Assembly (NCBI GenBank): GCA_024640255.1
Contig: JAHEFI010000001.1
Coordinates: 62,001 to 126,000 of the forward strand
DNA: 64,000 nt
Origin: Bacteroidota bacterium
GTDB lineage: Bacteria > Bacteroidota > Bacteroidia > Chitinophagales > Chitinophagaceae
Direction of reading: 5' to 3'
Part shown: piece by piece, positions 1 through 64,000 of the stretch
How the letters are laid out: the number at the start of each line of letters is the position of its first letter
Position numbering within the stretch: the first letter of the stretch is position 1
Notes under the pieces: generated by a model
What the model was told of the DNA's origin: nothing
The model's database searches: none
The model's input: the letters and a program-made list of their open reading frames with translations, nothing else
Translations under genes and position numbers: made by a program

Positions 1-270
1 AGTTCTGGTTTTTATCAACATCAATTAGTGGGAGATAAATATGAATCTGCTGGAACCCTTAGTGGATCTGCATTAACGCAATTAAAATCAGTAAACAATT
101 TAGTGGAACAGGCTGGTATTGATGTGGGGGAAGCAATTAAAATGTGTTCTTTGTATCCAGCACAAGTAATGCAACAGAAAGGTATTAGTGGAAAAATTGA
201 AGTAAATGAAAATGCCGATCTACTTTGTTTATCAGCAGATCGACAATTACTAAAAATGTATATAGCCTAG
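1..270 (+). CDS. nagA: N-acetylglucosamine-6-phosphate deacetylase, C-terminal fragment
   Basis: The reading frame is open from the first base, so this is the 3' end of a gene cut by the window edge. The last 89 residues match the end of the NagA amidohydrolase family: an AGTLSGSALT segment, a 'VNNLVEQAGI' helix, 'KMCSLYPAQVM', then a G-x-I-x-x-x-x-x-ADLL segment closing the small beta-sandwich domain. NagA removes the acetyl group from GlcNAc-6-phosphate in amino-sugar recycling. The metal-binding residues lie upstream of the window and cannot be checked. A GTG at position 28 could be mistaken for a start, but homology continues before it. The stop shares the tetramer CTAG with the convergent thiL stop. 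Confidence 0.8.
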   Translation, partial: SSGFYQHQLVGDKYESAGTLSGSALTQLKSVNNLVEQAGIDVGEAIKMCSLYPAQVMQQKGISGKIEVNENADLLCLSADRQLLKMYIA

Positions 271-1298
271 CTAAATGCGTTCCACCCCTGTGCAGTAATA
301 TTATGTGTACTGCCGCCCTTGGTAATTAATTTAGTTCCCTTTTCTTTATCACACATATAGCCAATCACACTAATTTCTTCTTGAAGGGTGATTTTATCAT
401 AGTCGGATTGCTTCATGGTAAAGATTAATTCGTAATCTTCTCCACCATTCAATGCACATACAGTTGCATCTAAACCAAATTTAAATGCAGCTGCTTTGGT
501 GGCTTCGTGTAAAGGAATTTTATCTTCATAAATTCTGCAACCTAATTCACCTTGTTTACACAAGTGCAATACCTCACTACTTAATCCATCGCTAATATCC
601 ATCATGGCCGTGGGTTTCACGTCCATTTGTTCTAATAATTCAATGATATCTTTTCTTGCGTCTGGTTTTAATAATCTTCCTACGATATAATCTTCGTTTT
701 CTAAATTAGGTTGCACTTGTGGATTTTCTAAAAATATTTTTTTCTCCCTTTCCATTAAAGTCAATCCTAAAAACGCTGCACCTAAATCTCCAGAAACACA
801 AATCAAATCTCCAGACTCTGCAGTACTTCTTTTAATAAATTTATCAGGAGCTACTTCACCTATTGCAGTAACCGAAATAACTAAACCCTTTTGTGAAGAA
901 CAGGTATCACCCCCCACCAAGTCCACTCCGTATTTTTCGCAAGCAATTTGAACACCCAAATAAAACTCTTCCAATGCTTCTACGCTGAATCTATTGCTAA
1001 AACCTATGCCAATAGTGATTTGTGTAGGGGTTGCGTTCATTGCATAGATATCACTTAGGTTCACTACAACCGATTTATAACCCAAATGTTTTAAAGGTGT
1101 ATACATTAAATCAAAATGCACGCCTTCCAATAACATATCGGTGGTGATGACAGTTTGTTTTCCAAAATGATCTATCACTGCTGCATCGTCTCCAATAGAT
1201 AAAACAGTTGACGCATTTTGTATTTCAAAATTTTTTGTCAAATGATCTATCAAACCAAATTCTCCTAAGTTTTCTATTTCAGTTCTCTCTTCAGACAT
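267..1298 (-). CDS. thiL: Thiamine-monophosphate kinase
   Basis: ThiL phosphorylates thiamine monophosphate to the cofactor thiamine diphosphate using ATP, in the cytoplasm. The 343-residue product has the usual family length. It shows the typical features in order: an N-terminal E-x-G-LID segment, 'SIGDDAAVI' with the metal-binding Asp pair, 'TTDMLLEGVHF', the 'NLSDIYAMNATP' helix, 'GGDTCSS', 'MDISDGLSSE' and 'NGGEDYELIF'. It starts 18 bases after the end of the inositol-monophosphatase-type gene on the same strand, so the two are probably co-transcribed. No other thiamine gene and no TPP riboswitch was seen nearby. Its stop overlaps that of the nagA fragment by four bases. Confidence 0.93.
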   Translation of the reverse strand: MSEERTEIENLGEFGLIDHLTKNFEIQNASTVLSIGDDAAVIDHFGKQTVITTDMLLEGVHFDLMYTPLKHLGYKSVVVNLSDIYAMNATPTQITIGIGFSNRFSVEALEEFYLGVQIACEKYGVDLVGGDTCSSQKGLVISVTAIGEVAPDKFIKRSTAESGDLICVSGDLGAAFLGLTLMEREKKIFLENPQVQPNLENEDYIVGRLLKPDARKDIIELLEQMDVKPTAMMDISDGLSSEVLHLCKQGELGCRIYEDKIPLHEATKAAAFKFGLDATVCALNGGEDYELIFTMKQSDYDKITLQEEISVIGYMCDKEKGTKLITKGGSTHNITAQGWNAFS

Positions 1299-1316
1299 TG
1301 TATTCTTTTTGTTTTT

Positions 1317-2093
1317 TTATAAATCTCCCCCGTTCATTAAGTTTTGTAAAGCAGTATGAATTTTTCCATTAGTTGCTATAATACCCGGCTGGTAAGGGTT
1401 GTAGGTGTTGCCTTTTAAATCTGTTACCTTGCCTCCCGCTTCTTCTACAATCAAAAATCCTGCAGCGCTATCCCATGCTTGTAATTTATGTTCGTAAAAT
1501 CCATCAAATCTTCCTGCAGCCGTCCAACATAAATCCAATGCTGCACTTCCTAATCTTCTAACTGGAACAGCTTTGCGAATTAGTTTTTCAAATATTTGTA
1601 AAGGACCATTAGGGGAATCTAAATATTGATAAGGAAAACCTGTTACCAAACAACTCTTCAATAAATTATCTTCATCACTCACACTAATTTTTTGATCGTT
1701 CAATGTGGCTCCCTTTCCTTTCTCTGCAAAAAAGAATTCTTTCATGAATGGATTATACACCGCACCCATAATCATTACTCCGTCCTTTTCAACACCAATG
1801 CTTACACAACAAAGAGGTATGCCATTGGCAAAATTAATGGTGCCATCAATGGGATCAATAATCCATTTATAATTGGAATCTTGTTTGATCTCTCCTGTTT
1901 CTTCACTTAATATAAAATGATCTGGATGTTTTTCTTGAATCACTTTAAAAATGGCTTTTTCTGATGCATGATCTGCTTCTGTTACCAAATCATTCAAACT
2001 GCCCTTGCTTTGTACTGTAAAAGTTCCGTTAAAAAATTTTTGTAGCTCTTTGGAGCCCGCTTCTATTGCCTCGAATAAAGTATTTTTAATCAT
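1317..2093 (-). CDS. suhB: Inositol monophosphatase family protein
   Basis: A member of the Mg-dependent, Li-sensitive phosphatase family (inositol-1-phosphatase, SuhB or CysQ type). The 258 residues contain the acidic pair in 'LSEETG' (about 61-67), the signature 'WIIDPIDGTINF' (about 77-88) with its metal ligands, and the C-terminal 'WDSAAG' motif (about 207-212). Length and motif spacing fit SuhB-type enzymes. The exact substrate (inositol phosphate, PAP or another sugar phosphate) cannot be told from sequence, so the symbol is tentative. It is divergent from the GH3 gene. A minus-strand TACTTTTG element (2098-2105) sits only four bases from the start codon. Confidence 0.85.
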   Translation of the reverse strand: MIKNTLFEAIEAGSKELQKFFNGTFTVQSKGSLNDLVTEADHASEKAIFKVIQEKHPDHFILSEETGEIKQDSNYKWIIDPIDGTINFANGIPLCCVSIGVEKDGVMIMGAVYNPFMKEFFFAEKGKGATLNDQKISVSDEDNLLKSCLVTGFPYQYLDSPNGPLQIFEKLIRKAVPVRRLGSAALDLCWTAAGRFDGFYEHKLQAWDSAAGFLIVEEAGGKVTDLKGNTYNPYQPGIIATNGKIHTALQNLMNGGDL

Positions 2094-2097
2094 AAGA

Positions 2098-2138
2098 CAA
2101 AAGTAACTTCGTTTGGTGGAATAACATTCCTATTTTTG
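2098..2138. promoter_or_regulatory. Divergent Bacteroidota -7 elements between suhB and GH3 gene
   Basis: Two TAnnTTTG elements face outward: TACTTTTG on the minus strand (2098-2105) and TATTTTTG on the plus strand (2131-2138). They lie 4 and 6 bases from the respective start codons. No good -33 TTG at 19-21 bases was found for either, so this rests on the -7 element alone. If right, both mRNAs would have almost no leader. Confidence 0.45.
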
Positions 2139-2144
2139 CGATAG

Positions 2145-3665
2145 ATGCCATTATTTGAGATTAACTTACCAAAATCGATTACGCAAGCTTTGGGAATTCC
2201 TCCAAGAAGTCCCAAAAGATCACAGGTGCGCGTACTTAAAAAGTTGCTAAGAAAGGCTCGTTACACCGCTTTTGGTCAACAATTTGGATTTGAACAAATT
2301 TTACAAAGAAGGGGTGTTCCAAAACGTTTTCAAGAATCTGTTCCAGTATATAATTACAATAAAATTTATGCTGAGTGGTGGCATAAAACTCTAGAAGGTC
2401 AAGAAGATATCTGTTGGCCCGGTAAGATTAAATATTTTGCACTAAGCAGTGGTACCAGTGAGGCCGCTAGTAAGTATATTCCTGTTACCAATGATCTTTT
2501 GAGAGGCAATAAGATTATTATGATCAAGCAATTGATCAGCCTATTCAACTATGAAGGGGTTCCGCTTTCTGCTATTGGCAGAGGTTGGTTAACCTTGGGT
2601 GGTAGTACCGATTTACAAAAGGGTCCGGGTTACTATGCGGGTGACCTTAGTGGCATTACTGCTAAAAAAGCACCGTTCTGGTTTCAGCCGTTTTATAAAC
2701 CAGGTAAGAAAATAGCTAAAGAAAGAGATTGGAATAAAAAACTAAAAGAGATTGTAGAAAAAGCACCTAATTGGGACATTAGTTTCATCATCGGAGTGCC
2801 CGCATGGATACAAATGTGTTTAGAAATGGTGATCGAAAGATACCAGTTAAATAATATTCATGAGATTTGGCCCAACCTTACTTTTTTTGTGCACGGTGGA
2901 GTAAGTTTTGAACCCTATAAAATTGGATTTGAAAAATTATTAGGCAAACCTATTACCTATGTAGAAACTTATTTAGCCAGCGAGGGCTTTTTAGCATGGC
3001 AGGATAAACAAGGAGCGAGGGGTATGCGCTTGTCTTATAACCAACATATCTTTTTTGAATTTGTACCATTTGATGATACCAATTTTGATAACAATGGAGA
3101 TATGATTGAGAAGCCCGAAACGCTGATGATTCATGAAGTAGAAGAGGGAAAAGATTATGCTGTTTTAATTAGTACTGCAGCCGGTGCTTGGAGGTATTTA
3201 ATTGGAGACACCGTACGTTTTATTGATAAAGAGAATGCAGAGATTATTATTACTGGAAGAACAAAACACTTTTTAAGTTTGGTGGGTGAGCACTTAAGTG
3301 TTGATAATATGAATAAAGCAGTTCAACTGGTGAGTGAGGAAATGAATATCTCTATTCCCGAGTATTGTGTAACGGGCGAACCAGTTGGAACATTTTTTGG
3401 ACACCATTGGTATATTGCTTGTGATCAAAATATTGATCCGGTTTTACTTGCAAAAAACATTGACGAAAAGTTATGTGTGCTAAATGATGATTATGCTATT
3501 GAAAGAAAATCAGCATTAAAAGAAGTTAAACTAACCATCCTTAAAGAAAATACTTTTTTATCCTTTATGCAAAGCAAGGGTAAGGTGGGTGGTCAACATA
3601 AATTTCCAAGAGTCATTAAGGGCGATTTATTAAAAGATTGGAAGGCCTTTATTTTAAATCAATAA
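2145..3665 (+). CDS. GH3 auxin-responsive-promoter family protein (acyl-adenylate type)
   Basis: The 506 residues match the bacterial branch of the GH3 family, which belongs to the adenylate-forming (ANL-like) enzymes. Plant members join amino acids to jasmonate or auxin; the substrate of the Bacteroidota members is not known to me. The ATP-binding segment 'SSGTSEAASKY' is at about residues 101-111. Other family features are 'GGVSFEPY', the 'YLASEGFLAW' segment and a C-terminal domain starting near 'ITGRTKHFLSLVGEHLS'. It leads a plus-strand cluster with the LysE exporter (1-base gap), a small secreted protein and mtgA. The link to an amino-acid-type exporter is suggestive but not proof of a shared pathway. 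Confidence 0.85.
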   Translation: MPLFEINLPKSITQALGIPPRSPKRSQVRVLKKLLRKARYTAFGQQFGFEQILQRRGVPKRFQESVPVYNYNKIYAEWWHKTLEGQEDICWPGKIKYFALSSGTSEAASKYIPVTNDLLRGNKIIMIKQLISLFNYEGVPLSAIGRGWLTLGGSTDLQKGPGYYAGDLSGITAKKAPFWFQPFYKPGKKIAKERDWNKKLKEIVEKAPNWDISFIIGVPAWIQMCLEMVIERYQLNNIHEIWPNLTFFVHGGVSFEPYKIGFEKLLGKPITYVETYLASEGFLAWQDKQGARGMRLSYNQHIFFEFVPFDDTNFDNNGDMIEKPETLMIHEVEEGKDYAVLISTAAGAWRYLIGDTVRFIDKENAEIIITGRTKHFLSLVGEHLSVDNMNKAVQLVSEEMNISIPEYCVTGEPVGTFFGHHWYIACDQNIDPVLLAKNIDEKLCVLNDDYAIERKSALKEVKLTILKENTFLSFMQSKGKVGGQHKFPRVIKGDLLKDWKAFILNQ

Positions 3666-3666
3666 T

Positions 3667-4311
3667 ATGTTTGCCCCCATTTTAAAAGGCTTATTACTTG
3701 GCCTTATTTTAAGTATTTCTATTGGTCCGGTAATTTTTGCAATTATCAAACAGAGCTTAACTAATGGCAAGCCCGCAGGATATGCTTTTGTAGCAGGGGT
3801 TTCGGCAAGTGATATTAGTTTGTTATTGGTTTGTAATTTATTTGCCAGTTTATTTACCCTGGTTTTAGAACATAAAGCCACTATTGCCCTATTTGGTGCT
3901 GGCTTTTTATTGGTAACTGGTTTGTATACTTTGTTTTTTAAAAAGATTGTGATAGAGAATGGAGATGAGTCTGTGGATTTGGTGACCAATAAAAGAGATT
4001 TAGTCAAAAGCTTTTTTTCGGGTTATCTAATGAATACTTTAAACCCAAGTGTATTCTTATTCTGGTTTGCATGGACTGCTGCTATTGGAGCTACTGCCGA
4101 AGACAGTAACAATCCTATTAGTTATAAATTAATTGTTTTTGGTACCTGCTTAAGTTTTGTATTGGTATCCGATTTATTAAAAGTGGTTTTAGCCGGCGCC
4201 CTAAGACCCAAGCTCACTGAGAAAAGTTTGATTTGGATTAATCGCGCCTCTGCGATTATTATTTTAACATTTAGTGCAGCATTATTTTATAGCGCTATTC
4301 GTTATTATTAA
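3667..4311 (+). CDS. LysE family translocator
   Basis: A 214-residue inner-membrane protein of the LysE/RhtB exporter superfamily, which exports amino acids or related small molecules. It begins with a long hydrophobic helix containing the family-typical 'LSISIGPVIFAIIKQSL' segment. 'GYAFVAGVSASDI' and four or five further membrane segments follow, including 'NTLNPSVFLFWFAW', which carries the conserved Asn-Pro. It starts one base after the GH3 stop, so translation may be coupled. The substrate cannot be deduced. Confidence 0.85.
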   Translation: MFAPILKGLLLGLILSISIGPVIFAIIKQSLTNGKPAGYAFVAGVSASDISLLLVCNLFASLFTLVLEHKATIALFGAGFLLVTGLYTLFFKKIVIENGDESVDLVTNKRDLVKSFFSGYLMNTLNPSVFLFWFAWTAAIGATAEDSNNPISYKLIVFGTCLSFVLVSDLLKVVLAGALRPKLTEKSLIWINRASAIIILTFSAALFYSAIRYY

Positions 4312-4324
4312 GTAATTTGCTAGG

Positions 4325-4876
4325 GTGAAAAAAATACTACTACTTCAATCCGTTCTTCTTTTAACTTGTTTAACCATTTTTGCACAATCTGATCGTGTAT
4401 TGGTGTTAAAGGATAGAAATATTGTTGTCAAGAATTTTACCGTTGGGAATTATATCAATTTTGAATTTAGTAATAGCCAATGGATCACTGGCTATATTTC
4501 AAGAATTAAAGCAGATAGTATTGATGTGAAGCAATTTGCATTACAACCAACACTTACAGTTTGGGGTACTAAAGATTTTGATACCATTAAATTGGGCACA
4601 CTAATCTTAGGCATTGACGAAATAAAAGCTTTTGCCAAAGAATCTAACCAATATACTAGTGTATTTAATAATGGTGCACTTTTACAAACAGGCGGAGCGG
4701 GTTATGTTGTTTTGAATATGGTTAATTCAATTATTCGCAAAGATCCTGTTTTTGATTCAAGTAATTTACCGAAGATAGGGGCTGGTATTGGTGCATGGAT
4801 TTTGGGTAAAATTCAAGCTAAGAAAAATCCAAATTACCGACCCATTGGAAAAAGATATAGCGTAGCCATTATATAA
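4325..4876 (+). CDS. Hypothetical exported protein
   Basis: I do not recognise a family. The 183-residue product starts at GTG and opens with a clear signal peptide (about 1-20, ending at 'IFAQ-S'). A beta-rich segment follows, with phrases such as 'WITGYISRIKADSIDV' that resemble small Bacteroidota envelope proteins. A glycine-rich hydrophobic stretch near 150-162 may touch a membrane. It lies in the same plus-strand cluster, 13 bases after the LysE gene and 7 bases before mtgA, suggesting an envelope role. Confidence 0.7.
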   Translation: MKKILLLQSVLLLTCLTIFAQSDRVLVLKDRNIVVKNFTVGNYINFEFSNSQWITGYISRIKADSIDVKQFALQPTLTVWGTKDFDTIKLGTLILGIDEIKAFAKESNQYTSVFNNGALLQTGGAGYVVLNMVNSIIRKDPVFDSSNLPKIGAGIGAWILGKIQAKKNPNYRPIGKRYSVAII

Positions 4877-4883
4877 TTCTGCC

Positions 4884-5576
4884 GTGTTTAAAAAAATCAA
4901 GAAAATTTTATTGTATCTATTCATAAGCTCATTGGCTTATGTAATAATTATAAAATTTGTTAATCCTCCCATTACCATTACACAATTGACTAACGCTTTT
5001 GGCCTTGGTCTTAAGCGAGATTATGTTTCTTGGGAAGACATGTCTTATAATATTAAATTAGCGGCTATTGCAAGTGAGGACCAGGTTTTTCCAGATCATA
5101 TTGGTTTTGATTTTGACGCAATGGAAAAAAGCTTGAGGCCAAAAAAGAAAAAGAAAAAATCAAGAATACCTTTGGGTGGCGGTGCTAGCACCATTACGCA
5201 ACAAACCGCTAAAAATGTTTTTTTATGGCAGGGTGGTAGATATGATAAATACATTAGAAAGATCCCTGAATTTTATTTTACTTTTTTAATTGAAATGGTT
5301 TGGGGTAAAAAAAGAATCTTAGAAGTTTATTTAAACGTAATTGAAACGGGTCCTGGTTGTTTTGGTGTAGAAGCGGCTGCACAACATTTTTTTCATAAAT
5401 CTGCTAAAAAATTAACTCGCGCAGAAGCGGCAATGATTGTGGCTGGATTTCCTAATCCAAAAAAATTCACCGCTGTTCCAATGAGTAGAAGAGTAGCTTG
5501 GCGCTATCCTCAAATTTTAAGAGAGATGAATAATTTAGAAGACGATGAAGATATTCAAGCGCTTTTAAAAAAATAA
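4884..5576 (+). CDS. mtgA: Monofunctional peptidoglycan glycosyltransferase
   Basis: A GT51-family transglycosylase that polymerises lipid II into glycan chains at the outer face of the inner membrane. The 230 residues start at GTG. They contain an N-terminal membrane anchor (about 7-25), the catalytic 'SEDQVFPDHIGFD' motif with Glu65, and 'GGGASTITQQTAKN'. 'KRILEVYLNVIETG' and 'AAQHFFHKSAKKLTRAEAAMI' follow. No transpeptidase domain follows, which separates it from bifunctional PBPs. A Lys-rich insert ('RPKKKKKKSR') sits between the catalytic Glu segment and the TITQQ motif. It ends the GH3 cluster and converges on the NadR-type kinase gene. Confidence 0.92.
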   Translation: MFKKIKKILLYLFISSLAYVIIIKFVNPPITITQLTNAFGLGLKRDYVSWEDMSYNIKLAAIASEDQVFPDHIGFDFDAMEKSLRPKKKKKKSRIPLGGGASTITQQTAKNVFLWQGGRYDKYIRKIPEFYFTFLIEMVWGKKRILEVYLNVIETGPGCFGVEAAAQHFFHKSAKKLTRAEAAMIVAGFPNPKKFTAVPMSRRVAWRYPQILREMNNLEDDEDIQALLKK

Positions 5577-5603
5577 TTTTCTAAAAAATCTTAAGAAGCT
5601 TAA

Positions 5604-6146
5604 TTATTGATTACAATATTGATCAATCAAGTTCATTGCATTCTTTGTTCTTGCTTCTCCTGTTCCCGAAACAACACCCCAGGGTGTTTCTTGATTCATT
5701 AGTAATTCTTTGTATAGAGCAAACAATTCTTTTCTTGGTTGTTCGTCAGGATATTCACGCATTTCATCTGGAGCCCAAGGTAGGTCTATATCACAAAGCA
5801 AATACAAATCGTATTTTCTTTTACTAATCTCTTCTAATATAAATGGATGGCAATTATTAAAAACATATTCGCACCACACTTTCATCACATACATATCTGT
5901 ATCAATAATTAAATGTGTTTTATTTTCTTGAATCGCTTTTTCTGTCGCCTTTTCTTCGTTCGTTATCTGACCTTTTGCAATAGTTAGTAGGTTCTCAAAA
6001 TTATAGTCGGTTCCATTCTTTGAAAGATATTCTCTTGCATACTCTTCACACCATATAGTATTATACGCATTGGATAATGCTGCACAAAGCGTTGATTTGC
6101 CAGTAGACTCTGGACCAATGACCACGATTTTTTTAAGCTTGTTCAT
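5604..6146 (-). CDS. NadR-type ribosylnicotinamide kinase / AAA ATPase
   Basis: The 180 residues match the C-terminal kinase domain of NadR, which phosphorylates nicotinamide riboside to NMN. The Walker A motif 'GPESTGKST' is at 11-19. 'CEEYAREYL' follows, then 'IIDTDMYVMKVW' and 'YLLCDIDLPWAPDEMRE', all typical of this family. The adenylyltransferase and helix-turn-helix domains of enterobacterial NadR are absent, so it is a stand-alone kinase. The start codon overlaps the pnuC stop by one base, tying the kinase to the transporter: uptake of the riboside followed by trapping as NMN. Confidence 0.85.
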   Translation of the reverse strand: MNKLKKIVVIGPESTGKSTLCAALSNAYNTIWCEEYAREYLSKNGTDYNFENLLTIAKGQITNEEKATEKAIQENKTHLIIDTDMYVMKVWCEYVFNNCHPFILEEISKRKYDLYLLCDIDLPWAPDEMREYPDEQPRKELFALYKELLMNQETPWGVVSGTGEARTKNAMNLIDQYCNQ

Positions 6147-6775
6147 TAATTGGTTTTGATTTCTTTAGCTTTTTGTTGCCAACTGATCAAGCCAGCAATC
6201 GCTAAAATTAATAAAACAATAAACTGAACGCTGGTAAAAGCATAACCTTTTATAAAGTAAAGAGGTATAGAGGCGATATTGGTTAATATCCACCATATCC
6301 AGCTCTCTACTTTCTTTTTAGCCATTAACCACATACCCGTATAGGCTGTAGCACTAGCAAATGCATCTGCCCAAGGAATAGCTTCTGGAGCAAATGCGGT
6401 TTTTGCATAAGTCAATAATAAATAGATGGTGGTATAAATTACTCCAAAAAACAAGAGATGTTGTGCCCACTCTTTTTTACTGCTGTGGGTGATTTGTAAA
6501 ACAAATGTGGTTTGATCTTCTGTTTTTCTAGTCCAAAGATACCAGCCATATATACTCATAATAGTATAATACAAATTCACGCTTGCCTCTCCTAGCAAAT
6601 GTCCCTTGAAGCTTAAATAAATATATAGGGTAGTATTGATTAGTCCGGTTGGATAAACTAAGATATTTTCTTTTCTGCTATACCAAACCGATACAATTCC
6701 CATGATAACCGCAATCGCTTCGATGGGGGTGGTTTGTATTAATCCGTTATATATTGATTGTAATAAATCGCTCAT
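6146..6775 (-). CDS. pnuC: Nicotinamide riboside transporter PnuC
   Basis: A 209-residue, roughly seven-helix membrane protein of the PnuC family, which takes up vitamin-like nucleosides by facilitated diffusion. Typical features are 'EAIAVIMGIVSVWYSRKENILVYPTGLINT', 'YYTIMSIYGWYLW' with its aromatic substrate-binding residues, and a C-terminal 'LTNIASIPLYF' helix. Some Bacteroidota PnuC homologues (PnuT) carry thiamine. The overlapping NadR-type kinase and the lack of a TPP riboswitch favour nicotinamide riboside here. It follows uvrB by 25 bases on the same strand. Confidence 0.88.
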   Translation of the reverse strand: MSDLLQSIYNGLIQTTPIEAIAVIMGIVSVWYSRKENILVYPTGLINTTLYIYLSFKGHLLGEASVNLYYTIMSIYGWYLWTRKTEDQTTFVLQITHSSKKEWAQHLLFFGVIYTTIYLLLTYAKTAFAPEAIPWADAFASATAYTGMWLMAKKKVESWIWWILTNIASIPLYFIKGYAFTSVQFIVLLILAIAGLISWQQKAKEIKTN

Positions 6776-6800
6776 TGTTTGTTTTGAAAGATAAAGATAC

Positions 6801-8840
6801 TTATTTGGCCGCTTTCATTTTTTCTAATTGCGCTTCTAATCGGAACATCTCATCTCTTAGTTTGGCTGCTTCCATAAAATCTTGTGCCTTTGCAAATTTT
6901 TCCATTTGTTTTTTGGTTTGCATAATCGCTTTTTCTGTTTGTGGAATAGTGGCATAATCTGTTTGATCCTCGGCGGCCATATTTAAACCATCAGTAGTTC
7001 GAATATTCATATTATTTAAATCAAACCCTTTGATGTCTAGTACTGCGGTTTGTGCCATTACTTGTTCTATACTCTTCACCACGGTTGTTGGTGTAATATT
7101 ATGCTCGGTATTATATTTAATTTGCTTTGCTCTTCTTCTTTCTGTTTCATCCATCGTCCTTTGCATACTCTTGGTAATTTGATCTGCATAAAAAATTACC
7201 TTACCGTTTGCGTTTCTTGCAGCACGACCTGCGGTTTGAGTTAATGATTTTTCATTTCTTAAAAAACCCTCTTTGTCTGCATCTAAAACCGCTACCAGTG
7301 TGACTTCTGGAAGATCTAATCCTTCTCTTAATAAGTTAACCCCCACCAATACATCTATCTCTCCTAATCTTAACTCTCTTAAAATTTCAACGCGCTCTAG
7401 TGCATCAATATCACTATGAATATATTTCGATTTAATTTGAATGTTCTTTAAATAGCGATCCATCTCTTCTGCCATTTTTTTAGTAAGTGTGGTTACTAAA
7501 ATTCTTCCACCTTGTTCAATCTGCAAACTAATTTCATCTAATAAATCATCAATTTGATTTTTGGTGGGTCTTACTTCGATAGGCGGATCTAATAATCCAG
7601 TAGGTCTAACAACCTGTTCAACAATTAGACCATCTGTTTTTTCTAATTCATATTCGCCCGGTGTAGCACTTACAAAAATTGTTTGTCCTATAATTCTTTC
7701 GAATTCATTAAAATTCAGGGGTCTATTGTCCATAGCACTTGGTAACCTAAATCCAAATTCCACCAAATTCATTTTTCTACTTCTATCACCCCCATACATT
7801 CCTGAAATTTGTGGAATGGTTACATGGCTTTCATCAATTACGCAAATAAAATCTTTTGGGAAATAATCCAATAAACAGAAGGGTCTTGTACCTGGTTTTC
7901 TTCTATCAAAAAATCTAGAATAATTTTCAATACCAGTACAATACCCAAGCTCTCTAATCATTTCAATATCATATTCTACCCGCTCTTTAATTCTTTGTGC
8001 CTCAATTGGTCTTCCAATTTTTTTAAAATATTCTACTTGTGCACGCATCTCATCTTGAATCTCATATATAATTTCTTGCAACATTTCTTTGGGAGCTAAA
8101 TATAAATTAGCTGGAAATATTACTGCGTTCTCCATTCGCTCTATTCTTTTACCAGACTCAATTTCAATACTCTCAATGGTTTCTATTTCGTCACCAAAAA
8201 AAGTAATTCTATATCCATAGTCTACATAAGGAAGATTAATATCTACTGTATCTCCTTTTACTCTAAAGGAAGCGCGATCAAATTCTGTTTCTGTTCTATG
8301 GTATAAACTATTCACCAATGCATGAAGAAAAGCCTGTCTTGAAAAAGTCATACCTGCTTCAATTCTTATAATACCATTTTCATATTCGGTTGGATTACCC
8401 ATACCATAAATACAGCTCACACTAGCAACAATGATTATATCTCTTCTTCCGCTTAATAATTGTGCGGTTGCTTGTAATCGAAGTTTATCCAACTCTTCAT
8501 TAATACTTAAGTCTTTTTCGATATATACACCTGAAGTGGGTAAATAAGCTTCTGGTTGGTAATAATCATAGTAAGAAACAAAATAACCCACGGCGTTGTC
8601 GGGAAAGAATTGCTTAAACTCTCCATACAATTGTGCCACCAGGGTTTTATTATGTGTTAATACTAGGGTTGGTCTTTGTACATTTTGAATAAGGTTCGCA
8701 ATAGTAAAGGTCTTACCCGAGCCGGTTACCCCTAATAGGGTTTGGCAGGGATCTCCATTCAAAACACCCTCAGTAAGCTGCGCAATAGCAGTGGGCTGGT
8801 CTCCTGAAGGTGTATAATTAGAATGAATCTTGAAAGGCAT
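6801..8840 (-). CDS. uvrB: Excinuclease ABC subunit B
   Basis: UvrB verifies DNA damage in nucleotide excision repair, loading from UvrA and recruiting UvrC. The 679-residue product is of normal length. Walker A 'GVTGSGKT' is at 37-44. The beta-hairpin region 'SYYDYYQPEAYLP' that inserts into DNA is near 89-101. 'FICVIDESH' carries the DEAD-like box, and the helicase C-terminal motifs ('LREGLDLPEV', 'QTAGRAARN') follow. A C-terminal UVR helix pair (about 635-675) should bind UvrC. Its ATG overlaps the mgsA stop by one base, so the two genes are translationally linked. Confidence 0.97.
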   Translation of the reverse strand: MPFKIHSNYTPSGDQPTAIAQLTEGVLNGDPCQTLLGVTGSGKTFTIANLIQNVQRPTLVLTHNKTLVAQLYGEFKQFFPDNAVGYFVSYYDYYQPEAYLPTSGVYIEKDLSINEELDKLRLQATAQLLSGRRDIIIVASVSCIYGMGNPTEYENGIIRIEAGMTFSRQAFLHALVNSLYHRTETEFDRASFRVKGDTVDINLPYVDYGYRITFFGDEIETIESIEIESGKRIERMENAVIFPANLYLAPKEMLQEIIYEIQDEMRAQVEYFKKIGRPIEAQRIKERVEYDIEMIRELGYCTGIENYSRFFDRRKPGTRPFCLLDYFPKDFICVIDESHVTIPQISGMYGGDRSRKMNLVEFGFRLPSAMDNRPLNFNEFERIIGQTIFVSATPGEYELEKTDGLIVEQVVRPTGLLDPPIEVRPTKNQIDDLLDEISLQIEQGGRILVTTLTKKMAEEMDRYLKNIQIKSKYIHSDIDALERVEILRELRLGEIDVLVGVNLLREGLDLPEVTLVAVLDADKEGFLRNEKSLTQTAGRAARNANGKVIFYADQITKSMQRTMDETERRRAKQIKYNTEHNITPTTVVKSIEQVMAQTAVLDIKGFDLNNMNIRTTDGLNMAAEDQTDYATIPQTEKAIMQTKKQMEKFAKAQDFMEAAKLRDEMFRLEAQLEKMKAAK

Positions 8841-9295
8841 TATACTTTTCTATTTAAATACTGTGTATAATTAGGAAGCTCATAGGAATACTCTTCCTGC
8901 ATAAATCTGGATGTCATTAAAAAGTCTGCGGTGGTTCTATCACAGGCCATCGGAAGGTTCCAAGCAACCGCTAATCTTAATAAAGCTTTTACATCACTAT
9001 CGTGGGGTTGGGCTTCCATTGGGTCAAAAAAGAAAAATATAACATCAATATCTCCTGTTGCGATCATGGCGCCAATTTGTTGATCACCACCCAACGGACC
9101 GCTTAATAATTTAACCACCGGTTGATCCAACGCTTCTTCAATTAATTTTCCAGTAGTTCCTGTTGCTACTAAAGAGTGTTTAGATAATTCTTTTTTATTA
9201 TGAACCGCCCATTCGATTAAATCTTTCTTTTTATTATCATGTGCAATTAGGGCGATTTTTTTTCTTTTTTCTAAAACGCGAATATTGTTACTCAT
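8840..9295 (-). CDS. mgsA: Methylglyoxal synthase
   Basis: MgsA turns dihydroxyacetone phosphate into methylglyoxal plus phosphate, a bypass of lower glycolysis under phosphate limitation. At 151 residues it is close to the E. coli enzyme. It has 'IALIAHDNKK' at the N-terminus, 'ATGTTGKLI' for phosphate binding, the catalytic 'GPLGGDQQIG' with Asp71, and 'FFFDPMEAQPHDSDVKALLR' including the conserved His. It is the first gene of the mgsA-uvrB-pnuC-kinase series. Pairing of mgsA with uvrB is not functionally explained. Confidence 0.95.
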   Translation of the reverse strand: MSNNIRVLEKRKKIALIAHDNKKKDLIEWAVHNKKELSKHSLVATGTTGKLIEEALDQPVVKLLSGPLGGDQQIGAMIATGDIDVIFFFFDPMEAQPHDSDVKALLRLAVAWNLPMACDRTTADFLMTSRFMQEEYSYELPNYTQYLNRKV

Positions 9296-9305
9296 TTTAT
9301 TGATT

Positions 9306-10178
9306 TTAAGAGATACTATTTTTGCTTAATAATGGTAAGGCAATTAAGATAATTAATATTGTTGGTAAACTAAGATTGAATTGAAGTAAAATCAGCAATA
9401 AAAGAAATAAAAAAATTGGATAGGTAAACAACAACACACTAAATAAGACAGAGTCATAAAATACCGATCCCTTTGTTTTATTTTCTACAAAATTATGAAT
9501 TAATGAATAATAGGGTTTGTGAAAAAAGTACCAGAAATTTTTATGAATAACCGTTTTTTGAGTTGGAATAAGAATATTGTCATTTAATACTTGACAAACT
9601 TGATTATTAAAAGCAACACGATGGTGTGCATTTTCTATTTTTTGATCAAATAAAAATTCTGTGATAATGATATTTACTTTTTTTCCAATGCCTTTAAAAT
9701 TATTATATGCTATTCCTGCAATATGAATAATAGGAAAGATGTTTTTATGATGAAGCCCTTCTAATATTCTAGCAGTTCCTTTTTTAAAGGGTTGTAATTG
9801 ATGATTATTTACACAAACACCTTCTATAAATATTAATACCGACTCACCTTCTGAAATTAATTGTATTGATTTTCTTATTGCATAATCGTTTAAATGTAAA
9901 AACTCTTTTCCTTCCCTTAATCTATAAACAGGAATCATATTTAAAGCGTTTAATAAATACCTATATACTCTTTTTTCAAACACATCACCCCTTGCTAAGA
10001 AAAAAACCCTTCTATTATAATAAGCCCCAATAATAATTGCGTCTAAAAAAGAATTAGGGTGGTTCGCTATAATAAATAAAGGACCCTTTGTATCTAAAAG
10101 ATGTTTGTTTTTTACATGGACTTCTTTACAAAAAATAGAAAGTGCCAGCCTAATAAAGAATTTTAAAATATAGATCAA
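9306..10178 (-). CDS. Lysophospholipid acyltransferase family protein (PlsC-like)
   Basis: A 290-residue membrane-bound acyltransferase related to 1-acyl-glycerol-3-phosphate acyltransferases. The catalytic His-Asp motif appears as 'NHPNSFLDA', an HX5D spacing seen in one branch of the superfamily rather than the classical HX4D. The acceptor-binding block is 'FIEGVCVNN' followed by 'FKKGTARI'. Two hydrophobic stretches at the C-terminus (about 240-285) should anchor it. It could act in phospholipid synthesis or acylate another lipid, possibly an aminolipid. A terminator separates it from recA upstream. Confidence 0.82.
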   Translation of the reverse strand: MIYILKFFIRLALSIFCKEVHVKNKHLLDTKGPLFIIANHPNSFLDAIIIGAYYNRRVFFLARGDVFEKRVYRYLLNALNMIPVYRLREGKEFLHLNDYAIRKSIQLISEGESVLIFIEGVCVNNHQLQPFKKGTARILEGLHHKNIFPIIHIAGIAYNNFKGIGKKVNIIITEFLFDQKIENAHHRVAFNNQVCQVLNDNILIPTQKTVIHKNFWYFFHKPYYSLIHNFVENKTKGSVFYDSVLFSVLLFTYPIFLFLLLLILLQFNLSLPTILIILIALPLLSKNSIS

Positions 10179-10196
10179 CCTTTTTTGTATAAATAT

Positions 10197-10225
10197 AAAA
10201 AAACCGCACCAATTATGATGCGGTT
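10197..10225 (-). terminator. Rho-independent terminator of recA
   Basis: On the minus strand a 7-base-pair stem (AACCGCA with TGCGGTT) and a 10-base loop are followed by seven T residues. It lies 37 bases beyond the recA stop and directly before the acyltransferase start, so it probably ends the recA transcript. Confidence 0.85.
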
Positions 10226-10262
10226 GTACTTACTAACTAACTAAAAACCCAAACAAAATTCT

Positions 10263-11273
10263 TTAAGATTTAGCTTCTTCAACAGCTGTAGCTATTTTAG
10301 CTCTGATTTTTGCTTCTATTTCATTAGCCATTTCAGGATTGTCGTGTAAAAGTTGTTTTACTGTTTCTCTTCCTTGTCCTAATTTATTAGAGTCATAACT
10401 AAACCAAGATCCACTCTTTTGAATAATATCTAATTCTACACCCATATCGATAATTTCACCAATCTTACTAATACCTTCTCCGAAAATAATTTCAAATTCT
10501 GCTGCTCTAAATGGAGGAGCCACTTTATTTTTAACCACTTTCACCTTCACTCTATTTCCTATCGCTTCATCACCATCTTTAATCTGAGTCATTCTTCTAA
10601 TATCTAATCTTACAGATGCATAAAATTTAAGTGCATTACCACCTGTTGTTGTTTCTGGGTTACCAAACATAACACCAATTTTTTCTCTTAATTGGTTGAT
10701 GAAAATACAGATAGTGCCTGTTTTATTGATTGTTGCAGTTAATTTTCTTAAAGCTTGAGACATTAATCTTGCGTGTAATCCCATTTTAGAATCACCCATT
10801 TCTCCTTCTAATTCACTCTTTGGTACTAATGCTGCAACAGAGTCAATAACTAATACATCTACTGCACCTGATAATATTAATCTATCAGCAATTTCTAAAG
10901 CTTGCTCACCATAATCTGGTTGAGAGATTAATAAACTATCTACATCCACACCTAATTTTTTTGCATATGCACTATCAAATGCATGTTCAGCATCTATAAT
11001 TGCACAGATACCACCTTTCTTTTGTGCTTCTGCAATGGCATGTATAGCAACCGTTGTTTTACCAGAAGATTCTGGTCCATATATTTCAATAATTCTTCCC
11101 TTTGGTAGACCACCAATTCCTAACGCAGTGTCTAAGCCAATTGATCCAGTTGAAATTACTTCTTGTGGTTCTTGGCTTCTTTCATTCATCATCATTACAC
11201 TTCCTTTACCATAATCTTTATCGATTTTATCCATGGTTAATTTCAGTGCCTTTAGTTTTTCTGCGTTACTCAT
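10263..11273 (-). CDS. recA: Recombinase A
   Basis: RecA forms filaments on single-stranded DNA for homologous recombination and stimulates LexA-type autocleavage. The 336 residues are slightly short because the acidic C-terminal tail is reduced. Walker A 'GPESSGKT' is at 66-73, '[19 protein letters not shown]' carries Walker B and start of the L1 region, and '[20 protein letters not shown]' is the L2/DNA-binding segment. It faces the AT-rich origin-like region. No LexA/SOS-box-like palindrome was recognised before it. Confidence 0.98.
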
Positions 11274-12039
11274 AGTTTGTCGTTTTATTAGTTTCTTGTA
11301 TAATTTATGTGAAGGTATGGATAAATTGTTAATAAACTAAAATATTTAGTAAAATTTTACTAATTAGATTAGTTAATATGGTTAAAAAAGGTCTTTATTT
11401 TATATAATTTATTGATTTTCAATTATTTAATTTTTAGTATTTATTTTAGTAATTTTTTTATTTTGCTAAATTATAGAAGGATTTTTATTTAAAATTGGGT
11501 ATTTATACCCTGTTTTTGATAGAATTTAAAAGTAGTTGAATTTATTAGAGAAAACAATTTTGTCTCTTTTTGATCATTGTGGATTTCTATTGTAGTATTC
11601 TTAAATAATACATTTATATAAACAAACTAATATTATTACCCCTGTTAATATCTTAATATCTTATTTATTCACAATTCTTTTTTTAAAATCTATTAGTTAT
11701 TTACAATTTTCTGTTATCTCTAAGATCTAATAGGAATAAGGATTTGATTGATTTATATTAAAACAGATTTTATAACTAATTTGTTTAGTAATTTAATAGT
11801 AAACAGATTATTCACTGTTAATTAACGGTACTAATTCGGTTCATTTTTACCCAGAATGAGTATTTTTTAAAATGTGAGTCAAACTTATTCTTTTTAAATC
11901 CACATTTTTTAACACCAAAACCGGGGTTATCAACGATTTTTTAATTTATCCACTGACTCCTTGTGTATTTTAAAATACGTCAACGAATAACAAATACTAA
12001 ATAGAATACATTAAATTTGCCATCCTATAATTATAGTAT
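11274..12039. other. Candidate chromosomal replication origin (oriC)
   Basis: A 766-base region with no credible gene, between divergent recA and ppiD-like genes and much richer in A+T than its surroundings. It contains at least seven 9-mers with 7-8 matches to the DnaA box TTATCCACA. Three have 8/9: 11316-11324 (minus), 11665-11673 (plus, TTATTCACA) and 11946-11954 (plus). Four have 7/9: 11578-11586 (minus), 11808-11816, 11896-11904 and 11927-11935 (all plus). Long A/T-only runs around 11390-11470 could be the unwinding element. Two parS sites lie about 4.1 kb away. The boxes are read directly; the origin function is inferred. Confidence 0.5.
11896..11954 (+). promoter_or_regulatory. Cluster of three co-oriented DnaA-box-like 9-mers
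   Basis: Three 9-mers in the same orientation: AAATCCACA (11896-11904), TTATCAACG (11927-11935) and TTATCCACT (11946-11954), with starts 31 and 19 bases apart. Such closely spaced, same-strand boxes next to A/T-rich DNA are typical of DnaA-loading arrays. Matches to the E. coli consensus are 7, 7 and 8 of 9. Confidence 0.45.
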
Positions 12040-14124
12040 ATGTCAATTATTCAGAACATTAGAGAAAGAGGAACTTGGATCATTTTTGGAATTATTGCTA
12101 TTGCATTAATAGCTTTTATATTACAAGATGGTATTGGTAGAAATAAAAGCAGAGGTAATATTTCTACAATTGCAACGGTAAATGGAGACCCAATTGATAA
12201 ATTAGCTTTTGATGAGAAAGTTGATTTACAGGTTCAAAATTATGCATCACAAGGTGTTAAAAGAGAACAAGTAATTGGATACCAATTTAATCAAGAAGTT
12301 GACGCTTTATTATATAAGCAAGAAATTGCTAAGTTGGGTTTAATAGTAGGTACAAAAGAAATCTCAGATGTTTTATTTGGAAACGAATCTCCATTTAAAA
12401 ATGAATTTACAGATAGAACTACTGGTGAGTTTAAAGTGAATGATGCGAAGAACGCTATTGCTCAATTAAAAAAGAGTAAGAATGTTGAGCAAATTAAACA
12501 ATTAGAAAAATTTTATATAGAACCTTCTATTGAAAATAGAGTTAGAAGTAAATACCAGTCTTTATTAATTAAGGGAATCCAATTACCAAAATGGTTGGCA
12601 GATAAATCTATTGCTGAAGCAAATAGTATCGCTAGTATTTCATATGTTGGTGTTTCTTATAATAGTGTATCTGATAGTGCTGTTAAAGTTAGCAACGATG
12701 ATATCGCTGCTTATATTAAAGATCATGCACCAGCTTATCAAAATGAAGAAGCTTCTAGAAGCATTAGTTATGTGGGATTTAGTGCAGCTCCTTCTACAGC
12801 AGACTCGGTTGCAATTTTAAATCAATTGATTGCTTTTAAAGATGAATTTAAAACAACTACGAACGAAGCATCTTTTTTGAACAAAGCCGGAACAGATATC
12901 CCTTATTATAATTCATTTGTAAGCAAGAAAACATTACAAATCCCTAATAAAGATTCAGTATTAGCGGTTGGTGTTGGAAACACATTCGGTCCATATATTG
13001 ATGGCAAAAACTTTACCATTGCTAAAGTGGTAGGGGTTAAATCTTGGCCAGACAGCGCAAGCGTTAGACATATCTTAATTGCTACAGTTAATCCACAAAA
13101 TGGCCAACAGGTTAGAGATGACAGCACTGCAAAGAAGTTAATTGATAGTATTAAAAATGCGATTGCTGGTGGTGCAAGTTTTGAATCAATGGTTGAGAAA
13201 TATTCTGATGATGGTGGATCTAAGGCTACTGGTGGTAAATATGAAATGTTCCCACAAGCACAAATGGCTCCAGCGTTCAACGACTTTTCTTTCGATAATA
13301 CTGTTGGTACTAAGGGCGTAGTAAAAACCGAATTTGGATACCATTTCATAGAAGTGCTTAAACAAACCCCAAGGGGTCCGGCTTATAAAATAGCTTATTT
13401 ATCTAAGGCGGTTTTACCAAGCAACGAAACATTAAATACAGCAGCTACTGCAGCGGCTCAGTTTGCATCTAATGCAAAAGATCCTAAAGCATTTACTGCA
13501 GCTGCAGTAAAAGAGAAAAAAGAAGTTTTCCCTGCTGCTAATATTAAAGCGAATGATAATGAAATCCCTGGAATTGGTGAATCTAGAACATTAGTTCGTT
13601 GGGTTTTTGAAAATGATATTAATGATGTATCTGAACCATTTGAAGTGGGAGATAATTATATAGTAGCGTTAATCAATGCTGAAGAAAAGAAAGGATTAAT
13701 GAGTGTTGAAACCGCAAAACCAACAGTAGAAAATATTATCAAGGACCAGAAAAAAGCAGAAATTATCAAGAAGACCTTCAAGGGTAACAGTTTAGATGCT
13801 TATGCTGCAGCTGGAAAAGTTTCTATAGCAAGAGCTGATAGTATCAATTTTAATTACTCCATGGTTCCTGGTTTAGGTAACGAGCCTAAAATCGTAGGGG
13901 CTGCTTTCAATAAATCTTTATTGAATAAAGTAAGTGACCCTTTTGCTGGTAATTCTGGAGTTTTTGTAATTTCTGTAAATAATATTGGAGCTGTTCAATC
14001 TCAACAAGATCCTACATTGTTTAAAGATGAATTATTAAACAGAACCAGATCTATATTCTTTAGATCTTCAGTTGGTTTAAGAAAAGCCGCTAAAATTGAA
14101 GATAATCGTTTTAAGATTTATTAG
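12040..14124 (+). CDS. PpiD-like peptidyl-prolyl cis-trans isomerase (SurA N-terminal domain)
   Basis: A 694-residue envelope folding factor. An N-terminal membrane anchor (about 14-31, 'WIIFGIIAIALIAFILQ') is followed by a SurA-N-like chaperone region (about 40-180). A parvulin domain spans about residues 338-435, with 'SVRHILIA', 'ASFESMVEKYSDD', 'GGKYEMF' and 'EFGYHFIEVL'. A long C-terminal region probably adds a second, degenerate chaperone segment. This layout matches the PpiD/SurA-like isomerases of Bacteroidota, which assist folding of exported proteins at the periplasmic face of the inner membrane. TAAATTTG at 12012-12019 is a possible -7 element. A strong terminator follows the gene. 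Confidence 0.88.
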   Translation: MSIIQNIRERGTWIIFGIIAIALIAFILQDGIGRNKSRGNISTIATVNGDPIDKLAFDEKVDLQVQNYASQGVKREQVIGYQFNQEVDALLYKQEIAKLGLIVGTKEISDVLFGNESPFKNEFTDRTTGEFKVNDAKNAIAQLKKSKNVEQIKQLEKFYIEPSIENRVRSKYQSLLIKGIQLPKWLADKSIAEANSIASISYVGVSYNSVSDSAVKVSNDDIAAYIKDHAPAYQNEEASRSISYVGFSAAPSTADSVAILNQLIAFKDEFKTTTNEASFLNKAGTDIPYYNSFVSKKTLQIPNKDSVLAVGVGNTFGPYIDGKNFTIAKVVGVKSWPDSASVRHILIATVNPQNGQQVRDDSTAKKLIDSIKNAIAGGASFESMVEKYSDDGGSKATGGKYEMFPQAQMAPAFNDFSFDNTVGTKGVVKTEFGYHFIEVLKQTPRGPAYKIAYLSKAVLPSNETLNTAATAAAQFASNAKDPKAFTAAAVKEKKEVFPAANIKANDNEIPGIGESRTLVRWVFENDINDVSEPFEVGDNYIVALINAEEKKGLMSVETAKPTVENIIKDQKKAEIIKKTFKGNSLDAYAAAGKVSIARADSINFNYSMVPGLGNEPKIVGAAFNKSLLNKVSDPFAGNSGVFVISVNNIGAVQSQQDPTLFKDELLNRTRSIFFRSSVGLRKAAKIEDNRFKIY

Positions 14125-14143
14125 AATTTTCTATTATAGTAAA

Positions 14144-14170
14144 GGCCCTCTTTATCGAGGGTCTTTTTTT
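14144..14170 (+). terminator. Rho-independent terminator of the ppiD-like gene
   Basis: A 7-base-pair stem (GGCCCTC with GAGGGTC, one G-U pair), a 6-base loop and a run of seven T residues, 20 bases after the stop codon. Confidence 0.9.
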
Positions 14171-14197
14171 ATGCCCTATTCTGCCTAATTTTGTAAC

Positions 14198-14704
14198 ATG
14201 TCAACACCCATTGTAAATAAGGTTGCAGAAAGTGGTTTATTAAGTTTAGACCTTACACAACTTATAGATAATACACCCATTGTTTTATTTGATATAAAAC
14301 AATATTTGTTTATGGAGTTGATTTTAAAAGAGAAAGATTTTAGGGCTGCTCTTTTAACCGAAGACTTGACTATTTACCAAGATAAAATTGTTGGAATTTA
14401 TTGTAGTGTTGATGTGATTATTCCTATGTGGGCAAATATGTTAATTGCTTCTGCATTACAACCTTTTGCAAAAGCGATATATTTTGGTGACGAAAACAAG
14501 GTTAGAGAACAATTATTATTAGAAGCTATTTATGCTTTAAATAAGGAAGATTATATTGATCAAAGAGTTGTTGTAAAAGGTTGTGGCGAAACACCCATTG
14601 GTGAATCTGCTTATGTTGCTATAACTAATAAGTTAAGACCTGTTGTGAAAAGTATTATGTATGGAGAACCTTGTAGCACAGTGCCTGTCTACAAAAAGAA
14701 ATAA
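14198..14704 (+). CDS. DUF2480 family protein
   Basis: A 168-residue cytoplasmic protein of a family found mainly in Bacteroidota and without known function. Recognisable features are the opening 'IVNKVAESGLLSLDL', the central 'KEKDFRAAL' and 'VDVIIPMWANMLIAS', and the ending 'VVKSIMYGEPCSTVPVYKKK'. Two conserved cysteines sit near positions 129 and 161. A TAATTTTG element (14186-14193) lies only four bases before the ATG, so the mRNA may be leaderless. Its stop abuts the convergent nadD stop with no gap. Confidence 0.8.
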   Translation: MSTPIVNKVAESGLLSLDLTQLIDNTPIVLFDIKQYLFMELILKEKDFRAALLTEDLTIYQDKIVGIYCSVDVIIPMWANMLIASALQPFAKAIYFGDENKVREQLLLEAIYALNKEDYIDQRVVVKGCGETPIGESAYVAITNKLRPVVKSIMYGEPCSTVPVYKKK

Positions 14705-15277
14705 TTAGTCCTTAAAGTAATTATTGTTTTCAATTTCTTCTTTTACTTTATCTGGAACTAAATATCTAATGGTGATTCCCTCTTTTCTATTATTACGAAT
14801 TAGCGTTGCAGATAATTCTAACATTGGTGCTTCTAAATAAGTTACATCAGCTCCGTATGTATCAGTAATTTCAAAACCAGGTCTTCTGTAAACAATAAAA
14901 CGATAATTATTTTTTAGTGCTTCAAAATTTTTCCACTTAGGAAGATTTTGAAAACTATCACCACCCATGATTACAGAAAACTCGTGTTGAGGATATTGCT
15001 CTTGTAAATAAGTTAATGTATCAATGGTATATGATGGTTTCGGCAATTTAAATTCTATATCAGATACTTTTAATTGTGGATCATCTTCAATAGCGATTTG
15101 TGCCAAATGCAATCGATCATATTCATTTAATAAACTAGATTGGGGCTTGTGTGGATTTTGAGGAGACACAATTAACCAAACCTGTTTCAAGTCTGAATGA
15201 TTGGCAATATAACTTGCTACCATTAAATGGCCGTTATGAATTGGATTAAAGGAACCAAAAAACAAGCCTATTTTCAT
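14705..15277 (-). CDS. nadD: Nicotinate-nucleotide adenylyltransferase
   Basis: NadD transfers AMP from ATP to nicotinate mononucleotide in NAD synthesis. The 190 residues begin with 'GLFFGSFNPIHNGHLMVA', holding the nucleotidyltransferase H-x-G-H motif (His14, His17). 'SPQNPHKP' and 'GGDSFQNLPKWKN' follow, and near the end comes 'LELSATLIRNNRKEG', an ISST-R-like ATP-binding motif. With pnuC and the NadR-type kinase it makes NAD metabolism a repeated theme in the left part of the window, though the genes are not linked in one operon. Confidence 0.95.
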   Translation of the reverse strand: MKIGLFFGSFNPIHNGHLMVASYIANHSDLKQVWLIVSPQNPHKPQSSLLNEYDRLHLAQIAIEDDPQLKVSDIEFKLPKPSYTIDTLTYLQEQYPQHEFSVIMGGDSFQNLPKWKNFEALKNNYRFIVYRRPGFEITDTYGADVTYLEAPMLELSATLIRNNRKEGITIRYLVPDKVKEEIENNNYFKD

Positions 15278-15301
15278 CTTAAGTTATTGATAATCAATGA
15301 A

Positions 15302-15526
15302 TTAATTATTTGTAATCCAAATACTTTCCGCTTCGTCTTTTCTTAAACTTAGTTGGTAACCTGCCACGCTAATACTAATTGGATCTCCTAATGGCGCAAC
15401 CTGTTCAACCCTAATAGCTTCTCCAGGAATGCATCCCATCTCCATTAATTTTAAAAAGATTTCATCGTTTTCAAAAGAATGTATAATGCCCGCTTCTCCA
15501 ATATGTAACTCACTTAATTTCCTCAT
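15302..15526 (-). CDS. FeoA family protein
   Basis: A 74-residue SH3-like FeoA protein, with the typical 'LKLMEMGCIPGEAIRV' core and 'DPISISVAGYQLSLRKDEAESI' ending. In ferrous-iron uptake FeoA works with the permease FeoB, but no feoB lies in this window. It may therefore serve an FeoB encoded elsewhere or have another role. Start chosen at the ATG preceded on the minus strand by a TATCTTTG element (15536-15543). It lies 24 bases before nadD and is probably co-transcribed with it. Confidence 0.85.
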   Translation of the reverse strand: MRKLSELHIGEAGIIHSFENDEIFLKLMEMGCIPGEAIRVEQVAPLGDPISISVAGYQLSLRKDEAESIWITNN

Positions 15527-15627
15527 AGAATGCTACAAAGATAGACCCCTTTGGATAATATTGGCTTACGATTTAAGAACAATATTTTAGGCCAAAAAAC
15601 GTATAAGTATTTGAATAACATTCACCT

Positions 15628-16059
15628 ATGTGTATGACAATATCTTTCAATAAGGCTGATGCTGCTGCAACCCTGGCTAACAGGGTGGTCCTAAAGTCAT
15701 TTATTGAGAAGAAGATAAAGAAAGAAGGCTACACAGTAGATTCTCTTACTTATGTTTTTTGTTCAGACAAATATTTATTAAAGATTAATAAAGAATACTT
15801 ATCCCACGACTATTATACAGATATAATCAGTTTTGATCTATCTGAAGTTCCAGGACAATTAATTGGAGAGGTATATATTAGCGTTGATCGTGTAAAAGAG
15901 AATGCAAAAGCACATAATACTAGCTTCAAAGCAGAATTACATAGGGTAATCTTCCACGGAGCCTTACATTTTTGTGGTTATAAGGATAAAAAACCATCAG
16001 ATGCCAAAAAAATGCGCGAAATGGAAGACGCTTGGCTCTCTGCTTTCATGAAATTATAA
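15628..16059 (+). CDS. ybeY: Endoribonuclease YbeY (rRNA maturation)
   Basis: YbeY is a metal-dependent RNase needed for 16S rRNA 3'-end maturation and ribosome quality control. The 143 residues contain 'YLSHDYYTDIISFDLSE' and 'IGEVYISVDRVKENA', then the metal motif 'HRVIFHGALHFCGYKDKK'. His110 and His114 match the first two ligands of the H-G-x-L-H motif, while the third position of the canonical motif carries Asp120. From memory this Asp variant is common in Bacteroidota. A second ATG two codons downstream is an alternative start. The parS pair lies immediately after the stop. Confidence 0.9.
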   Translation: MCMTISFNKADAAATLANRVVLKSFIEKKIKKEGYTVDSLTYVFCSDKYLLKINKEYLSHDYYTDIISFDLSEVPGQLIGEVYISVDRVKENAKAHNTSFKAELHRVIFHGALHFCGYKDKKPSDAKKMREMEDAWLSAFMKL

Positions 16060-16061
16060 AC

Positions 16062-16077
16062 TGTTCCACGTGGAACA
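16062..16077. other. parS site 1 (ParB-binding palindrome)
   Basis: A perfect 16-base palindrome, TGTTCCACGTGGAACA, matching the general parS pattern TGTTNCACGTGNAACA. ParB nucleates here, spreads, loads SMC and with ParA segregates the origin region. It lies two bases after the ybeY stop. Confidence 0.9.
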
Positions 16078-16107
16078 AACTTTCTATTTAAAGAAAAATT
16101 TTGATAC

Positions 16108-16123
16108 TGTTCCACGTGGAACA
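16108..16123. other. parS site 2 (ParB-binding palindrome)
   Basis: A second perfect copy of TGTTCCACGTGGAACA, extended to an 18-base palindrome by flanking C and G. It is 46 bases from the first copy, centre to centre, and about 37 bases before mnmG. Two copies within 62 bases of intergenic DNA is strong evidence for a real partition locus. Confidence 0.9.
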
Positions 16124-16159
16124 GTTTTATAATAAATAGCATCTTATCTTTGCAAACTT

Positions 16160-18028
16160 ATGTTTCCTAAATACAATATAATAGTGGTAGGCGCCGGGCA
16201 TGCGGGTTGTGAAGCGGCAGCGGCAGCGGCAAATATGGGCAGTAAAGTGTTATTGGTAACAATGAACATGCAAACTATCGCCCAGATGAGCTGTAATCCT
16301 GCTATGGGAGGAATTGCCAAGGGACAGATTGTAAGGGAGATAGATGCCATGGGTGGATATAGTGGTATTGTATCAGATCTAAGTACTATTCAGTTTAGAA
16401 TGTTGAATAAGAGTAAGGGACCCGCTATGTGGAGTCCTAGAACTCAAAACGACCGCCATTTATTTGCTGCGAAGTGGAGAGAATTATTAGAACAAACGCC
16501 TAATGTAGATTTTTACCAGGATTCTGTGAATGAATTAATCATTAAGAACGGGAAAGCCTGTGGGGTAAAGACCAGCTTGGGTCATTTAATTGAATCTGAT
16601 GCAGTGGTTATTACCAGCGGAACCTTCCTAAATGGTATTATGCATATTGGGGAGAAACAAATTGGAGGTGGAAGAGTGGCCGAAAAAGCAGCAACTGGAA
16701 TTACCGAGCAATTGGTTTCTTTTGGAATGGAGTCAGATAGATTAAAAACAGGCACTCCTCCAAGAGTAGATGGAAGAAGTTTGGATTATTCTAAGATGGA
16801 AGAGCAGAAAGGTGATGAAGAAGTGGTGGGCTTTTCTTATTTAGATATACCAAGAGTAAAGCCAGAAGACCAGAGATCTTGCTTTATTACTTATACTGAT
16901 AATATTGTACACGATATATTAAAGACGGGTTTTGATAGAAGCCCTATGTATGCGGGTAGAATTGAGGGTGTTGGTCCTAGATATTGTCCAAGCATTGAAG
17001 ATAAGATCAATCGTTTCGCTGATAGAGAAAGACATCAGTTATTTGTGGAGCCAGAAGGATGGAATACTGTGGAGATCTATGTAAATGGATTTAGCACCAG
17101 TTTGCCAGAAGAAGTACAATACGAAGCACTTCGTAGAGTTCCTGGTTTTGAGCATGCTAGAATGTTTAGACCGGGTTATGCTATAGAATATGATTTCTTC
17201 CAACCCACTCAATTAAAATATACTTTAGAAACCAAGGCCATAGAAAATTTATTTTTCGCTGGACAAATTAATGGTACTACTGGATATGAGGAAGCGGCTT
17301 GTCAAGGATTGATGGCTGGAATGAATGCACACTTAAAAATTAATCATAAAGAAGCATTGATCTTACAAAGAAGCGATGCTTATATTGGTGTATTGATTGA
17401 TGATTTAATTGGAAAAGGAACGAACGAGCCTTATAGAATGTTTACTTCTAGAGCAGAATTTAGAACATTGCTAAGACAGGATAATGCAGATTTAAGATTA
17501 ACCGAACTAAGCCACAAGCTAGGACTGGCAAGCGATACAAGAATGCGACGCGTTGAAGAGAAACAAAAAAATGTTGCAGAGATTCGTCAAATATTAAATG
17601 CGCATTCTATTGAACCAGATGAAATAAATGCTTTTTTAACAGAGATAGAATCTGCTCCATTGGTTGAAAAACAAAAGGCTGCTAAGTTGGTTTTGCGTCC
17701 TAATATTAGTTTGCAACAAATATTAAATAACAGTACTGCGCTTCAAACAAAGATTGCTCATCAAGAAGTGGAGTTTATTGAGCAAGCAGAAATTCAAGTA
17801 AAGTACGAAAGGTATATAGAGAAAGAAAAAGAGATTGTTGATAGAATGGCCACTTTAGAAAATCAATTAATTCCAGACAATTTTGATTACGATAAGGTTT
17901 CAGCGCTTTCTATTGAAGCCCTACAAAAATTCAAAAAGATCAGACCTCTTACCCTAGGCCAAGCCAGCAGAATCAGCGGCGTGAACCCAAGCGATATCCA
18001 GATTTTAATGGTGTACATGGGCAGGTAA
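16160..18028 (+). CDS. mnmG: tRNA uridine-5-carboxymethylaminomethyl modification enzyme MnmG
   Basis: MnmG (GidA) works with MnmE to install the cmnm5 group at wobble uridine 34 of certain tRNAs, using FAD and methylene-tetrahydrofolate. The 622-residue product has normal length. The N-terminal FAD fold is 'VVGAGHAGCEAAAAAANMG'. 'CNPAMGGIAKGQIVREIDAMGG', 'GTFLNGIMHIG', 'LKTGTPPRVDGRS' and 'FFAGQINGTTGYEEAACQGL' follow, ending in the helical MnmE-binding domain. In many bacteria mnmG lies beside oriC, which fits the nearby parS sites. TATCTTTG (16145-16152) is a likely -7 element. Confidence 0.97.
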   Translation: MFPKYNIIVVGAGHAGCEAAAAAANMGSKVLLVTMNMQTIAQMSCNPAMGGIAKGQIVREIDAMGGYSGIVSDLSTIQFRMLNKSKGPAMWSPRTQNDRHLFAAKWRELLEQTPNVDFYQDSVNELIIKNGKACGVKTSLGHLIESDAVVITSGTFLNGIMHIGEKQIGGGRVAEKAATGITEQLVSFGMESDRLKTGTPPRVDGRSLDYSKMEEQKGDEEVVGFSYLDIPRVKPEDQRSCFITYTDNIVHDILKTGFDRSPMYAGRIEGVGPRYCPSIEDKINRFADRERHQLFVEPEGWNTVEIYVNGFSTSLPEEVQYEALRRVPGFEHARMFRPGYAIEYDFFQPTQLKYTLETKAIENLFFAGQINGTTGYEEAACQGLMAGMNAHLKINHKEALILQRSDAYIGVLIDDLIGKGTNEPYRMFTSRAEFRTLLRQDNADLRLTELSHKLGLASDTRMRRVEEKQKNVAEIRQILNAHSIEPDEINAFLTEIESAPLVEKQKAAKLVLRPNISLQQILNNSTALQTKIAHQEVEFIEQAEIQVKYERYIEKEKEIVDRMATLENQLIPDNFDYDKVSALSIEALQKFKKIRPLTLGQASRISGVNPSDIQILMVYMGR

Positions 18029-18129
18029 CCACTTATCAAAAAAGTCAAATATTCCGTTTCAAATAAACGCATAATTCATTAGCTTTAGAATCATTCTTTA
18101 AATAAAATTCTAAACAAAAATTATCGCGT

Positions 18130-21100
18130 ATGAAGAGGATTTTTTTATCCCTTCTTTTACTCGTTACTGGAGCTGCTGCTTTTGCGCAGGAGTCTTTCCC
18201 TGTTAATGGTGTGAGAGATGTAAGGTCGGGTAGTTATGCATTTACCAATGCTACCATTGTACAAAATGCAAGTACCAAAATGGAGAAAGCAACACTTGTT
18301 ATTAAACAAGGAAAAATTGTTGCAGTGGGTGTGGGAATAGAAGTACCCAAAGATGCTGTTGTGGTTGATTGCAATGGCAAGTATATCTATCCAAGTTTTG
18401 TAGACCCATTAACCGATTACGGTGCTGGTACTCCAAAGAGAACCAATGCTGGTTTTAATTTTGGTGCACCTGGACAATTCTTATCTAATAAACCAGGTGC
18501 TTATAACTGGAACCAAGCAGTTAAACCAGAAATTAATGCAGTAGATGCATTCACATTAGATGAAGCAGTTGCAGCATCTTACAGAAACAACGGTTTTGGA
18601 ACAGTGTTCACACATGTTAAAGATGGTATTGTTCGTGGAACTGGCGCGGTGGTTACTTTAGCCAATTCCAACGAGAACAATGCGATTTTAAAAACCAAAG
18701 CAGCACAAGTATTTTCTTTTGATAAAGGTACGTCTACCCAATCTTATCCAAGTAGTTTAATGGGAAGCATTGCATTACTTCGTCAAACTTATTTAGATGC
18801 AAAATGGTATGCTACTAAGCCAGCGGGCGAAGGAGTAAACTTATCATTAGAATCTTTTAATGCGAATGCAAGCTTACCACAAATTTTTGTAGCAGATGAT
18901 AAATGGTCTGCATTAAGAGCAGATCGTATTGCTAAAGAATTCGGTACACAATATATTATTAGAGGTGCTGACAATGGTTACCAAAGAATTGATGAATTAG
19001 CAAAAACAAAAGCAAGCTTTATTATTGGTGTAGATTTTCCTGCAGCATTAGATGTGGAAGATCCTAATGACGCTCGTTTTATTTCTTTAGCAGATATGAA
19101 ACATTGGGAATTAGCACCAACTAATCCTGCGGCTTTTGAAAAAGCAGGTATTAATTTTTCTATTACTACTGCTGATATGAAAGATAGTAAGCAGTTCTTG
19201 GCTAATCTTAGAAAAGCGGTTCAATATGGCTTATCTGAAACAAAAGCCTTAGAAGCTGTTACTAAAAACCCAGCAACTATCTTGGGCGTATATGACCAAG
19301 TAGGTTCTTTGGAAGCGGGCAAGTTGGCTAATTTTATTATTACCACTGACCCAATTTTTAGCAATAGTTCAAAAATTATTGAAAACTGGATTCAAGGAAA
19401 TAAGTATGATGTAAATCCAAATGAATGGAATAATTATGCTGGTAAGTATAGTTTAGTACTAAACAATAACGGAACAAGTACAACATACACGGTAGAAGTG
19501 AAAAAAGATCTTTCAGCTTCTATCATTGGAACAGATACATTAATGGCTAAAATTTCTATCAACGAAGCTATTGTAAAATTTAGCTTCCCAGAGAAAAAAG
19601 GTCGTATGGCAGAAACCATTCGTTTGGGTGGTGCTGTGGTAGGTAACAATTGGTCTGGTTTAGGTCTTGATGCAAAAGGTAATAAAGTAAGCTGGACTGC
19701 AACTAACCTGGGTCCATTAACCACAGAAACTAAAAAAGCTTCTGACTCTGTTAACAATAGCGTTAAATTAATTTCAAAAGTAACTTATCCATTTGTTGGA
19801 TTAGGTAACGAAACTATTCCACAACAAGAAACCATTTTAATTAAAAACGCAACAGTTTGGACCAACGAAAAAGATGGTCGTTTATCGAATACAGATGTTT
19901 TATTAAAAGGTGGAAAGATTGCAAAAATTGGCAAAGACCTTACCGAAGCTGGTGCAAGAGTAATTGATGGAACTGGTAAACATTTAACACCAGGTATTAT
20001 CGACGAGCATTCTCATATTGCAGCAATGTCTATTAATGAAGGCGCACAATCTGTAACTTCTGAAGTGCGTATCGGAGACAATATGAATCCAGAAGACATT
20101 AATATCTATCGTCAATTAAGCGGTGGTGTAACCACTTCACATATTTTACACGGAAGTGCTAATACTATTGGTGGCCAAACACAATTAATGAAATTACGTT
20201 GGGGTGCATCAGATGAGGGTATTAAGTTTGCTGGCGCTGATCCATTTATCAAATTCGCTTTAGGTGAAAACGTAAAAAGAACAACCGCTGTTATGGGTAA
20301 CAATCGTTTTCCAGATACAAGAATGGGTGTGGAAGAAGTGTTAACCGATGCATTTGATAGAGCGGTGGATTATCAAAAAGCAATGAAAGCTAATCCTAAT
20401 GCAAGAAAGGATTTAGAATTAGAAGCGATTAGTAATATTATGAATAATAAATTATTTATTACTTGTCACTCTTATGTTCAACCAGAAATCACATACACAA
20501 TGCGTGTAATTGAAAAATTCAAAGCGCAAGGATATAATTTCAAAGTAAATACTTTCACACATATTTTAGAAGGATATAAAGTAGCAGACAAAATGAAAGC
20601 ACATGGTGCAAGTGCTGCAACTTTCTCTGACTGGTTCAACTACAAAACAGAGGTACAAGATGCTACTTCTTATAATGCAGCAATTATGCAAAGAGTTGGA
20701 GTGAATACTATTATTAATTCTGATGATGCTGAAATGGCTAGACGTTTAAACCAAGAAGCAGGAAAGATTGTGAAATACGGTGGTGTTTCTGAAGACGAAG
20801 CATTTAAAATGGTTACATTGAATCCTGCAAAAGCTTTACATATTGACAACAAAGTGGGAAGTATTAAAGTGGGTAAAGATGCTGACGTAGTTTTATGGAC
20901 AGATAATCCATTAAGCATTTATGCAAAATCAATGTACACTATTGTAGATGGTACAGTATTTTTTGATAGAGAAAAAGATGCAGAAAAATCTAAAGCAGTA
21001 GCTGCAGAGAGAGCAAAACTAATTCAAAAAATGTTGGGTGAAAAGAGAGCGGGCGCTCCAATGAGACCAGCTACTCCAAGCTACCAAACAATTTTATCAT

Positions 21101-21159
21101 GTGGCGACCACGATCACGAAGATCATTTAGCTACTATTTATGAATCTCAAAATAACTAA
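18130..21159 (+). CDS. Exported double-domain amidohydrolase family protein
   Basis: A 1009-residue exported protein with a signal peptide (about 1-19, ending 'AFAQ'). It holds two amidohydrolase-superfamily modules. The N-terminal one (about 25-430) has the beta-sandwich ends ('VEAGK'-like 'GSLEAGKLANFIITTDP') but no H-x-H after its first strand. The C-terminal module (about 560-985) has a good metal site: H-S-H near 627-629, 'TCHSY' near 778-782, 'FTHIL' near 809-813 and 'NSDDAEM' with the catalytic Asp near 865. It resembles imidazolonepropionase-like enzymes; the substrate is unknown. The related 435-residue gene follows after three bases. Confidence 0.85.
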   Translation: MKRIFLSLLLLVTGAAAFAQESFPVNGVRDVRSGSYAFTNATIVQNASTKMEKATLVIKQGKIVAVGVGIEVPKDAVVVDCNGKYIYPSFVDPLTDYGAGTPKRTNAGFNFGAPGQFLSNKPGAYNWNQAVKPEINAVDAFTLDEAVAASYRNNGFGTVFTHVKDGIVRGTGAVVTLANSNENNAILKTKAAQVFSFDKGTSTQSYPSSLMGSIALLRQTYLDAKWYATKPAGEGVNLSLESFNANASLPQIFVADDKWSALRADRIAKEFGTQYIIRGADNGYQRIDELAKTKASFIIGVDFPAALDVEDPNDARFISLADMKHWELAPTNPAAFEKAGINFSITTADMKDSKQFLANLRKAVQYGLSETKALEAVTKNPATILGVYDQVGSLEAGKLANFIITTDPIFSNSSKIIENWIQGNKYDVNPNEWNNYAGKYSLVLNNNGTSTTYTVEVKKDLSASIIGTDTLMAKISINEAIVKFSFPEKKGRMAETIRLGGAVVGNNWSGLGLDAKGNKVSWTATNLGPLTTETKKASDSVNNSVKLISKVTYPFVGLGNETIPQQETILIKNATVWTNEKDGRLSNTDVLLKGGKIAKIGKDLTEAGARVIDGTGKHLTPGIIDEHSHIAAMSINEGAQSVTSEVRIGDNMNPEDINIYRQLSGGVTTSHILHGSANTIGGQTQLMKLRWGASDEGIKFAGADPFIKFALGENVKRTTAVMGNNRFPDTRMGVEEVLTDAFDRAVDYQKAMKANPNARKDLELEAISNIMNNKLFITCHSYVQPEITYTMRVIEKFKAQGYNFKVNTFTHILEGYKVADKMKAHGASAATFSDWFNYKTEVQDATSYNAAIMQRVGVNTIINSDDAEMARRLNQEAGKIVKYGGVSEDEAFKMVTLNPAKALHIDNKVGSIKVGKDADVVLWTDNPLSIYAKSMYTIVDGTVFFDREKDAEKSKAVAAERAKLIQKMLGEKRAGAPMRPATPSYQTILSCGDHDHEDHLATIYESQNN

Positions 21160-21162
21160 GCC

Positions 21163-22470
21163 ATGCAAAAGAAATATTCTAACATATTATTAGCTTCTCT
21201 TGCATTGTTAAGTATAACAGCAAGAGCACAGGAAACAGTTTATCCTGCTAAAGCACAAAAAGGCGTAACCGTAATTACACACGCTACAGTACACGTAGGA
21301 AACGGAACAGTGTTAAACGACGCTTCTGTAAGTTTTGAAAACGGAAAAATCACTGCTGTGGGTACTATTACACCAGCGGCCGGAGCTACCGTAATTGATG
21401 CAACAGGAAAACATGTTTATCCAGGTTTTATTTTACCAAGTTCTGATTTGGGTTTAAGAGAAATTAGTTCTGGTGTAAGAGGTAGCAATGATTATTTTGA
21501 AATTGGCGAGAACAATGCCAATGTAAGATCTATTGTTGCATACAATACAGACTCTAAAAATATTGGAGTTTTAAGAGAGAATGGTATTTTATTAGCGGGT
21601 GTTGCACCACAGGGTGAATTAATCGAAGGTAGTTCTAGTGTTGTTCAATTAGACGCATGGAATTTTGAAGATGCTGCTTATAAAATGGACAACGGTATCT
21701 ATATTAATATGCCAAGCTTAATGGCAAGAAGAGGTCGTGGTGGAATTATGGCAAGAGTGCCTGGAGCAGATCCTGCAAAACAAGCTCAAGACAAAATAGA
21801 AACCATTAAAACCTTCTTCACCGAAGCAAAAGCTTATTATCAAGAAAAAACACATACAGCGAATAATTTAAAATTTGAAGCAGTACGTGGATTATTTGAT
21901 GGTACACAAAAATTATTTGTACGCGCTCAAGAAGTAAAGCAAATTTTATTAGCAGTGGATTTAGCTAAAAGTTTTGGTTTCAAATTAGTAGTAGTGGGTG
22001 CTTCAGAATCTTTTCAAATTGCTTCTTTCTTAGCAGAAAATAATGTGCAAGTTATTTTAGATAGCGAACATAGTTTACCTGCTACAGAAGACGATGATGT
22101 AGATCAACCTTACAAAACACCAGCAGCTTTACAAAAAGCGGGAGTGGTTTTTGCATTGAATGATATTCATGATCAAAGCCGTTTTAGAAACCTAGCATTT
22201 AACGCTGGAACAGCTGCTACTTATGGCTTAGACAAAGAGCAAGCATTATCTGCCATTACCTTAAATACAGCAAAAGTATTGGGTATAGATGCAAGTACTG
22301 GTTCTTTGGAAGTGGGTAAAGACGCTAATATCTTAATTGCTAATGGAGACGCATTAGACATGAGAGGTAATGTATTTACCAAAGCATTTATTCAAGGACG
22401 CGATGTTTCTTTGGACAACAAACAAAGACAATTATACGAGCGTTACAAATACAAATACGGTATCCAATAA
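21163..22470 (+). CDS. Exported amidohydrolase-like protein lacking the H-x-H metal motif
   Basis: A 435-residue protein with a signal peptide (about 1-22) that resembles the N-terminal half of the gene before it. It keeps the composite amidohydrolase ends: 'ITHATVHVGNGTVLNDASVSFENGKITAVG' at the start and 'LNTAKVLGIDASTGSLEVGKDANILIANGD' near the end. Where active enzymes read PG-x-ID-x-H-x-H it has 'YPGFILPSSDLGL', without histidines. It is probably a catalytically inactive or scaffold partner of the 1009-residue protein, encoded three bases upstream. A strong terminator closes the pair. Confidence 0.8.
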   Translation: MQKKYSNILLASLALLSITARAQETVYPAKAQKGVTVITHATVHVGNGTVLNDASVSFENGKITAVGTITPAAGATVIDATGKHVYPGFILPSSDLGLREISSGVRGSNDYFEIGENNANVRSIVAYNTDSKNIGVLRENGILLAGVAPQGELIEGSSSVVQLDAWNFEDAAYKMDNGIYINMPSLMARRGRGGIMARVPGADPAKQAQDKIETIKTFFTEAKAYYQEKTHTANNLKFEAVRGLFDGTQKLFVRAQEVKQILLAVDLAKSFGFKLVVVGASESFQIASFLAENNVQVILDSEHSLPATEDDDVDQPYKTPAALQKAGVVFALNDIHDQSRFRNLAFNAGTAATYGLDKEQALSAITLNTAKVLGIDASTGSLEVGKDANILIANGDALDMRGNVFTKAFIQGRDVSLDNKQRQLYERYKYKYGIQ

Positions 22471-22493
22471 TTGGTTATTAAATAGTCAATATA

Positions 22494-22529
22494 AAGCACC
22501 TCATCAAAATCGATGGGGTGCTTTTTTTT
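22494..22529 (+). terminator. Rho-independent terminator after the amidohydrolase pair
   Basis: A 12-base-pair stem (AAGCACCTCATC with GATGGGGTGCTT, one G-U pair), a 6-base loop and eight T residues. It sits 24 bases after the stop and just before polA. Because it precedes the ATG at 22544, it also argues against an earlier polA start. Confidence 0.92.
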
Positions 22530-22543
22530 GTTACCTTAGCAAC

Positions 22544-25459
22544 ATGTCTAAGAAACTATATCTACTCGACGCGCTTGCGCTTATCTATAGAGCTTATTAT
22601 GCATTAATTCGTAATCCAAGAATTACCAGCACAGGTATTAATACCAATGCACAATTTGGATTTACCAATACCCTCTTGGAAATTATTAAAAAAGAAAATC
22701 CATCGCATATTGCCGTTTGTTTCGATACGCACGCCCCTACAGAAAGACATACAGATTTTACCGATTATAAAGCCAATAGAGAAGAAGCCCCAGAAGATTT
22801 ATTAAGTTCTCTACCACACATTAAAGCGATTATTGAAGGTTTCAATATTCCTGTTGTAGAGTGTGATGGATACGAGGCCGATGACGTGATTGGAACCCTG
22901 GCTTGGCAGGCAGCAGACATGGGTTATGAAGTATATATGGTAACACCAGACAAGGATTATGGTCAATTATTGGTGAAACCCAATGTATATATGTGGAAGC
23001 CGCCAGCTTTTGGCAATGAGAGAGAAATTTTAGACGCCGAGAAAATCAAAGCCAAATGGGATATTGCCAGAGTAGATCAGGTGATAGATATGTTGGGCTT
23101 AATGGGCGATGCTGCCGATAATATTCCGGGCATTCCGGGGGTAGGAGAAAAAACGGCTGCCAAATTATTAAAAGAGTACGATACACTAGAGGGTGTACTA
23201 GCGAATGCAGATAAGATTAAAGGCGCCATGGGAGAGAAAGTAAGAGCAGGAAAAGAATCTGCGATTATGAGTAAAAAGCTAGCCACTATTATTACCAATG
23301 TGCCCGTGCAGTTTCATGAAGAAGATTATAAGTTAACCGAAAAAAATATTCCAGCACTTACAGAGATATTTAATTTACTAGAATTTAAAACCCTTGGTAA
23401 AAGAATATTAGGTGGAGACTTTGAAGAGAAGACGCGAACAGCGTCTGATGAAAGAAAGAAAATTGATACCGAGGACAAGCAGGTGGATTTATTTGGCAAT
23501 GAAGTAAAACCAGCCAAAGAAAAAACAATCAAAACAAAAACCATTGTGTTGGATTCCGAAAAAGGAACACAAGAAGTTTTGGAGCCAAATGATGAAAACG
23601 ATGAAGAAGAAGCTCCAGTATTAGTAGTGAATAAAAATATTGCTAATACACCACACCAATATGAGGCAGTGGTGGGCGATGCAGCAATTCAAGATTTAGT
23701 CAAAACACTATTAACTCAAAAAGAAATTTGTATTGATACCGAAACCACAGGCATTGATGCTAACAATGTGGAGTTGGTAGGCCTAAGTTTTTCTTTTAAA
23801 GAACATACAGGTTTTTATGTACCAGTGGCGAATGATGGAGAAGGCAAAGATGGTGCAAAACATATTTTGTCTTTATTCAAAAAATTATTTGATCAAGAAG
23901 ATATTACCTGGATCGGACAAAACCTTAAATACGATTTCTTGGTATTAAAATGGTACGGTGTTCAACTAAAAGGAAAAACATTTGATACCATGTTGGCCCA
24001 TTATGTGATTGAGCCAGAAGGCAGACGCAGCATGGATTTGCTAAGTGGACAGTACTTAGGTTATGAGCCAGTATCTATCGAAAGCATCATTGGTAAGAAA
24101 GGAAAAAACCAAGGTAGCATGCGTGATGCTGAATTGGAACAAATCAAAGAATATGCAGCAGAAGATGCAGACATTACTTTACAATTAAAACATTGTTTAG
24201 CTCCTTTGATTTTGAAAAAAGAAGTTAGCAAAGTATTTAATGAAGTTGAAAATCCTTTGATGCCAGTTTTAGTGGATATGGAATTTGAGGGTGTAAAAGT
24301 AGATACCGATTTTTTAAATGAATATAGCAAGGTATTAGAAGTAGAAGCAAAAGAAAGCGAAGAGAAAGTATATGCGGCAGCTGGAGTGCGTTTTAATTTA
24401 GCTTCTCCAAAACAATTGGGAGAGGTTTTGTTTGAAGTGATGAAACTGGATGATAAGGCGAAGAAAACAAAAACAGGTCAGTACGCAACCGGTGAAGATG
24501 TTTTGCAAAAAATGGCTGCGAAACATAAAATAGTGGATGACATTTTAAATTTCAGAGAACTTACTAAATTAAAATCAACTTATGTAGATGCTATTCCTGA
24601 ATTGATTAATCCAAGAACAGGTCGCATTCATACTAGCTATGCACAAGCTGTTGCTGTAACTGGTAGATTAAGTAGCACCAATCCCAATTTGCAAAACATT
24701 CCAGTAAGAACTGATAGAGGTAGAGAAATTAGAAAAGCATTTATTCCAAGAGACCCTTCTAGAATTTTAGTGAGCGCCGATTATTCTCAAATTGAATTAA
24801 GGGTAGTTGCTGCAATTAGCGGTGATCCTAATATGTGTGAAGCATTTAAATTAGGCAAGGATATTCATACTGCCACTGCAGCTAAAGTATATGGCGTAGA
24901 TGAAGCAGAGGTGACCAAAGAAATGCGTTACAAAGCTAAGAGTGTAAACTTTGGTATTATATATGGTCAAGGAGCTTTTGGTTTGGCAGAGAACCTGGGT
25001 ATTTCTAGAACAGAAGCCAAAGAGATAATTGATAACTATAAAAAAGAGTTCCCCAATATTCAGAAATACATGGACCAACAAATTAATCAAGCCAAAGAGT
25101 TGGGTTATGTAGAAACATTGATGGGAAGAAAGCGCTGGTTAAGAGATATCAATAGTTCCAATTTCACGGTGCGTGGATTTGCAGAGCGAAACGCCATCAA
25201 CTCTCCTATTCAAGGTTCCGCAGCAGACATGATTAAATTGGCAATGATTAAAATTCATCATGCCATGAAAGAAAAAACTTGGGAATCTAAAATGATTTTA
25301 CAAGTACACGATGAATTGATCTTTGATGCTACAGAAAAAGAATTACCAGCTTTAAAAGAATTAATACTTTCTTGTATGACTAGTGCTATGGAACTTCCAA
25401 ACGGGGTCCCCGTAGAAGCAGAACTAGGAACAGGAAAAAATTGGCTTGAAGCGCATTAA
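22544..25459 (+). CDS. polA: DNA polymerase I
   Basis: Pol I fills gaps and removes RNA primers in repair and lagging-strand synthesis. The product is 971 residues from the ATG at 22544 ('MSKKLYLLDALALIYRAYYA'). The open frame reaches further up but only through the preceding terminator. Three domains are present. The 5'-3' exonuclease (1-300) has 'CDGYEADDVIGTLA' and 'GLMGDAADNIPGIPGVGEKTA'. The 3'-5' exonuclease looks intact, with 'IDTETTG' near 397. The polymerase has motif A 'SADYSQIELR' near 744, 'RYKAKSVNFGIIYGQG' near 794 and 'QVHDELIF' near 920. An acidic linker (about 300-370) follows the first domain. Confidence 0.97.
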   Translation: MSKKLYLLDALALIYRAYYALIRNPRITSTGINTNAQFGFTNTLLEIIKKENPSHIAVCFDTHAPTERHTDFTDYKANREEAPEDLLSSLPHIKAIIEGFNIPVVECDGYEADDVIGTLAWQAADMGYEVYMVTPDKDYGQLLVKPNVYMWKPPAFGNEREILDAEKIKAKWDIARVDQVIDMLGLMGDAADNIPGIPGVGEKTAAKLLKEYDTLEGVLANADKIKGAMGEKVRAGKESAIMSKKLATIITNVPVQFHEEDYKLTEKNIPALTEIFNLLEFKTLGKRILGGDFEEKTRTASDERKKIDTEDKQVDLFGNEVKPAKEKTIKTKTIVLDSEKGTQEVLEPNDENDEEEAPVLVVNKNIANTPHQYEAVVGDAAIQDLVKTLLTQKEICIDTETTGIDANNVELVGLSFSFKEHTGFYVPVANDGEGKDGAKHILSLFKKLFDQEDITWIGQNLKYDFLVLKWYGVQLKGKTFDTMLAHYVIEPEGRRSMDLLSGQYLGYEPVSIESIIGKKGKNQGSMRDAELEQIKEYAAEDADITLQLKHCLAPLILKKEVSKVFNEVENPLMPVLVDMEFEGVKVDTDFLNEYSKVLEVEAKESEEKVYAAAGVRFNLASPKQLGEVLFEVMKLDDKAKKTKTGQYATGEDVLQKMAAKHKIVDDILNFRELTKLKSTYVDAIPELINPRTGRIHTSYAQAVAVTGRLSSTNPNLQNIPVRTDRGREIRKAFIPRDPSRILVSADYSQIELRVVAAISGDPNMCEAFKLGKDIHTATAAKVYGVDEAEVTKEMRYKAKSVNFGIIYGQGAFGLAENLGISRTEAKEIIDNYKKEFPNIQKYMDQQINQAKELGYVETLMGRKRWLRDINSSNFTVRGFAERNAINSPIQGSAADMIKLAMIKIHHAMKEKTWESKMILQVHDELIFDATEKELPALKELILSCMTSAMELPNGVPVEAELGTGKNWLEAH

Positions 25460-26772
25460 TAAGTTGATTTTACTTGGTTGAACTTTCCATTGTTATTTCG
25501 CCAAAATATTTTTCGGCCCTTATTGCCATTAAGTACACCAAATAATCCATCTCCTACAACATCTACGTCACCATCATAGTCATAATCAAAAAGGTGAATC
25601 CACTTTATCCATCCCCCCTGTCCATCTTCACTAATAACATCAAAATAATTGGATGTGGCATCAATAAATTCAGTCCCTTTATTTAAAAACAATCTTAAAC
25701 CGTATCCATTATAACCACTTTTATTGCTCATAGTTAAGATGTCTATTTTCCCATCCAAATCAAAATCCATAAAAGCTATATCCATTAATTCTAATCCTTT
25801 TTCTGATTGAACCATTTTTGCATTTGCTCTATCAAAAACGCCATTCTTATTTGGAATAATTCTAAGCTTTTCCTGACCCCCTAAAAATAAATCTAGCCAA
25901 CCATCTCCATCAATATCAAATAATTCTACCGTATAATAATTATCACTACCATCTTGGTTAAAATTTTTGAAAATTTCTTTAGATAAAACAAAATTGCCAC
26001 CCCCTTTATTTATAAAGCAAGTAGGGTGAATGGGTATGACCGCACTACCTCCAGAATAAGCAACAATATCAACCAGCCCATCATTATTTATATCACCAGT
26101 AGCGCCTCCATGGTAATACCCAATATCCTTATTTAAATATTGATATCGTTTTTCTTTCACCCAAAAAATTCCTAAAGAATCTCCAGGAAACGGATTTCCA
26201 TCATATCCTGAAGAAAAAAGCATTACTTCTTTTTGATTGTCATTATTGAAATCAGTTAATACACATTTCCTAACCTGTGTCAAACCATATTGGATATCTA
26301 CATTATATTTATCTTTCTCGTATTCAGAAAACAGATGTAAGCCAATTTCATTGGTGGGCCAAGGATTTTTCCAATAATAAGCCCAAAGATCTTTTTTTCC
26401 ATCACCAGTAAGATCGGTATATAAATAAGTTCCAAGATCGTTCCAATAATAAGATTTTGAAGAGCTCCAACTAGAAGTGGTTCCGGTATTATAGGGAACC
26501 AAATTACTTCCTACCAATTCAAATCCCCAATAATAAGAAGCAAATACATCAAACAACTGATCAAAAGATTTATTGGTATTATACCAAGAAGTAGTTTTAT
26601 TAATTATTGAAATTCCTTCCAAAACAGACATAGGATAAACCTTCTCTGTTGGTGTACTAACTACAGGCGCGGGTGTGCTAGGCGTTGTGTTAACAGGGGC
26701 GCTAGAGGAAGACTCTTGTTTGGTACATGCCGCCATTGTTAATACAACAAGAATAGAAAAAATCCTTTTCAT
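25456..26772 (-). CDS. FG-GAP/VCBS-repeat lipoprotein
   Basis: A 438-residue predicted lipoprotein: the signal peptide ends at 'MAAC' (Cys16), followed by a Ser/Thr/Pro-rich linker. The rest is a beta-propeller-like series of calcium-binding repeats of D-x-[DN]-x-D-G type: 'DLTGDGKKDLW', 'DFNNDNQKEVM', 'DINNDGLVDIV', 'DIDGDGWLDLF', 'DFDLDGKIDIL' and 'DYDYDGDVDVV'. Such proteins sit on the cell surface, but the ligand is unknown. It follows rho by 28 bases on the same strand. Its stop shares TTAA with the polA stop. Confidence 0.82.
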   Translation of the reverse strand: MKRIFSILVVLTMAACTKQESSSSAPVNTTPSTPAPVVSTPTEKVYPMSVLEGISIINKTTSWYNTNKSFDQLFDVFASYYWGFELVGSNLVPYNTGTTSSWSSSKSYYWNDLGTYLYTDLTGDGKKDLWAYYWKNPWPTNEIGLHLFSEYEKDKYNVDIQYGLTQVRKCVLTDFNNDNQKEVMLFSSGYDGNPFPGDSLGIFWVKEKRYQYLNKDIGYYHGGATGDINNDGLVDIVAYSGGSAVIPIHPTCFINKGGGNFVLSKEIFKNFNQDGSDNYYTVELFDIDGDGWLDLFLGGQEKLRIIPNKNGVFDRANAKMVQSEKGLELMDIAFMDFDLDGKIDILTMSNKSGYNGYGLRLFLNKGTEFIDATSNYFDVISEDGQGGWIKWIHLFDYDYDGDVDVVGDGLFGVLNGNKGRKIFWRNNNGKFNQVKSTY

Positions 26773-26800
26773 GTTATTATTTTAATGGGGGCTAATCTAT

Positions 26801-28252
26801 TTATCTGTTCATTGAAGCCAAGAATTCTTCGTTGTCTTTGGTGCCTCGCATTCTTTTTAATAATTCATTCATCGCTTCATCTGTATTCATATCATTGATG
26901 AATAATCTTAAGATGTTCATTCTTTGCAATACATCTGCTGATAATAATAAATCATCTCTTCTTGTGCTAGATCCCACTAAATCAATTGCAGGGAAAATTC
27001 TCTTGTTCGCTAAACGACGATCTAATAATAATTCCATATTACCTGTACCCTTGAATTCTTCAAAGATTACCTCGTCCATTTTAGAACCTGTTTCAATTAA
27101 TGCTGTTGCTAAAATAGTTAATGAACCGCCGTTCTCAATTTTACGCGCAGCTCCAAAAAATTGTTTTGGTTTTTGCATCGCATTTGCTTCCACACCACCA
27201 GATAAAACTTTTCCAGAGCTTGGTGCCACTGTATTGTGTGCACGCGCTAAACGCGTGATAGAATCTAATAAAATAACCACATCGTGTCCGCACTCTACTA
27301 AACGCTTTGCTTTTTGTAAAGCCATAGTAGAAACTTTCACGTGCTTTTCAGCAGGCTCATCAAAAGTAGATGCAATCACTTCTGCTTTAACAGAACGCTC
27401 TACATCGGTAACTTCCTCGGGACGCTCATCTACTAATACCACCATTAAATAACATTCAGGATGGTTAGCAGCAATGGCATTCGCCACCTCTTTTAATAAC
27501 ATGGTCTTACCCACTTTTGGTTGCGCAACAATTAATCCACGTTGCCCCTTACCAATAGGCGTAAATAAATCCATGATACGTGTACTATAAGAAGTAGCAG
27601 AAGTATATAAATTTAATTTTTCAAAAGGGAATAAAGGAGTTAGATAATCAAATGGAATACGATCACGAATTTCATCTGGTTTTTTTCCGTTAACAAAATC
27701 TACTTTAGTTAATGCAAAATATTTCTCGCCTTCTTTAGGAGGTCTTACAGATCCATTTACCGTATCACCTGTTTTTAATCCAAATAATTTTATTTGAGAA
27801 GGAGATACATATACATCATCTGGAGAGGATAAATAATTATAATCAGAAGATCTTAAGAAGCCATATCCATCTGGCATCATTTCTAAAACACCTTCAGAAG
27901 CAATAGCTCCATCAAATTCCACATTGAATACTGGCTCTTTTTTAGGAGGGTAACGGTGTTGACCATGTCCCTGACCTGGTGTTCTCTGATCTGCTTGAAC
28001 AGCTGGATCAGCAGTTTGAGCAGCTTGCACAGGAGCAGGTGCTTCACTTGCAGCACTCTCGTCACCAAATAATTGAGCAGCTATCTGAGAAGCTTTTTCG
28101 TCTATGCTTTCGCTAGGTGAAGCGGCTTCAGCTTCTTTTTTGGCAATGGGTTTACGCTTTTTTTCTGCAATGGGTTCAGCCTTAACAGCTTTTGCAGCAG
28201 GAGCAGCAACAGGTTTGCGGCTTCTTTTTGGTTTCTCGTCTTTTTCTTGCAC
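26801..28252 (-). CDS. rho: Transcription termination factor Rho
   Basis: The hexameric RNA helicase that ends transcription. From about residue 110 the product follows the family: the OB-fold RNA-binding domain ('[20 protein letters not shown]', '[18 protein letters not shown]'), then the ATPase with Walker A '[11 protein letters not shown]', '[11 protein letters not shown]', the '[15 protein letters not shown]' Walker B and '[14 protein letters not shown]'. The first 110 residues are an Ala/Pro/Lys/Glu-rich low-complexity extension, and the usual N-terminal helical Rho_N domain is not evident. The start is a GTG and uncertain: the frame stays open upstream for more than 50 codons without an ATG. 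Confidence 0.93.
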
Positions 28253-28432
28253 AGTAAAATCTAGGGTTTTATTAAAAATCGAATCAAGTTCGGGGGTTAA
28301 ACAGCTCTTTTTTTGAAAATGGTAGTCTGAAATGACTTTTTGAGATGGAACGCTGGAGTTAAATACCCGATTTCGTCCCTTTCTACTGCAATGATAAGCC
28401 CTTTTTCAATAAAAAAACAATTTTTTATGGGT

Positions 28433-28440
28433 TATCTTTG
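28433..28440 (+). promoter_or_regulatory. Probable -7 promoter element of asnS
   Basis: TATCTTTG fits the Bacteroidota -7 consensus TAnnTTTG and ends 17 bases before the asnS start. No TTG was found at the expected -33 distance. The rest of the 205-base rho-asnS intergenic stretch shows no gene. Confidence 0.5.
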
Positions 28441-28457
28441 CCTTCCAAATAGTTATT

Positions 28458-29918
28458 ATGTTCAACCAAAGAGTAAAAATCAAGCAATTATTAAGTGGTA
28501 CCGGCGCCTCTAGCGCCGTGGGGTCCGAAGTAGTGGTAATGGGATGGGTACGTACTTTTAGAAACAATCAGTTTATCGCTTTAAACGATGGTAGTACTAA
28601 TAATAACGTTCAAGTAGTAGCAAGTTTGGGTGAGTTTGATGATGCTTTATTAAAGCGTATCACTACCGGTGCTTCTTTGAAAGTAAAAGGAGTGGTAGTA
28701 GAAAGTTTAGGTAAGGGACAAACTGTTGAAGTAAAAGCAACAGCAATAGAAATATTAGGAGATAGTGATGCAGAAAAATATCCTTTGCAACCTAAAAAAC
28801 ATTCTCTAGAATTTTTAAGAGAGAAAGCACATTTAAGATTTAGAACCAACACATTTGGATCGGTGTTTCGTATTCGTCATTCATTGGCATTTGCTGTGCA
28901 TCAATTTTTTAATGATAGAGGATTTTTATATTTACACACGCCTATTATTACATCAAGTGATGCAGAAGGTGCGGGTGAAATGTTTCGCGTAACAACTCTT
29001 CCCTTAGAAGGTGCACCAAAAAACGAAGCAGGCGAAATTGATTTTACAGAAGACTTTTTTGGCAAGAGCACTAACTTAACAGTGAGTGGTCAATTGGAAG
29101 GAGAGCTAGGCGCAATGGCGTTTTCAGACATCTACACATTTGGTCCAACCTTCCGTGCGGAGAATTCTAACACAACAAGACACTTAGCAGAATTTTGGAT
29201 GATTGAACCAGAAGTGGCTTTCAATGATTTAGAAGACAACATGAATTTAGCAGAAGATTTCATCAAGCATTTGATTGCTTATGTGATGGAAAAAAATGCT
29301 GACGATTTAGCTTTCTTAGATGCGAGATTAGCAGAAGAAGAAAAACAATTGCCTACTGAAAAAAGAAGTGGCATGGGCTTGATAGATAAATTAAAATTTG
29401 TTCTTGAAAACGGTTTTGAAAGAATTACTTATACCGAAGCCATAGATATTTTATTAAATAGCAATCATTATAAGAAAAAGAAATTCCAATACGATGTGAA
29501 GTGGGGAATTGACTTACAAAGTGAACATGAGCGTTATTTAGTAGAACAACATTTCAAAAAACCGGTGATAGTTACCGGTTATCCAGCTGCTATCAAAGCA
29601 TTCTATATGCGCATGAATGATGGTTGTGAGCCAGGTAAAGAAACCGTTGCAGCTATGGATATCCTAGCACCAGGTATTGGTGAGATTGTAGGTGGATCTC
29701 AAAGAGAAGAGCGTTTAGATAAATTAGAAGCAAGAATGAAAGACATGCATATTCCTTTAGAAGAAATGTCTTACTATTTGGATACTCGCAGATTTGGTTC
29801 TGTACCTCACGCAGGATTTGGTTTAGGTTTTGAGCGAATGGTACAATTTGTAACCGGAATGACTAATATTAGAGATGTGATTCCTTTTGCTAGAACGCCG
29901 AAGAATTGCGAATATTAA
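28458..29918 (+). CDS. asnS: Asparaginyl-tRNA synthetase
   Basis: Charges tRNA-Asn with asparagine. The 486-residue product has an N-terminal OB-fold anticodon-binding domain ('[22 protein letters not shown]') and a class II catalytic domain. The latter carries '[18 protein letters not shown]', '[20 protein letters not shown]' (motif 2, near 230-250) and '[15 protein letters not shown]' (motif 3, near 452-466). The segment '[12 protein letters not shown]' separates AsnRS from AspRS. Its presence means tRNA-Asn is charged directly rather than through Asp-tRNA transamidation. Confidence 0.96.
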
Positions 29919-29926
29919 AATAATTT

Positions 29927-30811
29927 ATGGGAATACTATTTGTACTGATTGGTGCGTTTTGTTTTGCATTAAGTAATGCCTATTGGAAAAAAGTTACCCA
30001 AACAATTCCTTATCAAGTAGGAATGTTTTTTAGAGGCATTTTTGCTTCAGTGGTTTTTGCAATTTTATATTTTGGTTTTAGAGATACTTCTTTTTTTACA
30101 GGATGGACTGTAAAGCCATTGGCTATTGATCAACAATTTTTATTAACGATTGCCATTTGTGTTTTCAATATTTTTGGTTTGTTGTTTTTTTTAAGAGGTA
30201 TTCAGAAAGCGCCTGTAAGCATTGTGGTTCCTGTATCTGCGCTAAAAGTATTTACCATTTTAACAGCGGTGTTTGTAGTAGGTGAGGTTTGGAAAATGCC
30301 TTACTTGTATGCATTTGTTTTATCTACTGGTGGATTATTGTTTTTGTATTTAGAAGGAAGTTCACAAGCAAGCTCTAAAGAACAAAAAATGGGAGTGTTG
30401 TATGGATTAGCATCTAGTTTTTTCTGGGGTAGCTCTTATGCATTATATACTTATCCTATTCAATGGTGGGGTCCATTAGGTTTTAGTTTTGTGATTGAAA
30501 CCACAGCTATGTTATTTGGTTTGGTATTAATTATTAAAGATGGTTTGCTTTCTTCTTTACATCAATATATTAAAGCAACACATATTCAAACGTATATTGT
30601 TCAAGGTATTTTATTGGTAGCAGGTGGATTAGCTATTAATATTTCTTATCAGTACTTACCTATTATGGTAATTAATATTTTAATTATCAGTAGTCAGTTA
30701 TTGTCTGTTTTATTGGGCTTTATGTTTTTTAAAGAAAGGCTAAGTTTGAAGCAATGGTTTGGTTTGATACTTATTATTGCAAGCTTTTTTGTGGTAGCAA
30801 CAGCAGCATAA
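29927..30811 (+). CDS. EamA/DMT family permease
   Basis: A 294-residue integral membrane protein with about ten hydrophobic helices in two repeats, the layout of the drug/metabolite transporter superfamily. The first repeat contains 'GAFCFALSNAYWKK'. The end of the first half has 'APVSIVVPVSALKVFTILTAVFVVGE', and the second repeat mirrors it with 'LPIMVINILIISSQLLSVLLGFMFFKERL'. The substrate is unknown. It starts 8 bases after asnS and may be read from the same transcript. Confidence 0.82.
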   Translation: MGILFVLIGAFCFALSNAYWKKVTQTIPYQVGMFFRGIFASVVFAILYFGFRDTSFFTGWTVKPLAIDQQFLLTIAICVFNIFGLLFFLRGIQKAPVSIVVPVSALKVFTILTAVFVVGEVWKMPYLYAFVLSTGGLLFLYLEGSSQASSKEQKMGVLYGLASSFFWGSSYALYTYPIQWWGPLGFSFVIETTAMLFGLVLIIKDGLLSSLHQYIKATHIQTYIVQGILLVAGGLAINISYQYLPIMVINILIISSQLLSVLLGFMFFKERLSLKQWFGLILIIASFFVVATAA

Positions 30812-30865
30812 ATCACTGTTCTAAAACCCCCGTTTTTGACTGATTTTCAATAAATAAGCCTAATT

Positions 30866-30898
30866 TTTTGCTATTTAAGGCGGCCTGGCCTATATTTG
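30866..30898 (+). promoter_or_regulatory. Promoter of tRNA-Phe (Bacteroidota -33/-7 type)
   Basis: TTTTG (ending at 30870) and TATATTTG (30891-30898) are separated by 20 bases. This fits the Bacteroidota housekeeping promoter, TTG followed by 19-21 bases and TAnnTTTG. The tRNA begins 32 bases downstream. It is one of two complete -33/-7 pairs found in the window. Confidence 0.8.
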
Positions 30899-30930
30899 CT
30901 GCCCGAACAAATAGCTCGGAATCTACGGAA

Positions 30931-31006
30931 GGTGCGGTAGCTCAGTCGGTAGAGCAAAGGACTGAAAATCCTTGTGTCGCCGGTTCGATCCCGGCCCACA
31001 CCACCA
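30931..31006 (+). tRNA. tRNA-Phe (GAA)
   Basis: A 73-base tRNA plus encoded CCA. The D-stem is GCTC/GAGC and the anticodon stem is AAGGA/TCCTT. The 7-base anticodon loop CTGAAAA places anticodon GAA at 34-36. The T-arm is GCCGG-TTCGATC-CCGGC. The acceptor stem GGTGCGG pairs with CCACACC at six of seven positions; position 5 (C) faces 68 (A). It has its own promoter and terminator. Confidence 0.95.
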
Positions 31007-31034
31007 ACCCCAACAGAAATGTTGGGGTTTTTTT
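31007..31034 (+). terminator. Terminator of tRNA-Phe
   Basis: A stem of ACCCCAACA with TGTTGGGGT around a GAAA loop, followed by a run of seven T residues. It directly follows the encoded CCA of the tRNA. Confidence 0.93.
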
Positions 31035-31091
31035 GTGCCCGTTTAATGTTACATTTGATGACCCCCAAAGGATAGATTAAAAAATTAATCT

Positions 31092-33545
31092 ATGAGGCAT
31101 TTAATTTTATTTTTTGGGATGATTTTCATTTTTCAAACACCTATTTATTCTCAAGGTGTTAAGTTTCTTCAGAAAAATAATACTAGCGGTAATTTTGAGC
31201 AATTATTTTCAATTGATAATAAGTTTTTATTTCCAAGAAATAATTGGGGCGTTGTTCCTATAGATTTCGATGGCGACTCATTAAAAGATATTATTTTACC
31301 ATTTTATTATGGTCCACAAAATAATTTTGATGTATCCTATTTGAGATTTTTCAAAAACATGGGTGGCGGAAATTTAAAGGAAGTTACAAGTAAGTTTATA
31401 AATTCTGAGAATAGGGGAAAGTTTTATGTTGGAATGAATGATCTATTCCCAGTAATATTTGATTTTAACAAAGATGGTTTAGATGATTTTTTCTTTTCGG
31501 ATGGTTGGGAAAATAATGATTATAGTAATTATGATAGTATTTATGGTGTAGTTAAGTTTAGAGATTATTTTTATAAAAAGGACAAGGTTGGAATGATTAA
31601 TACCAATGGAGCAAAAGCGCCGTCCTTTTTTTATCAAAAAGACGGAACTTTAAAAAAGGGAATCGACTTATTCGATAAAAAAACTTTTGGATGGAACGGC
31701 CCCGCCGTTGCATATGATATTGATAAAGATACCTGGACAGACTTAATAATTAATCAAGGAACATTTTGGGGCTGCTTTATTGCAGAGGATTCGACAATTG
31801 TTAAACCATTAGACGGCATTTCAATTTGGAAAAATAATAATGGCAAGGGCTTTATTTTAAGTCAACATTTTTATTTTACAGATACAGTTAATAAATATAC
31901 TTTTCAAATTGATGACGGCAATTTATCAATTGCAGATTATAATGGGGATGGGTATGCTGATATATTGGTAAATGGTAACAAAATACCCTATACTACTAAT
32001 AGTGATTCAAGTATTTGGTCTGTTAATTACAAAAGGCTAGATATTACTAAGGCAAATTTAGAGACCAGATTATATATTTCAGATAAAGGAGTATTTAGTG
32101 AAAAAAATTACGCTATTATTAATAAATCTAGAACAAAGAGTAATTATGCTATAGATTTAAATAAAGATGGTAAAACAGATTTTATCTCTCTTTGGTCCAA
32201 TTCTTCTTTTTATCCAAAAGGATATCTTGATTCAACTTATAATAATGATGGTGTTAATACTCAATTCTACGCCTTTATCAATAAAGGTAATAATGTCTTC
32301 GAGGATCAAACTTCAGTGTATTTCCCTAATGATAATTATAAATTTTCTAGAGTAAGTACAAAAGAACTTAAATTATTAGACATTAATAATGATGGCTTGA
32401 TAGATATTTTTCCATTGACTTATAAATATGATTCAATGTATACCAGGTACAATGTATATTCTCAAGATGTTCCAGGTTCAATGTCAACGGTATACTATAA
32501 AAATATTAATAATAAATATTTTCAAAAAACAACAGTTGATACATTTTTCTATCTAAGTATTTGGAAAAAATATCCTGATTTTAAAAATCAAGATACTGTA
32601 TATAAATTTAATACACAAAATCCACAACAAGGGCCACCATTGGTTAATGGAAAATACTTATTAGATGAAAATACTTTTTTAAATGCTTTTGTGCTTGATG
32701 ATTTTAATAATGATAAGAAAATTGATTTATTTGGAATTGTTCCAGGAGATGCTGGTGGTAAACAAAACTACTTTCAAGATAAATATAAAGATTTTGCAGG
32801 GTCAGGCTTTTTTTCAATGATATTTCAATGTAATGCCACAAAGCCATTATTTAATACTGCTAAATACTCCTTTTGTACTGGTGACTCTTTGAAATTATCT
32901 ATAACCAATGTCAATAAGGGAGACACTTTAAAATGGTATTTTGGTAATAAATCAGATATTTCAAATGTTACAAATAAGGTTTTTAATGATTCTACCACTT
33001 TATTTGTAACTAGAACTGATAGTTTGGGTTGTGTCTCTACTTCAGACACTATTCAGATAAAAAAATTCAATATACCACCCGCTCCGATTTTATCAAGAGA
33101 TACTGCAAATTATTTAGTTTCTGGAGTTATTGGAACTACATGGTATAAAGATGGTGTTCTATTAAATGATACTACTCAAAAAATCAAACCTAGTGATCCT
33201 GGATCATTCACTGCAAAAACAACTCAAAACGGTTGTATAAGTCCATTAAGTAACCCCTACTATTACTTAGTGACGGATATCATTAAGTTGAGTAATGATG
33301 AATTCATAAAAATTGCCCCGAATCCTTTTAATTCGATATTGAATTTTGATTTTAATATCAAGGGGTATCAAAAAGTAAACCTAGAGGTTTTTGAAATTAG
33401 TACAGGAAGTAAAGTGAGAGTGTTTCAAAATTTACTCCCAGGTCAATCGATTAATTTAGGAAATCTTGCTTCAGGAACTTATTTGGTAAAGGTTAGTACT
33501 TCTGACAATAAAATAGTTCAACAATTCAAAATGGTTAAAATTTAA
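31092..33545 (+). CDS. FG-GAP repeat protein with T9SS type A sorting domain
   Basis: An 817-residue secreted protein: signal peptide (about 1-20), then VCBS/FG-GAP-like repeats with calcium-binding D-x-[DN]-x-D-G loops ('DFDGDSLKDII', 'DFNKDGLDDFF', 'DYNGDGYADIL', 'DLNKDGKTDFI', 'DINNDGLIDIF'). Two short immunoglobulin-like modules follow near 600-730. The last 80 or so residues ('IAPNPFNSILNFDF', 'VNLEVFEISTGS', 'LASGTYLVKVS', 'QQFKMVKI') are a T9SS type A sorting domain. That domain sends the protein through the outer membrane and to the surface. The final 250 residues closely resemble those of the gene at 58486. The ligand is unknown. Confidence 0.85.
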   Translation: MRHLILFFGMIFIFQTPIYSQGVKFLQKNNTSGNFEQLFSIDNKFLFPRNNWGVVPIDFDGDSLKDIILPFYYGPQNNFDVSYLRFFKNMGGGNLKEVTSKFINSENRGKFYVGMNDLFPVIFDFNKDGLDDFFFSDGWENNDYSNYDSIYGVVKFRDYFYKKDKVGMINTNGAKAPSFFYQKDGTLKKGIDLFDKKTFGWNGPAVAYDIDKDTWTDLIINQGTFWGCFIAEDSTIVKPLDGISIWKNNNGKGFILSQHFYFTDTVNKYTFQIDDGNLSIADYNGDGYADILVNGNKIPYTTNSDSSIWSVNYKRLDITKANLETRLYISDKGVFSEKNYAIINKSRTKSNYAIDLNKDGKTDFISLWSNSSFYPKGYLDSTYNNDGVNTQFYAFINKGNNVFEDQTSVYFPNDNYKFSRVSTKELKLLDINNDGLIDIFPLTYKYDSMYTRYNVYSQDVPGSMSTVYYKNINNKYFQKTTVDTFFYLSIWKKYPDFKNQDTVYKFNTQNPQQGPPLVNGKYLLDENTFLNAFVLDDFNNDKKIDLFGIVPGDAGGKQNYFQDKYKDFAGSGFFSMIFQCNATKPLFNTAKYSFCTGDSLKLSITNVNKGDTLKWYFGNKSDISNVTNKVFNDSTTLFVTRTDSLGCVSTSDTIQIKKFNIPPAPILSRDTANYLVSGVIGTTWYKDGVLLNDTTQKIKPSDPGSFTAKTTQNGCISPLSNPYYYLVTDIIKLSNDEFIKIAPNPFNSILNFDFNIKGYQKVNLEVFEISTGSKVRVFQNLLPGQSINLGNLASGTYLVKVSTSDNKIVQQFKMVKI

Positions 33546-33595
33546 CGTATCTAATAAGTTTAAGTTATACATTTGAATAACTAATCTTACTTCAA

Positions 33596-34888
33596 ATGAA
33601 ATTTAAAATATATCTTTTCATTTATTTTATAAGTATTATTTCATATAGGTCTAATGCACAAAAATTAGATGTAATTAAATCTGTATTATCATCTATCAAA
33701 GATAGTAATGCAAAATCTGTATTAGCCAATCCTGAGACTTTTAGATATCAGATTATCTATACACAAATTAATCGAGATAAAAACGGAACGCCACATTTCA
33801 CTAATTATAAGTTGAATGTAGATCCAAATAAATATTTTAATCCTGCATCTATGGTGAAAATGCCATTGGCCTTTTTGTCTTTAGAAAAATTACATGAATT
33901 AAATAAACCTGCCGTTAATAAGTATACTAGTATTTTATATGATAGCAGCTATCAAAGACAGGTGGCGATGTATGTAGATTCTAGTTCAGCTAATAAAAAG
34001 CCTTCAATTGCTCACTTTATTAAAAGGGCGTTTTTAATTTCTGAAAATGATCCATATAATAGAATGTATCAATTTGTTGGACAAAGAGACATTAATAGAA
34101 AGCTTCAGCAGAAAGGCTATGGCTCTAATAGAATTACCAGACAGTTCATGGGATATACAGAAGATCAAAATAGACACACCAACGGAATTAGGTTTGTAGA
34201 TGATCAAAATAAGATACTTTACAAGCAAGCTCCACAATACAATACAGATAGCTTTGCCTTTGGCGCCCCTGTATTAATAGGCAATGCGCATTGGAATAGC
34301 AATGATGAACTTGTTCAAGGTCCATTTGATTTTACTAAACATAATAATGTTTCATTGGAAGATTTTCAACAAATGTTGCAATCGGTTGTTTTTCCATCCT
34401 CTGTGTCTAAAGAAAAGAGATTTAATTTTTCAGAAGAAGATAGACTGTTCTTATTACAATTTTTATCTCAATATCCCTCAGAAACCAATTATCCCAAATA
34501 CGATAGCGAGCATTTCTATGATAGCTATGTAAAATTCTTTTTTCAGGATAGTACACATAGTATGCCCAGAAACATAAGGGTATTTAATAAGGTCGGATGG
34601 GCATATGGCTTTTTAACAGATGTGTCCTATGTTTTAGACACGGTTAATAATATTGATTACATGCTATCTGCAACCTTATATGTTAATAGTGATGGCGTAG
34701 TGAATGACTCTAAATATGATGAAGCCACTGTAGGATTCCCGTTCTTAAAACAAATTGGAAACGCTTTTTATCAGTATGAACTTACACGTACAAGAGAGAA
34801 CAAGCCAATTTTACATAATCCAGTAAAACAATACGAGAAAAGAGATCCTAAAGACAATCGACCTTCTATAAAGAATGTAGATAATTAA
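33596..34888 (+). CDS. Exported serine hydrolase, class A beta-lactamase-like fold
   Basis: A 430-residue protein with a signal peptide (about 1-21). The penicillin-binding/class A beta-lactamase signature is present as 'PASMVKMPLAFLSL', S-x-x-K at 85-88. 'SEN' at 149-151 is in the SDN-like position, and 'NKVGWAYG' is a K-[TV]-G-like motif. The spacing is longer than in true beta-lactamases and 'ExxLN' is not evident. A carboxypeptidase or other periplasmic serine hydrolase is therefore more likely than antibiotic resistance. The ADP-ribosylglycohydrolase-like gene follows after 14 bases. Confidence 0.8.
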   Translation: MKFKIYLFIYFISIISYRSNAQKLDVIKSVLSSIKDSNAKSVLANPETFRYQIIYTQINRDKNGTPHFTNYKLNVDPNKYFNPASMVKMPLAFLSLEKLHELNKPAVNKYTSILYDSSYQRQVAMYVDSSSANKKPSIAHFIKRAFLISENDPYNRMYQFVGQRDINRKLQQKGYGSNRITRQFMGYTEDQNRHTNGIRFVDDQNKILYKQAPQYNTDSFAFGAPVLIGNAHWNSNDELVQGPFDFTKHNNVSLEDFQQMLQSVVFPSSVSKEKRFNFSEEDRLFLLQFLSQYPSETNYPKYDSEHFYDSYVKFFFQDSTHSMPRNIRVFNKVGWAYGFLTDVSYVLDTVNNIDYMLSATLYVNSDGVVNDSKYDEATVGFPFLKQIGNAFYQYELTRTRENKPILHNPVKQYEKRDPKDNRPSIKNVDN

Positions 34889-34902
34889 AATAATAATTAG
34901 TC

Positions 34903-36408
34903 ATGAAAATAATTTTTACAACATTTTGTTTTTTTGCTTTTCTATTTGCATCTGCACAAAATATCATTATTTCAAAAGCGAAATTACAAGATAAAATAAA
35001 AGGGGGCTGGGCTGGTCAAACAATTGGTGTTACCCATGGGGGACCCTATGAGTTTAAATTTTTAGGAACTATGATTCAAGATTATCAACCAATTCAGTGG
35101 AATAAGGGACAGTTTAAATTTTATTTTGATAAAGAACCCGGACTGTATGATGATATCTATTTAGACTTAACCTTTGTAGATGTAATTGAAAAATATGGTG
35201 TTGACGCTTCAGTGGATTCATTTGCCAATGCAGTTGCAAGAGCAGAATATCCATTATGGCACGCGAATCAAGCCGGCAGATATAATATTTTACAAGGAAT
35301 AAAGGCTCCTGCCTCTGGACACTGGAAAAATAATCCTCATGCAGATGATATCGACTTTCAAATTGAAGCTGATTTTGCGGGACTAATGTTTCCTGGTATG
35401 ATCAATTCTTCTGCAGCCTTGTGCGATAAGGTGGGACATATCATGAACTATGGAGATGGTTATTATGGTGGACTTTTTATAGCAAGCCTATATACTCAAG
35501 CATTTATTTCTAATGATATTCGGTGGGTGATTAACAGTTCTCTTGAAACAATTCCAAAGCAAAGTAATTATTATAAATGTATCAAAGACGTAATTAATTG
35601 GCATAAACAATATCCTAATAACTGGAAAAAAACTTGGTTTGAGATACAACGTAAATACACCAACGATATTGGTTGTACCGATGGAGTATTTAAATCGTAT
35701 GACATTAGTGCAGCCGTTAACTCTGCATATGTGGTGATGGGTTTATTGTATGGCAATGGTGATTTTGATAAAACGATGGATATTTCAATTAGATCTGGTC
35801 AGGATGCAGATTGCAATCCAGCTTCTGCAGCGGGTATTTTAGGAACTATCATTGGTTATAATAATATTCCTAGTAAATGGATAGAGGAGTTAAAAGAAGT
35901 AGAAGACCGCGATTTTGTATACACAAATCTTTCTTTACAAAAAATGTATGCACTTGGAATGAAACATGCAGAAGCCATGATAATAAAAAACGGCGGAACT
36001 GTAGATGAAACCAATGTGGTTATTGCCTATCAAAAACCACTAGCTGCAAAATTCGAAAAATCTTTTGAACACATTATTCCTACCGAACGTAGATGGTTGG
36101 GCTGGAATGGAGCTTTATTAAAAAACAACTATAGTGCAGATTTTAAAGGAACGGGTTTAGCTATTGCTTCAACAATAAGCAATGACTGGGGGGCAAATAC
36201 GGATATGGAATTTAAAATAGAGGTAAATATTGACGGACGAAAAGAAGTTGTAAGTATGCCATATAACTTCAAAAAAAGAAAATATGAACTCTATTATAAT
36301 TATAACTTATCTAATACAAATCATCATATAGAACTAAACTTATTAAATCCTTCTAATTCCATAAACATAACCTTGACAGATATTATTGTTTATACGGATG
36401 AAAAGTAA
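34903..36408 (+). CDS. Exported ADP-ribosylglycohydrolase family protein
   Basis: A 501-residue protein with a signal peptide (about 1-19). It has the ADP-ribosylglycohydrolase fold: 'KIKGGWAGQTIGV' at 31-43, an acidic pair in 'GLYDDIYLDLTF' (Asp83, Asp84), 'NYGDGYYGGLFIASLYTQAF' and a second metal motif 'SGQDADCNPASAAGILG' near 296-312. Related proteins remove ADP-ribose from proteins or act on other N-glycosidic bonds. Export is unusual, since ADP-ribosylation is normally cytoplasmic. A periplasmic or extracellular substrate with a glycosyl bond is a plausible alternative. A C-terminal beta-rich domain (about 385-501) follows the hydrolase. Confidence 0.82.
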   Translation: MKIIFTTFCFFAFLFASAQNIIISKAKLQDKIKGGWAGQTIGVTHGGPYEFKFLGTMIQDYQPIQWNKGQFKFYFDKEPGLYDDIYLDLTFVDVIEKYGVDASVDSFANAVARAEYPLWHANQAGRYNILQGIKAPASGHWKNNPHADDIDFQIEADFAGLMFPGMINSSAALCDKVGHIMNYGDGYYGGLFIASLYTQAFISNDIRWVINSSLETIPKQSNYYKCIKDVINWHKQYPNNWKKTWFEIQRKYTNDIGCTDGVFKSYDISAAVNSAYVVMGLLYGNGDFDKTMDISIRSGQDADCNPASAAGILGTIIGYNNIPSKWIEELKEVEDRDFVYTNLSLQKMYALGMKHAEAMIIKNGGTVDETNVVIAYQKPLAAKFEKSFEHIIPTERRWLGWNGALLKNNYSADFKGTGLAIASTISNDWGANTDMEFKIEVNIDGRKEVVSMPYNFKKRKYELYYNYNLSNTNHHIELNLLNPSNSINITLTDIIVYTDEK

Positions 36409-36498
36409 AATTGTATCTCACATCATTTTTCATCTTAGAATTTAATGTTGTTCATCAATTAAATCTTTAAAAGATAGTAAAAACCCCTAAATTCATTT

Positions 36499-37227
36499 AT
36501 GATTCAAAAAGGGGCAGCTTTAATAATTTTTATTTTTTCTCTGTTATATACTAATATAACTATTGCTCAGACTGATACATTAATTAAAGACAAAGCAGTA
36601 AGTAAAGCTCAACAGGTTTATTTTAACGGAATAGCTGATCAAGCCGCTAAGTTTAACGGAAGTCAGTATCAGGGCTATTTAGTTTCTTTTCAGGATGGTC
36701 ATCCCTATTTTAAATTTGATTATTTATCAAAAGGCAGCATTACTTATGATGGGTTAATTTTTGAAAACTTAAATCTATTATATGATGAAGTATTAGACTG
36801 TGTAGTGTTTCAAGATAATACACACAGAATTCAACTAGTGAATGAAAGACTTAGTGAATTTAGTATTGAAGGATATAATTTTGAAAGATTGGTAAAAAAA
36901 GACAATTCTCCTTTAATTAATACAGGATTTTATCAAGTCTTATCCAGGGGAAAAATAAATCTATATAAAAAAGAAACAAAGAGAATAATTGATAAAATCA
37001 CCAATACTAATGAATTAACTGTTTTATTTGAAGTTCATCAGTATTATTATATTTTACAAGGCGACCAGTTTTATCCTATCAACAGAAAAAAAGATTTGAT
37101 AAAACATTTCAGCGCAAGTGATCCAAAATTTATAAAATGGATAAAGTCATCAGATCTTAATTTTAGAAAAGACAAAGAACGCTCTTTAACAAAAGTTATT
37201 GATTATTATAATCTTCAAAATCAATAG
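36499..37227 (+). CDS. Hypothetical exported protein, first gene of the TonB-receptor cluster
   Basis: No family recognised. The 242 residues start with a signal peptide (about 1-23, ending 'TIAQ') and continue as a mixed alpha/beta protein rich in Tyr, Lys and Asn. Fragments include 'NGSQYQGYLVSFQDGHPYF' and 'YDEVLDCVVFQD'. Its stop is one base before the ATG of the receptor gene, so the two are almost certainly co-expressed. A helper role for the receptor is an inference from position only. Confidence 0.7.
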   Translation: MIQKGAALIIFIFSLLYTNITIAQTDTLIKDKAVSKAQQVYFNGIADQAAKFNGSQYQGYLVSFQDGHPYFKFDYLSKGSITYDGLIFENLNLLYDEVLDCVVFQDNTHRIQLVNERLSEFSIEGYNFERLVKKDNSPLINTGFYQVLSRGKINLYKKETKRIIDKITNTNELTVLFEVHQYYYILQGDQFYPINRKKDLIKHFSASDPKFIKWIKSSDLNFRKDKERSLTKVIDYYNLQNQ

Positions 37228-37228
37228 C

Positions 37229-40000
37229 ATGAAGCATCTTAAAAAAAATCTATTTCTTTTTTTATTTATTGCTTCCTGTTTTTCGTCTCAGGCACAAAAT
37301 GATTCAAGTATTAAAATCTCTATAGTATTAGAAAATGCTAAGCTTTCAACTTTAATTACCAATATTGAAGCGCAATCGGGATTTCATTTTTATTATGATA
37401 GTACACAACTTAGCAATGATTTGTATAGCGCAAAAATTGATAATAAACCCTTACACATTGTATTAGCCGAACTATTTACCCCTAAAAAAATTTATTATAG
37501 TATTGAAAATGACTTGCAAATATTTTTATTTAAAGAGCCCTTACTAAACTTATCCTTGCCAGCAGGCTATTTTACAGGACAGTCAAAAGTTACTATTAAA
37601 AACACCAATGATTCAATTGCCGATATAGATGATTCTAAAAATGTACTAGAAAGTATTGAGGACAAAAAATTATACATCATTGGAGAAAAGCAATTATCAA
37701 CATCTTCTATAGTAAACCTATCTGGATATATAAAAGATGGAAAAACTGGAGAGCCAATTGCTGGAGCATCTGTATATATTGAAAATCCAAGAATTGGATC
37801 TAATACTGATCAAAACGGATACTTTACTATTTCTTTACCAAGAGGAAAACATTTATTAAATATTCAGAGTCTTGGTATTAGAGACTTAAAAAAACAAGTT
37901 CTGTTATATAGTGATGGAAAAATGAATATCGATGCTACTGTTAGTATTATGTCGTTAAAGAAAGTTACTATCTCTTCACAAAAAATGAGCAATATCAGAG
38001 GAACTGTTATGGGTGTTCAAAAGCTGGATATTAAGACAGTTAAACAAGTGCCTGTTGTTTTTGGTGAAGCAGATGTTTTAAGGGTTGTTACTTTATTGCC
38101 AGGCGTAAAAACAGTTGGAGAAGCTAGTACGGGTTTAAATGTAAGAGGTGGTTCATCAGATCAGAATTTAATTTTATTTAATGACGCTACTATTTATAAT
38201 CCCTCTCACTTTTTTGGAATGTTTTCTGCATTTAATCCAGAATTAATTAATAGTGTTGAGTTATATAAAAGTACCATCCCTGCTAATTATGGCGGTAGAT
38301 TAGCCTCAGTATTAGATATTAATAGCAAAGAAGGTAATAAAAAAGAAGTAACTGGTTCGGCAGGAATTGGATTGTTAACTAGCAGGCTTAATATTGAAGG
38401 CCCTATTGAAAAAAATAAGTCTTCCTTTATTTTGGGTGGCCGATCTACTTATTCTAATTGGTTGTTTAATCTTCTGCCAGATGAATACAAAAATAGTAAA
38501 GCAAATTTCTATGATTTGAATTTGATGCTAACAAATCAAATTGATAAAAACAACACCCTTTACTTTACCGGATATATAAGTAAGGATCAATTTAATTTGA
38601 ATAGTGATACAGCATATGGTTATGGAAATAAAAATATCTCAGTAAAGTGGAAACATATATATTCAAATAAATTAAATAGTCTAGTAAGCTCAGGTTGGGA
38701 CAATTATGGTTATCAAATAAACAGCCAAAAACTTCCTCTATCTGCTTATAAATTAAGTTTTGGTATCAATCAGTTTTATTTCAAAACAAATTTCTATTAT
38801 AATTTAAACAATAAACATACCGTTGATTTTGGGGTTAATAGTCTTTATTATAATTTATCGCCCGGAAATTATGAACCTTTAGGCAGCCGTTCTTTAGTGG
38901 TTAATGAAACTATTGCAAATGAACATGCCATTGAAAATGCATTGTTTTTAACAGATCACTATACTATTAATTCAAGATTAAAAGTTGATGCAGGCATTAG
39001 AATGTCTATGTATAGTGCGTTGGGTCCTAATACTTATAATGTATATCCAGAAGGAGCACCAAAATCCACCGATAATATATTAAGAACAATTAGTTTTAAA
39101 CAAGGCGAAGTGGTGAAAAATTATGGTGGTCCAGAATATAGGCTTGGAATTAGATATGTAATTAATGAAACACTTTCATTAAAGGCTGGTATTAATACAC
39201 AAAGACAATACATACATTCTTTGTCTAACACTACCGCAATGGCCCCTACAGATATTTGGAAATTAAGTGATTTAAATATTAAGCCACAAGAAGGAAAGCA
39301 AGCTTCAATAGGCATCTATAAGAATCTAAAATCAAATACCATTGAGGCCTCATTGGAATTATATTATAAGAATATGAATAACTACTTGGATTACAAAAGT
39401 GGAGCCAAGTTAGTGATGAACAAACATATTGAAACGGATGTTCTAGGTACAGAAGGAAAAGCCTATGGCGCCGAGTTTTTAATTAAAAAAATTGCTGGAA
39501 AATTAAATGGTTGGATTAGTTATACTTGGTCTAGAGTATTGTTAAGAATGAATGATATTAACTCTGGGGAATTAATCAATAAGGGTGCTTATTATCCTTC
39601 TAATTATGATAAACCTAATGATATTAATATAATTGCCAATTACAGATTTAGTCACAGATTTAGTATTTCATTTAATACCAGTTATAGTACCGGTCGTCCT
39701 ATAACACTTCCCATTGGAGTGTTTTCTTATGGTGGTTCAACTAGAACATTATATGCCGATAGAAATGCCTATAGAATTCCAGATTACTTCAGAACAGATT
39801 TCTCTATGAATATTGAGGGTAATCATAAGGTAAATCAATTAACACACAACTCTTGGTCTATTGGTGTGTACAATTTAACAGGACAAAGGAACCCTTACTC
39901 TATATATTATGTTTCTGAGAACGGAGTAGTCAATGGATATAAATTATCCATTTTTGGAGCAGCAATCCCTTACATTAACTTAAACATTAGATTTAAATAA
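37229..40000 (+). CDS. TonB-dependent receptor with STN and carboxypeptidase-like domains
   Basis: A 923-residue outer-membrane receptor from the ATG at 37229; the frame extends 10 codons further but inside the previous gene. Order of parts: signal peptide (about 1-24), STN/secretin-like domain (about 27-95, 'LENAKLSTLITNIEAQSGFHFYY'), CarboxypepD_reg-like domain (about 165-245, 'KTGEPIAGASVYIENPRIG'), plug (about 261-375, 'LNVRGGSSDQNLILFND') and a 22-strand-type barrel ending in 'LNIRFK'. STN domains in FecA-like receptors signal to anti-sigma factors, but no such pair is nearby. A DUF4249 lipoprotein and an MG2-like protein follow. Confidence 0.9.
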   Translation: MKHLKKNLFLFLFIASCFSSQAQNDSSIKISIVLENAKLSTLITNIEAQSGFHFYYDSTQLSNDLYSAKIDNKPLHIVLAELFTPKKIYYSIENDLQIFLFKEPLLNLSLPAGYFTGQSKVTIKNTNDSIADIDDSKNVLESIEDKKLYIIGEKQLSTSSIVNLSGYIKDGKTGEPIAGASVYIENPRIGSNTDQNGYFTISLPRGKHLLNIQSLGIRDLKKQVLLYSDGKMNIDATVSIMSLKKVTISSQKMSNIRGTVMGVQKLDIKTVKQVPVVFGEADVLRVVTLLPGVKTVGEASTGLNVRGGSSDQNLILFNDATIYNPSHFFGMFSAFNPELINSVELYKSTIPANYGGRLASVLDINSKEGNKKEVTGSAGIGLLTSRLNIEGPIEKNKSSFILGGRSTYSNWLFNLLPDEYKNSKANFYDLNLMLTNQIDKNNTLYFTGYISKDQFNLNSDTAYGYGNKNISVKWKHIYSNKLNSLVSSGWDNYGYQINSQKLPLSAYKLSFGINQFYFKTNFYYNLNNKHTVDFGVNSLYYNLSPGNYEPLGSRSLVVNETIANEHAIENALFLTDHYTINSRLKVDAGIRMSMYSALGPNTYNVYPEGAPKSTDNILRTISFKQGEVVKNYGGPEYRLGIRYVINETLSLKAGINTQRQYIHSLSNTTAMAPTDIWKLSDLNIKPQEGKQASIGIYKNLKSNTIEASLELYYKNMNNYLDYKSGAKLVMNKHIETDVLGTEGKAYGAEFLIKKIAGKLNGWISYTWSRVLLRMNDINSGELINKGAYYPSNYDKPNDINIIANYRFSHRFSISFNTSYSTGRPITLPIGVFSYGGSTRTLYADRNAYRIPDYFRTDFSMNIEGNHKVNQLTHNSWSIGVYNLTGQRNPYSIYYVSENGVVNGYKLSIFGAAIPYINLNIRFK

Positions 40001-40005
40001 GCAGC

Positions 40006-41172
40006 ATGAAAAAAATATTTAAATATCTATTGCTTTTGTTAATTCCATTTTCTTGCAAAGAGAAATATATATCACCTGTGGTTTCACCCGCCACCGGCTA
40101 TTTGGTAGTAGAAGGTGTAATTAATAGTGGACCAGGTGAAACCAATATTACCTTATCTAGAACCACACCATTAAATAAACAAACTGTTTTATTTGAAACA
40201 GGCGCTACGGTGCTAGTTGAAGGAGAAGACAATAGCAGATTTTTATTAAAAGAAGTTAGTTCTGGAAAGTATAGCACTGCTAACATGGCCTTATCAAATA
40301 CCAAAAAATATAGATTATCCATAGCTACAAAAGATGGTAAAAAATACCAATCAGATTTTTCTTCTGTTAATTATAATCCACCAATTGATAGTGTAAACTG
40401 GAAAAGACAAGGAAGAGACGTGCAATTATATGTAAATACACATGATCCTAATAATAATACCAAATATTATCAATGGGAATATGTAGAAACATGGGAGCTA
40501 CACACTTACTATCTATCCACATTAAAATATAAGGAAGTTACCAATAGTAGAGGTGTTACTACATACAGTGCTGTGTATAATGATTCAAGTAGTTTTGGGC
40601 CAGATTTGACAAAATATTTTTGCTGGAGAACAGAGCCGTCTACTACAATTTTTACTGGCACAAGTTCTAATTTATCAAGTGATGTAATTAATCTTCCAAT
40701 GATATCCATTCCCGCAGATTCCTGGAAGTTAAATATCTTATATTCAGTAAATACCAAACAATATAGCTTGAGTAAGGGTAGGTATGAATTTTTACAAAGA
40801 ATGAAAAAAAATACAGAAAGTACAGGTTCTGTTTTTGATGCTCAACCTTCAGAATTAAATAGTAATATTCATTGTGTAAGTAATCCATTAGAACCTGTTA
40901 TAGGCTATATTGATATATGTCCAATACAAGAGAAAAGAATTTATATTAATAGAAAATCTTTACCTGATTGGAATTATAGCCAAAGCTGTTCAGAAATTGA
41001 AGTCCCTAATAATTCAGATAGTATAGCTATTAAAGCCCTGTTTTTACTACCCACTTATCCAAAAACAGACCCTATGACCGGAAGGATAATTTCTTTTTTT
41101 GCTGCACCTCCTGAGTGTGTTGATTGTAAACTAAGGGGATCTAGTATAAAACCATCTTTTTGGCCTAATTAA
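40006..41172 (+). CDS. DUF4249 family lipoprotein
   Basis: A 388-residue predicted lipoprotein (Cys17 after 'LIPFS'). It matches DUF4249, a family regularly found after TonB receptors in Bacteroidota: 'LVVEGVINSGPGETNITLSRT', 'TGATVLVEGED', 'YRLSIATKDGKKYQSDF' and a Cys-containing end ('CSEIEVPNNSD', 'PPECVDCKLRGSSIKPSFW'). It probably sits on the outer membrane and helps the receptor bind or hand over its cargo, as SusD does for SusC, although it is not a SusD homologue. It starts five bases after the receptor. Confidence 0.85.
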   Translation: MKKIFKYLLLLLIPFSCKEKYISPVVSPATGYLVVEGVINSGPGETNITLSRTTPLNKQTVLFETGATVLVEGEDNSRFLLKEVSSGKYSTANMALSNTKKYRLSIATKDGKKYQSDFSSVNYNPPIDSVNWKRQGRDVQLYVNTHDPNNNTKYYQWEYVETWELHTYYLSTLKYKEVTNSRGVTTYSAVYNDSSSFGPDLTKYFCWRTEPSTTIFTGTSSNLSSDVINLPMISIPADSWKLNILYSVNTKQYSLSKGRYEFLQRMKKNTESTGSVFDAQPSELNSNIHCVSNPLEPVIGYIDICPIQEKRIYINRKSLPDWNYSQSCSEIEVPNNSDSIAIKALFLLPTYPKTDPMTGRIISFFAAPPECVDCKLRGSSIKPSFWPN

Positions 41173-41182
41173 ATTGCTTTTT

Positions 41183-43543
41183 ATGAAAAGACATATATAC
41201 ATAATAGTAGCAATTAATTTATTTCTATGTAGTAATAATGTAACTGCTCAATCAAAAGAAATTACTGAATTAAAAAACACCATTGAACAGTATACTGTAA
41301 ACGCATTACCAGAGAAAATTTATCTACATACTGACAAATCTGTTTATTTAAACAATGAAGTGTGTTGGTTTAAGATTTATACTGTTGATGGATTTTTTCA
41401 TGAACCACTAAGCTTAAATAAAATTGCCTACGTTGAATTGTTGGATGTGAATAATCAACCAATAGCGCAAGAAAAAATTGAATTAAAAGACGCAATTGAT
41501 CAAGGTTCTATTCAATTGCCCGTTAATTTATCAACAGGAAAATACACTTTAGTGGCTTATACCAATTGGATGAAAAACTTTGATCCTCGTTTTTTCTTTT
41601 CAAAATCCATTTCTATTATTAATACGCAGTATGTTGCTGATCTTGCTCCAATAAAAAAGACCAGCTACAATATTTCTATTTTTCCAGAAAGTGGTTCATT
41701 ACTAGCTGGTATTAAAAACAAGATTGGATTTTCTGTGACAAATAACTTCGGTCAAGGTATAATTTCTAATGGTTGGATTATTAGAAATAATAAGGATACC
41801 ATTAGTCAGGTAGCCACTATGATCAATGGTCTTGGTTCTTATTCACTTATGATTGATAAGGAAGGTGAATACAAAATGATTTTTTTGCAATCAGATACTC
41901 TTATTGAAAAACAATTTCCAAAAGCTCAGTCAACTGGAGCTGTTATACAGGTGACTACAGATCAAGACTCGGTTCTTTCAACTATTTATACCAAATCTTC
42001 TGCTGTCAATAGTGGCTATTTAGTTATACATAATAGAGGTATTGTAAAAAGAGTTGTTCAAGTATATTTTTCAAATGAGCAAGCAACTATTAAAACGGCA
42101 CTAAATAATTTAGGTGATGGAATAAATGTATTTAGCTATTTTGATTTAGATAAAAACCCAATTGCAGAAAGACTTTATTTTAAATATCCTGAAGAGAGTG
42201 AATCAAAAATAGCTCTCGAAACTAATTATTTTAAAAAACGTCAAAAAATTAATCTAACACTACAGGCAACTAGTTCAAATATGTACAATGCCTCTATGGC
42301 AGTATATAAAATTGATTCTTTGCAAAATATAGATGAAGTAAATATTGAAAATTATATTTGGCTTAGCTCGGATCTATCTTCAAAAGTTGAACATCCAGAT
42401 ATATATTTTAATAAATTAAATCCTAGTAGGGCATTGTTAATGGATGATTTGATGTTAACAAAAGGCTGGAGAAGATTTTTAATGAACGATATTCTTCATG
42501 GTAAAGCACAGCCCTTATTATCTTTTTTACCTGAAATGGGAGGCTCATTGATTGGCGGTAAACTTACCAATGCTAATACGCAAGCTAAACTTGGAGAAAC
42601 TGCTGCCTATATTTCTTCTCCTTCGATTAACACCACCTTTACTTCAACTATTAGCGATAGCATAGGCGGGTTAAGATTTCAACTTAATAATTTTAAAAAC
42701 GATGGCCAGATTATAGTTCAAGCTGCTAATTTGGATAATTCGCATAATAAAATTGACATCGAAAATCCTTTTGTGGCAAAAAATTATTTTCTTTCATATT
42801 CGGATCCGATTTTTGTAAAAACACTTCCAAAATCAAATCTAGCTTTGTTGCACAGAAATGTTCAGGTTCAAAATTTATATACTCCACAGTTTACCAATCA
42901 AATTCAAGCTTCGAAAAAAGACACTAATGCATTTTATTATAAACCCGATAGAACCTACTTTTTGGACGACTATGCAAGATTTACAACATTGGAAGAAGTG
43001 ATTAGAGAATATGTAACTCCTGTAAGTTTAGTTAAGAAAAAAGGGAAGTATCAATTGTATGTTTATGATGAGGCCTATAAAAAATTCTTTGAATCAAATC
43101 CATTAGTTCTGTTAGATGGTGTTGTTATTCAGGACATTGATAAATTCTTAGAATACGATCCTTTAAAGATTAGAAAGTTAGAAGTTGTTTCTAGAACCTA
43201 TTATTTAGGCAATATTGCATATAGTGGTATAATTAATTTCACTACTTATAAAGGCAAGCTTGAAGCCTTTGAGATAGATCCAAAAGCAGTTGTTTTAAAC
43301 TATAGTGGCCTCCAAGACAGAAGAATCTTTGCGGCTCCTGTTTATGAAACACAAGCTCAAATTGACAGTCGAATACCCGATTTTAGACAATTATTATGTT
43401 GGAACCCCAATGTAAAAATTGATAAAAAGCTTTCCACTTCATTCTATAGTTCCGATGTTTCCGGTAAATACTATATAAGTATTCAAGGGATAGACAAGAA
43501 GGGAAAAATATTGAATCAATCTTCGATTTTTGAGGTAAAATAA
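41183..43543 (+). CDS. Exported MG2-like / plug-like domain protein
   Basis: A 786-residue exported protein; the ATG at 41183 gives a clean signal peptide, while a TTG three codons earlier does not look needed. Near 45-130 it has a macroglobulin MG2-like domain ('EKIYLHTDKSVYLNNEVCWFKI', 'LSTGKYTLVAYTNWM'). Near 640-670 comes a TonB-plug-like segment ('NPLVLLDGVVIQDI', 'IRKLEVVSRTYY'). Proteins of this build are common beside TonB receptors in Bacteroidota, but their function is not established. It is the last gene of the receptor cluster; the convergent ORF6N gene abuts it with no gap. Confidence 0.78.
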   Translation: MKRHIYIIVAINLFLCSNNVTAQSKEITELKNTIEQYTVNALPEKIYLHTDKSVYLNNEVCWFKIYTVDGFFHEPLSLNKIAYVELLDVNNQPIAQEKIELKDAIDQGSIQLPVNLSTGKYTLVAYTNWMKNFDPRFFFSKSISIINTQYVADLAPIKKTSYNISIFPESGSLLAGIKNKIGFSVTNNFGQGIISNGWIIRNNKDTISQVATMINGLGSYSLMIDKEGEYKMIFLQSDTLIEKQFPKAQSTGAVIQVTTDQDSVLSTIYTKSSAVNSGYLVIHNRGIVKRVVQVYFSNEQATIKTALNNLGDGINVFSYFDLDKNPIAERLYFKYPEESESKIALETNYFKKRQKINLTLQATSSNMYNASMAVYKIDSLQNIDEVNIENYIWLSSDLSSKVEHPDIYFNKLNPSRALLMDDLMLTKGWRRFLMNDILHGKAQPLLSFLPEMGGSLIGGKLTNANTQAKLGETAAYISSPSINTTFTSTISDSIGGLRFQLNNFKNDGQIIVQAANLDNSHNKIDIENPFVAKNYFLSYSDPIFVKTLPKSNLALLHRNVQVQNLYTPQFTNQIQASKKDTNAFYYKPDRTYFLDDYARFTTLEEVIREYVTPVSLVKKKGKYQLYVYDEAYKKFFESNPLVLLDGVVIQDIDKFLEYDPLKIRKLEVVSRTYYLGNIAYSGIINFTTYKGKLEAFEIDPKAVVLNYSGLQDRRIFAAPVYETQAQIDSRIPDFRQLLCWNPNVKIDKKLSTSFYSSDVSGKYYISIQGIDKKGKILNQSSIFEVK

Positions 43544-44110
43544 TTATTTATTAAACCCTATCCTTGTTCTATTGTCCCATTTATTTTTGGCAGCATTTTC
43601 GTCAAGGATATTCTCAATTGCCTCATAAATTTGAGTTAATTGAGCATCGTGGCCTCCTAAACGTTCTCTGATTTCATCTAATTGATGTTTAAAATCTGTT
43701 TTTATTAATAAAACCCGTCTTAGTTCCACAAATGCCCTCATTATGGCAATATTCATACTAATTGCCTTTTTTGAGTTAACAATTCCACTTAACATTGCAA
43801 CTCCTTGTTCGGTAAATGCTAGGGGTAGATATTTTGTATGCTCCCCTCTACCACCCTTTAAGGTCACAAATTGTGACCTTAAAGAAATCATACCTGGATT
43901 TAGGTCTTTAATTTGAACTCTAATTTTATCAATTTCTTCATTGGTGAGTTGAAACATAAAATCCTCAGGAAACCTTTCAATATGCCTTTTTACAGACTGA
44001 TTTAAGACTTTTGTTTCAACCTCATAGAGTTGCGCTATGTCTTTATCAAGAATAACTCTTTGTCCTCTTATTTCGTAAATACGATTTTGCAAACTTTGTA
44101 ATATTTCCAT
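43544..44110 (-). CDS. ORF6N domain-containing protein
   Basis: The 188-residue product has an N-terminal ORF6N domain (about 5-95: 'IYEIRGQRVILDKDIAQLYEVETKVLNQSVKRHIERFPEDFMFQLT'-type order). This DNA-binding module is related to phage antirepressors. A helical C-terminal region (about 115-180) with 'MNIAIMRAFVELRRVLL' is probably a coiled coil. Stand-alone copies are frequent and mobile in Bacteroidota. No other phage gene is nearby, so it is probably a lone accessory regulator. Confidence 0.85.
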   Translation of the reverse strand: MEILQSLQNRIYEIRGQRVILDKDIAQLYEVETKVLNQSVKRHIERFPEDFMFQLTNEEIDKIRVQIKDLNPGMISLRSQFVTLKGGRGEHTKYLPLAFTEQGVAMLSGIVNSKKAISMNIAIMRAFVELRRVLLIKTDFKHQLDEIRERLGGHDAQLTQIYEAIENILDENAAKNKWDNRTRIGFNK

Positions 44111-44251
44111 ATAATTAAATTTTAGGGAACCAATTTAATCTGAAATAAAACAAAATCCGATTAAACTTATTCGTTCGGATATTTTCTAATGTGCATTATT
44201 ATCAAGTAGTTTCGAAAGTCGATAAAAAAAGAGCACATTTAGGCTTCTGAA

Positions 44252-44282
44252 TTGCTTTAGATTATCTAGACGCTTAGTTTTG
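44252..44282 (+). promoter_or_regulatory. Promoter of the SbtA-like permease gene
   Basis: TTG (44252-44254) and TAGTTTTG (44275-44282) are exactly 20 bases apart, an excellent match to the Bacteroidota TTG/TAnnTTTG promoter. The start codon lies 44 bases downstream, leaving a short leader that contains an inverted repeat. Confidence 0.75.
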
Positions 44283-44288
44283 TGCTGT

Positions 44289-44305
44289 TTTAGGCATAGC
44301 CTAAA
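44289..44305. promoter_or_regulatory. Inverted repeat TTTAGGC-ATA-GCCTAAA, possible operator
   Basis: A perfect 7+7 inverted repeat with a 3-base centre starts seven bases after the -7 element, about where transcription should begin. A further copy of the half-site TTTAGGC lies upstream of the -33 element (44238-44244). This arrangement suggests a repressor-type operator rather than a terminator, since no T-run follows. Confidence 0.45.
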
Positions 44306-44326
44306 CTAAACCTCGAAATCTACCAC

Positions 44327-45283
44327 ATGAATTTAAATCTTCTAGTAGAAAACCTAACTAACCCTGCTTTACTTTTCTTTTTTCTTGGAATATTAGCTAA
44401 GCTTTTCAAAAGTGATTTAGAAATTCCTGAGAATACTTCAAAGTTTATTTCTTTATACTTATTATTCTCCATTGGCTTCAAGGGAGGCCAAGAGCTGTCT
44501 CATGACGCCTTATCTGTAGAGATTATTACTAGTTTATTTTTTGGTTTCTTTATATCATTAATCATTCCGTTGTATACCTTTTATATCCTAAAAAAGAAAT
44601 TATCTATTTATGATAGTGGCGCCATAGCTGCGGCTTATGGTTCGGTGAGTGCGGTAACTTTTGTAACCGCCACTTCTTATTTAGAATCTGTAAAACTTTC
44701 TTTGCATGGTCATATGGTTGCAGTGATGGCTTTGATGGAGTCTCCTGCAATTATTATGGGATTGATTTTAATTTCCATACACAATAAAGAGATGAAAATT
44801 AAAAAATCTGGTATTTTAAAACACTCTTTAACCAATGGAAGTGTGTTTTTAATTATTGGAAGTTTAATCATTGGCTATATTGCTACAGCAAAACAAGCAG
44901 AGGGTATCAAGCCTTTCACAACGGATATCTATAAAGGATTTTTAGCCATCTTTTTATTAGATATGGGATTAGTGAGTGGAAGTAAATTAAAATCCTTTTT
45001 CCAATTTGGATGGTTCCCAATTGTATTTGCTATCGTAGTTCCCCTATTCAATGGTATACTATTTGCTTATTTGTCTCAATGGGTTACATTGGATGTATCT
45101 AACAGATTTATTTTTGCAGTGTTAGCTGCATCTGCTTCCTATATTGCAGTTCCAGCGGCTATGAAAATTAATGTACCCCAAGCCAATCCTAGCTTGTATT
45201 TGCCCATGGCATTAGCGCTTACCTTCCCGGTAAATATTACTATTGGGATGCCAATTTATTATTATGTAATCAATAATTTTTAA
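44327..45283 (+). CDS. Sodium-dependent bicarbonate transporter family permease (SbtA-like)
   Basis: A 318-residue inner-membrane protein with about ten helices matching the SbtA family, first known as cyanobacterial Na+/bicarbonate symporters. Typical features are 'NPALLFFFLGILAKLFKSDLEIP', 'LYLLFSIGFKGGQEL', 'GAIAAAYGSVSAVTFVTATSYLE' and 'AASASYIAVPAAMKINVPQANPSLYLPMALALTFPVNI'. No SbtB-like PII regulator lies beside it. In a heterotroph it may supply bicarbonate for carboxylases or carry another anion. Its stop shares TTAA with the convergent M1 peptidase gene. Confidence 0.88.
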   Translation: MNLNLLVENLTNPALLFFFLGILAKLFKSDLEIPENTSKFISLYLLFSIGFKGGQELSHDALSVEIITSLFFGFFISLIIPLYTFYILKKKLSIYDSGAIAAAYGSVSAVTFVTATSYLESVKLSLHGHMVAVMALMESPAIIMGLILISIHNKEMKIKKSGILKHSLTNGSVFLIIGSLIIGYIATAKQAEGIKPFTTDIYKGFLAIFLLDMGLVSGSKLKSFFQFGWFPIVFAIVVPLFNGILFAYLSQWVTLDVSNRFIFAVLAASASYIAVPAAMKINVPQANPSLYLPMALALTFPVNITIGMPIYYYVINNF

Positions 45284-46920
45284 TTCTTACTAAAAGTTAT
45301 ATCAGCAAGTAATACGGTTCTAGGATCTGCAACTATATGTGATGGCAATTGATCAACTGGAATTTTATAAGTACTATTTTTATTATTTAAATCTACTTTT
45401 ATAATTTTCGAACTTTGAGTATTTGAATTATAAATAGCCAATTCTATAGGTGTATTGAAAATAAAATTGCCAGATTGAGCCTGTGTTAGGTCAATCAATA
45501 CCTGTTTGTTTTTTGAATCGTATTTCCAATGCCCATCTATTTTCAGTACATATGGGTTTCTTAACCATTGATTTAAGTATGACTTCAAGTCTTCTTTAGC
45601 AAAAATTTCCATAGTTTCAATAAACTCTAACGTTGTGGTATTACTGTTATAATATTTTTTATAATAAGCTTGTATTCCTTTTTTAAAATTTTCATTACCC
45701 ATTCTGTTCCTTAACATATGTAATACCCATGCACCTTTTTGATATGTAATACCACTAGTTACAGGGCCTGATTCAGCAGTTCTATTATCTATGATACTAA
45801 AACTAGAATCCTTCTTGGTGTAGTCAATAACAAATTTTCTTGCTTTTAATAAACCAGCTATATATTCATCAGAACCATATTCACTCTCTTGAAATAAAAG
45901 GGTAAAATAGGTTGCAAAACCTTCGCTCAACCACGCATCATCCCAAGTAGATTCCGTAATTGCATTACCAAACCACTGGTGTGCAATTTCATGTATTACT
46001 ACATTTCTTAATCTTTCAGATTTCTTTCCATCCACTAAATTTTCAGCATATAAAATAGCAGATGAAGTTTCCATCCCGCCACTTACACTTGGAGATTGAA
46101 TATTTGCCAATTTTTCATAGGCAAATGGTCCAACATAGTTTGTATAAAAGGAAAGTACATCTTTAGTAGGGGTTTCAAAGTCTCTGAACCCAGCTTCTCT
46201 ATCTTTTGAATAAACCCAAGTTTGAATAGATTTATGATCAAATACATCAACATGCTGTACTGCAAACTCTGCAACTCCTAAAACATATAGCCAACTGGAT
46301 ACAGGGACATTTTGTTTCCAATGCGTTAAAGTATTTTCTGCGTCTATTTTGGATTCTTCCATCAATAGGCCATTAGAAACTACTTTATACTTAGATGGAG
46401 CAATTACAATGAATTCATTTGTAGCCTTATCATAAGGATGATCTATGGTTGGTAACCAATGTCTTGTATTATTTGGCCAGTTCTCGTTAAAAAAACACCT
46501 TTCACCATATTTATTTAAACCAATTTTTAAACCACCTGCAGGTATTCCTTTATATTTTATTGTAAACTCCCCAATTTGATCTTTTAGAGATCCATTATCC
46601 CAGTGTATTGTTAAATTATTTTGTTGATGTGTGAATTGAGCAGTAGTTCCATTGTAATATACTTCTTCTACTTGCATTCCCTTTTTTAAATTACTATCAA
46701 AATTTACTAGGTCTAGTCTAAAATCTTTTACACTTTCTTTTTTAAATATTACTTTAATTTTTGTTGTTCCTATAATTTCGTCTGTTTTATCTGAAAGCTG
46801 AATCTTAAAATTATAATGTAAAATATCTACATTAAAATTTTTCGGATAATTATCTGCCCAAGCTTTAAATGAAAAAGCAATTAGAAGTATAGTATAAAAA
46901 AAGATTTTAATTTTCATCAT
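45280..46920 (-). CDS. Exported M1 family metallopeptidase (second of pair)
   Basis: A 546-residue exported aminopeptidase with a signal peptide (about 1-22). The zinc site is complete: 'HEIAHQWFG' (His310, Glu311, His314) with the third ligand Glu333 in 'WLSEGFATYF', exactly 18 residues later. The substrate amino-terminus motif reads 'GGMETS' (281-286) where classical enzymes have G-x-MEN. It is shorter than full-length PepN. The upstream M1 gene on the same strand ends six bases before it, so the two form an operon. Confidence 0.9.
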   Translation of the reverse strand: MMKIKIFFYTILLIAFSFKAWADNYPKNFNVDILHYNFKIQLSDKTDEIIGTTKIKVIFKKESVKDFRLDLVNFDSNLKKGMQVEEVYYNGTTAQFTHQQNNLTIHWDNGSLKDQIGEFTIKYKGIPAGGLKIGLNKYGERCFFNENWPNNTRHWLPTIDHPYDKATNEFIVIAPSKYKVVSNGLLMEESKIDAENTLTHWKQNVPVSSWLYVLGVAEFAVQHVDVFDHKSIQTWVYSKDREAGFRDFETPTKDVLSFYTNYVGPFAYEKLANIQSPSVSGGMETSSAILYAENLVDGKKSERLRNVVIHEIAHQWFGNAITESTWDDAWLSEGFATYFTLLFQESEYGSDEYIAGLLKARKFVIDYTKKDSSFSIIDNRTAESGPVTSGITYQKGAWVLHMLRNRMGNENFKKGIQAYYKKYYNSNTTTLEFIETMEIFAKEDLKSYLNQWLRNPYVLKIDGHWKYDSKNKQVLIDLTQAQSGNFIFNTPIELAIYNSNTQSSKIIKVDLNNKNSTYKIPVDQLPSHIVADPRTVLLADITFSKN

Positions 46921-46926
46921 GTTAAA

Positions 46927-48537
46927 TTATTGAATAGTAACTGTTTTTAAATAATAACCAGTGGGATCTATCATTGGAGGGTGTGAACTATTTACTGTTA
47001 CTCCATCTTTTGTCAATGTAATTTTTTCAGCTTTACCATTAATAACTATTTCTAATGGAAGATCCATTATATAGTTGTTTGGCTTGATTAAATATTTATT
47101 ATAACCAAGTTCTTTTACATTTATTTCTATGGTCTTAGTTGTTCTTAAGTAAAAATCAAAAAAGGGTTTTAAAGAATATCCTGCTGCATTGCTAAATAGC
47201 TCTTCTACATCTTTCGAAGTAACAAAATTATCATAAGTGTATTGTGGATCAGTAGATAATTTCTTGATAGTAGGAAAAAACACTTGATCTCCCACTACAA
47301 ATCTTAAGCTATGCATAAAGAAAGCACCCTTTGTGTAAATATCATTTCCCGCATATGTTTCATCTTCTGAAAGCTCTTCTCCGCCTACCATTGGCTTTTT
47401 ATATTTAATACTTCTTTTCCAACCTGCAACTATTTTATTATAAGCTTCCTGACCCCCTAAATCATAATGGGCTAAACCTTCTGCATAAGTGCCAATACCT
47501 TCTTGTATCCACATATGTGCCCAATCTTTATTAGTTACTTTGTTGGCCCACCACTCGTGTGCATACTCGTGAAATAAGTTTGCTGAATACTCTTCATTAC
47601 CAATCTTAGCGTATTCAAACTTGTTATTAAATGTTATCATTGTTTGATGCTCCATTCCAGAGTTGGGTACTTCTGCAACACCAATTTTTTCTTTATACCA
47701 AGGATATTCTCCAAAATATTTTTCTAAAATTTTAGTATCTCTAATTTTAGTAGCAATTAATTTTTTGGCATGCATGGTATCTTCCTCTAAAACATAAAAT
47801 TCTATCGGTACAATATTTCCATTAATTGTTGTGTAAGTATCTTTTGCTACTTTATATTTTCCAATGTTAAACACTACACAATAGTTACTAATTGTATAAT
47901 TTGTTTTCCAATGAAAAGTGGAACTGTTTTTTTGATGCGTTGTTTTTTGTAATAAGCCAGGACCTGCTACTACCAATCCTTTTGGTACAGTAATATGCAT
48001 ATCCACCCCCTCGTTAGGCTCGTCGCTTGGATGGTCTTTACAAGGGAAATACATTCTGCCCCCTTCCTTTTGTATATTAATTGAAACCCAATCATTGCCA
48101 CTACTATCCTTTGCCCAAGTAAATCCACCTAACCATGGTGGTTTAACGGCTATTGGAGGCACACCACCATATTGAATGTCTACTAGTTGTTTTCCAATAG
48201 GGAAGCTTTTAGTTGAAGTGATATAAATTTTATCATCTTTTTGTTCAAAACGTACTGGCTTCTTATTGACAGTGATTTTATCGACAGTTAATAAGTGTAC
48301 TAAATCTAATAATATTGTATCTGTTGATTTTGAAAGATTCAAATCAACTATAGTATGACCTTGAATACTTTTATTTGGGATATCTACTGCAAGAGAGATA
48401 TCATAATGTCTAATATCCATTATGGCTTGCAGCGGCTTTAATTTACCTCCAGAAGAAAGATAAGTTAAGTCTTCTTGCTTTTGAGCATTAACTAATATTG
48501 TGGCGAATAATAATAAACTAGTAATAAAGGGTTTCAT
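46927..48537 (-). CDS. Exported M1 family metallopeptidase (first of pair)
   Basis: A 536-residue exported M1 peptidase with a signal peptide (about 1-18). The zinc motif is 'HEYAHEWWAN' (His323, Glu324, His327), and the third ligand is Glu346 in 'WIQEGIGTYAEGL'. The motif before it is 'SGMEHQ', a variant of G-x-MEN. It is clearly related to the gene that follows but well diverged, so this is an old duplication with likely different substrates. It probably acts in the periplasm on peptides. Confidence 0.9.
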   Translation of the reverse strand: MKPFITSLLLFATILVNAQKQEDLTYLSSGGKLKPLQAIMDIRHYDISLAVDIPNKSIQGHTIVDLNLSKSTDTILLDLVHLLTVDKITVNKKPVRFEQKDDKIYITSTKSFPIGKQLVDIQYGGVPPIAVKPPWLGGFTWAKDSSGNDWVSINIQKEGGRMYFPCKDHPSDEPNEGVDMHITVPKGLVVAGPGLLQKTTHQKNSSTFHWKTNYTISNYCVVFNIGKYKVAKDTYTTINGNIVPIEFYVLEEDTMHAKKLIATKIRDTKILEKYFGEYPWYKEKIGVAEVPNSGMEHQTMITFNNKFEYAKIGNEEYSANLFHEYAHEWWANKVTNKDWAHMWIQEGIGTYAEGLAHYDLGGQEAYNKIVAGWKRSIKYKKPMVGGEELSEDETYAGNDIYTKGAFFMHSLRFVVGDQVFFPTIKKLSTDPQYTYDNFVTSKDVEELFSNAAGYSLKPFFDFYLRTTKTIEINVKELGYNKYLIKPNNYIMDLPLEIVINGKAEKITLTKDGVTVNSSHPPMIDPTGYYLKTVTIQ

Positions 48538-48633
48538 ATGCTATATTTTGCTCTATGAATTTAAGCAAGTTTATTCTATATTCGTATATAATCATTAAGG
48601 ACTGTTTGGTCATTGAAAAATCCAACTTTATTT

Positions 48634-49500
48634 ATGAAATCACGTAGAGATTTTTTACAATTATCTTCAATGGGCTTAATGGGAGCCTATTTGCCTAAAT
48701 CATTGAATTTAATAAGCTTAAATCAAAAGCCAAAGCTTTCTTTACAGCTTTACACCGTTAGAGATCAAATTAAAAATGATCTTCGAGGTACAATTAAAAA
48801 AATTGCTGATTTAGGTTTTAAAAATGTAGAAACCGCCTTCTGGCCTGAAGGAGTTAGTTTAGCAGAAGCAGCTTCTGTTTTAAGAGAATTTAAATTAAAT
48901 GTAAGCTCTTGTCACATAGAATTACCAGTAGGTGATCAAAAAGAAACATTTTTAGCAAATGCTAAAGCTTTTAATTGTAAAAATCTTATTTGGCATGGAT
49001 GGCCTGAGGATAAAAGATATAGTAGTTTAGAAGGAACCAAAGCATTAGTGAAAATATATAATGACGCAAATAGGTTTGCAAAAGCTAATGGCTTACATTT
49101 TGGATTACACAATCACTGGTGGGAATTTAGAAACAAGGTTTCAGACAAATTTGTTTATGAAGTTTTATTAGAAGAACTTGATAAGGATATCTTTTTTGAA
49201 ATTGATACTTATTGGGTAAAAGTTGCAGGGCACGATCCAGCAAAAATAATCCATCAATTTGGAGAAAGAGTAAAACTGATGCATGTAAAAGATGGGCCTG
49301 CATTGTATAACGATCGTTTAGCAATTGATAATCCAGATCCAATGACACCTGTTGGGCAAGGATCACAAAATTTTCCTTCTATATTTAAAGCAGCAGGTTC
49401 AGGTTGTGAATGGCTGGTTATTGAAATGGATAAAACAGCTATTGATGTTTTTGATGCTTTAAAACAAAGCGTAGATTATATGAAACCTTTTGTCGTATGA
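48634..49500 (+). CDS. Exported sugar phosphate isomerase/epimerase-like TIM-barrel protein
   Basis: 288 residues from the ATG at 48634; a TTG seven codons earlier is less likely. The N-terminus 'KSRRDFLQLSSMGLMGAYL' is a twin-arginine (Tat) signal, so the protein is exported folded, probably with its metal. The rest is a xylose-isomerase-like barrel: 'LSLQLYTVRDQI', 'LHNHWWEF', 'FFEIDTYWV', 'LMHVKDGPAL' and 'WLVIEMDK' carry the expected Glu, Asp, His and Glu metal ligands. Substrate unknown, probably a sugar. It overlaps the DUF1569 gene by four bases (ATGA). Confidence 0.85.
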   Translation: MKSRRDFLQLSSMGLMGAYLPKSLNLISLNQKPKLSLQLYTVRDQIKNDLRGTIKKIADLGFKNVETAFWPEGVSLAEAASVLREFKLNVSSCHIELPVGDQKETFLANAKAFNCKNLIWHGWPEDKRYSSLEGTKALVKIYNDANRFAKANGLHFGLHNHWWEFRNKVSDKFVYEVLLEELDKDIFFEIDTYWVKVAGHDPAKIIHQFGERVKLMHVKDGPALYNDRLAIDNPDPMTPVGQGSQNFPSIFKAAGSGCEWLVIEMDKTAIDVFDALKQSVDYMKPFVV

Positions 49501-49958
49501 AAAATCTAGAACCTTCTTTAGATAAATTATATAGTTATATCCCAGAAGCTGATATGCTTAATAGCGCTGTATCTTCAGTGAATGTGGCTTGGCATATAGA
49601 ACATAGTTTATTGGTTATCTCAAAAATTATTGAAACAGTTGTAAACTCTGACCCAGCTAAGTATGAATGGAAATTTGATTTTAGAAGAAGCTTTGTTTTC
49701 TTTTTAGGCAAGTTTCCAAGAGGCAAAGCGAAAGCACCAGAGGTTGTTATTCCTGTACAAAATGGTCAACCAAATTTTGATGCGCTATTTCGTTCAACAA
49801 GGACCGCCATTACACAATTACAAAATGCTCAAAAGAATCAATTCTTTGTACATCCAATTTTTGGGAAATTAAATAAGAAAGATACATTCACTATGTTAGA
49901 TATCCATACCAAACATCATCTTCTAATTATACAAGATATTATTTCTCAAACTCTATAA
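49497..49958 (+). CDS. DUF1569/DinB-like protein
   Basis: A 153-residue cytoplasmic protein of the DinB/YfiT-like four-helix-bundle superfamily, close to DUF1569. It shows 'NVAWHIEHSLLVISKII' near the N-terminus and 'HPIFGKLNKKDTFTMLDIHTKHHLLIIQDI' at the end. The His residues in these places (one near 33, several near 132-142) may bind a metal. Family members include thiol-dependent metalloenzymes, but the function here is unknown. The ATGA overlap couples it to the TIM-barrel gene. It overlaps the convergent BNR gene by 20 bases. Confidence 0.75.
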   Translation: MKNLEPSLDKLYSYIPEADMLNSAVSSVNVAWHIEHSLLVISKIIETVVNSDPAKYEWKFDFRRSFVFFLGKFPRGKAKAPEVVIPVQNGQPNFDALFRSTRTAITQLQNAQKNQFFVHPIFGKLNKKDTFTMLDIHTKHHLLIIQDIISQTL

Positions 49959-51216
49959 TATGCTCTGATGCATATTCGTCATCACCTGGTTTAATTCGCT
50001 TCACAAAAAATCTTGCACGCTTACCTAGTTTTAAAGAGGTTCTTTTTTCTTTAATATCTTCCTCTGTATCTAAAGGTTGTAAAGATGGATACCATAAAAT
50101 ATATCCAGGCTTTTGAAACACCAATGCTGGCTTACTCCAGTTTTGACTATTATCACCAGTACCTAGATCTTTGTGCTGATTAAAGGAGATATATATTTTA
50201 TCACCCTCCCATGATTTACCTTCTACTCTTCCCATCAACATTACCCAACAATTCAAATAACTATTCCAGCTAACAGATGGTCCCCAATGAAATCCACCTG
50301 TTGGCGATGATGCAGCGCCACCACCATCTTCTTTTTTAATTTGCAATGAAGCGACAGGTTTACCAAAACTATTATGAGCAATACTAAATGCTTTACCATC
50401 CCATCGTTTAGCCTTACCAATTGGATTATCTAAATCAGATAAAGCTATTCTAGCAATACTGATACATTGTCCTGCAGCTTCTTTGCTTGCATTATATGTT
50501 TTTGCATCATATACACCCGGATATCCATACTCCCCATAAAATATATATAAATAATGTCCACTTGCAATAGCAGATGGATCACCTACACCACCAGCAAAAG
50601 TATTTGAAGTATTATGTGGTTTTAAAATCATACGAGGATTTAAATCTTCAAGTATGATACCTTTATTATTCCAAGATTTTCCGCCGTCCGTTGATTTCAT
50701 GATACCAATTCTACATACTGCTGCCGGACTTTCTGGACCAGTAAGGCCCTGGGGCCATAATTTACTATCTTGATAACCTTCTTTTGTTTTGGGATTATAA
50801 GGAAGTGTACTTGGATAATTCTCATTATGATATAATGCATAAAGGGTTTTCCCAGACTTGTCTTTGGCATCTTGATATACTGTCTCAAACCATACAGCCC
50901 CATGTAAACCTTTTTCATTTACAGGAACATTAGCGGGCATGATAGGATCATGAAACTGATTCGCAGCATTTTTAAAAACCTTATTTGCATTTGTTCCATC
51001 AGAGTACTTCAAATTTTTTGAATAACCCCAAAGTGGATCTTCACCATATTTTCCAGGAAAGATTCTAAAAGTATCTGCCACCCATACTTCTGCCATATTG
51101 CAATCCACGAAAGAATTAAAACTTACTTTACTTGTAGGAATTAATTTAAACTTCGGTGTTTGGGGTTCTTGAATAAAGAGACTAGCCAACCAACTCATTA
51201 CAATCAATAAAGGCAT
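49939..51216 (-). CDS. Exported Asp-box (BNR-type) beta-propeller protein, probable glycoside hydrolase
   Basis: A 425-residue protein with a short hydrophobic N-terminus that could be a signal peptide. One clear Asp-box, 'STDGGKSWNNKG' near 170-182, and repeated Trp/Tyr/Gly-rich blades ('GDPSAIASGHYLYIFYGEYGYPG', 'GGFHWGPSVSWNSYLNCWVMLMGR') suggest a five-bladed propeller. This resembles secreted sialidase-like or GH43/GH117-type enzymes. I cannot assign a family or the catalytic residues with certainty. It lies between the isomerase-like gene and an acetyl-esterase-like gene, which fits carbohydrate breakdown. Confidence 0.65.
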   Translation of the reverse strand: MPLLIVMSWLASLFIQEPQTPKFKLIPTSKVSFNSFVDCNMAEVWVADTFRIFPGKYGEDPLWGYSKNLKYSDGTNANKVFKNAANQFHDPIMPANVPVNEKGLHGAVWFETVYQDAKDKSGKTLYALYHNENYPSTLPYNPKTKEGYQDSKLWPQGLTGPESPAAVCRIGIMKSTDGGKSWNNKGIILEDLNPRMILKPHNTSNTFAGGVGDPSAIASGHYLYIFYGEYGYPGVYDAKTYNASKEAAGQCISIARIALSDLDNPIGKAKRWDGKAFSIAHNSFGKPVASLQIKKEDGGGAASSPTGGFHWGPSVSWNSYLNCWVMLMGRVEGKSWEGDKIYISFNQHKDLGTGDNSQNWSKPALVFQKPGYILWYPSLQPLDTEEDIKEKRTSLKLGKRARFFVKRIKPGDDEYASEHIIEFEK

Positions 51217-51276
51217 GCAATTATATTTTAGTAATGTAATCTACTAAATTTATTAACTTCAATAAAATATCTTCAG

Positions 51277-52179
51277 ATGAAAATCAATATCATATCTATT
51301 ATAACAATACTTCTAATGACAACTACTATTCAAGCACAGTATCAACCTTTATATAAAGTAACACCTAACCAAATTAAAGTAGCGAATGAAGAAAAGGAAG
51401 AACAATTTGAGGGCATTACTATTGTGAGTAAAGTAACAGAACCTGCTTTTCAATATTTTAGAGTAAAAGAAGATAATTTAAAAAGACCCTGTGTTATTAT
51501 ATATCCAGGAGGTGGCTATACTATTTTAGCAAGTGGTCATGAAGGCATTGATGTAGCTAAGTTCTTTAATAGTATTGGTGTGAATGCAATGGTAGTGAAG
51601 TATAGAATTCCAAACGATAAAGTGCAAAACGATAAATCTATTGCACCACTACAAGATGCACAACAAGCTATTTTATTAGCAAAGACCAATTCAAGCGCCT
51701 GGGGTATTGATGATAAGAAGATTGGAATATTAGGATTCTCTGCAGGCGGTCATCTGGCTGCGAGTTTATCAAGTCATTATGCAGATGTAAAAATTGACAA
51801 TCCTTCTAAGGTTTCTTTAAGACCTGATTTTCAAATTTTGATCTATCCAGTAATTACTATGAAGGATTTTGGTCATGCTGGATCTAAAGAGAATTTAATA
51901 GGAAAGGATCCAACGCCAGAACAGATTCAATATTATAGCAATGAATTAAATGTAAATGAGCAAACACCCCCAGCTTTTATAGTGCATGCAATCAATGATG
52001 ATGCAGTACCAGTTCAAAATGCACATGTGTATGATAGTGCTTTAAAAGCAAATAAAGTTTCTTCTACATTATATTTATACGAGAAGGGTGGACATGGATT
52101 TGGCATGAAAAATCCAACAGCCTCAGAACAATGGACAACACCATTGACTGCTTGGCTTCAAAAAAGAAAAATAATTTAA
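51277..52179 (+). CDS. Exported alpha/beta hydrolase, acetyl-esterase-like
   Basis: A 300-residue exported hydrolase with a signal peptide (about 1-20). The nucleophile elbow is 'GFSAGGH' (Ser155). An oxyanion region 'YPGGGYTILASGHEG' lies near 77-91. The acid probably lies in 'AINDDAVPVQNA', and the catalytic His in 'EKGGHGFG' near 273. This arrangement matches the acetyl esterase/deacetylase group acting on xylan or other acetylated sugars. The neighbouring BNR protein and the GH95 gene further on support a carbohydrate role, but the substrate is inferred. Confidence 0.82.
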   Translation: MKINIISIITILLMTTTIQAQYQPLYKVTPNQIKVANEEKEEQFEGITIVSKVTEPAFQYFRVKEDNLKRPCVIIYPGGGYTILASGHEGIDVAKFFNSIGVNAMVVKYRIPNDKVQNDKSIAPLQDAQQAILLAKTNSSAWGIDDKKIGILGFSAGGHLAASLSSHYADVKIDNPSKVSLRPDFQILIYPVITMKDFGHAGSKENLIGKDPTPEQIQYYSNELNVNEQTPPAFIVHAINDDAVPVQNAHVYDSALKANKVSSTLYLYEKGGHGFGMKNPTASEQWTTPLTAWLQKRKII

Positions 52180-52180
52180 A

Positions 52181-52417
52181 CTATTTGTTTTCTGCTCTTC
52201 TTCTTGCTTCTTCAGCTTCCTTGTAGATTCTAATCCAAGTAAGAGATATATCAATCACGGCCAATAATGGTCCTAATATAATTACCATAATTACTTCTAA
52301 ACCTGGAGTATATCCAATTACACCATCAAAAGAAGTAGACTTTGATCTTTTGTATAATTTATATACACAATAGATAGCAGATACAATCCAGATAGCGAAA
52401 ACGATATTCTTGTTCAT
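52181..52417 (-). CDS. Small membrane protein of unknown function
   Basis: A 78-residue protein with two predicted membrane helices (about 5-19 and 43-62) and a charged C-terminal tail ('YKEAEEARRRAENK'). No family recognised. It has a TACCTTTG element on the minus strand (52435-52442) 17 bases before its start. Its stop is one base from that of the convergent esterase gene. Confidence 0.65.
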   Translation of the reverse strand: MNKNIVFAIWIVSAIYCVYKLYKRSKSTSFDGVIGYTPGLEVIMVIILGPLLAVIDISLTWIRIYKEAEEARRRAENK

Positions 52418-52443
52418 AAGTATGATTTGTTATACAAAGGTAC

Positions 52444-52470
52444 AAAAAAGCCCCACTAATTGTAGGGCTT
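52444..52470 (-). terminator. Terminator of the DUF6526 gene
   Basis: On the minus strand AAGCCCTAC pairs with GTGGGGCTT (one G-U pair) around a 5-base loop and is followed by a run of T residues. It lies about 20 bases after the stop of the DUF6526 gene and before the small membrane protein gene. Confidence 0.88.
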
Positions 52471-52491
52471 TGATTTAAATATATTTATACA

Positions 52492-52920
52492 TTAAACTCT
52501 GTGGTAATCTCCTTTCCAGTTTTGAATAGCCAATTTGATATCTTTGCTACTTAAATTTTCTTTAATAGCTCTCTCTAGTAATGCTAAATATTCTGCATCG
52601 CTTGCAAAACGCAAAGCAATAATTTGTCCAATTCTTAACTCTGATGGTAAAGCTTTGCCTGTCATAATATAATAACGTAAACTTTCTTCTGCTCTAATGG
52701 CTCTATCCTGTGCTTTTAATGGGAAAGATCTAGCATACCAAGCTAATAATATAAAAGTGATAGAAGTTAACACTAATAAAGAAGCTAGGTATTTGTTTTC
52801 TGGAGTGGCTCTTAATAAATAATTGATAGATCCACCTAATAATGCGAAAATGGCTCCAAAAGTTACATAGTGAAAACCTGGAACCATTTGTGGATGGTTT
52901 TTTACATTCTGTTCTTGCAT
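52492..52920 (-). CDS. DUF6526 family membrane protein
   Basis: A 142-residue protein with two membrane helices (about 20-38 and 45-63). They are followed by a cytoplasmic domain with the family phrases 'LKAQDRAIRAEESLRYYIMTGKALPSELRIGQIIALRFASDAEY' and 'IKLAIQNWKGDYHRV', matching DUF6526. Its function is unknown. It starts 27 bases after the serine hydrolase gene and may share its transcript. Confidence 0.8.
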   Translation of the reverse strand: MQEQNVKNHPQMVPGFHYVTFGAIFALLGGSINYLLRATPENKYLASLLVLTSITFILLAWYARSFPLKAQDRAIRAEESLRYYIMTGKALPSELRIGQIIALRFASDAEYLALLERAIKENLSSKDIKLAIQNWKGDYHRV

Positions 52921-52947
52921 ATACTTGTTTTTTATTTTAAAAGTAAT

Positions 52948-54510
52948 CTATTTAACTCTCTTTAAATCTAAATCATGAAAATCAAAACTAAAATCGGTTA
53001 ATGGTGATATTGCTTTCATGGTTAAACCAGAAGGCTTACCGTCCATATCTGTTGTAAACATTAAATAAGCATCTGCATCCATTGTTCTATCGGTCCATCT
53101 TACAATTAAGGAATTGCCTTTATAAGGTAAAACCTCACCACTTAATTTAGAAGATCTTTTACTTTCAAACCAAGCTTTACCGTTTTTCATGCTTATTTCA
53201 ATATCTCCAAACCAAACATCTCTATAAGTTCCTAAGTAGGGTTGAAAATTAAATTTACCTCCAGCTTTTGATAACTGCGCTTGCATATCTTTCTCTACAT
53301 CCTCACCAATTTTCTTTGCTTCTGCTTCACCTTTATCTACACGATCCTTCATAATTTTTACCCAATCATAGCCACTCACTCCTAAATAACTATCTTGAAT
53401 GGTTCTACTAATAGCATTAAACGCTGCACCCATTTGTTGGTTAGTGAAAACAATTATACCTAATTGTAATTCAGGGAACATCACTACTTGTGTTACCATA
53501 CCTGCTAATCCTCCGGTATGGGTTACTTGTTTATATCCTTTCACATCACTTAAGAACCAACCTAATCCATAAGCTGCAAAGTGTGTGTTGTAAGGCGCTG
53601 CAGTGCCAGCTTTGATAACAGTTTGTGGTGTCCATGTTTCATCGTGAACTTCGGCACTAAATATTTTATTTTGTAAACCTTCTCCATATTTTCCATGATT
53701 CATTTGAGCAATTACCCATTTGCTCCAATCAGTTACATTGCTCCAAATACCGCCAGCGGCATTAGCACTTTCACTCCAATCAATATCTAGTACTTGTAAT
53801 TTTCCATTTACTGGAGCGTGAGGACGAACCGCATTGCTATTATCTTTTAGTCTGTACAAAGAAGCAGCTGTTTTTTGCATACCCAATGGCTTCATGATTC
53901 TTTGCTCTACTAGATCTTCCCATTTAATTCCTGAAGCTCTCTCTGCAACTTCACCTGCTACGATATATAAGTTGTTATCATAATCGTATTTTGTTCTAAA
54001 AGCAGATACTGGTTTTAAATATCTTAAATTATGAATGATGTCTTTTTTAGTAAAATTACTTCCGTCAGGAAACATCATTAAATCTCCTGCACCTAATCCT
54101 AATCCACTTCTGTGTGTTAATAAATCTCTAATAGTAAATGCATCCGTTACATAGGGGTCATACATTTTAAATTCAGGAATATAATCTGTTACACGATCAT
54201 CCCATTTAATTTTTCCTTCATCTACTAATTGTCCTAGAACTGCGGCAGTCATGGCTTTGCTGTTGGACGCCACACCAAATAAGGTATTCTCATCTACTTT
54301 TTTCCCTGTTGTTAAATTAGCAACACCATAACCCTTAGCATGTATTAGTTTACCATCTTTTACTAAACCCACTGCTATACCAGGCACATTAAATGTTTTT
54401 AAAACCAATTCAGTTAATGAATCAATTTGTTTTGCACTAATGGGTTGTGTTTGAGCTATTACGCTGATTATCTGAAATACAGCTACAATCAATAAGAGGC
54501 TTTTTTTCAT
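52948..54510 (-). CDS. Exported serine hydrolase, class C beta-lactamase family, with DUF3471-like tail
   Basis: A 520-residue exported protein with a signal peptide (about 1-19). The class C/penicillin-binding-protein motifs are S-x-x-K as Ser82-Asn-Ser-Lys85, Y-x-N as Tyr177-Asp-Asn179 and an H-T-G motif in 'THTGGLAG' near 330. The last 100 or so residues ('YLGTYRDVWFGDIEISMKNG') form a DUF3471-like lipocalin-type domain. Such proteins are D-aminopeptidase- or esterase-like; resistance to beta-lactams is not implied. Confidence 0.87.
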   Translation of the reverse strand: MKKSLLLIVAVFQIISVIAQTQPISAKQIDSLTELVLKTFNVPGIAVGLVKDGKLIHAKGYGVANLTTGKKVDENTLFGVASNSKAMTAAVLGQLVDEGKIKWDDRVTDYIPEFKMYDPYVTDAFTIRDLLTHRSGLGLGAGDLMMFPDGSNFTKKDIIHNLRYLKPVSAFRTKYDYDNNLYIVAGEVAERASGIKWEDLVEQRIMKPLGMQKTAASLYRLKDNSNAVRPHAPVNGKLQVLDIDWSESANAAGGIWSNVTDWSKWVIAQMNHGKYGEGLQNKIFSAEVHDETWTPQTVIKAGTAAPYNTHFAAYGLGWFLSDVKGYKQVTHTGGLAGMVTQVVMFPELQLGIIVFTNQQMGAAFNAISRTIQDSYLGVSGYDWVKIMKDRVDKGEAEAKKIGEDVEKDMQAQLSKAGGKFNFQPYLGTYRDVWFGDIEISMKNGKAWFESKRSSKLSGEVLPYKGNSLIVRWTDRTMDADAYLMFTTDMDGKPSGLTMKAISPLTDFSFDFHDLDLKRVK

Positions 54511-54620
54511 ATGTCTTTATTTACCTTATGAAATTAATCAATATTCTAAGTAAAACAAGGTATTTATACGCTATTTGATACTGACTAAAATATATAATAT
54601 AGTTGAGATAAAATAAAAAG

Positions 54621-54635
54621 TTCCCAAATTGGGAA
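54621..54635. promoter_or_regulatory. Probable HigA operator palindrome
   Basis: TTCCCAAATTGGGAA, a perfect 7+7 palindrome around one base, lies 28 bases before the higB start in the 153-base gap after the divergent serine hydrolase gene. Antitoxins of this type repress their own operon by binding such sites. The rest of the gap shows nothing else recognisable. Confidence 0.65.
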
Positions 54636-54663
54636 ATTTAAGTTAATTTTCAAATATATTTCA

Positions 54664-54957
54664 ATGAGAGTGATCGCAAAAAGAACCATACGAAATTATA
54701 TTGCCCAACACCCAGATTGTGAACAAGCTCTTTTAACTTGGCATAAAGAAGCTAAAGCAGCAAAATGGAAATCACCTTCTCATATTAAATTAAAATATCC
54801 CTCTGCAAGTATTATCCATAATAACAGGGTGGTATTTAATCTTAAAGGCAATCATTATAGGTTAGTGGTAAAAATTAATTATTCATTATTTATTGTATGG
54901 ATAAAGTTTATTGGCACACACGCTCAATATGATAAAATCGATGTAAGTAAAATTTAA
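54664..54957 (+). CDS. higB: HigB-family toxin (mRNA interferase)
   Basis: A 97-residue RelE-superfamily toxin of the HigB_toxin type, which cuts mRNA on the ribosome. It shows 'WHKEAKAAKWKSPSHIKLKYPSASIIHNNRVVFNLKGNHYRLVVKINY' in family order and ends 'FIGTHAQYDKIDVSKI'. His89 and Tyr92 of 'THAQYDKID' lie in the usual C-terminal active-site segment. The toxin-first order is typical of higBA. Confidence 0.92.
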   Translation: MRVIAKRTIRNYIAQHPDCEQALLTWHKEAKAAKWKSPSHIKLKYPSASIIHNNRVVFNLKGNHYRLVVKINYSLFIVWIKFIGTHAQYDKIDVSKI

Positions 54958-54963
54958 AATTAT

Positions 54964-55320
54964 ATGAAGTATAAAATAATAAAAACCAATAAAGAGTATC
55001 AGAAAGCACTGGAAAGATTAGATAAAATTTTTGATGCTAAAAAAGGAAGTGCTGAAGCAGATGAATTAGAATTGTTGTCGTTACTAATAGAACAATATGA
55101 AGACAAACACTTTCCACTTAATTTACCAGACCCTATAGAAGCTATCAAATTTCGAATGGAACAAATGGGATACACTCAAACTGACTTAGCCAATGCTATT
55201 GGATTAAAAAGTAGGGCTAGTGAAATATTAAATAGAAAAAGAAAGCTTACTTTAGATATGATAAGAAGTTTAAATGAGCGAATGAATATACCCATTGAAT
55301 TACTTGTAAAAGAATATTAA
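54964..55320 (+). CDS. higA: HigA-family antitoxin with XRE helix-turn-helix
   Basis: A 118-residue antitoxin. The N-terminal part (about 1-55) is helical and acidic and should cover the toxin. The C-terminal HTH (about 68-105) reads 'MGYTQTDLANAIGLKSRASEILNRKRKLTLDMI'. It starts six bases after higB and probably represses the pair by binding the palindrome upstream. The GH95 gene begins only nine bases after its stop. Confidence 0.92.
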   Translation: MKYKIIKTNKEYQKALERLDKIFDAKKGSAEADELELLSLLIEQYEDKHFPLNLPDPIEAIKFRMEQMGYTQTDLANAIGLKSRASEILNRKRKLTLDMIRSLNERMNIPIELLVKEY

Positions 55321-55329
55321 ATTTTTAAA

Positions 55330-57750
55330 ATGAAAAACACTTTATTCATATTTACTATTTTTCTGTTGTCTATAAATGCGACAGCTCAAAAAAAAGTGGT
55401 TAAGAAAACACCAGCCAAGCCTGTGGCGGTTGCAAGCATTCAGTCCCCTTTAAAATTATGGTATGATAATCCTGCTACCTATTTTGAAGAGTCATTGGTG
55501 TTAGGAAATGGAATGCAGGGTGCTACTGTATTTGGTGGCATTGGAACAGATAAGATATACTTAAATGATTTAACACTTTGGTCCGGTGAGCCTGTTAATG
55601 CTAACATGAATCCAAATGCCTATAAGAATTTACCAGATATCCGTAAAGCATTGAATGAAAAAAACTACAAGAAGGCAGAACAGCTGTATAAAAAATTACA
55701 AGGCAAGTATTCAGAATCCTATGCACCACTAGGTACTTTATTTTTGGATATGGTGGATGATCCATTTATTACCGATTATTATAGAGAATTAGATATTGAT
55801 AATGCTGTTGCAAAAGTGAAGACAATTTCTAATAATAATGTAATAGAAAGAGAATACTTGGTTTCTAATCCAGATAAAATATTTGCTATTCATTTAACAA
55901 GTAAAAAAGTAGGCGCATTGGGCTTTACCATCAGATTTCAATCTTTATTAGCTCATACTAAAGCAATTAATGCCAATACTTTTATAGTAAATGGATCAGC
56001 GCCTATCAAAGCAGATCCTAATTATGTGGGCAAATCAAAAAACAATGTTGTTTTTGATAATAAAAAAGGAACGAAGTTTTCTGCTCAAATAAAAATTCAA
56101 AGTGGTACTGGAAAAATTACCCAATCAGATAGTATCATTAGTTTAGCAGATGCCACTGAAGCTACTGTGTATGTTTCTATGGCTACAAGCTTTAGTGGAT
56201 TTGATAAAAACCCCGCAACCAATGGAGTAAATAATAATGCAGTTGCTACTACACAATTAGCTCAAGCTCAACAATTGGGTTGGAATGAAATTAAAAAAAG
56301 ACATATTAAGGATTATCAAAAATATTTTAAGCGGGTTGAATTAAAAATCAACAATAAAGAGCTTGCGGATATTCCAACAGATCAAAGATTAAAGCGATAT
56401 GCGGAAGGAGCTGTAGATCCCTATTTAGAAACTTTATATTTTCAATATGGTAGATACTTATTAATATCAAGCTCTCGTACAACCGCTGTACCAGCGAATT
56501 TGCAAGGATTGTGGAACCCTTATTTACAACCACCATGGTCTAGTAATTATACCATGAATATTAATGCAGAAGAAAATTATTGGTTAGCAGAGAATACCAA
56601 TCTATCTGAAATGCACCAACCCTTTTTACAATTTATTGGTAACCTTGCTTCTACAGGAAAAACAACTGCAAAAACATTTTATAATTTACCAGGTTGGGTA
56701 GCACATCATAATTCTGATATATGGGCTATGTCTAATCCAGTTGGTAATTTTGGAAACGGAGATCCAGTATGGGCTAACTGGCCAATGGGTGGTGCATGGT
56801 CTTCGACACATTTGTGGGAGCATTATGTATATACACAGGATAAATCCTTCCTTGAACAAAAAGCTTATCCATTAATGAAAGGCGCTGCAGAATTTTGCTT
56901 AGCTTTCTTAGTACCTGATAGTGCTGGAAGATTAATTACTTCACCTTCTACTTCTCCAGAAAATAATTTTAAAACACCTAGTGGATATATAGGTTCAACT
57001 TTTTATGGTGGTACTGCAGATATGGCCATGATTAGAGAATTGTTTTTAGACATCATTGCAGCTCAAGATGTTTTAAAAAACGATAACGATTTTGCTGTTA
57101 AAATAAGTACAGCATTAAATAATTTATTTCCTTATCAAGTAGGCAAAAAAGGAAACTTACAAGAATGGTATTATGATTGGGAAGATGCTGATCCTAAACA
57201 TAGACACCAAAGTCATTTGTATGGATTGTATCCAGGTAATCATATAACAGTAGACAAAACACCAGCATTGGCTGCTGCTGCAAAGAAAACATTAGAAGTT
57301 AAAGGAGACGAAACTACTGGTTGGTCCAAAGGATGGAGAATTAATTTATGGGCAAGATTAAAAGATGGAGACCATGCTTATAAAATGTATAGAGAGTTAT
57401 TGAAATTTGTTCCACCAGACGAAACCAAAGAAAATTATAAAAACGCAGGTGGTACTTATCCTAATTTGTTAGATGCACATCCGCCTTTTCAAATTGATGG
57501 AAATTTTGGTGGTGCCGCAGCTGTTGCTGAAATGTTAGTGCAATCTAATGGGGATATCATTGAGCTATTACCAGCTTTGCCAAAAGCTTGGTCCAGTGGA
57601 GAAGTGAAAGGTTTAAAAGCTAGAGGCAATTATGAAATTAATATGGCTTGGAATGCAGGACAGGTAACTAATCTAGTGATTAAGTCAAATAACCCAACTG
57701 CTAAAGTATTGTATAACGGTAAATTACAAATTGTTAAGACTAGTAAGTAA
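55330..57750 (+). CDS. Glycoside hydrolase family 95 (alpha-L-fucosidase/galactosidase type)
   Basis: An 806-residue exported enzyme with a signal peptide (about 1-19). The N-terminal beta-sandwich domain opens with 'LWYDNPATYFEESLVLGNGMQGATVFGG' and 'LNDLTLWSGEP'. The (alpha/alpha)6 barrel has 'WSSNYTMNINAEENYW' near 405, 'SPSTSPENNF' near 540 with the presumed acid Glu, and 'FQIDGNFGGAAAVAEML' near 720 with the presumed base Asp. These match GH95, which releases alpha-1,2-linked L-fucose or L-galactose from plant, algal or host glycans. It lies directly behind higBA. It overlaps the convergent L,D-transpeptidase gene by 27 bases. Confidence 0.92.
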   Translation: MKNTLFIFTIFLLSINATAQKKVVKKTPAKPVAVASIQSPLKLWYDNPATYFEESLVLGNGMQGATVFGGIGTDKIYLNDLTLWSGEPVNANMNPNAYKNLPDIRKALNEKNYKKAEQLYKKLQGKYSESYAPLGTLFLDMVDDPFITDYYRELDIDNAVAKVKTISNNNVIEREYLVSNPDKIFAIHLTSKKVGALGFTIRFQSLLAHTKAINANTFIVNGSAPIKADPNYVGKSKNNVVFDNKKGTKFSAQIKIQSGTGKITQSDSIISLADATEATVYVSMATSFSGFDKNPATNGVNNNAVATTQLAQAQQLGWNEIKKRHIKDYQKYFKRVELKINNKELADIPTDQRLKRYAEGAVDPYLETLYFQYGRYLLISSSRTTAVPANLQGLWNPYLQPPWSSNYTMNINAEENYWLAENTNLSEMHQPFLQFIGNLASTGKTTAKTFYNLPGWVAHHNSDIWAMSNPVGNFGNGDPVWANWPMGGAWSSTHLWEHYVYTQDKSFLEQKAYPLMKGAAEFCLAFLVPDSAGRLITSPSTSPENNFKTPSGYIGSTFYGGTADMAMIRELFLDIIAAQDVLKNDNDFAVKISTALNNLFPYQVGKKGNLQEWYYDWEDADPKHRHQSHLYGLYPGNHITVDKTPALAAAAKKTLEVKGDETTGWSKGWRINLWARLKDGDHAYKMYRELLKFVPPDETKENYKNAGGTYPNLLDAHPPFQIDGNFGGAAAVAEMLVQSNGDIIELLPALPKAWSSGEVKGLKARGNYEINMAWNAGQVTNLVIKSNNPTAKVLYNGKLQIVKTSK

Positions 57751-58407
57751 AATCCCCCTTTTTTTATTAGGCATTAACCATTGTAAATAATTGAGCATAT
57801 CATTTTCTTCAATAGCAACACATCCAGAAGTGGGCGTGTACTTTTCATCAGCCACATGAAAGAAAATTGCACTTCCTTTTCCTTTAATAACTGGCTTTGT
57901 ATTGTATTCAATAACCATGCAGTATTTATAGTCTATTGAATTTAATTTTAAGTGCTCGAAACTTTTTGCTGATGTATTACCTCTTACATAAGTATTATAG
58001 TCTGCAGCTTCTGCATCATCAATCCATTTATCTTCGGAATTAGTTTGTGTATAATTAAGAGATGTAGGTCCAAGTTCATCATATCCAAATACCCTACCTA
58101 ATTCAAAAAGTCCATTGGGTGATTTTCCATCACCTTCTATTTTTTCTTCTTTGTTGGCTATTCCATTTCTACCAACACTTGCTTTTATGGCCTTGAATTG
58201 AACCAACCATTTTCCTTTCTTCTTTTCCAAACCCACTAAGGTCGCATTAGCATCGCTTGCTTTTTGATTAAACACCACCACTAATTGATCAAACTGCTTA
58301 CTTTGCGGATTAGCACTAACCAATTGAATGGCAATATCTTCAGCACTTTGTCCAAAAGTAAATAGACAAATGCAAGAGATGATTGTACTAAGTATAAATT
58401 TTTTCAA
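57724..58407 (-). CDS. Exported L,D-transpeptidase family protein (YkuD-like)
   Basis: A 227-residue protein with a signal peptide (about 1-20). The catalytic segment is 'GSAIFFHVADEKYTPTSGCVAI', with His184 and Cys196, the His-(x)-SGC pattern of the L,D-transpeptidase/YafK-YkuD group. 'EGDGKSPNGLFEL' upstream is the typical glycine-rich entry. Such enzymes make 3-3 cross-links in peptidoglycan or attach proteins to it in the periplasm. Confidence 0.86.
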   Translation of the reverse strand: MKKFILSTIISCICLFTFGQSAEDIAIQLVSANPQSKQFDQLVVVFNQKASDANATLVGLEKKKGKWLVQFKAIKASVGRNGIANKEEKIEGDGKSPNGLFELGRVFGYDELGPTSLNYTQTNSEDKWIDDAEAADYNTYVRGNTSAKSFEHLKLNSIDYKYCMVIEYNTKPVIKGKGSAIFFHVADEKYTPTSGCVAIEENDMLNYLQWLMPNKKRGILLTSLNNL

Positions 58408-58485
58408 GGGGTATTTTTAATCATTGAAATTAGGCATATATTCGCATTACCCCAAAAGCGCTATTATTAATTTAAACTTCTGTTT

Positions 58486-60690
58486 ATGAAGAAGCGCGTA
58501 ATGTTGTTGGTTGTTTTGTTTTCTTTCTTTTTTATTGATCTTAATGCACAATCCTGGATTGTTAAGGATAGTATTTTGGTTTTTCCTGAAGGTTTTGCTT
58601 CTTGGTTGAAAAGAAATAATGGAGGAGTTGATTTAGCAAATCCTGGAAATGGAAACTCAATGGGTGGCAATGGCACTATTGGTACAAATCAAGGAGTTGT
58701 TGTATATGATTTTAATAGAGATGGAAAAGAAGATTTAACCTTTCAGATATTTCCTTCTAATAATGCAACCAGAGAATATATTAGAGGAATATTTATTCAA
58801 AACACAACTGGAAAATATATTTTAGATACAAACTATGTTATTAAGGGTAAAGGGGATATGTGGTATGGTGGATTTGGAGATTTTAATGGAGATGGATTAA
58901 CCGACTATCATTATATCACTACAAACTATCATGGTGCAGACAGTAGTAGAAAATATAATACAGAAATGGTTTATGATAATTGGCCTGAAAAAGTTTTTAT
59001 AAATAATGGGAAAAGCTTTGACACTTTATCTTTAGACATAAATAATTTACAAATTATGTCTTCTTATATAGCAGATGTTGATAAAGACGGCGCAGATGAA
59101 ATAATAACCACATCTAGGGAACAAAACGACTTTGTTACAGTTTATAAATATGATAAAGGGGCAAAAAAATTTATAAAAATTATGACGGATTTGTCAAGCA
59201 AATGGGCAAATCAGTTTAATATGAGAACTACTAGATATCCAATATTTAATATTGAAAATGAAAATTCAAATCAAAAATTTTCTGTAATTATGGGTGATGC
59301 AGCAGTCGGTAACAATCCGAGCCAACCTTATAATTTTACAAAATTTACTTATGCAACTTATGGCTATGATGATAAAATAATTAAAACAAACACATTAAGC
59401 AGAGATTCTATTTTTATTCCAATTAAATATTCAAAAGAAGATGCCGATGATTATTATAAATTTTCTCTACACGAGGTATTAAGTGTTTATAAAATGGATA
59501 TTGATAAAAACGGAGAAGAAGAATTTGTGGCTGGTGGTTTTTATCAAAATAATTATGATTTAAAAAAACAAAGATTTGCTTATGGATGGAGGGTCTTAGG
59601 TTTAAATGGAAAAGATTTAACTGATCAGTTTTTTCAAGATGGAGGATTTGATAGAAATGTTGACTTAATTGCTCATGGTTTAGATATAGATGAAAATACA
59701 GATGGCATAGAGATGATTCCTGGAACATGGGGGGCAGATGGTGGTAATTCAATTGGAACTGTTGGATATTTTTATAGAGTTGTAAATAAAAAATTTGAAA
59801 AATATTTTATTAGAGATATTAAACATGAATCTGGAAGAAAATTAGATAGTACATATTTTAGAACAATGCAAATTGTGAAATATCCAAATTTTACAAAAAA
59901 TAAAAATGCATTATTAATGTATGATTTCCAAGACATTAAAAGAGCTTCAATTGTTTATCAAGCAAGTTGTTTAGATGTTGTAAAACCTACATTTGATAAA
60001 ACTGTTTACGCGATTTGCGGATCGGACAGCACAATAGTAAAGCTTACAAATTTTGCAAAAACGGATAGTACTATTTGGTATGTTAATGGTTCTGTTAAAA
60101 CAACCAATATTGATCAGTTATCTTTTAAGAATGCTGATACTTTTTATGTTAAAAAAATTGATGGTAATGGTTGTATAAAAAGCTCAGATCAAATTATAAT
60201 CAAAAAATTCAGTCTTCCATCGGCACCAACCATCTCTCGCGATACGGCTAATAATTTAGTGTCTAGTGCGGCTGTTAGAAATACTTGGTATAAAGATGGT
60301 GCTGCTATCTCAGATACAACTCAGAAAATTAAGCCAACTAGTGCAGGCTCCTTTACGGTGAAGACCAGCGAAAATGGTTGTGCTAGTGTAGCGAGTAGTG
60401 CATACTATTATTTAGTAACAGATATTGTTAACCTAAGCGCCGATGAGTTTATTAAACTAGCACCTAATCCATTCCAAGGCCAGTTGAATCTTGATTTTAA
60501 TGTAAAAGCCTATCAAAAACTAAATATTGAAGTATTTGAACTGAGCACTGGAACAAGAAGAGCTGCCCAACAGAATGTTTTACCGGGCTCGGTACTATCT
60601 TTTGGCTATTTGGCACCTGGAACCTATATCATTAAAGTAAGCTCCAATGATCAAAAGCTGTCGCATCAGTTTAAAATGATTAAATTATAA
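58486..60690 (+). CDS. FG-GAP repeat protein with T9SS type A sorting domain
   Basis: A 734-residue secreted protein with a signal peptide (about 1-22). VCBS/FG-GAP-like calcium loops include 'DFNRDGKEDLT', 'DFNGDGLTDYH', 'DVDKDGADEII' and 'DIDKNGEEEFV'. Two short Ig-like modules follow near 500-640. A T9SS type A sorting domain closes the protein ('LAPNPFQGQLNLDF', 'LNIEVFELSTGT', 'LAPGTYIIKVS', 'HQFKMIKL'). The last 250 residues match the protein at 31092 almost module for module, including 'ISRDTAN' and 'YKDGA'. The gene ends in its own terminator. Confidence 0.85.
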   Translation: MKKRVMLLVVLFSFFFIDLNAQSWIVKDSILVFPEGFASWLKRNNGGVDLANPGNGNSMGGNGTIGTNQGVVVYDFNRDGKEDLTFQIFPSNNATREYIRGIFIQNTTGKYILDTNYVIKGKGDMWYGGFGDFNGDGLTDYHYITTNYHGADSSRKYNTEMVYDNWPEKVFINNGKSFDTLSLDINNLQIMSSYIADVDKDGADEIITTSREQNDFVTVYKYDKGAKKFIKIMTDLSSKWANQFNMRTTRYPIFNIENENSNQKFSVIMGDAAVGNNPSQPYNFTKFTYATYGYDDKIIKTNTLSRDSIFIPIKYSKEDADDYYKFSLHEVLSVYKMDIDKNGEEEFVAGGFYQNNYDLKKQRFAYGWRVLGLNGKDLTDQFFQDGGFDRNVDLIAHGLDIDENTDGIEMIPGTWGADGGNSIGTVGYFYRVVNKKFEKYFIRDIKHESGRKLDSTYFRTMQIVKYPNFTKNKNALLMYDFQDIKRASIVYQASCLDVVKPTFDKTVYAICGSDSTIVKLTNFAKTDSTIWYVNGSVKTTNIDQLSFKNADTFYVKKIDGNGCIKSSDQIIIKKFSLPSAPTISRDTANNLVSSAAVRNTWYKDGAAISDTTQKIKPTSAGSFTVKTSENGCASVASSAYYYLVTDIVNLSADEFIKLAPNPFQGQLNLDFNVKAYQKLNIEVFELSTGTRRAAQQNVLPGSVLSFGYLAPGTYIIKVSSNDQKLSHQFKMIKL

Positions 60691-60739
60691 GCCTCCGTGT
60701 AATTTTCTACATTTAGTTCAAAATATTAATTAATTTACT

Positions 60740-60773
60740 AAGCCAATGAGCATACTGCTTGTTGGCTTTTTTT
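60740..60773 (+). terminator. Terminator of the second FG-GAP/T9SS gene
   Basis: A 13-base-pair hairpin (AAGCCAATGAGCA with TGCTTGTTGGCTT, two G-U pairs) with a 3-base loop and a run of seven T residues. It lies 50 bases after the stop and just before the next gene. Confidence 0.88.
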
Positions 60774-60789
60774 ATTTCAATTTTTTCTT

Positions 60790-63700
60790 ATGAAACAATT
60801 ATCTCGTTTTGCATTAGTCCTTGTAGTAAGTATCGCATGTCAATCTGTATTGGCACAAGTAAAAGACAGCACTTTAAAAGGAATGTCTTGGAGAAATATA
60901 GGTCCAAACAGAGGAGGCCGTTCTTTGGGAATTGCAGGAAGTAGTAAAAGAAAATTAGAATATTATTTTGGTGCAGTAGGTGGAGGTTTATGGAAAACCA
61001 CAGACGGTGGTTTAAACTGGAAGCCAGTGACTGATGGTCAATTGACTAGTTCTAGTGTGGGTGCTGTTGCAGTGTCTGAATCTAATCCAGATATTGTTTA
61101 CATAGGAACAGGTGAAACAGAGTTTAGAGGAAATATCATGCAAGGTGATGGTGTGTATAAATCTACTGATGCAGGAAAGACTTGGAAAAATATTGGATTA
61201 AAAAATTCACAATCCATTTCTCGTGTTCGAATTCATCCAACCAATCCAGATATTGTTTATGTTTCTGTATTAGGTCATGCATTTGGTCCTAATGAAGAAA
61301 GAGGTGTTTTCAAAACAACTGATGGTGGTAAAACATGGAACAAAGTTTTATATGTAAATGAAAAAGCTGGTGCAGAAGATTTGGTGATTGATCAACAAAA
61401 TCCAGATATCATTTATGCAAGTATATGGGAAGTGTATCGCACACCTTATAAAATGTGGGCTGATGTGGGTACTTCTGCTTTATATAAATCTACCGACGGT
61501 GGTACTACTTGGAAAGTGATTTCTAAAAATCCAGGAATGCCTGCAGTCGTTGGAAAGGTAGGCGTAGCAGTGTCTCCAGCGGATGGTAACAGAGTGTGGG
61601 CGATTGTTGAATCACCAGAGGGAGGTTTATATCGTTCTGATGATGGAGGTGCAAATTGGAAATTAGTGAACAACGAAAGAAAATTACGCCAACGCGCTTT
61701 TTATTATTCTAGAATTGTTGCAGATCCAAAAGATAAAAACACAGTGTATGGTTTGAATGTAAATTTTTATAAATCTACAGATGGTGGAGTGAGTTTTAAA
61801 ACTGAAATAAAAGTACCTCATGGTGATAATCATGATTTATGGATTGATCCAACTGACCCAACACGTTTAGCAAGTTCTAATGATGGTGGTGGTACGGTAT
61901 CTGTGAATGGTGGTTTATCTTGGACAGATGAAGATTTTCCAACGGCACAATTATATCATATCACTGTAACTAAAGATTTTCCATATCAAGTAGCAGGTGC
62001 TCAGCAAGACAACACTACGATTGCATTGCCTAGTGAAGATTATAGACATAGAGCTATAAGAACAAATTCTACTAAACCTGGAATGGGTTTTGCCTATGAA
62101 GTAGGTGGTGGTGAAAGTGGATATATCACACAGGATCCAAAGAACCCAGATATTTTTTATGCAGGTAGTCAAGGTGCCTTATTAACTAGAATCAATAGAA
62201 TGACTGGTCAGGTTAGAGATGTACAAGTATATCCAAGATTTTTCTCTGGTGAAGAAGCGAAAACCTTACCTGAAAGATGGCAATGGACTTATCCAATTGT
62301 TTTCTCTCCAGTAGATCCAAATGTTTTATTTACTTGTTCTCAGCATGTTTGGAAAACTACTAACGAAGGCCAAAGCTGGGAGCAGATTAGCCCAGACTTA
62401 ACGTATAATGATACAGCCACATTAGGTGTAAGCGGTGGAGTGATTACAAGAGACATGAATGGTCCAGAAATTTATGGTACTGTTTTTGCATTAGCGCCTT
62501 CTTACCATGATGTAAATATTATTTGGGCTGGATCTGATGATGGATTAGTTCATATTACAAAAGATGGCGGAAAGCATTGGGAGAATATCACACCAAAAGA
62601 TATGCCTAAGAATACTAGAGTAAGTATTATTGAAGCATCTCATTTTAATGCAGGTACTGCTTATATCGCTGCAAAGCGTTATCAAATGGATGATCGCACA
62701 CCTTATATTTGGAAGACGAATGATTTTGGAAAAACATGGACTAAAATAATTTCAGGTATTCGCGCGGATGATTATGTACATGCTGTTAGAGAAGATATTA
62801 CCCGCGCGGGTTTATTATATGCAGGTACAGAACATGGTATCTGGGTTTCTTATAATGATGGTGGTAATTGGGAATCTTTAAGTTTAAACTTACCGGATGT
62901 ACAAGTGTCTGATGTTCAAGTAACCGATAAAGATGTAGTGATAGGAACACATGGAAGATCTATGTATGTATTAGATGATGTTTCTCCAGTAAGAACCAAA
63001 GACGCTGGAATTCAAGCTGGGCTTCACTTATTTAAACCATACTATGCAGTAAGAACAGTTCAAAAAGCAGTATTCCAATATTATTTAGATAGCACTATCA
63101 AAGATTTAAAAATTGAAATCTTTGATGCAAAAAATAATTTGGTAAATACTTTTGTAGGAGCATTACCAAAAACTAAAAAAGAAAATGGAGAAGCAGACGA
63201 AGATGAGGATGATAGAAAACCACAACCTCCAACAATTAAAAATGGTTTAAATAAATTCGAATGGGATTTAAAATATCCTGCTGCAACTAATTTTAAAGGA
63301 ATGATTTTATGGAGTGCACCAGTGTATGCAGGACCAACAGCAGTTCCAGGTAATTATAAAGTATCTATTACTGCTGGTGGAAAAACAGTGAGTGAAAATT
63401 TTGAAATCAAAATGGATCCTAGAGTGAATGATGTTACTCTTGCTGACATGCAAGAGAAATTTAATTTATCAATTCAAATTAGAGATGAGGTAAGTAAAGC
63501 AAATGAAGCAGTGATTAAAATTCGTGCCATTAAAGAAAAAATAAACGAAGAAGCAAAAACAAAAAACACCACTGTCTCTAAAGCGAATCAAGCATTGATA
63601 ACGGAGCTTTCTGCTATTGAGGAGAATCTTTATCAGGTGCGTAACCAAAGCTCTCAAGACCCATTAAACTTCCCTATTAAATTGAATAATAAACTAGCCT

Positions 63701-63846
63701 CATTATTGAGAGTAGTGGAATCTGGGGATTATAAGCCAACAGCTGGTTCTTATAAGGTATTTGAAGAATTAAAGGCGGAATTAGCATTGGAAATCAATCA
63801 CTTAGACAAGGTATTAGCTCAAAAAACCATTAAAAAATATTTGTAA
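60790..63846 (+). CDS. Exported BNR/sortilin-like beta-propeller protein
   Basis: A 1018-residue exported protein with a signal peptide (about 1-22). The N-terminal two thirds hold many Asp-box blades: 'KTTDGGLNWK', 'KSTDAGKTWK', 'KTTDGGKTWN', 'KSTDGGTTWK', 'RSDDGGANWK', 'KTTNEGQSWE' and 'KTNDFGKTWT'. Together they make one or two large propellers of the VPS10/sortilin-N or WD40-like kind common in Bacteroidota. From about 745 a beta-rich domain ('FEWDLKYPAATNF') follows, and then a helical tail (about 890-1018). It is often annotated as a glycosyl hydrolase, but no catalytic residues are evident and a binding role is equally possible. Confidence 0.83.
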   Translation: MKQLSRFALVLVVSIACQSVLAQVKDSTLKGMSWRNIGPNRGGRSLGIAGSSKRKLEYYFGAVGGGLWKTTDGGLNWKPVTDGQLTSSSVGAVAVSESNPDIVYIGTGETEFRGNIMQGDGVYKSTDAGKTWKNIGLKNSQSISRVRIHPTNPDIVYVSVLGHAFGPNEERGVFKTTDGGKTWNKVLYVNEKAGAEDLVIDQQNPDIIYASIWEVYRTPYKMWADVGTSALYKSTDGGTTWKVISKNPGMPAVVGKVGVAVSPADGNRVWAIVESPEGGLYRSDDGGANWKLVNNERKLRQRAFYYSRIVADPKDKNTVYGLNVNFYKSTDGGVSFKTEIKVPHGDNHDLWIDPTDPTRLASSNDGGGTVSVNGGLSWTDEDFPTAQLYHITVTKDFPYQVAGAQQDNTTIALPSEDYRHRAIRTNSTKPGMGFAYEVGGGESGYITQDPKNPDIFYAGSQGALLTRINRMTGQVRDVQVYPRFFSGEEAKTLPERWQWTYPIVFSPVDPNVLFTCSQHVWKTTNEGQSWEQISPDLTYNDTATLGVSGGVITRDMNGPEIYGTVFALAPSYHDVNIIWAGSDDGLVHITKDGGKHWENITPKDMPKNTRVSIIEASHFNAGTAYIAAKRYQMDDRTPYIWKTNDFGKTWTKIISGIRADDYVHAVREDITRAGLLYAGTEHGIWVSYNDGGNWESLSLNLPDVQVSDVQVTDKDVVIGTHGRSMYVLDDVSPVRTKDAGIQAGLHLFKPYYAVRTVQKAVFQYYLDSTIKDLKIEIFDAKNNLVNTFVGALPKTKKENGEADEDEDDRKPQPPTIKNGLNKFEWDLKYPAATNFKGMILWSAPVYAGPTAVPGNYKVSITAGGKTVSENFEIKMDPRVNDVTLADMQEKFNLSIQIRDEVSKANEAVIKIRAIKEKINEEAKTKNTTVSKANQALITELSAIEENLYQVRNQSSQDPLNFPIKLNNKLASLLRVVESGDYKPTAGSYKVFEELKAELALEINHLDKVLAQKTIKKYL

Positions 63847-64000
63847 ATAAGGTAAAAACCCTACCTTTGATATATCATCAAGAAGCCTTTAGTGGCTGCC
63901 AACCGAGAGAGTCGAACTCCGCGGTGGTAAAATCGATGAGGACTTACTGTCAAAAGCAAACGTAATTTCCTTGTACATTTTTCTTGGTGTGAAATTTTAA
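63847..64000 (+). other. Terminal intergenic stretch with a short open segment of protein-like character
   Basis: After a TACCTTTG element (63862-63869) the DNA turns more G+C-rich than its surroundings. One frame, from just after a TAG at 63890-63892 to a TAA at 63998-64000, reads like the end of an outer-membrane protein ('RVELRGGKIDEDLLSKAN' and '...LYIFLGVKF', ending in Phe). It has no start codon. It could be a gene remnant, part of a structured RNA, or chance. I do not make a gene call. Confidence 0.25.

Follow-up and report, generated by a model that had tools for sequence, protein, structure and literature searches.

A conserved, predicted unwinding module marks a very probable chromosomal replication origin beside ppiD in a Chitinophagaceae-like bacterium

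Where does chromosome replication start in a Chitinophagaceae-like bacterium, and is a long A+T-rich gap between two divergent genes the place? The gap in question (11274–12039) separates recA (10263–11273, minus strand) from a gene for a ppiD/SurA-like peptidyl-prolyl isomerase (12040–14124, plus strand; referred to as ppiD), and was proposed as oriC in an initial annotation. The stretch of DNA analysed, referred to as the window, is 64,000 nucleotides long and corresponds to positions 62001–126000 of C7, a 452-kb contig in a draft genome (G000) of 2.19 Mb, 48 contigs and 86.6% completeness. The gap is A+T-rich and gene-free as described, with 158 G+C positions in 766 bp (20.6%); it is the window's largest space between open reading frames of at least 100 aa (the runner-up is 54511–54963), and the contig's G+C minimum, measured in 700-bp windows, falls on it. 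Judged from its sequence and that of its relatives, this gap is very probably the chromosomal oriC of the organism.

To the right of the gap the gene order is ppiD, DUF2480, nadD, ybeY, two parS-like sites (TGTTCCACGTGGAACA at both 16062–16077 and 16108–16123) and mnmG (16160–18028). The parS pair, which had been placed about 4 kb off, and the nearby mnmG are thus both present, and the distance from the gap to the parS sites is about 4.4 kb, a closeness expected of an origin. G067 likewise has parS between ybeY and mnmG. Elsewhere in the window, positions 63870–63967 match the SAM-I/IV riboswitch with a score over Rfam's gathering score, and the DNA polymerase I open reading frame (22370–25459) aligns with its family from residue 61 on only, so that it probably starts some 180 bases further downstream than listed.

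The seven DnaA-box-like 9-mers initially listed for the gap all exist, on the strands and with the mismatch counts given, and four further 7/9 matches bring the number to 11. Measured against 500 dinucleotide shuffles, the gap contains three boxes at ≤1 mismatch compared with a mean of 0.23 (a count reached in 0.2% of shuffles) and 11 at ≤2 mismatches compared with a mean of 3.4 (reached by none of the 500), and so is, as expected of an origin, an A+T-rich intergenic region with DnaA boxes above chance. Across the whole window the excess at ≤1 mismatch is only mild (32 boxes vs 23.5 expected, with 4 of 100 shuffles reaching 32), and two protein-coding stretches of the contig are richer, with four such boxes per 766 bp compared with three in the gap. 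The suggestion that the boxes exceed chance therefore stands for the gap, but boxes alone do not identify the origin, and counting them was dropped as sole proof of oriC. Within the window, 766-bp intervals with four DnaA-box-like 9-mers (≤1 mismatch) are located at 40301–41767, inside coding sequence.

The initial annotation had also asked whether the boxes are conserved in related genomes, and they are, both among close relatives and, as part of a longer module, family-wide. The close-relative set comprises 30 loci (L024–L053), and all 27 with upstream sequence contain a TTATCCACN box 94–132 bp before ppiD. recA is located upstream in 17 of the 30, where the gap is 740–837 bp long with 20–23.5% G+C. 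When the window and 21 of these loci are aligned (22 sequences), several near-invariant blocks stand out: TTTAGTA/TTACTAAT near recA, TAAAAGTAGTT, the core at 11599–11675, TTATNCACTGTTAATTAACGG and, before ppiD, a pair of boxes. In L035, L046 and L051, recA and nadA are missing from the 10 kb upstream and another large gene is found there; the ppiD-side elements are still kept, and part of the TTTAGTA/TTACTAAT block is absent. Just downstream of ppiD-DUF2480, the mnmG-polA block is inverted relative to the window in L026, L029, L035 and L046, which is a rearrangement beside the proposed origin.

Starting from the recA side, the gap contains a DnaA-box-like TTATCCATA (11316–11324, minus strand), with the same site in L024, L025 and L027, and a TTATCCCTA-like site aligned in its place in many other close-relative loci. 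This is followed by a conserved A+T-rich block with the words TTTAGTA, TTACTAA and TTAGTT (11333–11376), a possible unwinding or initiator site, by a conserved TTAAAAGTAGTTGA element (11526–11539) and by a DnaA-box-like AAATCCACA (11578–11586, minus strand) that is kept as ATGTGNAT on the plus strand. The core (11599–11675, plus strand) is predicted to be the unwinding module and is made up of a conserved A+T-rich centre, ATTTATATAAA (11612–11622), which may take part in opening; a DnaA-trio-like array, AAC TAA TAT TAT TAC (11625–11639, plus strand); a 3-nt spacer; a trio-side box, ATATTAACA (11643–11651, minus strand), with three mismatches to TTATCCACA; and a DnaA-box-like TTATTCACA (11665–11673, plus strand) that closes the module.

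Closer to ppiD is a second conserved element, TTATTCACTGTTAATTAACGG (11808–11828, plus strand), which consists of a box and GTTAATTAACGG and is the sole match at ≤2 mismatches within its own genome; CACTGTTAATTAA is present in several of nine distant upstream regions compared. Two further DnaA-box-like sequences are located on the plus strand, TTATCAACG (11927–11935), which is closer to TTATCCACN in many relatives, and TTATCCACT (11946–11954), for which relatives have the TTATCCACN box described above. Finally, TAAATTTG (12012–12019, plus strand) is a probable ppiD promoter element and fits the Bacteroidota promoter consensus TAnnTTTG.

Beyond the close relatives, conservation was followed in a family set of 147 genomes, the window's own included, 146 of which have a PpiD match. 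A common module was found upstream of ppiD in 23 of 29 family loci examined, while L068, L069, L072, L073, L076 (cut short) and L081 yielded no seed. In these loci the module includes a TAN-TAN-TAN-TAN array, followed by a mostly G+C-rich triplet and a reversed box such as TGTGGATAT, then often GGGATAA, and then TTATCCCCA or a relative. The first nhmmer profile was built from these 23 loci, of which 22 belong to other genera and one to a same-genus genome (G087, with 53% identity in PpiD), with none of the 30 close-relative loci among the seeds. On contig C7 its sole match at E<1 is window 11595–11674 (C7:73595–73674, E 2.8e-6), the next having E 2.6, and it matches all 21 close-relative loci given, 434–484 bp before ppiD.

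A calibrated model, R1, built from 22 of the 23 seed loci, has one match in the window's draft genome (C7:73599–73675, which is window 11599–11675; E 3.9e-6) and matches 120 of the 147 family genomes, with a single match in 110 and two in ten; without the 22 seed genomes, which are bound to match, the count is 98 of 125. The module is thus conserved in relatives and mostly single in the genome, as an origin is expected to be. R1 has no match in 27 of the 147, and in five of these (G017, G020, G032, G083 and G097) ppiD is located 3.9–25.8 kb from parS on the same contig, so that the module there is either too diverged for the model to detect or different. Outside the family R1 finds little: in a draw of 148 genomes from the phylum it matches 16, six from the same family and 10 from other families, and the weak matches L206 and L207, located inside genes, look like chance. 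The core TTATNNACTGTTAATTAACGG was rejected as a family marker, as at ≤2 mismatches it occurs in 14 of 147 genomes compared with 21 for a reversed-pattern control, and the only matches beside ppiD are the window's own and that of G096, indicating that it is clade-specific at this threshold.

The gap does lie in the recA-oriC-ppiD arrangement noted initially, but recA as its left neighbour is incidental. A divergent nadA (quinolinate synthase) adjoins the module in 28 of the 30 family loci that score best, and this neighbour is retained even with ppiD elsewhere (L182, L185, L186 and L188). The same-genus genome G087 has the order recA-nadA-module-ppiD. A search for nadA found none in the window's draft genome (86.6% complete) or among the 30 close-relative loci, many of which are short. 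This comparison of gene orders suggests that recA probably became the origin's neighbour through loss of nadA. De novo NAD synthesis from aspartate has probably been lost in G000 and L024–L053, unless the draft merely misses nadA.

As the gap is located between divergent genes and has a TAnnTTTG-like element before ppiD, it could be a mere regulatory region shared by recA and ppiD, in which the DnaA boxes serve as transcriptional control sites. The left neighbour, however, varies by lineage (recA, nadA or another gene), and the module is found near parS even with ppiD far off. Of 74 genomes having a parS site, the 48 with listed sites were compared for module, ppiD and parS; five have module and parS on different contigs and six have no module match. 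In all 37 genomes with both on one contig the module is 1.3–20.7 kb from parS (median 4.2 kb), some of the R1 matches used for these distances being weak (e.g. G089, E 5e-4, and G113, E 0.007). In nine of the 37 (G018, G022, G031, G061, G067, G069, G089, G116 and G143) ppiD is 10–526 kb from the module, and in two (G099 and G125) it is on another contig; in these eleven genomes, none of which is a seed genome, the module is still 1.3–9.9 kb from parS. A ppiD promoter element would move with ppiD, whereas the module stays near parS, and a purely regulatory role is highly unlikely. In typed module-ppiD pairs, 61 of 62 are spaced 300–900 bp apart, a figure that describes spacing and not frequency, as the pairs were chosen near ppiD.

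In contrast to parS, dnaA is distant. As the initial annotation stated, the gene is absent from the window; it is located on contig C34, and in all 14 genomes with dnaA and module on one contig (16 were searched and 14 were measurable) the two are about 0.41–3.0 Mb apart, with some genome lengths rounded. The gap thus does not fit the dnaA-linked type of origin.

The position of the cumulative GC skew minimum, proposed as a check for the complete genome, was determined for the 452-kb contig, where the raw minimum falls at window 11232, as predicted, but not the corrected one: strand correction is relevant because recA and ppiD are divergent, and once corrected for gene strand, the third-position skew reaches a broad minimum at about window 60.7 kb. 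Five genomes of relatives, finished or almost so, were sampled in 20-kb stretches, and at this coarse sampling the minimum is within about 0.2 Mb of the module in three of them. In G066 the lowest sample is 18 kb from ppiD and the best two-arm fit 0.03–0.19 Mb from the module; in G022 the corresponding values are 10 kb and 0–0.14 Mb; in G116 the best fit coincides with ppiD, which is about 75 kb from the module. Additional G116 samples switch sign around the module (negative to positive), apart from one negative value beside ppiD; this agrees with the module but does not distinguish it from ppiD, and the same attempt failed in G067, where the minimum lies between the two, about 0.2–0.34 Mb from each. 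In G141 the module is beside ppiD, yet the skew, which is weak, reaches its minimum about 1.9 Mb from there. GC skew is thus loosely supportive of the oriC reading and not decisive.

The strand-corrected minimum, about 49 kb from the gap, and the two contig stretches richer in boxes would also be compatible with a DnaA-titrating or DnaA-modulating site (datA-like or DARS-like), with the origin elsewhere within tens of kb. Both box-rich stretches are protein-coding, however, and the combination of a module that is single in 110 of 120 matching genomes and near parS in 37 of 37 with a trio-like array and an A+T-rich centre, which suit an opening site, leaves such a site only a slim chance. It is more improbable still that the gap is a former origin, whose sequence persists while replication starts elsewhere in this lineage. 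The trio-side box is indeed degenerate, with three mismatches in 14 of 22 clade rows, including the window, but the trios, spacing and outer boxes are kept in the clade, which a dead origin would not do, and the model has no second match in the genome (86.6% complete). The identification of the gap as oriC is strongly supported by the family-wide, usually single module and by its distance of at most 20.7 kb from parS in all 37 genomes.

How could such an origin open? In PMC8287927, the basal unwinding system (BUS) of Bacillus subtilis oriC and its predicted relatives is described as a DnaA-box separated by no more than 16 bp from three or more trios, which have a central A and the consensus 3'-GAT-5'; DnaA assembles on the trios, opening the duplex. 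The window's module similarly contains a trio array with a central A (five NAN trios, AAC TAA TAT TAT TAC), a short spacer of 3 nt and an adjacent box. It differs from the B. subtilis BUS, as described there, in that the trio-side box has three mismatches where at most two are allowed (in the best-scoring arrangement, eight of the 22 clade rows and 16 of the 22 family rows stay within this limit), and in that the trios of the window and family are mostly TAC and TAT (3'-CAT/TAT-5'), the two commonest triplets in both clade and family rows, and not 3'-GAT-5'. Despite these two departures, the module resembles a BUS in how it would work. A tentative possibility is that the DnaA of Chitinophagaceae reads a shifted single-strand code, with either a family-wide 3'-CAT/TAT-5' array or opposite-strand TAG/TAA trios of reversed polarity towards the box replacing 3'-GAT-5'. 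A weak R1 match from another Bacteroidota family (L202, G204:C5:439655–439725) has the trios TAG TAG TAG TAA TAG, separated by 4 nt from a perfect TTATCCACA box, and looks like a canonical unwinding module.

For the gap as oriC, the arrangement of elements suggests that DnaA, encoded elsewhere, would bind the double-stranded boxes at 11643–11673, 11808–11828 and 11927–11954, and would assemble from the trio-side box onto the strand carrying TAA-TAT-TAT-TAC (11625–11639). The A+T-rich DNA around ATTTATATAAA would presumably open, allowing the helicase to load, and forks would depart in both directions, with ParB at the two parS sites, about 4.4 kb away, likely segregating the copies.

An origin that is apart from dnaA and has mnmG nearby is reminiscent of the E. 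coli-type oriC, which is unlinked to dnaA and adjoins mnmG/gidA; compared by description and not by sequence, the two differ in their neighbours (nadA or recA, and ppiD) and in the presence of parS here. In Mariniflexile litorale, which belongs to the Bacteroidota but to a different family, dnaA is off the skew minimum and the Ori-Finder oriC adjoins mnmG according to the text of PMC11278836, although a figure legend there labels mnmG as ter; this predicted oriC is likewise dnaA-unlinked with mnmG near, so that the separation of dnaA and origin is not new for the phylum. The origin of Synechococcus lividus, far from dnaA and dnaN (DoriC 10.0, PMC6323995), is similarly a box cluster apart from dnaA, whereas the box consensus of the cyanobacteria named in the relevant part of that paper is TTTTCCACA, unlike in the window. 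For Cytophaga hutchinsonii the relevant part of PMC5288383 only lists plasmids marked oriC, and for Porphyromonas gingivalis that of PMC5771137 simply places oriC at dnaA. Among the open-access papers searched, none describes a Chitinophagaceae origin in its title or the opening of its abstract; predictions for finished family members may exist in DoriC, which collects predicted origins (PMC6323995), and no first report is therefore claimed.

For the Chitinophagaceae, an origin guess based on dnaA would err by at least 0.4 Mb. A compact conserved module would instead allow origins to be called from sequence across the family, including in drafts where skew helps little. The module also yields candidate oriC plasmids for cultured family members, and the natural trio variants across the family make the DnaA trio code testable.
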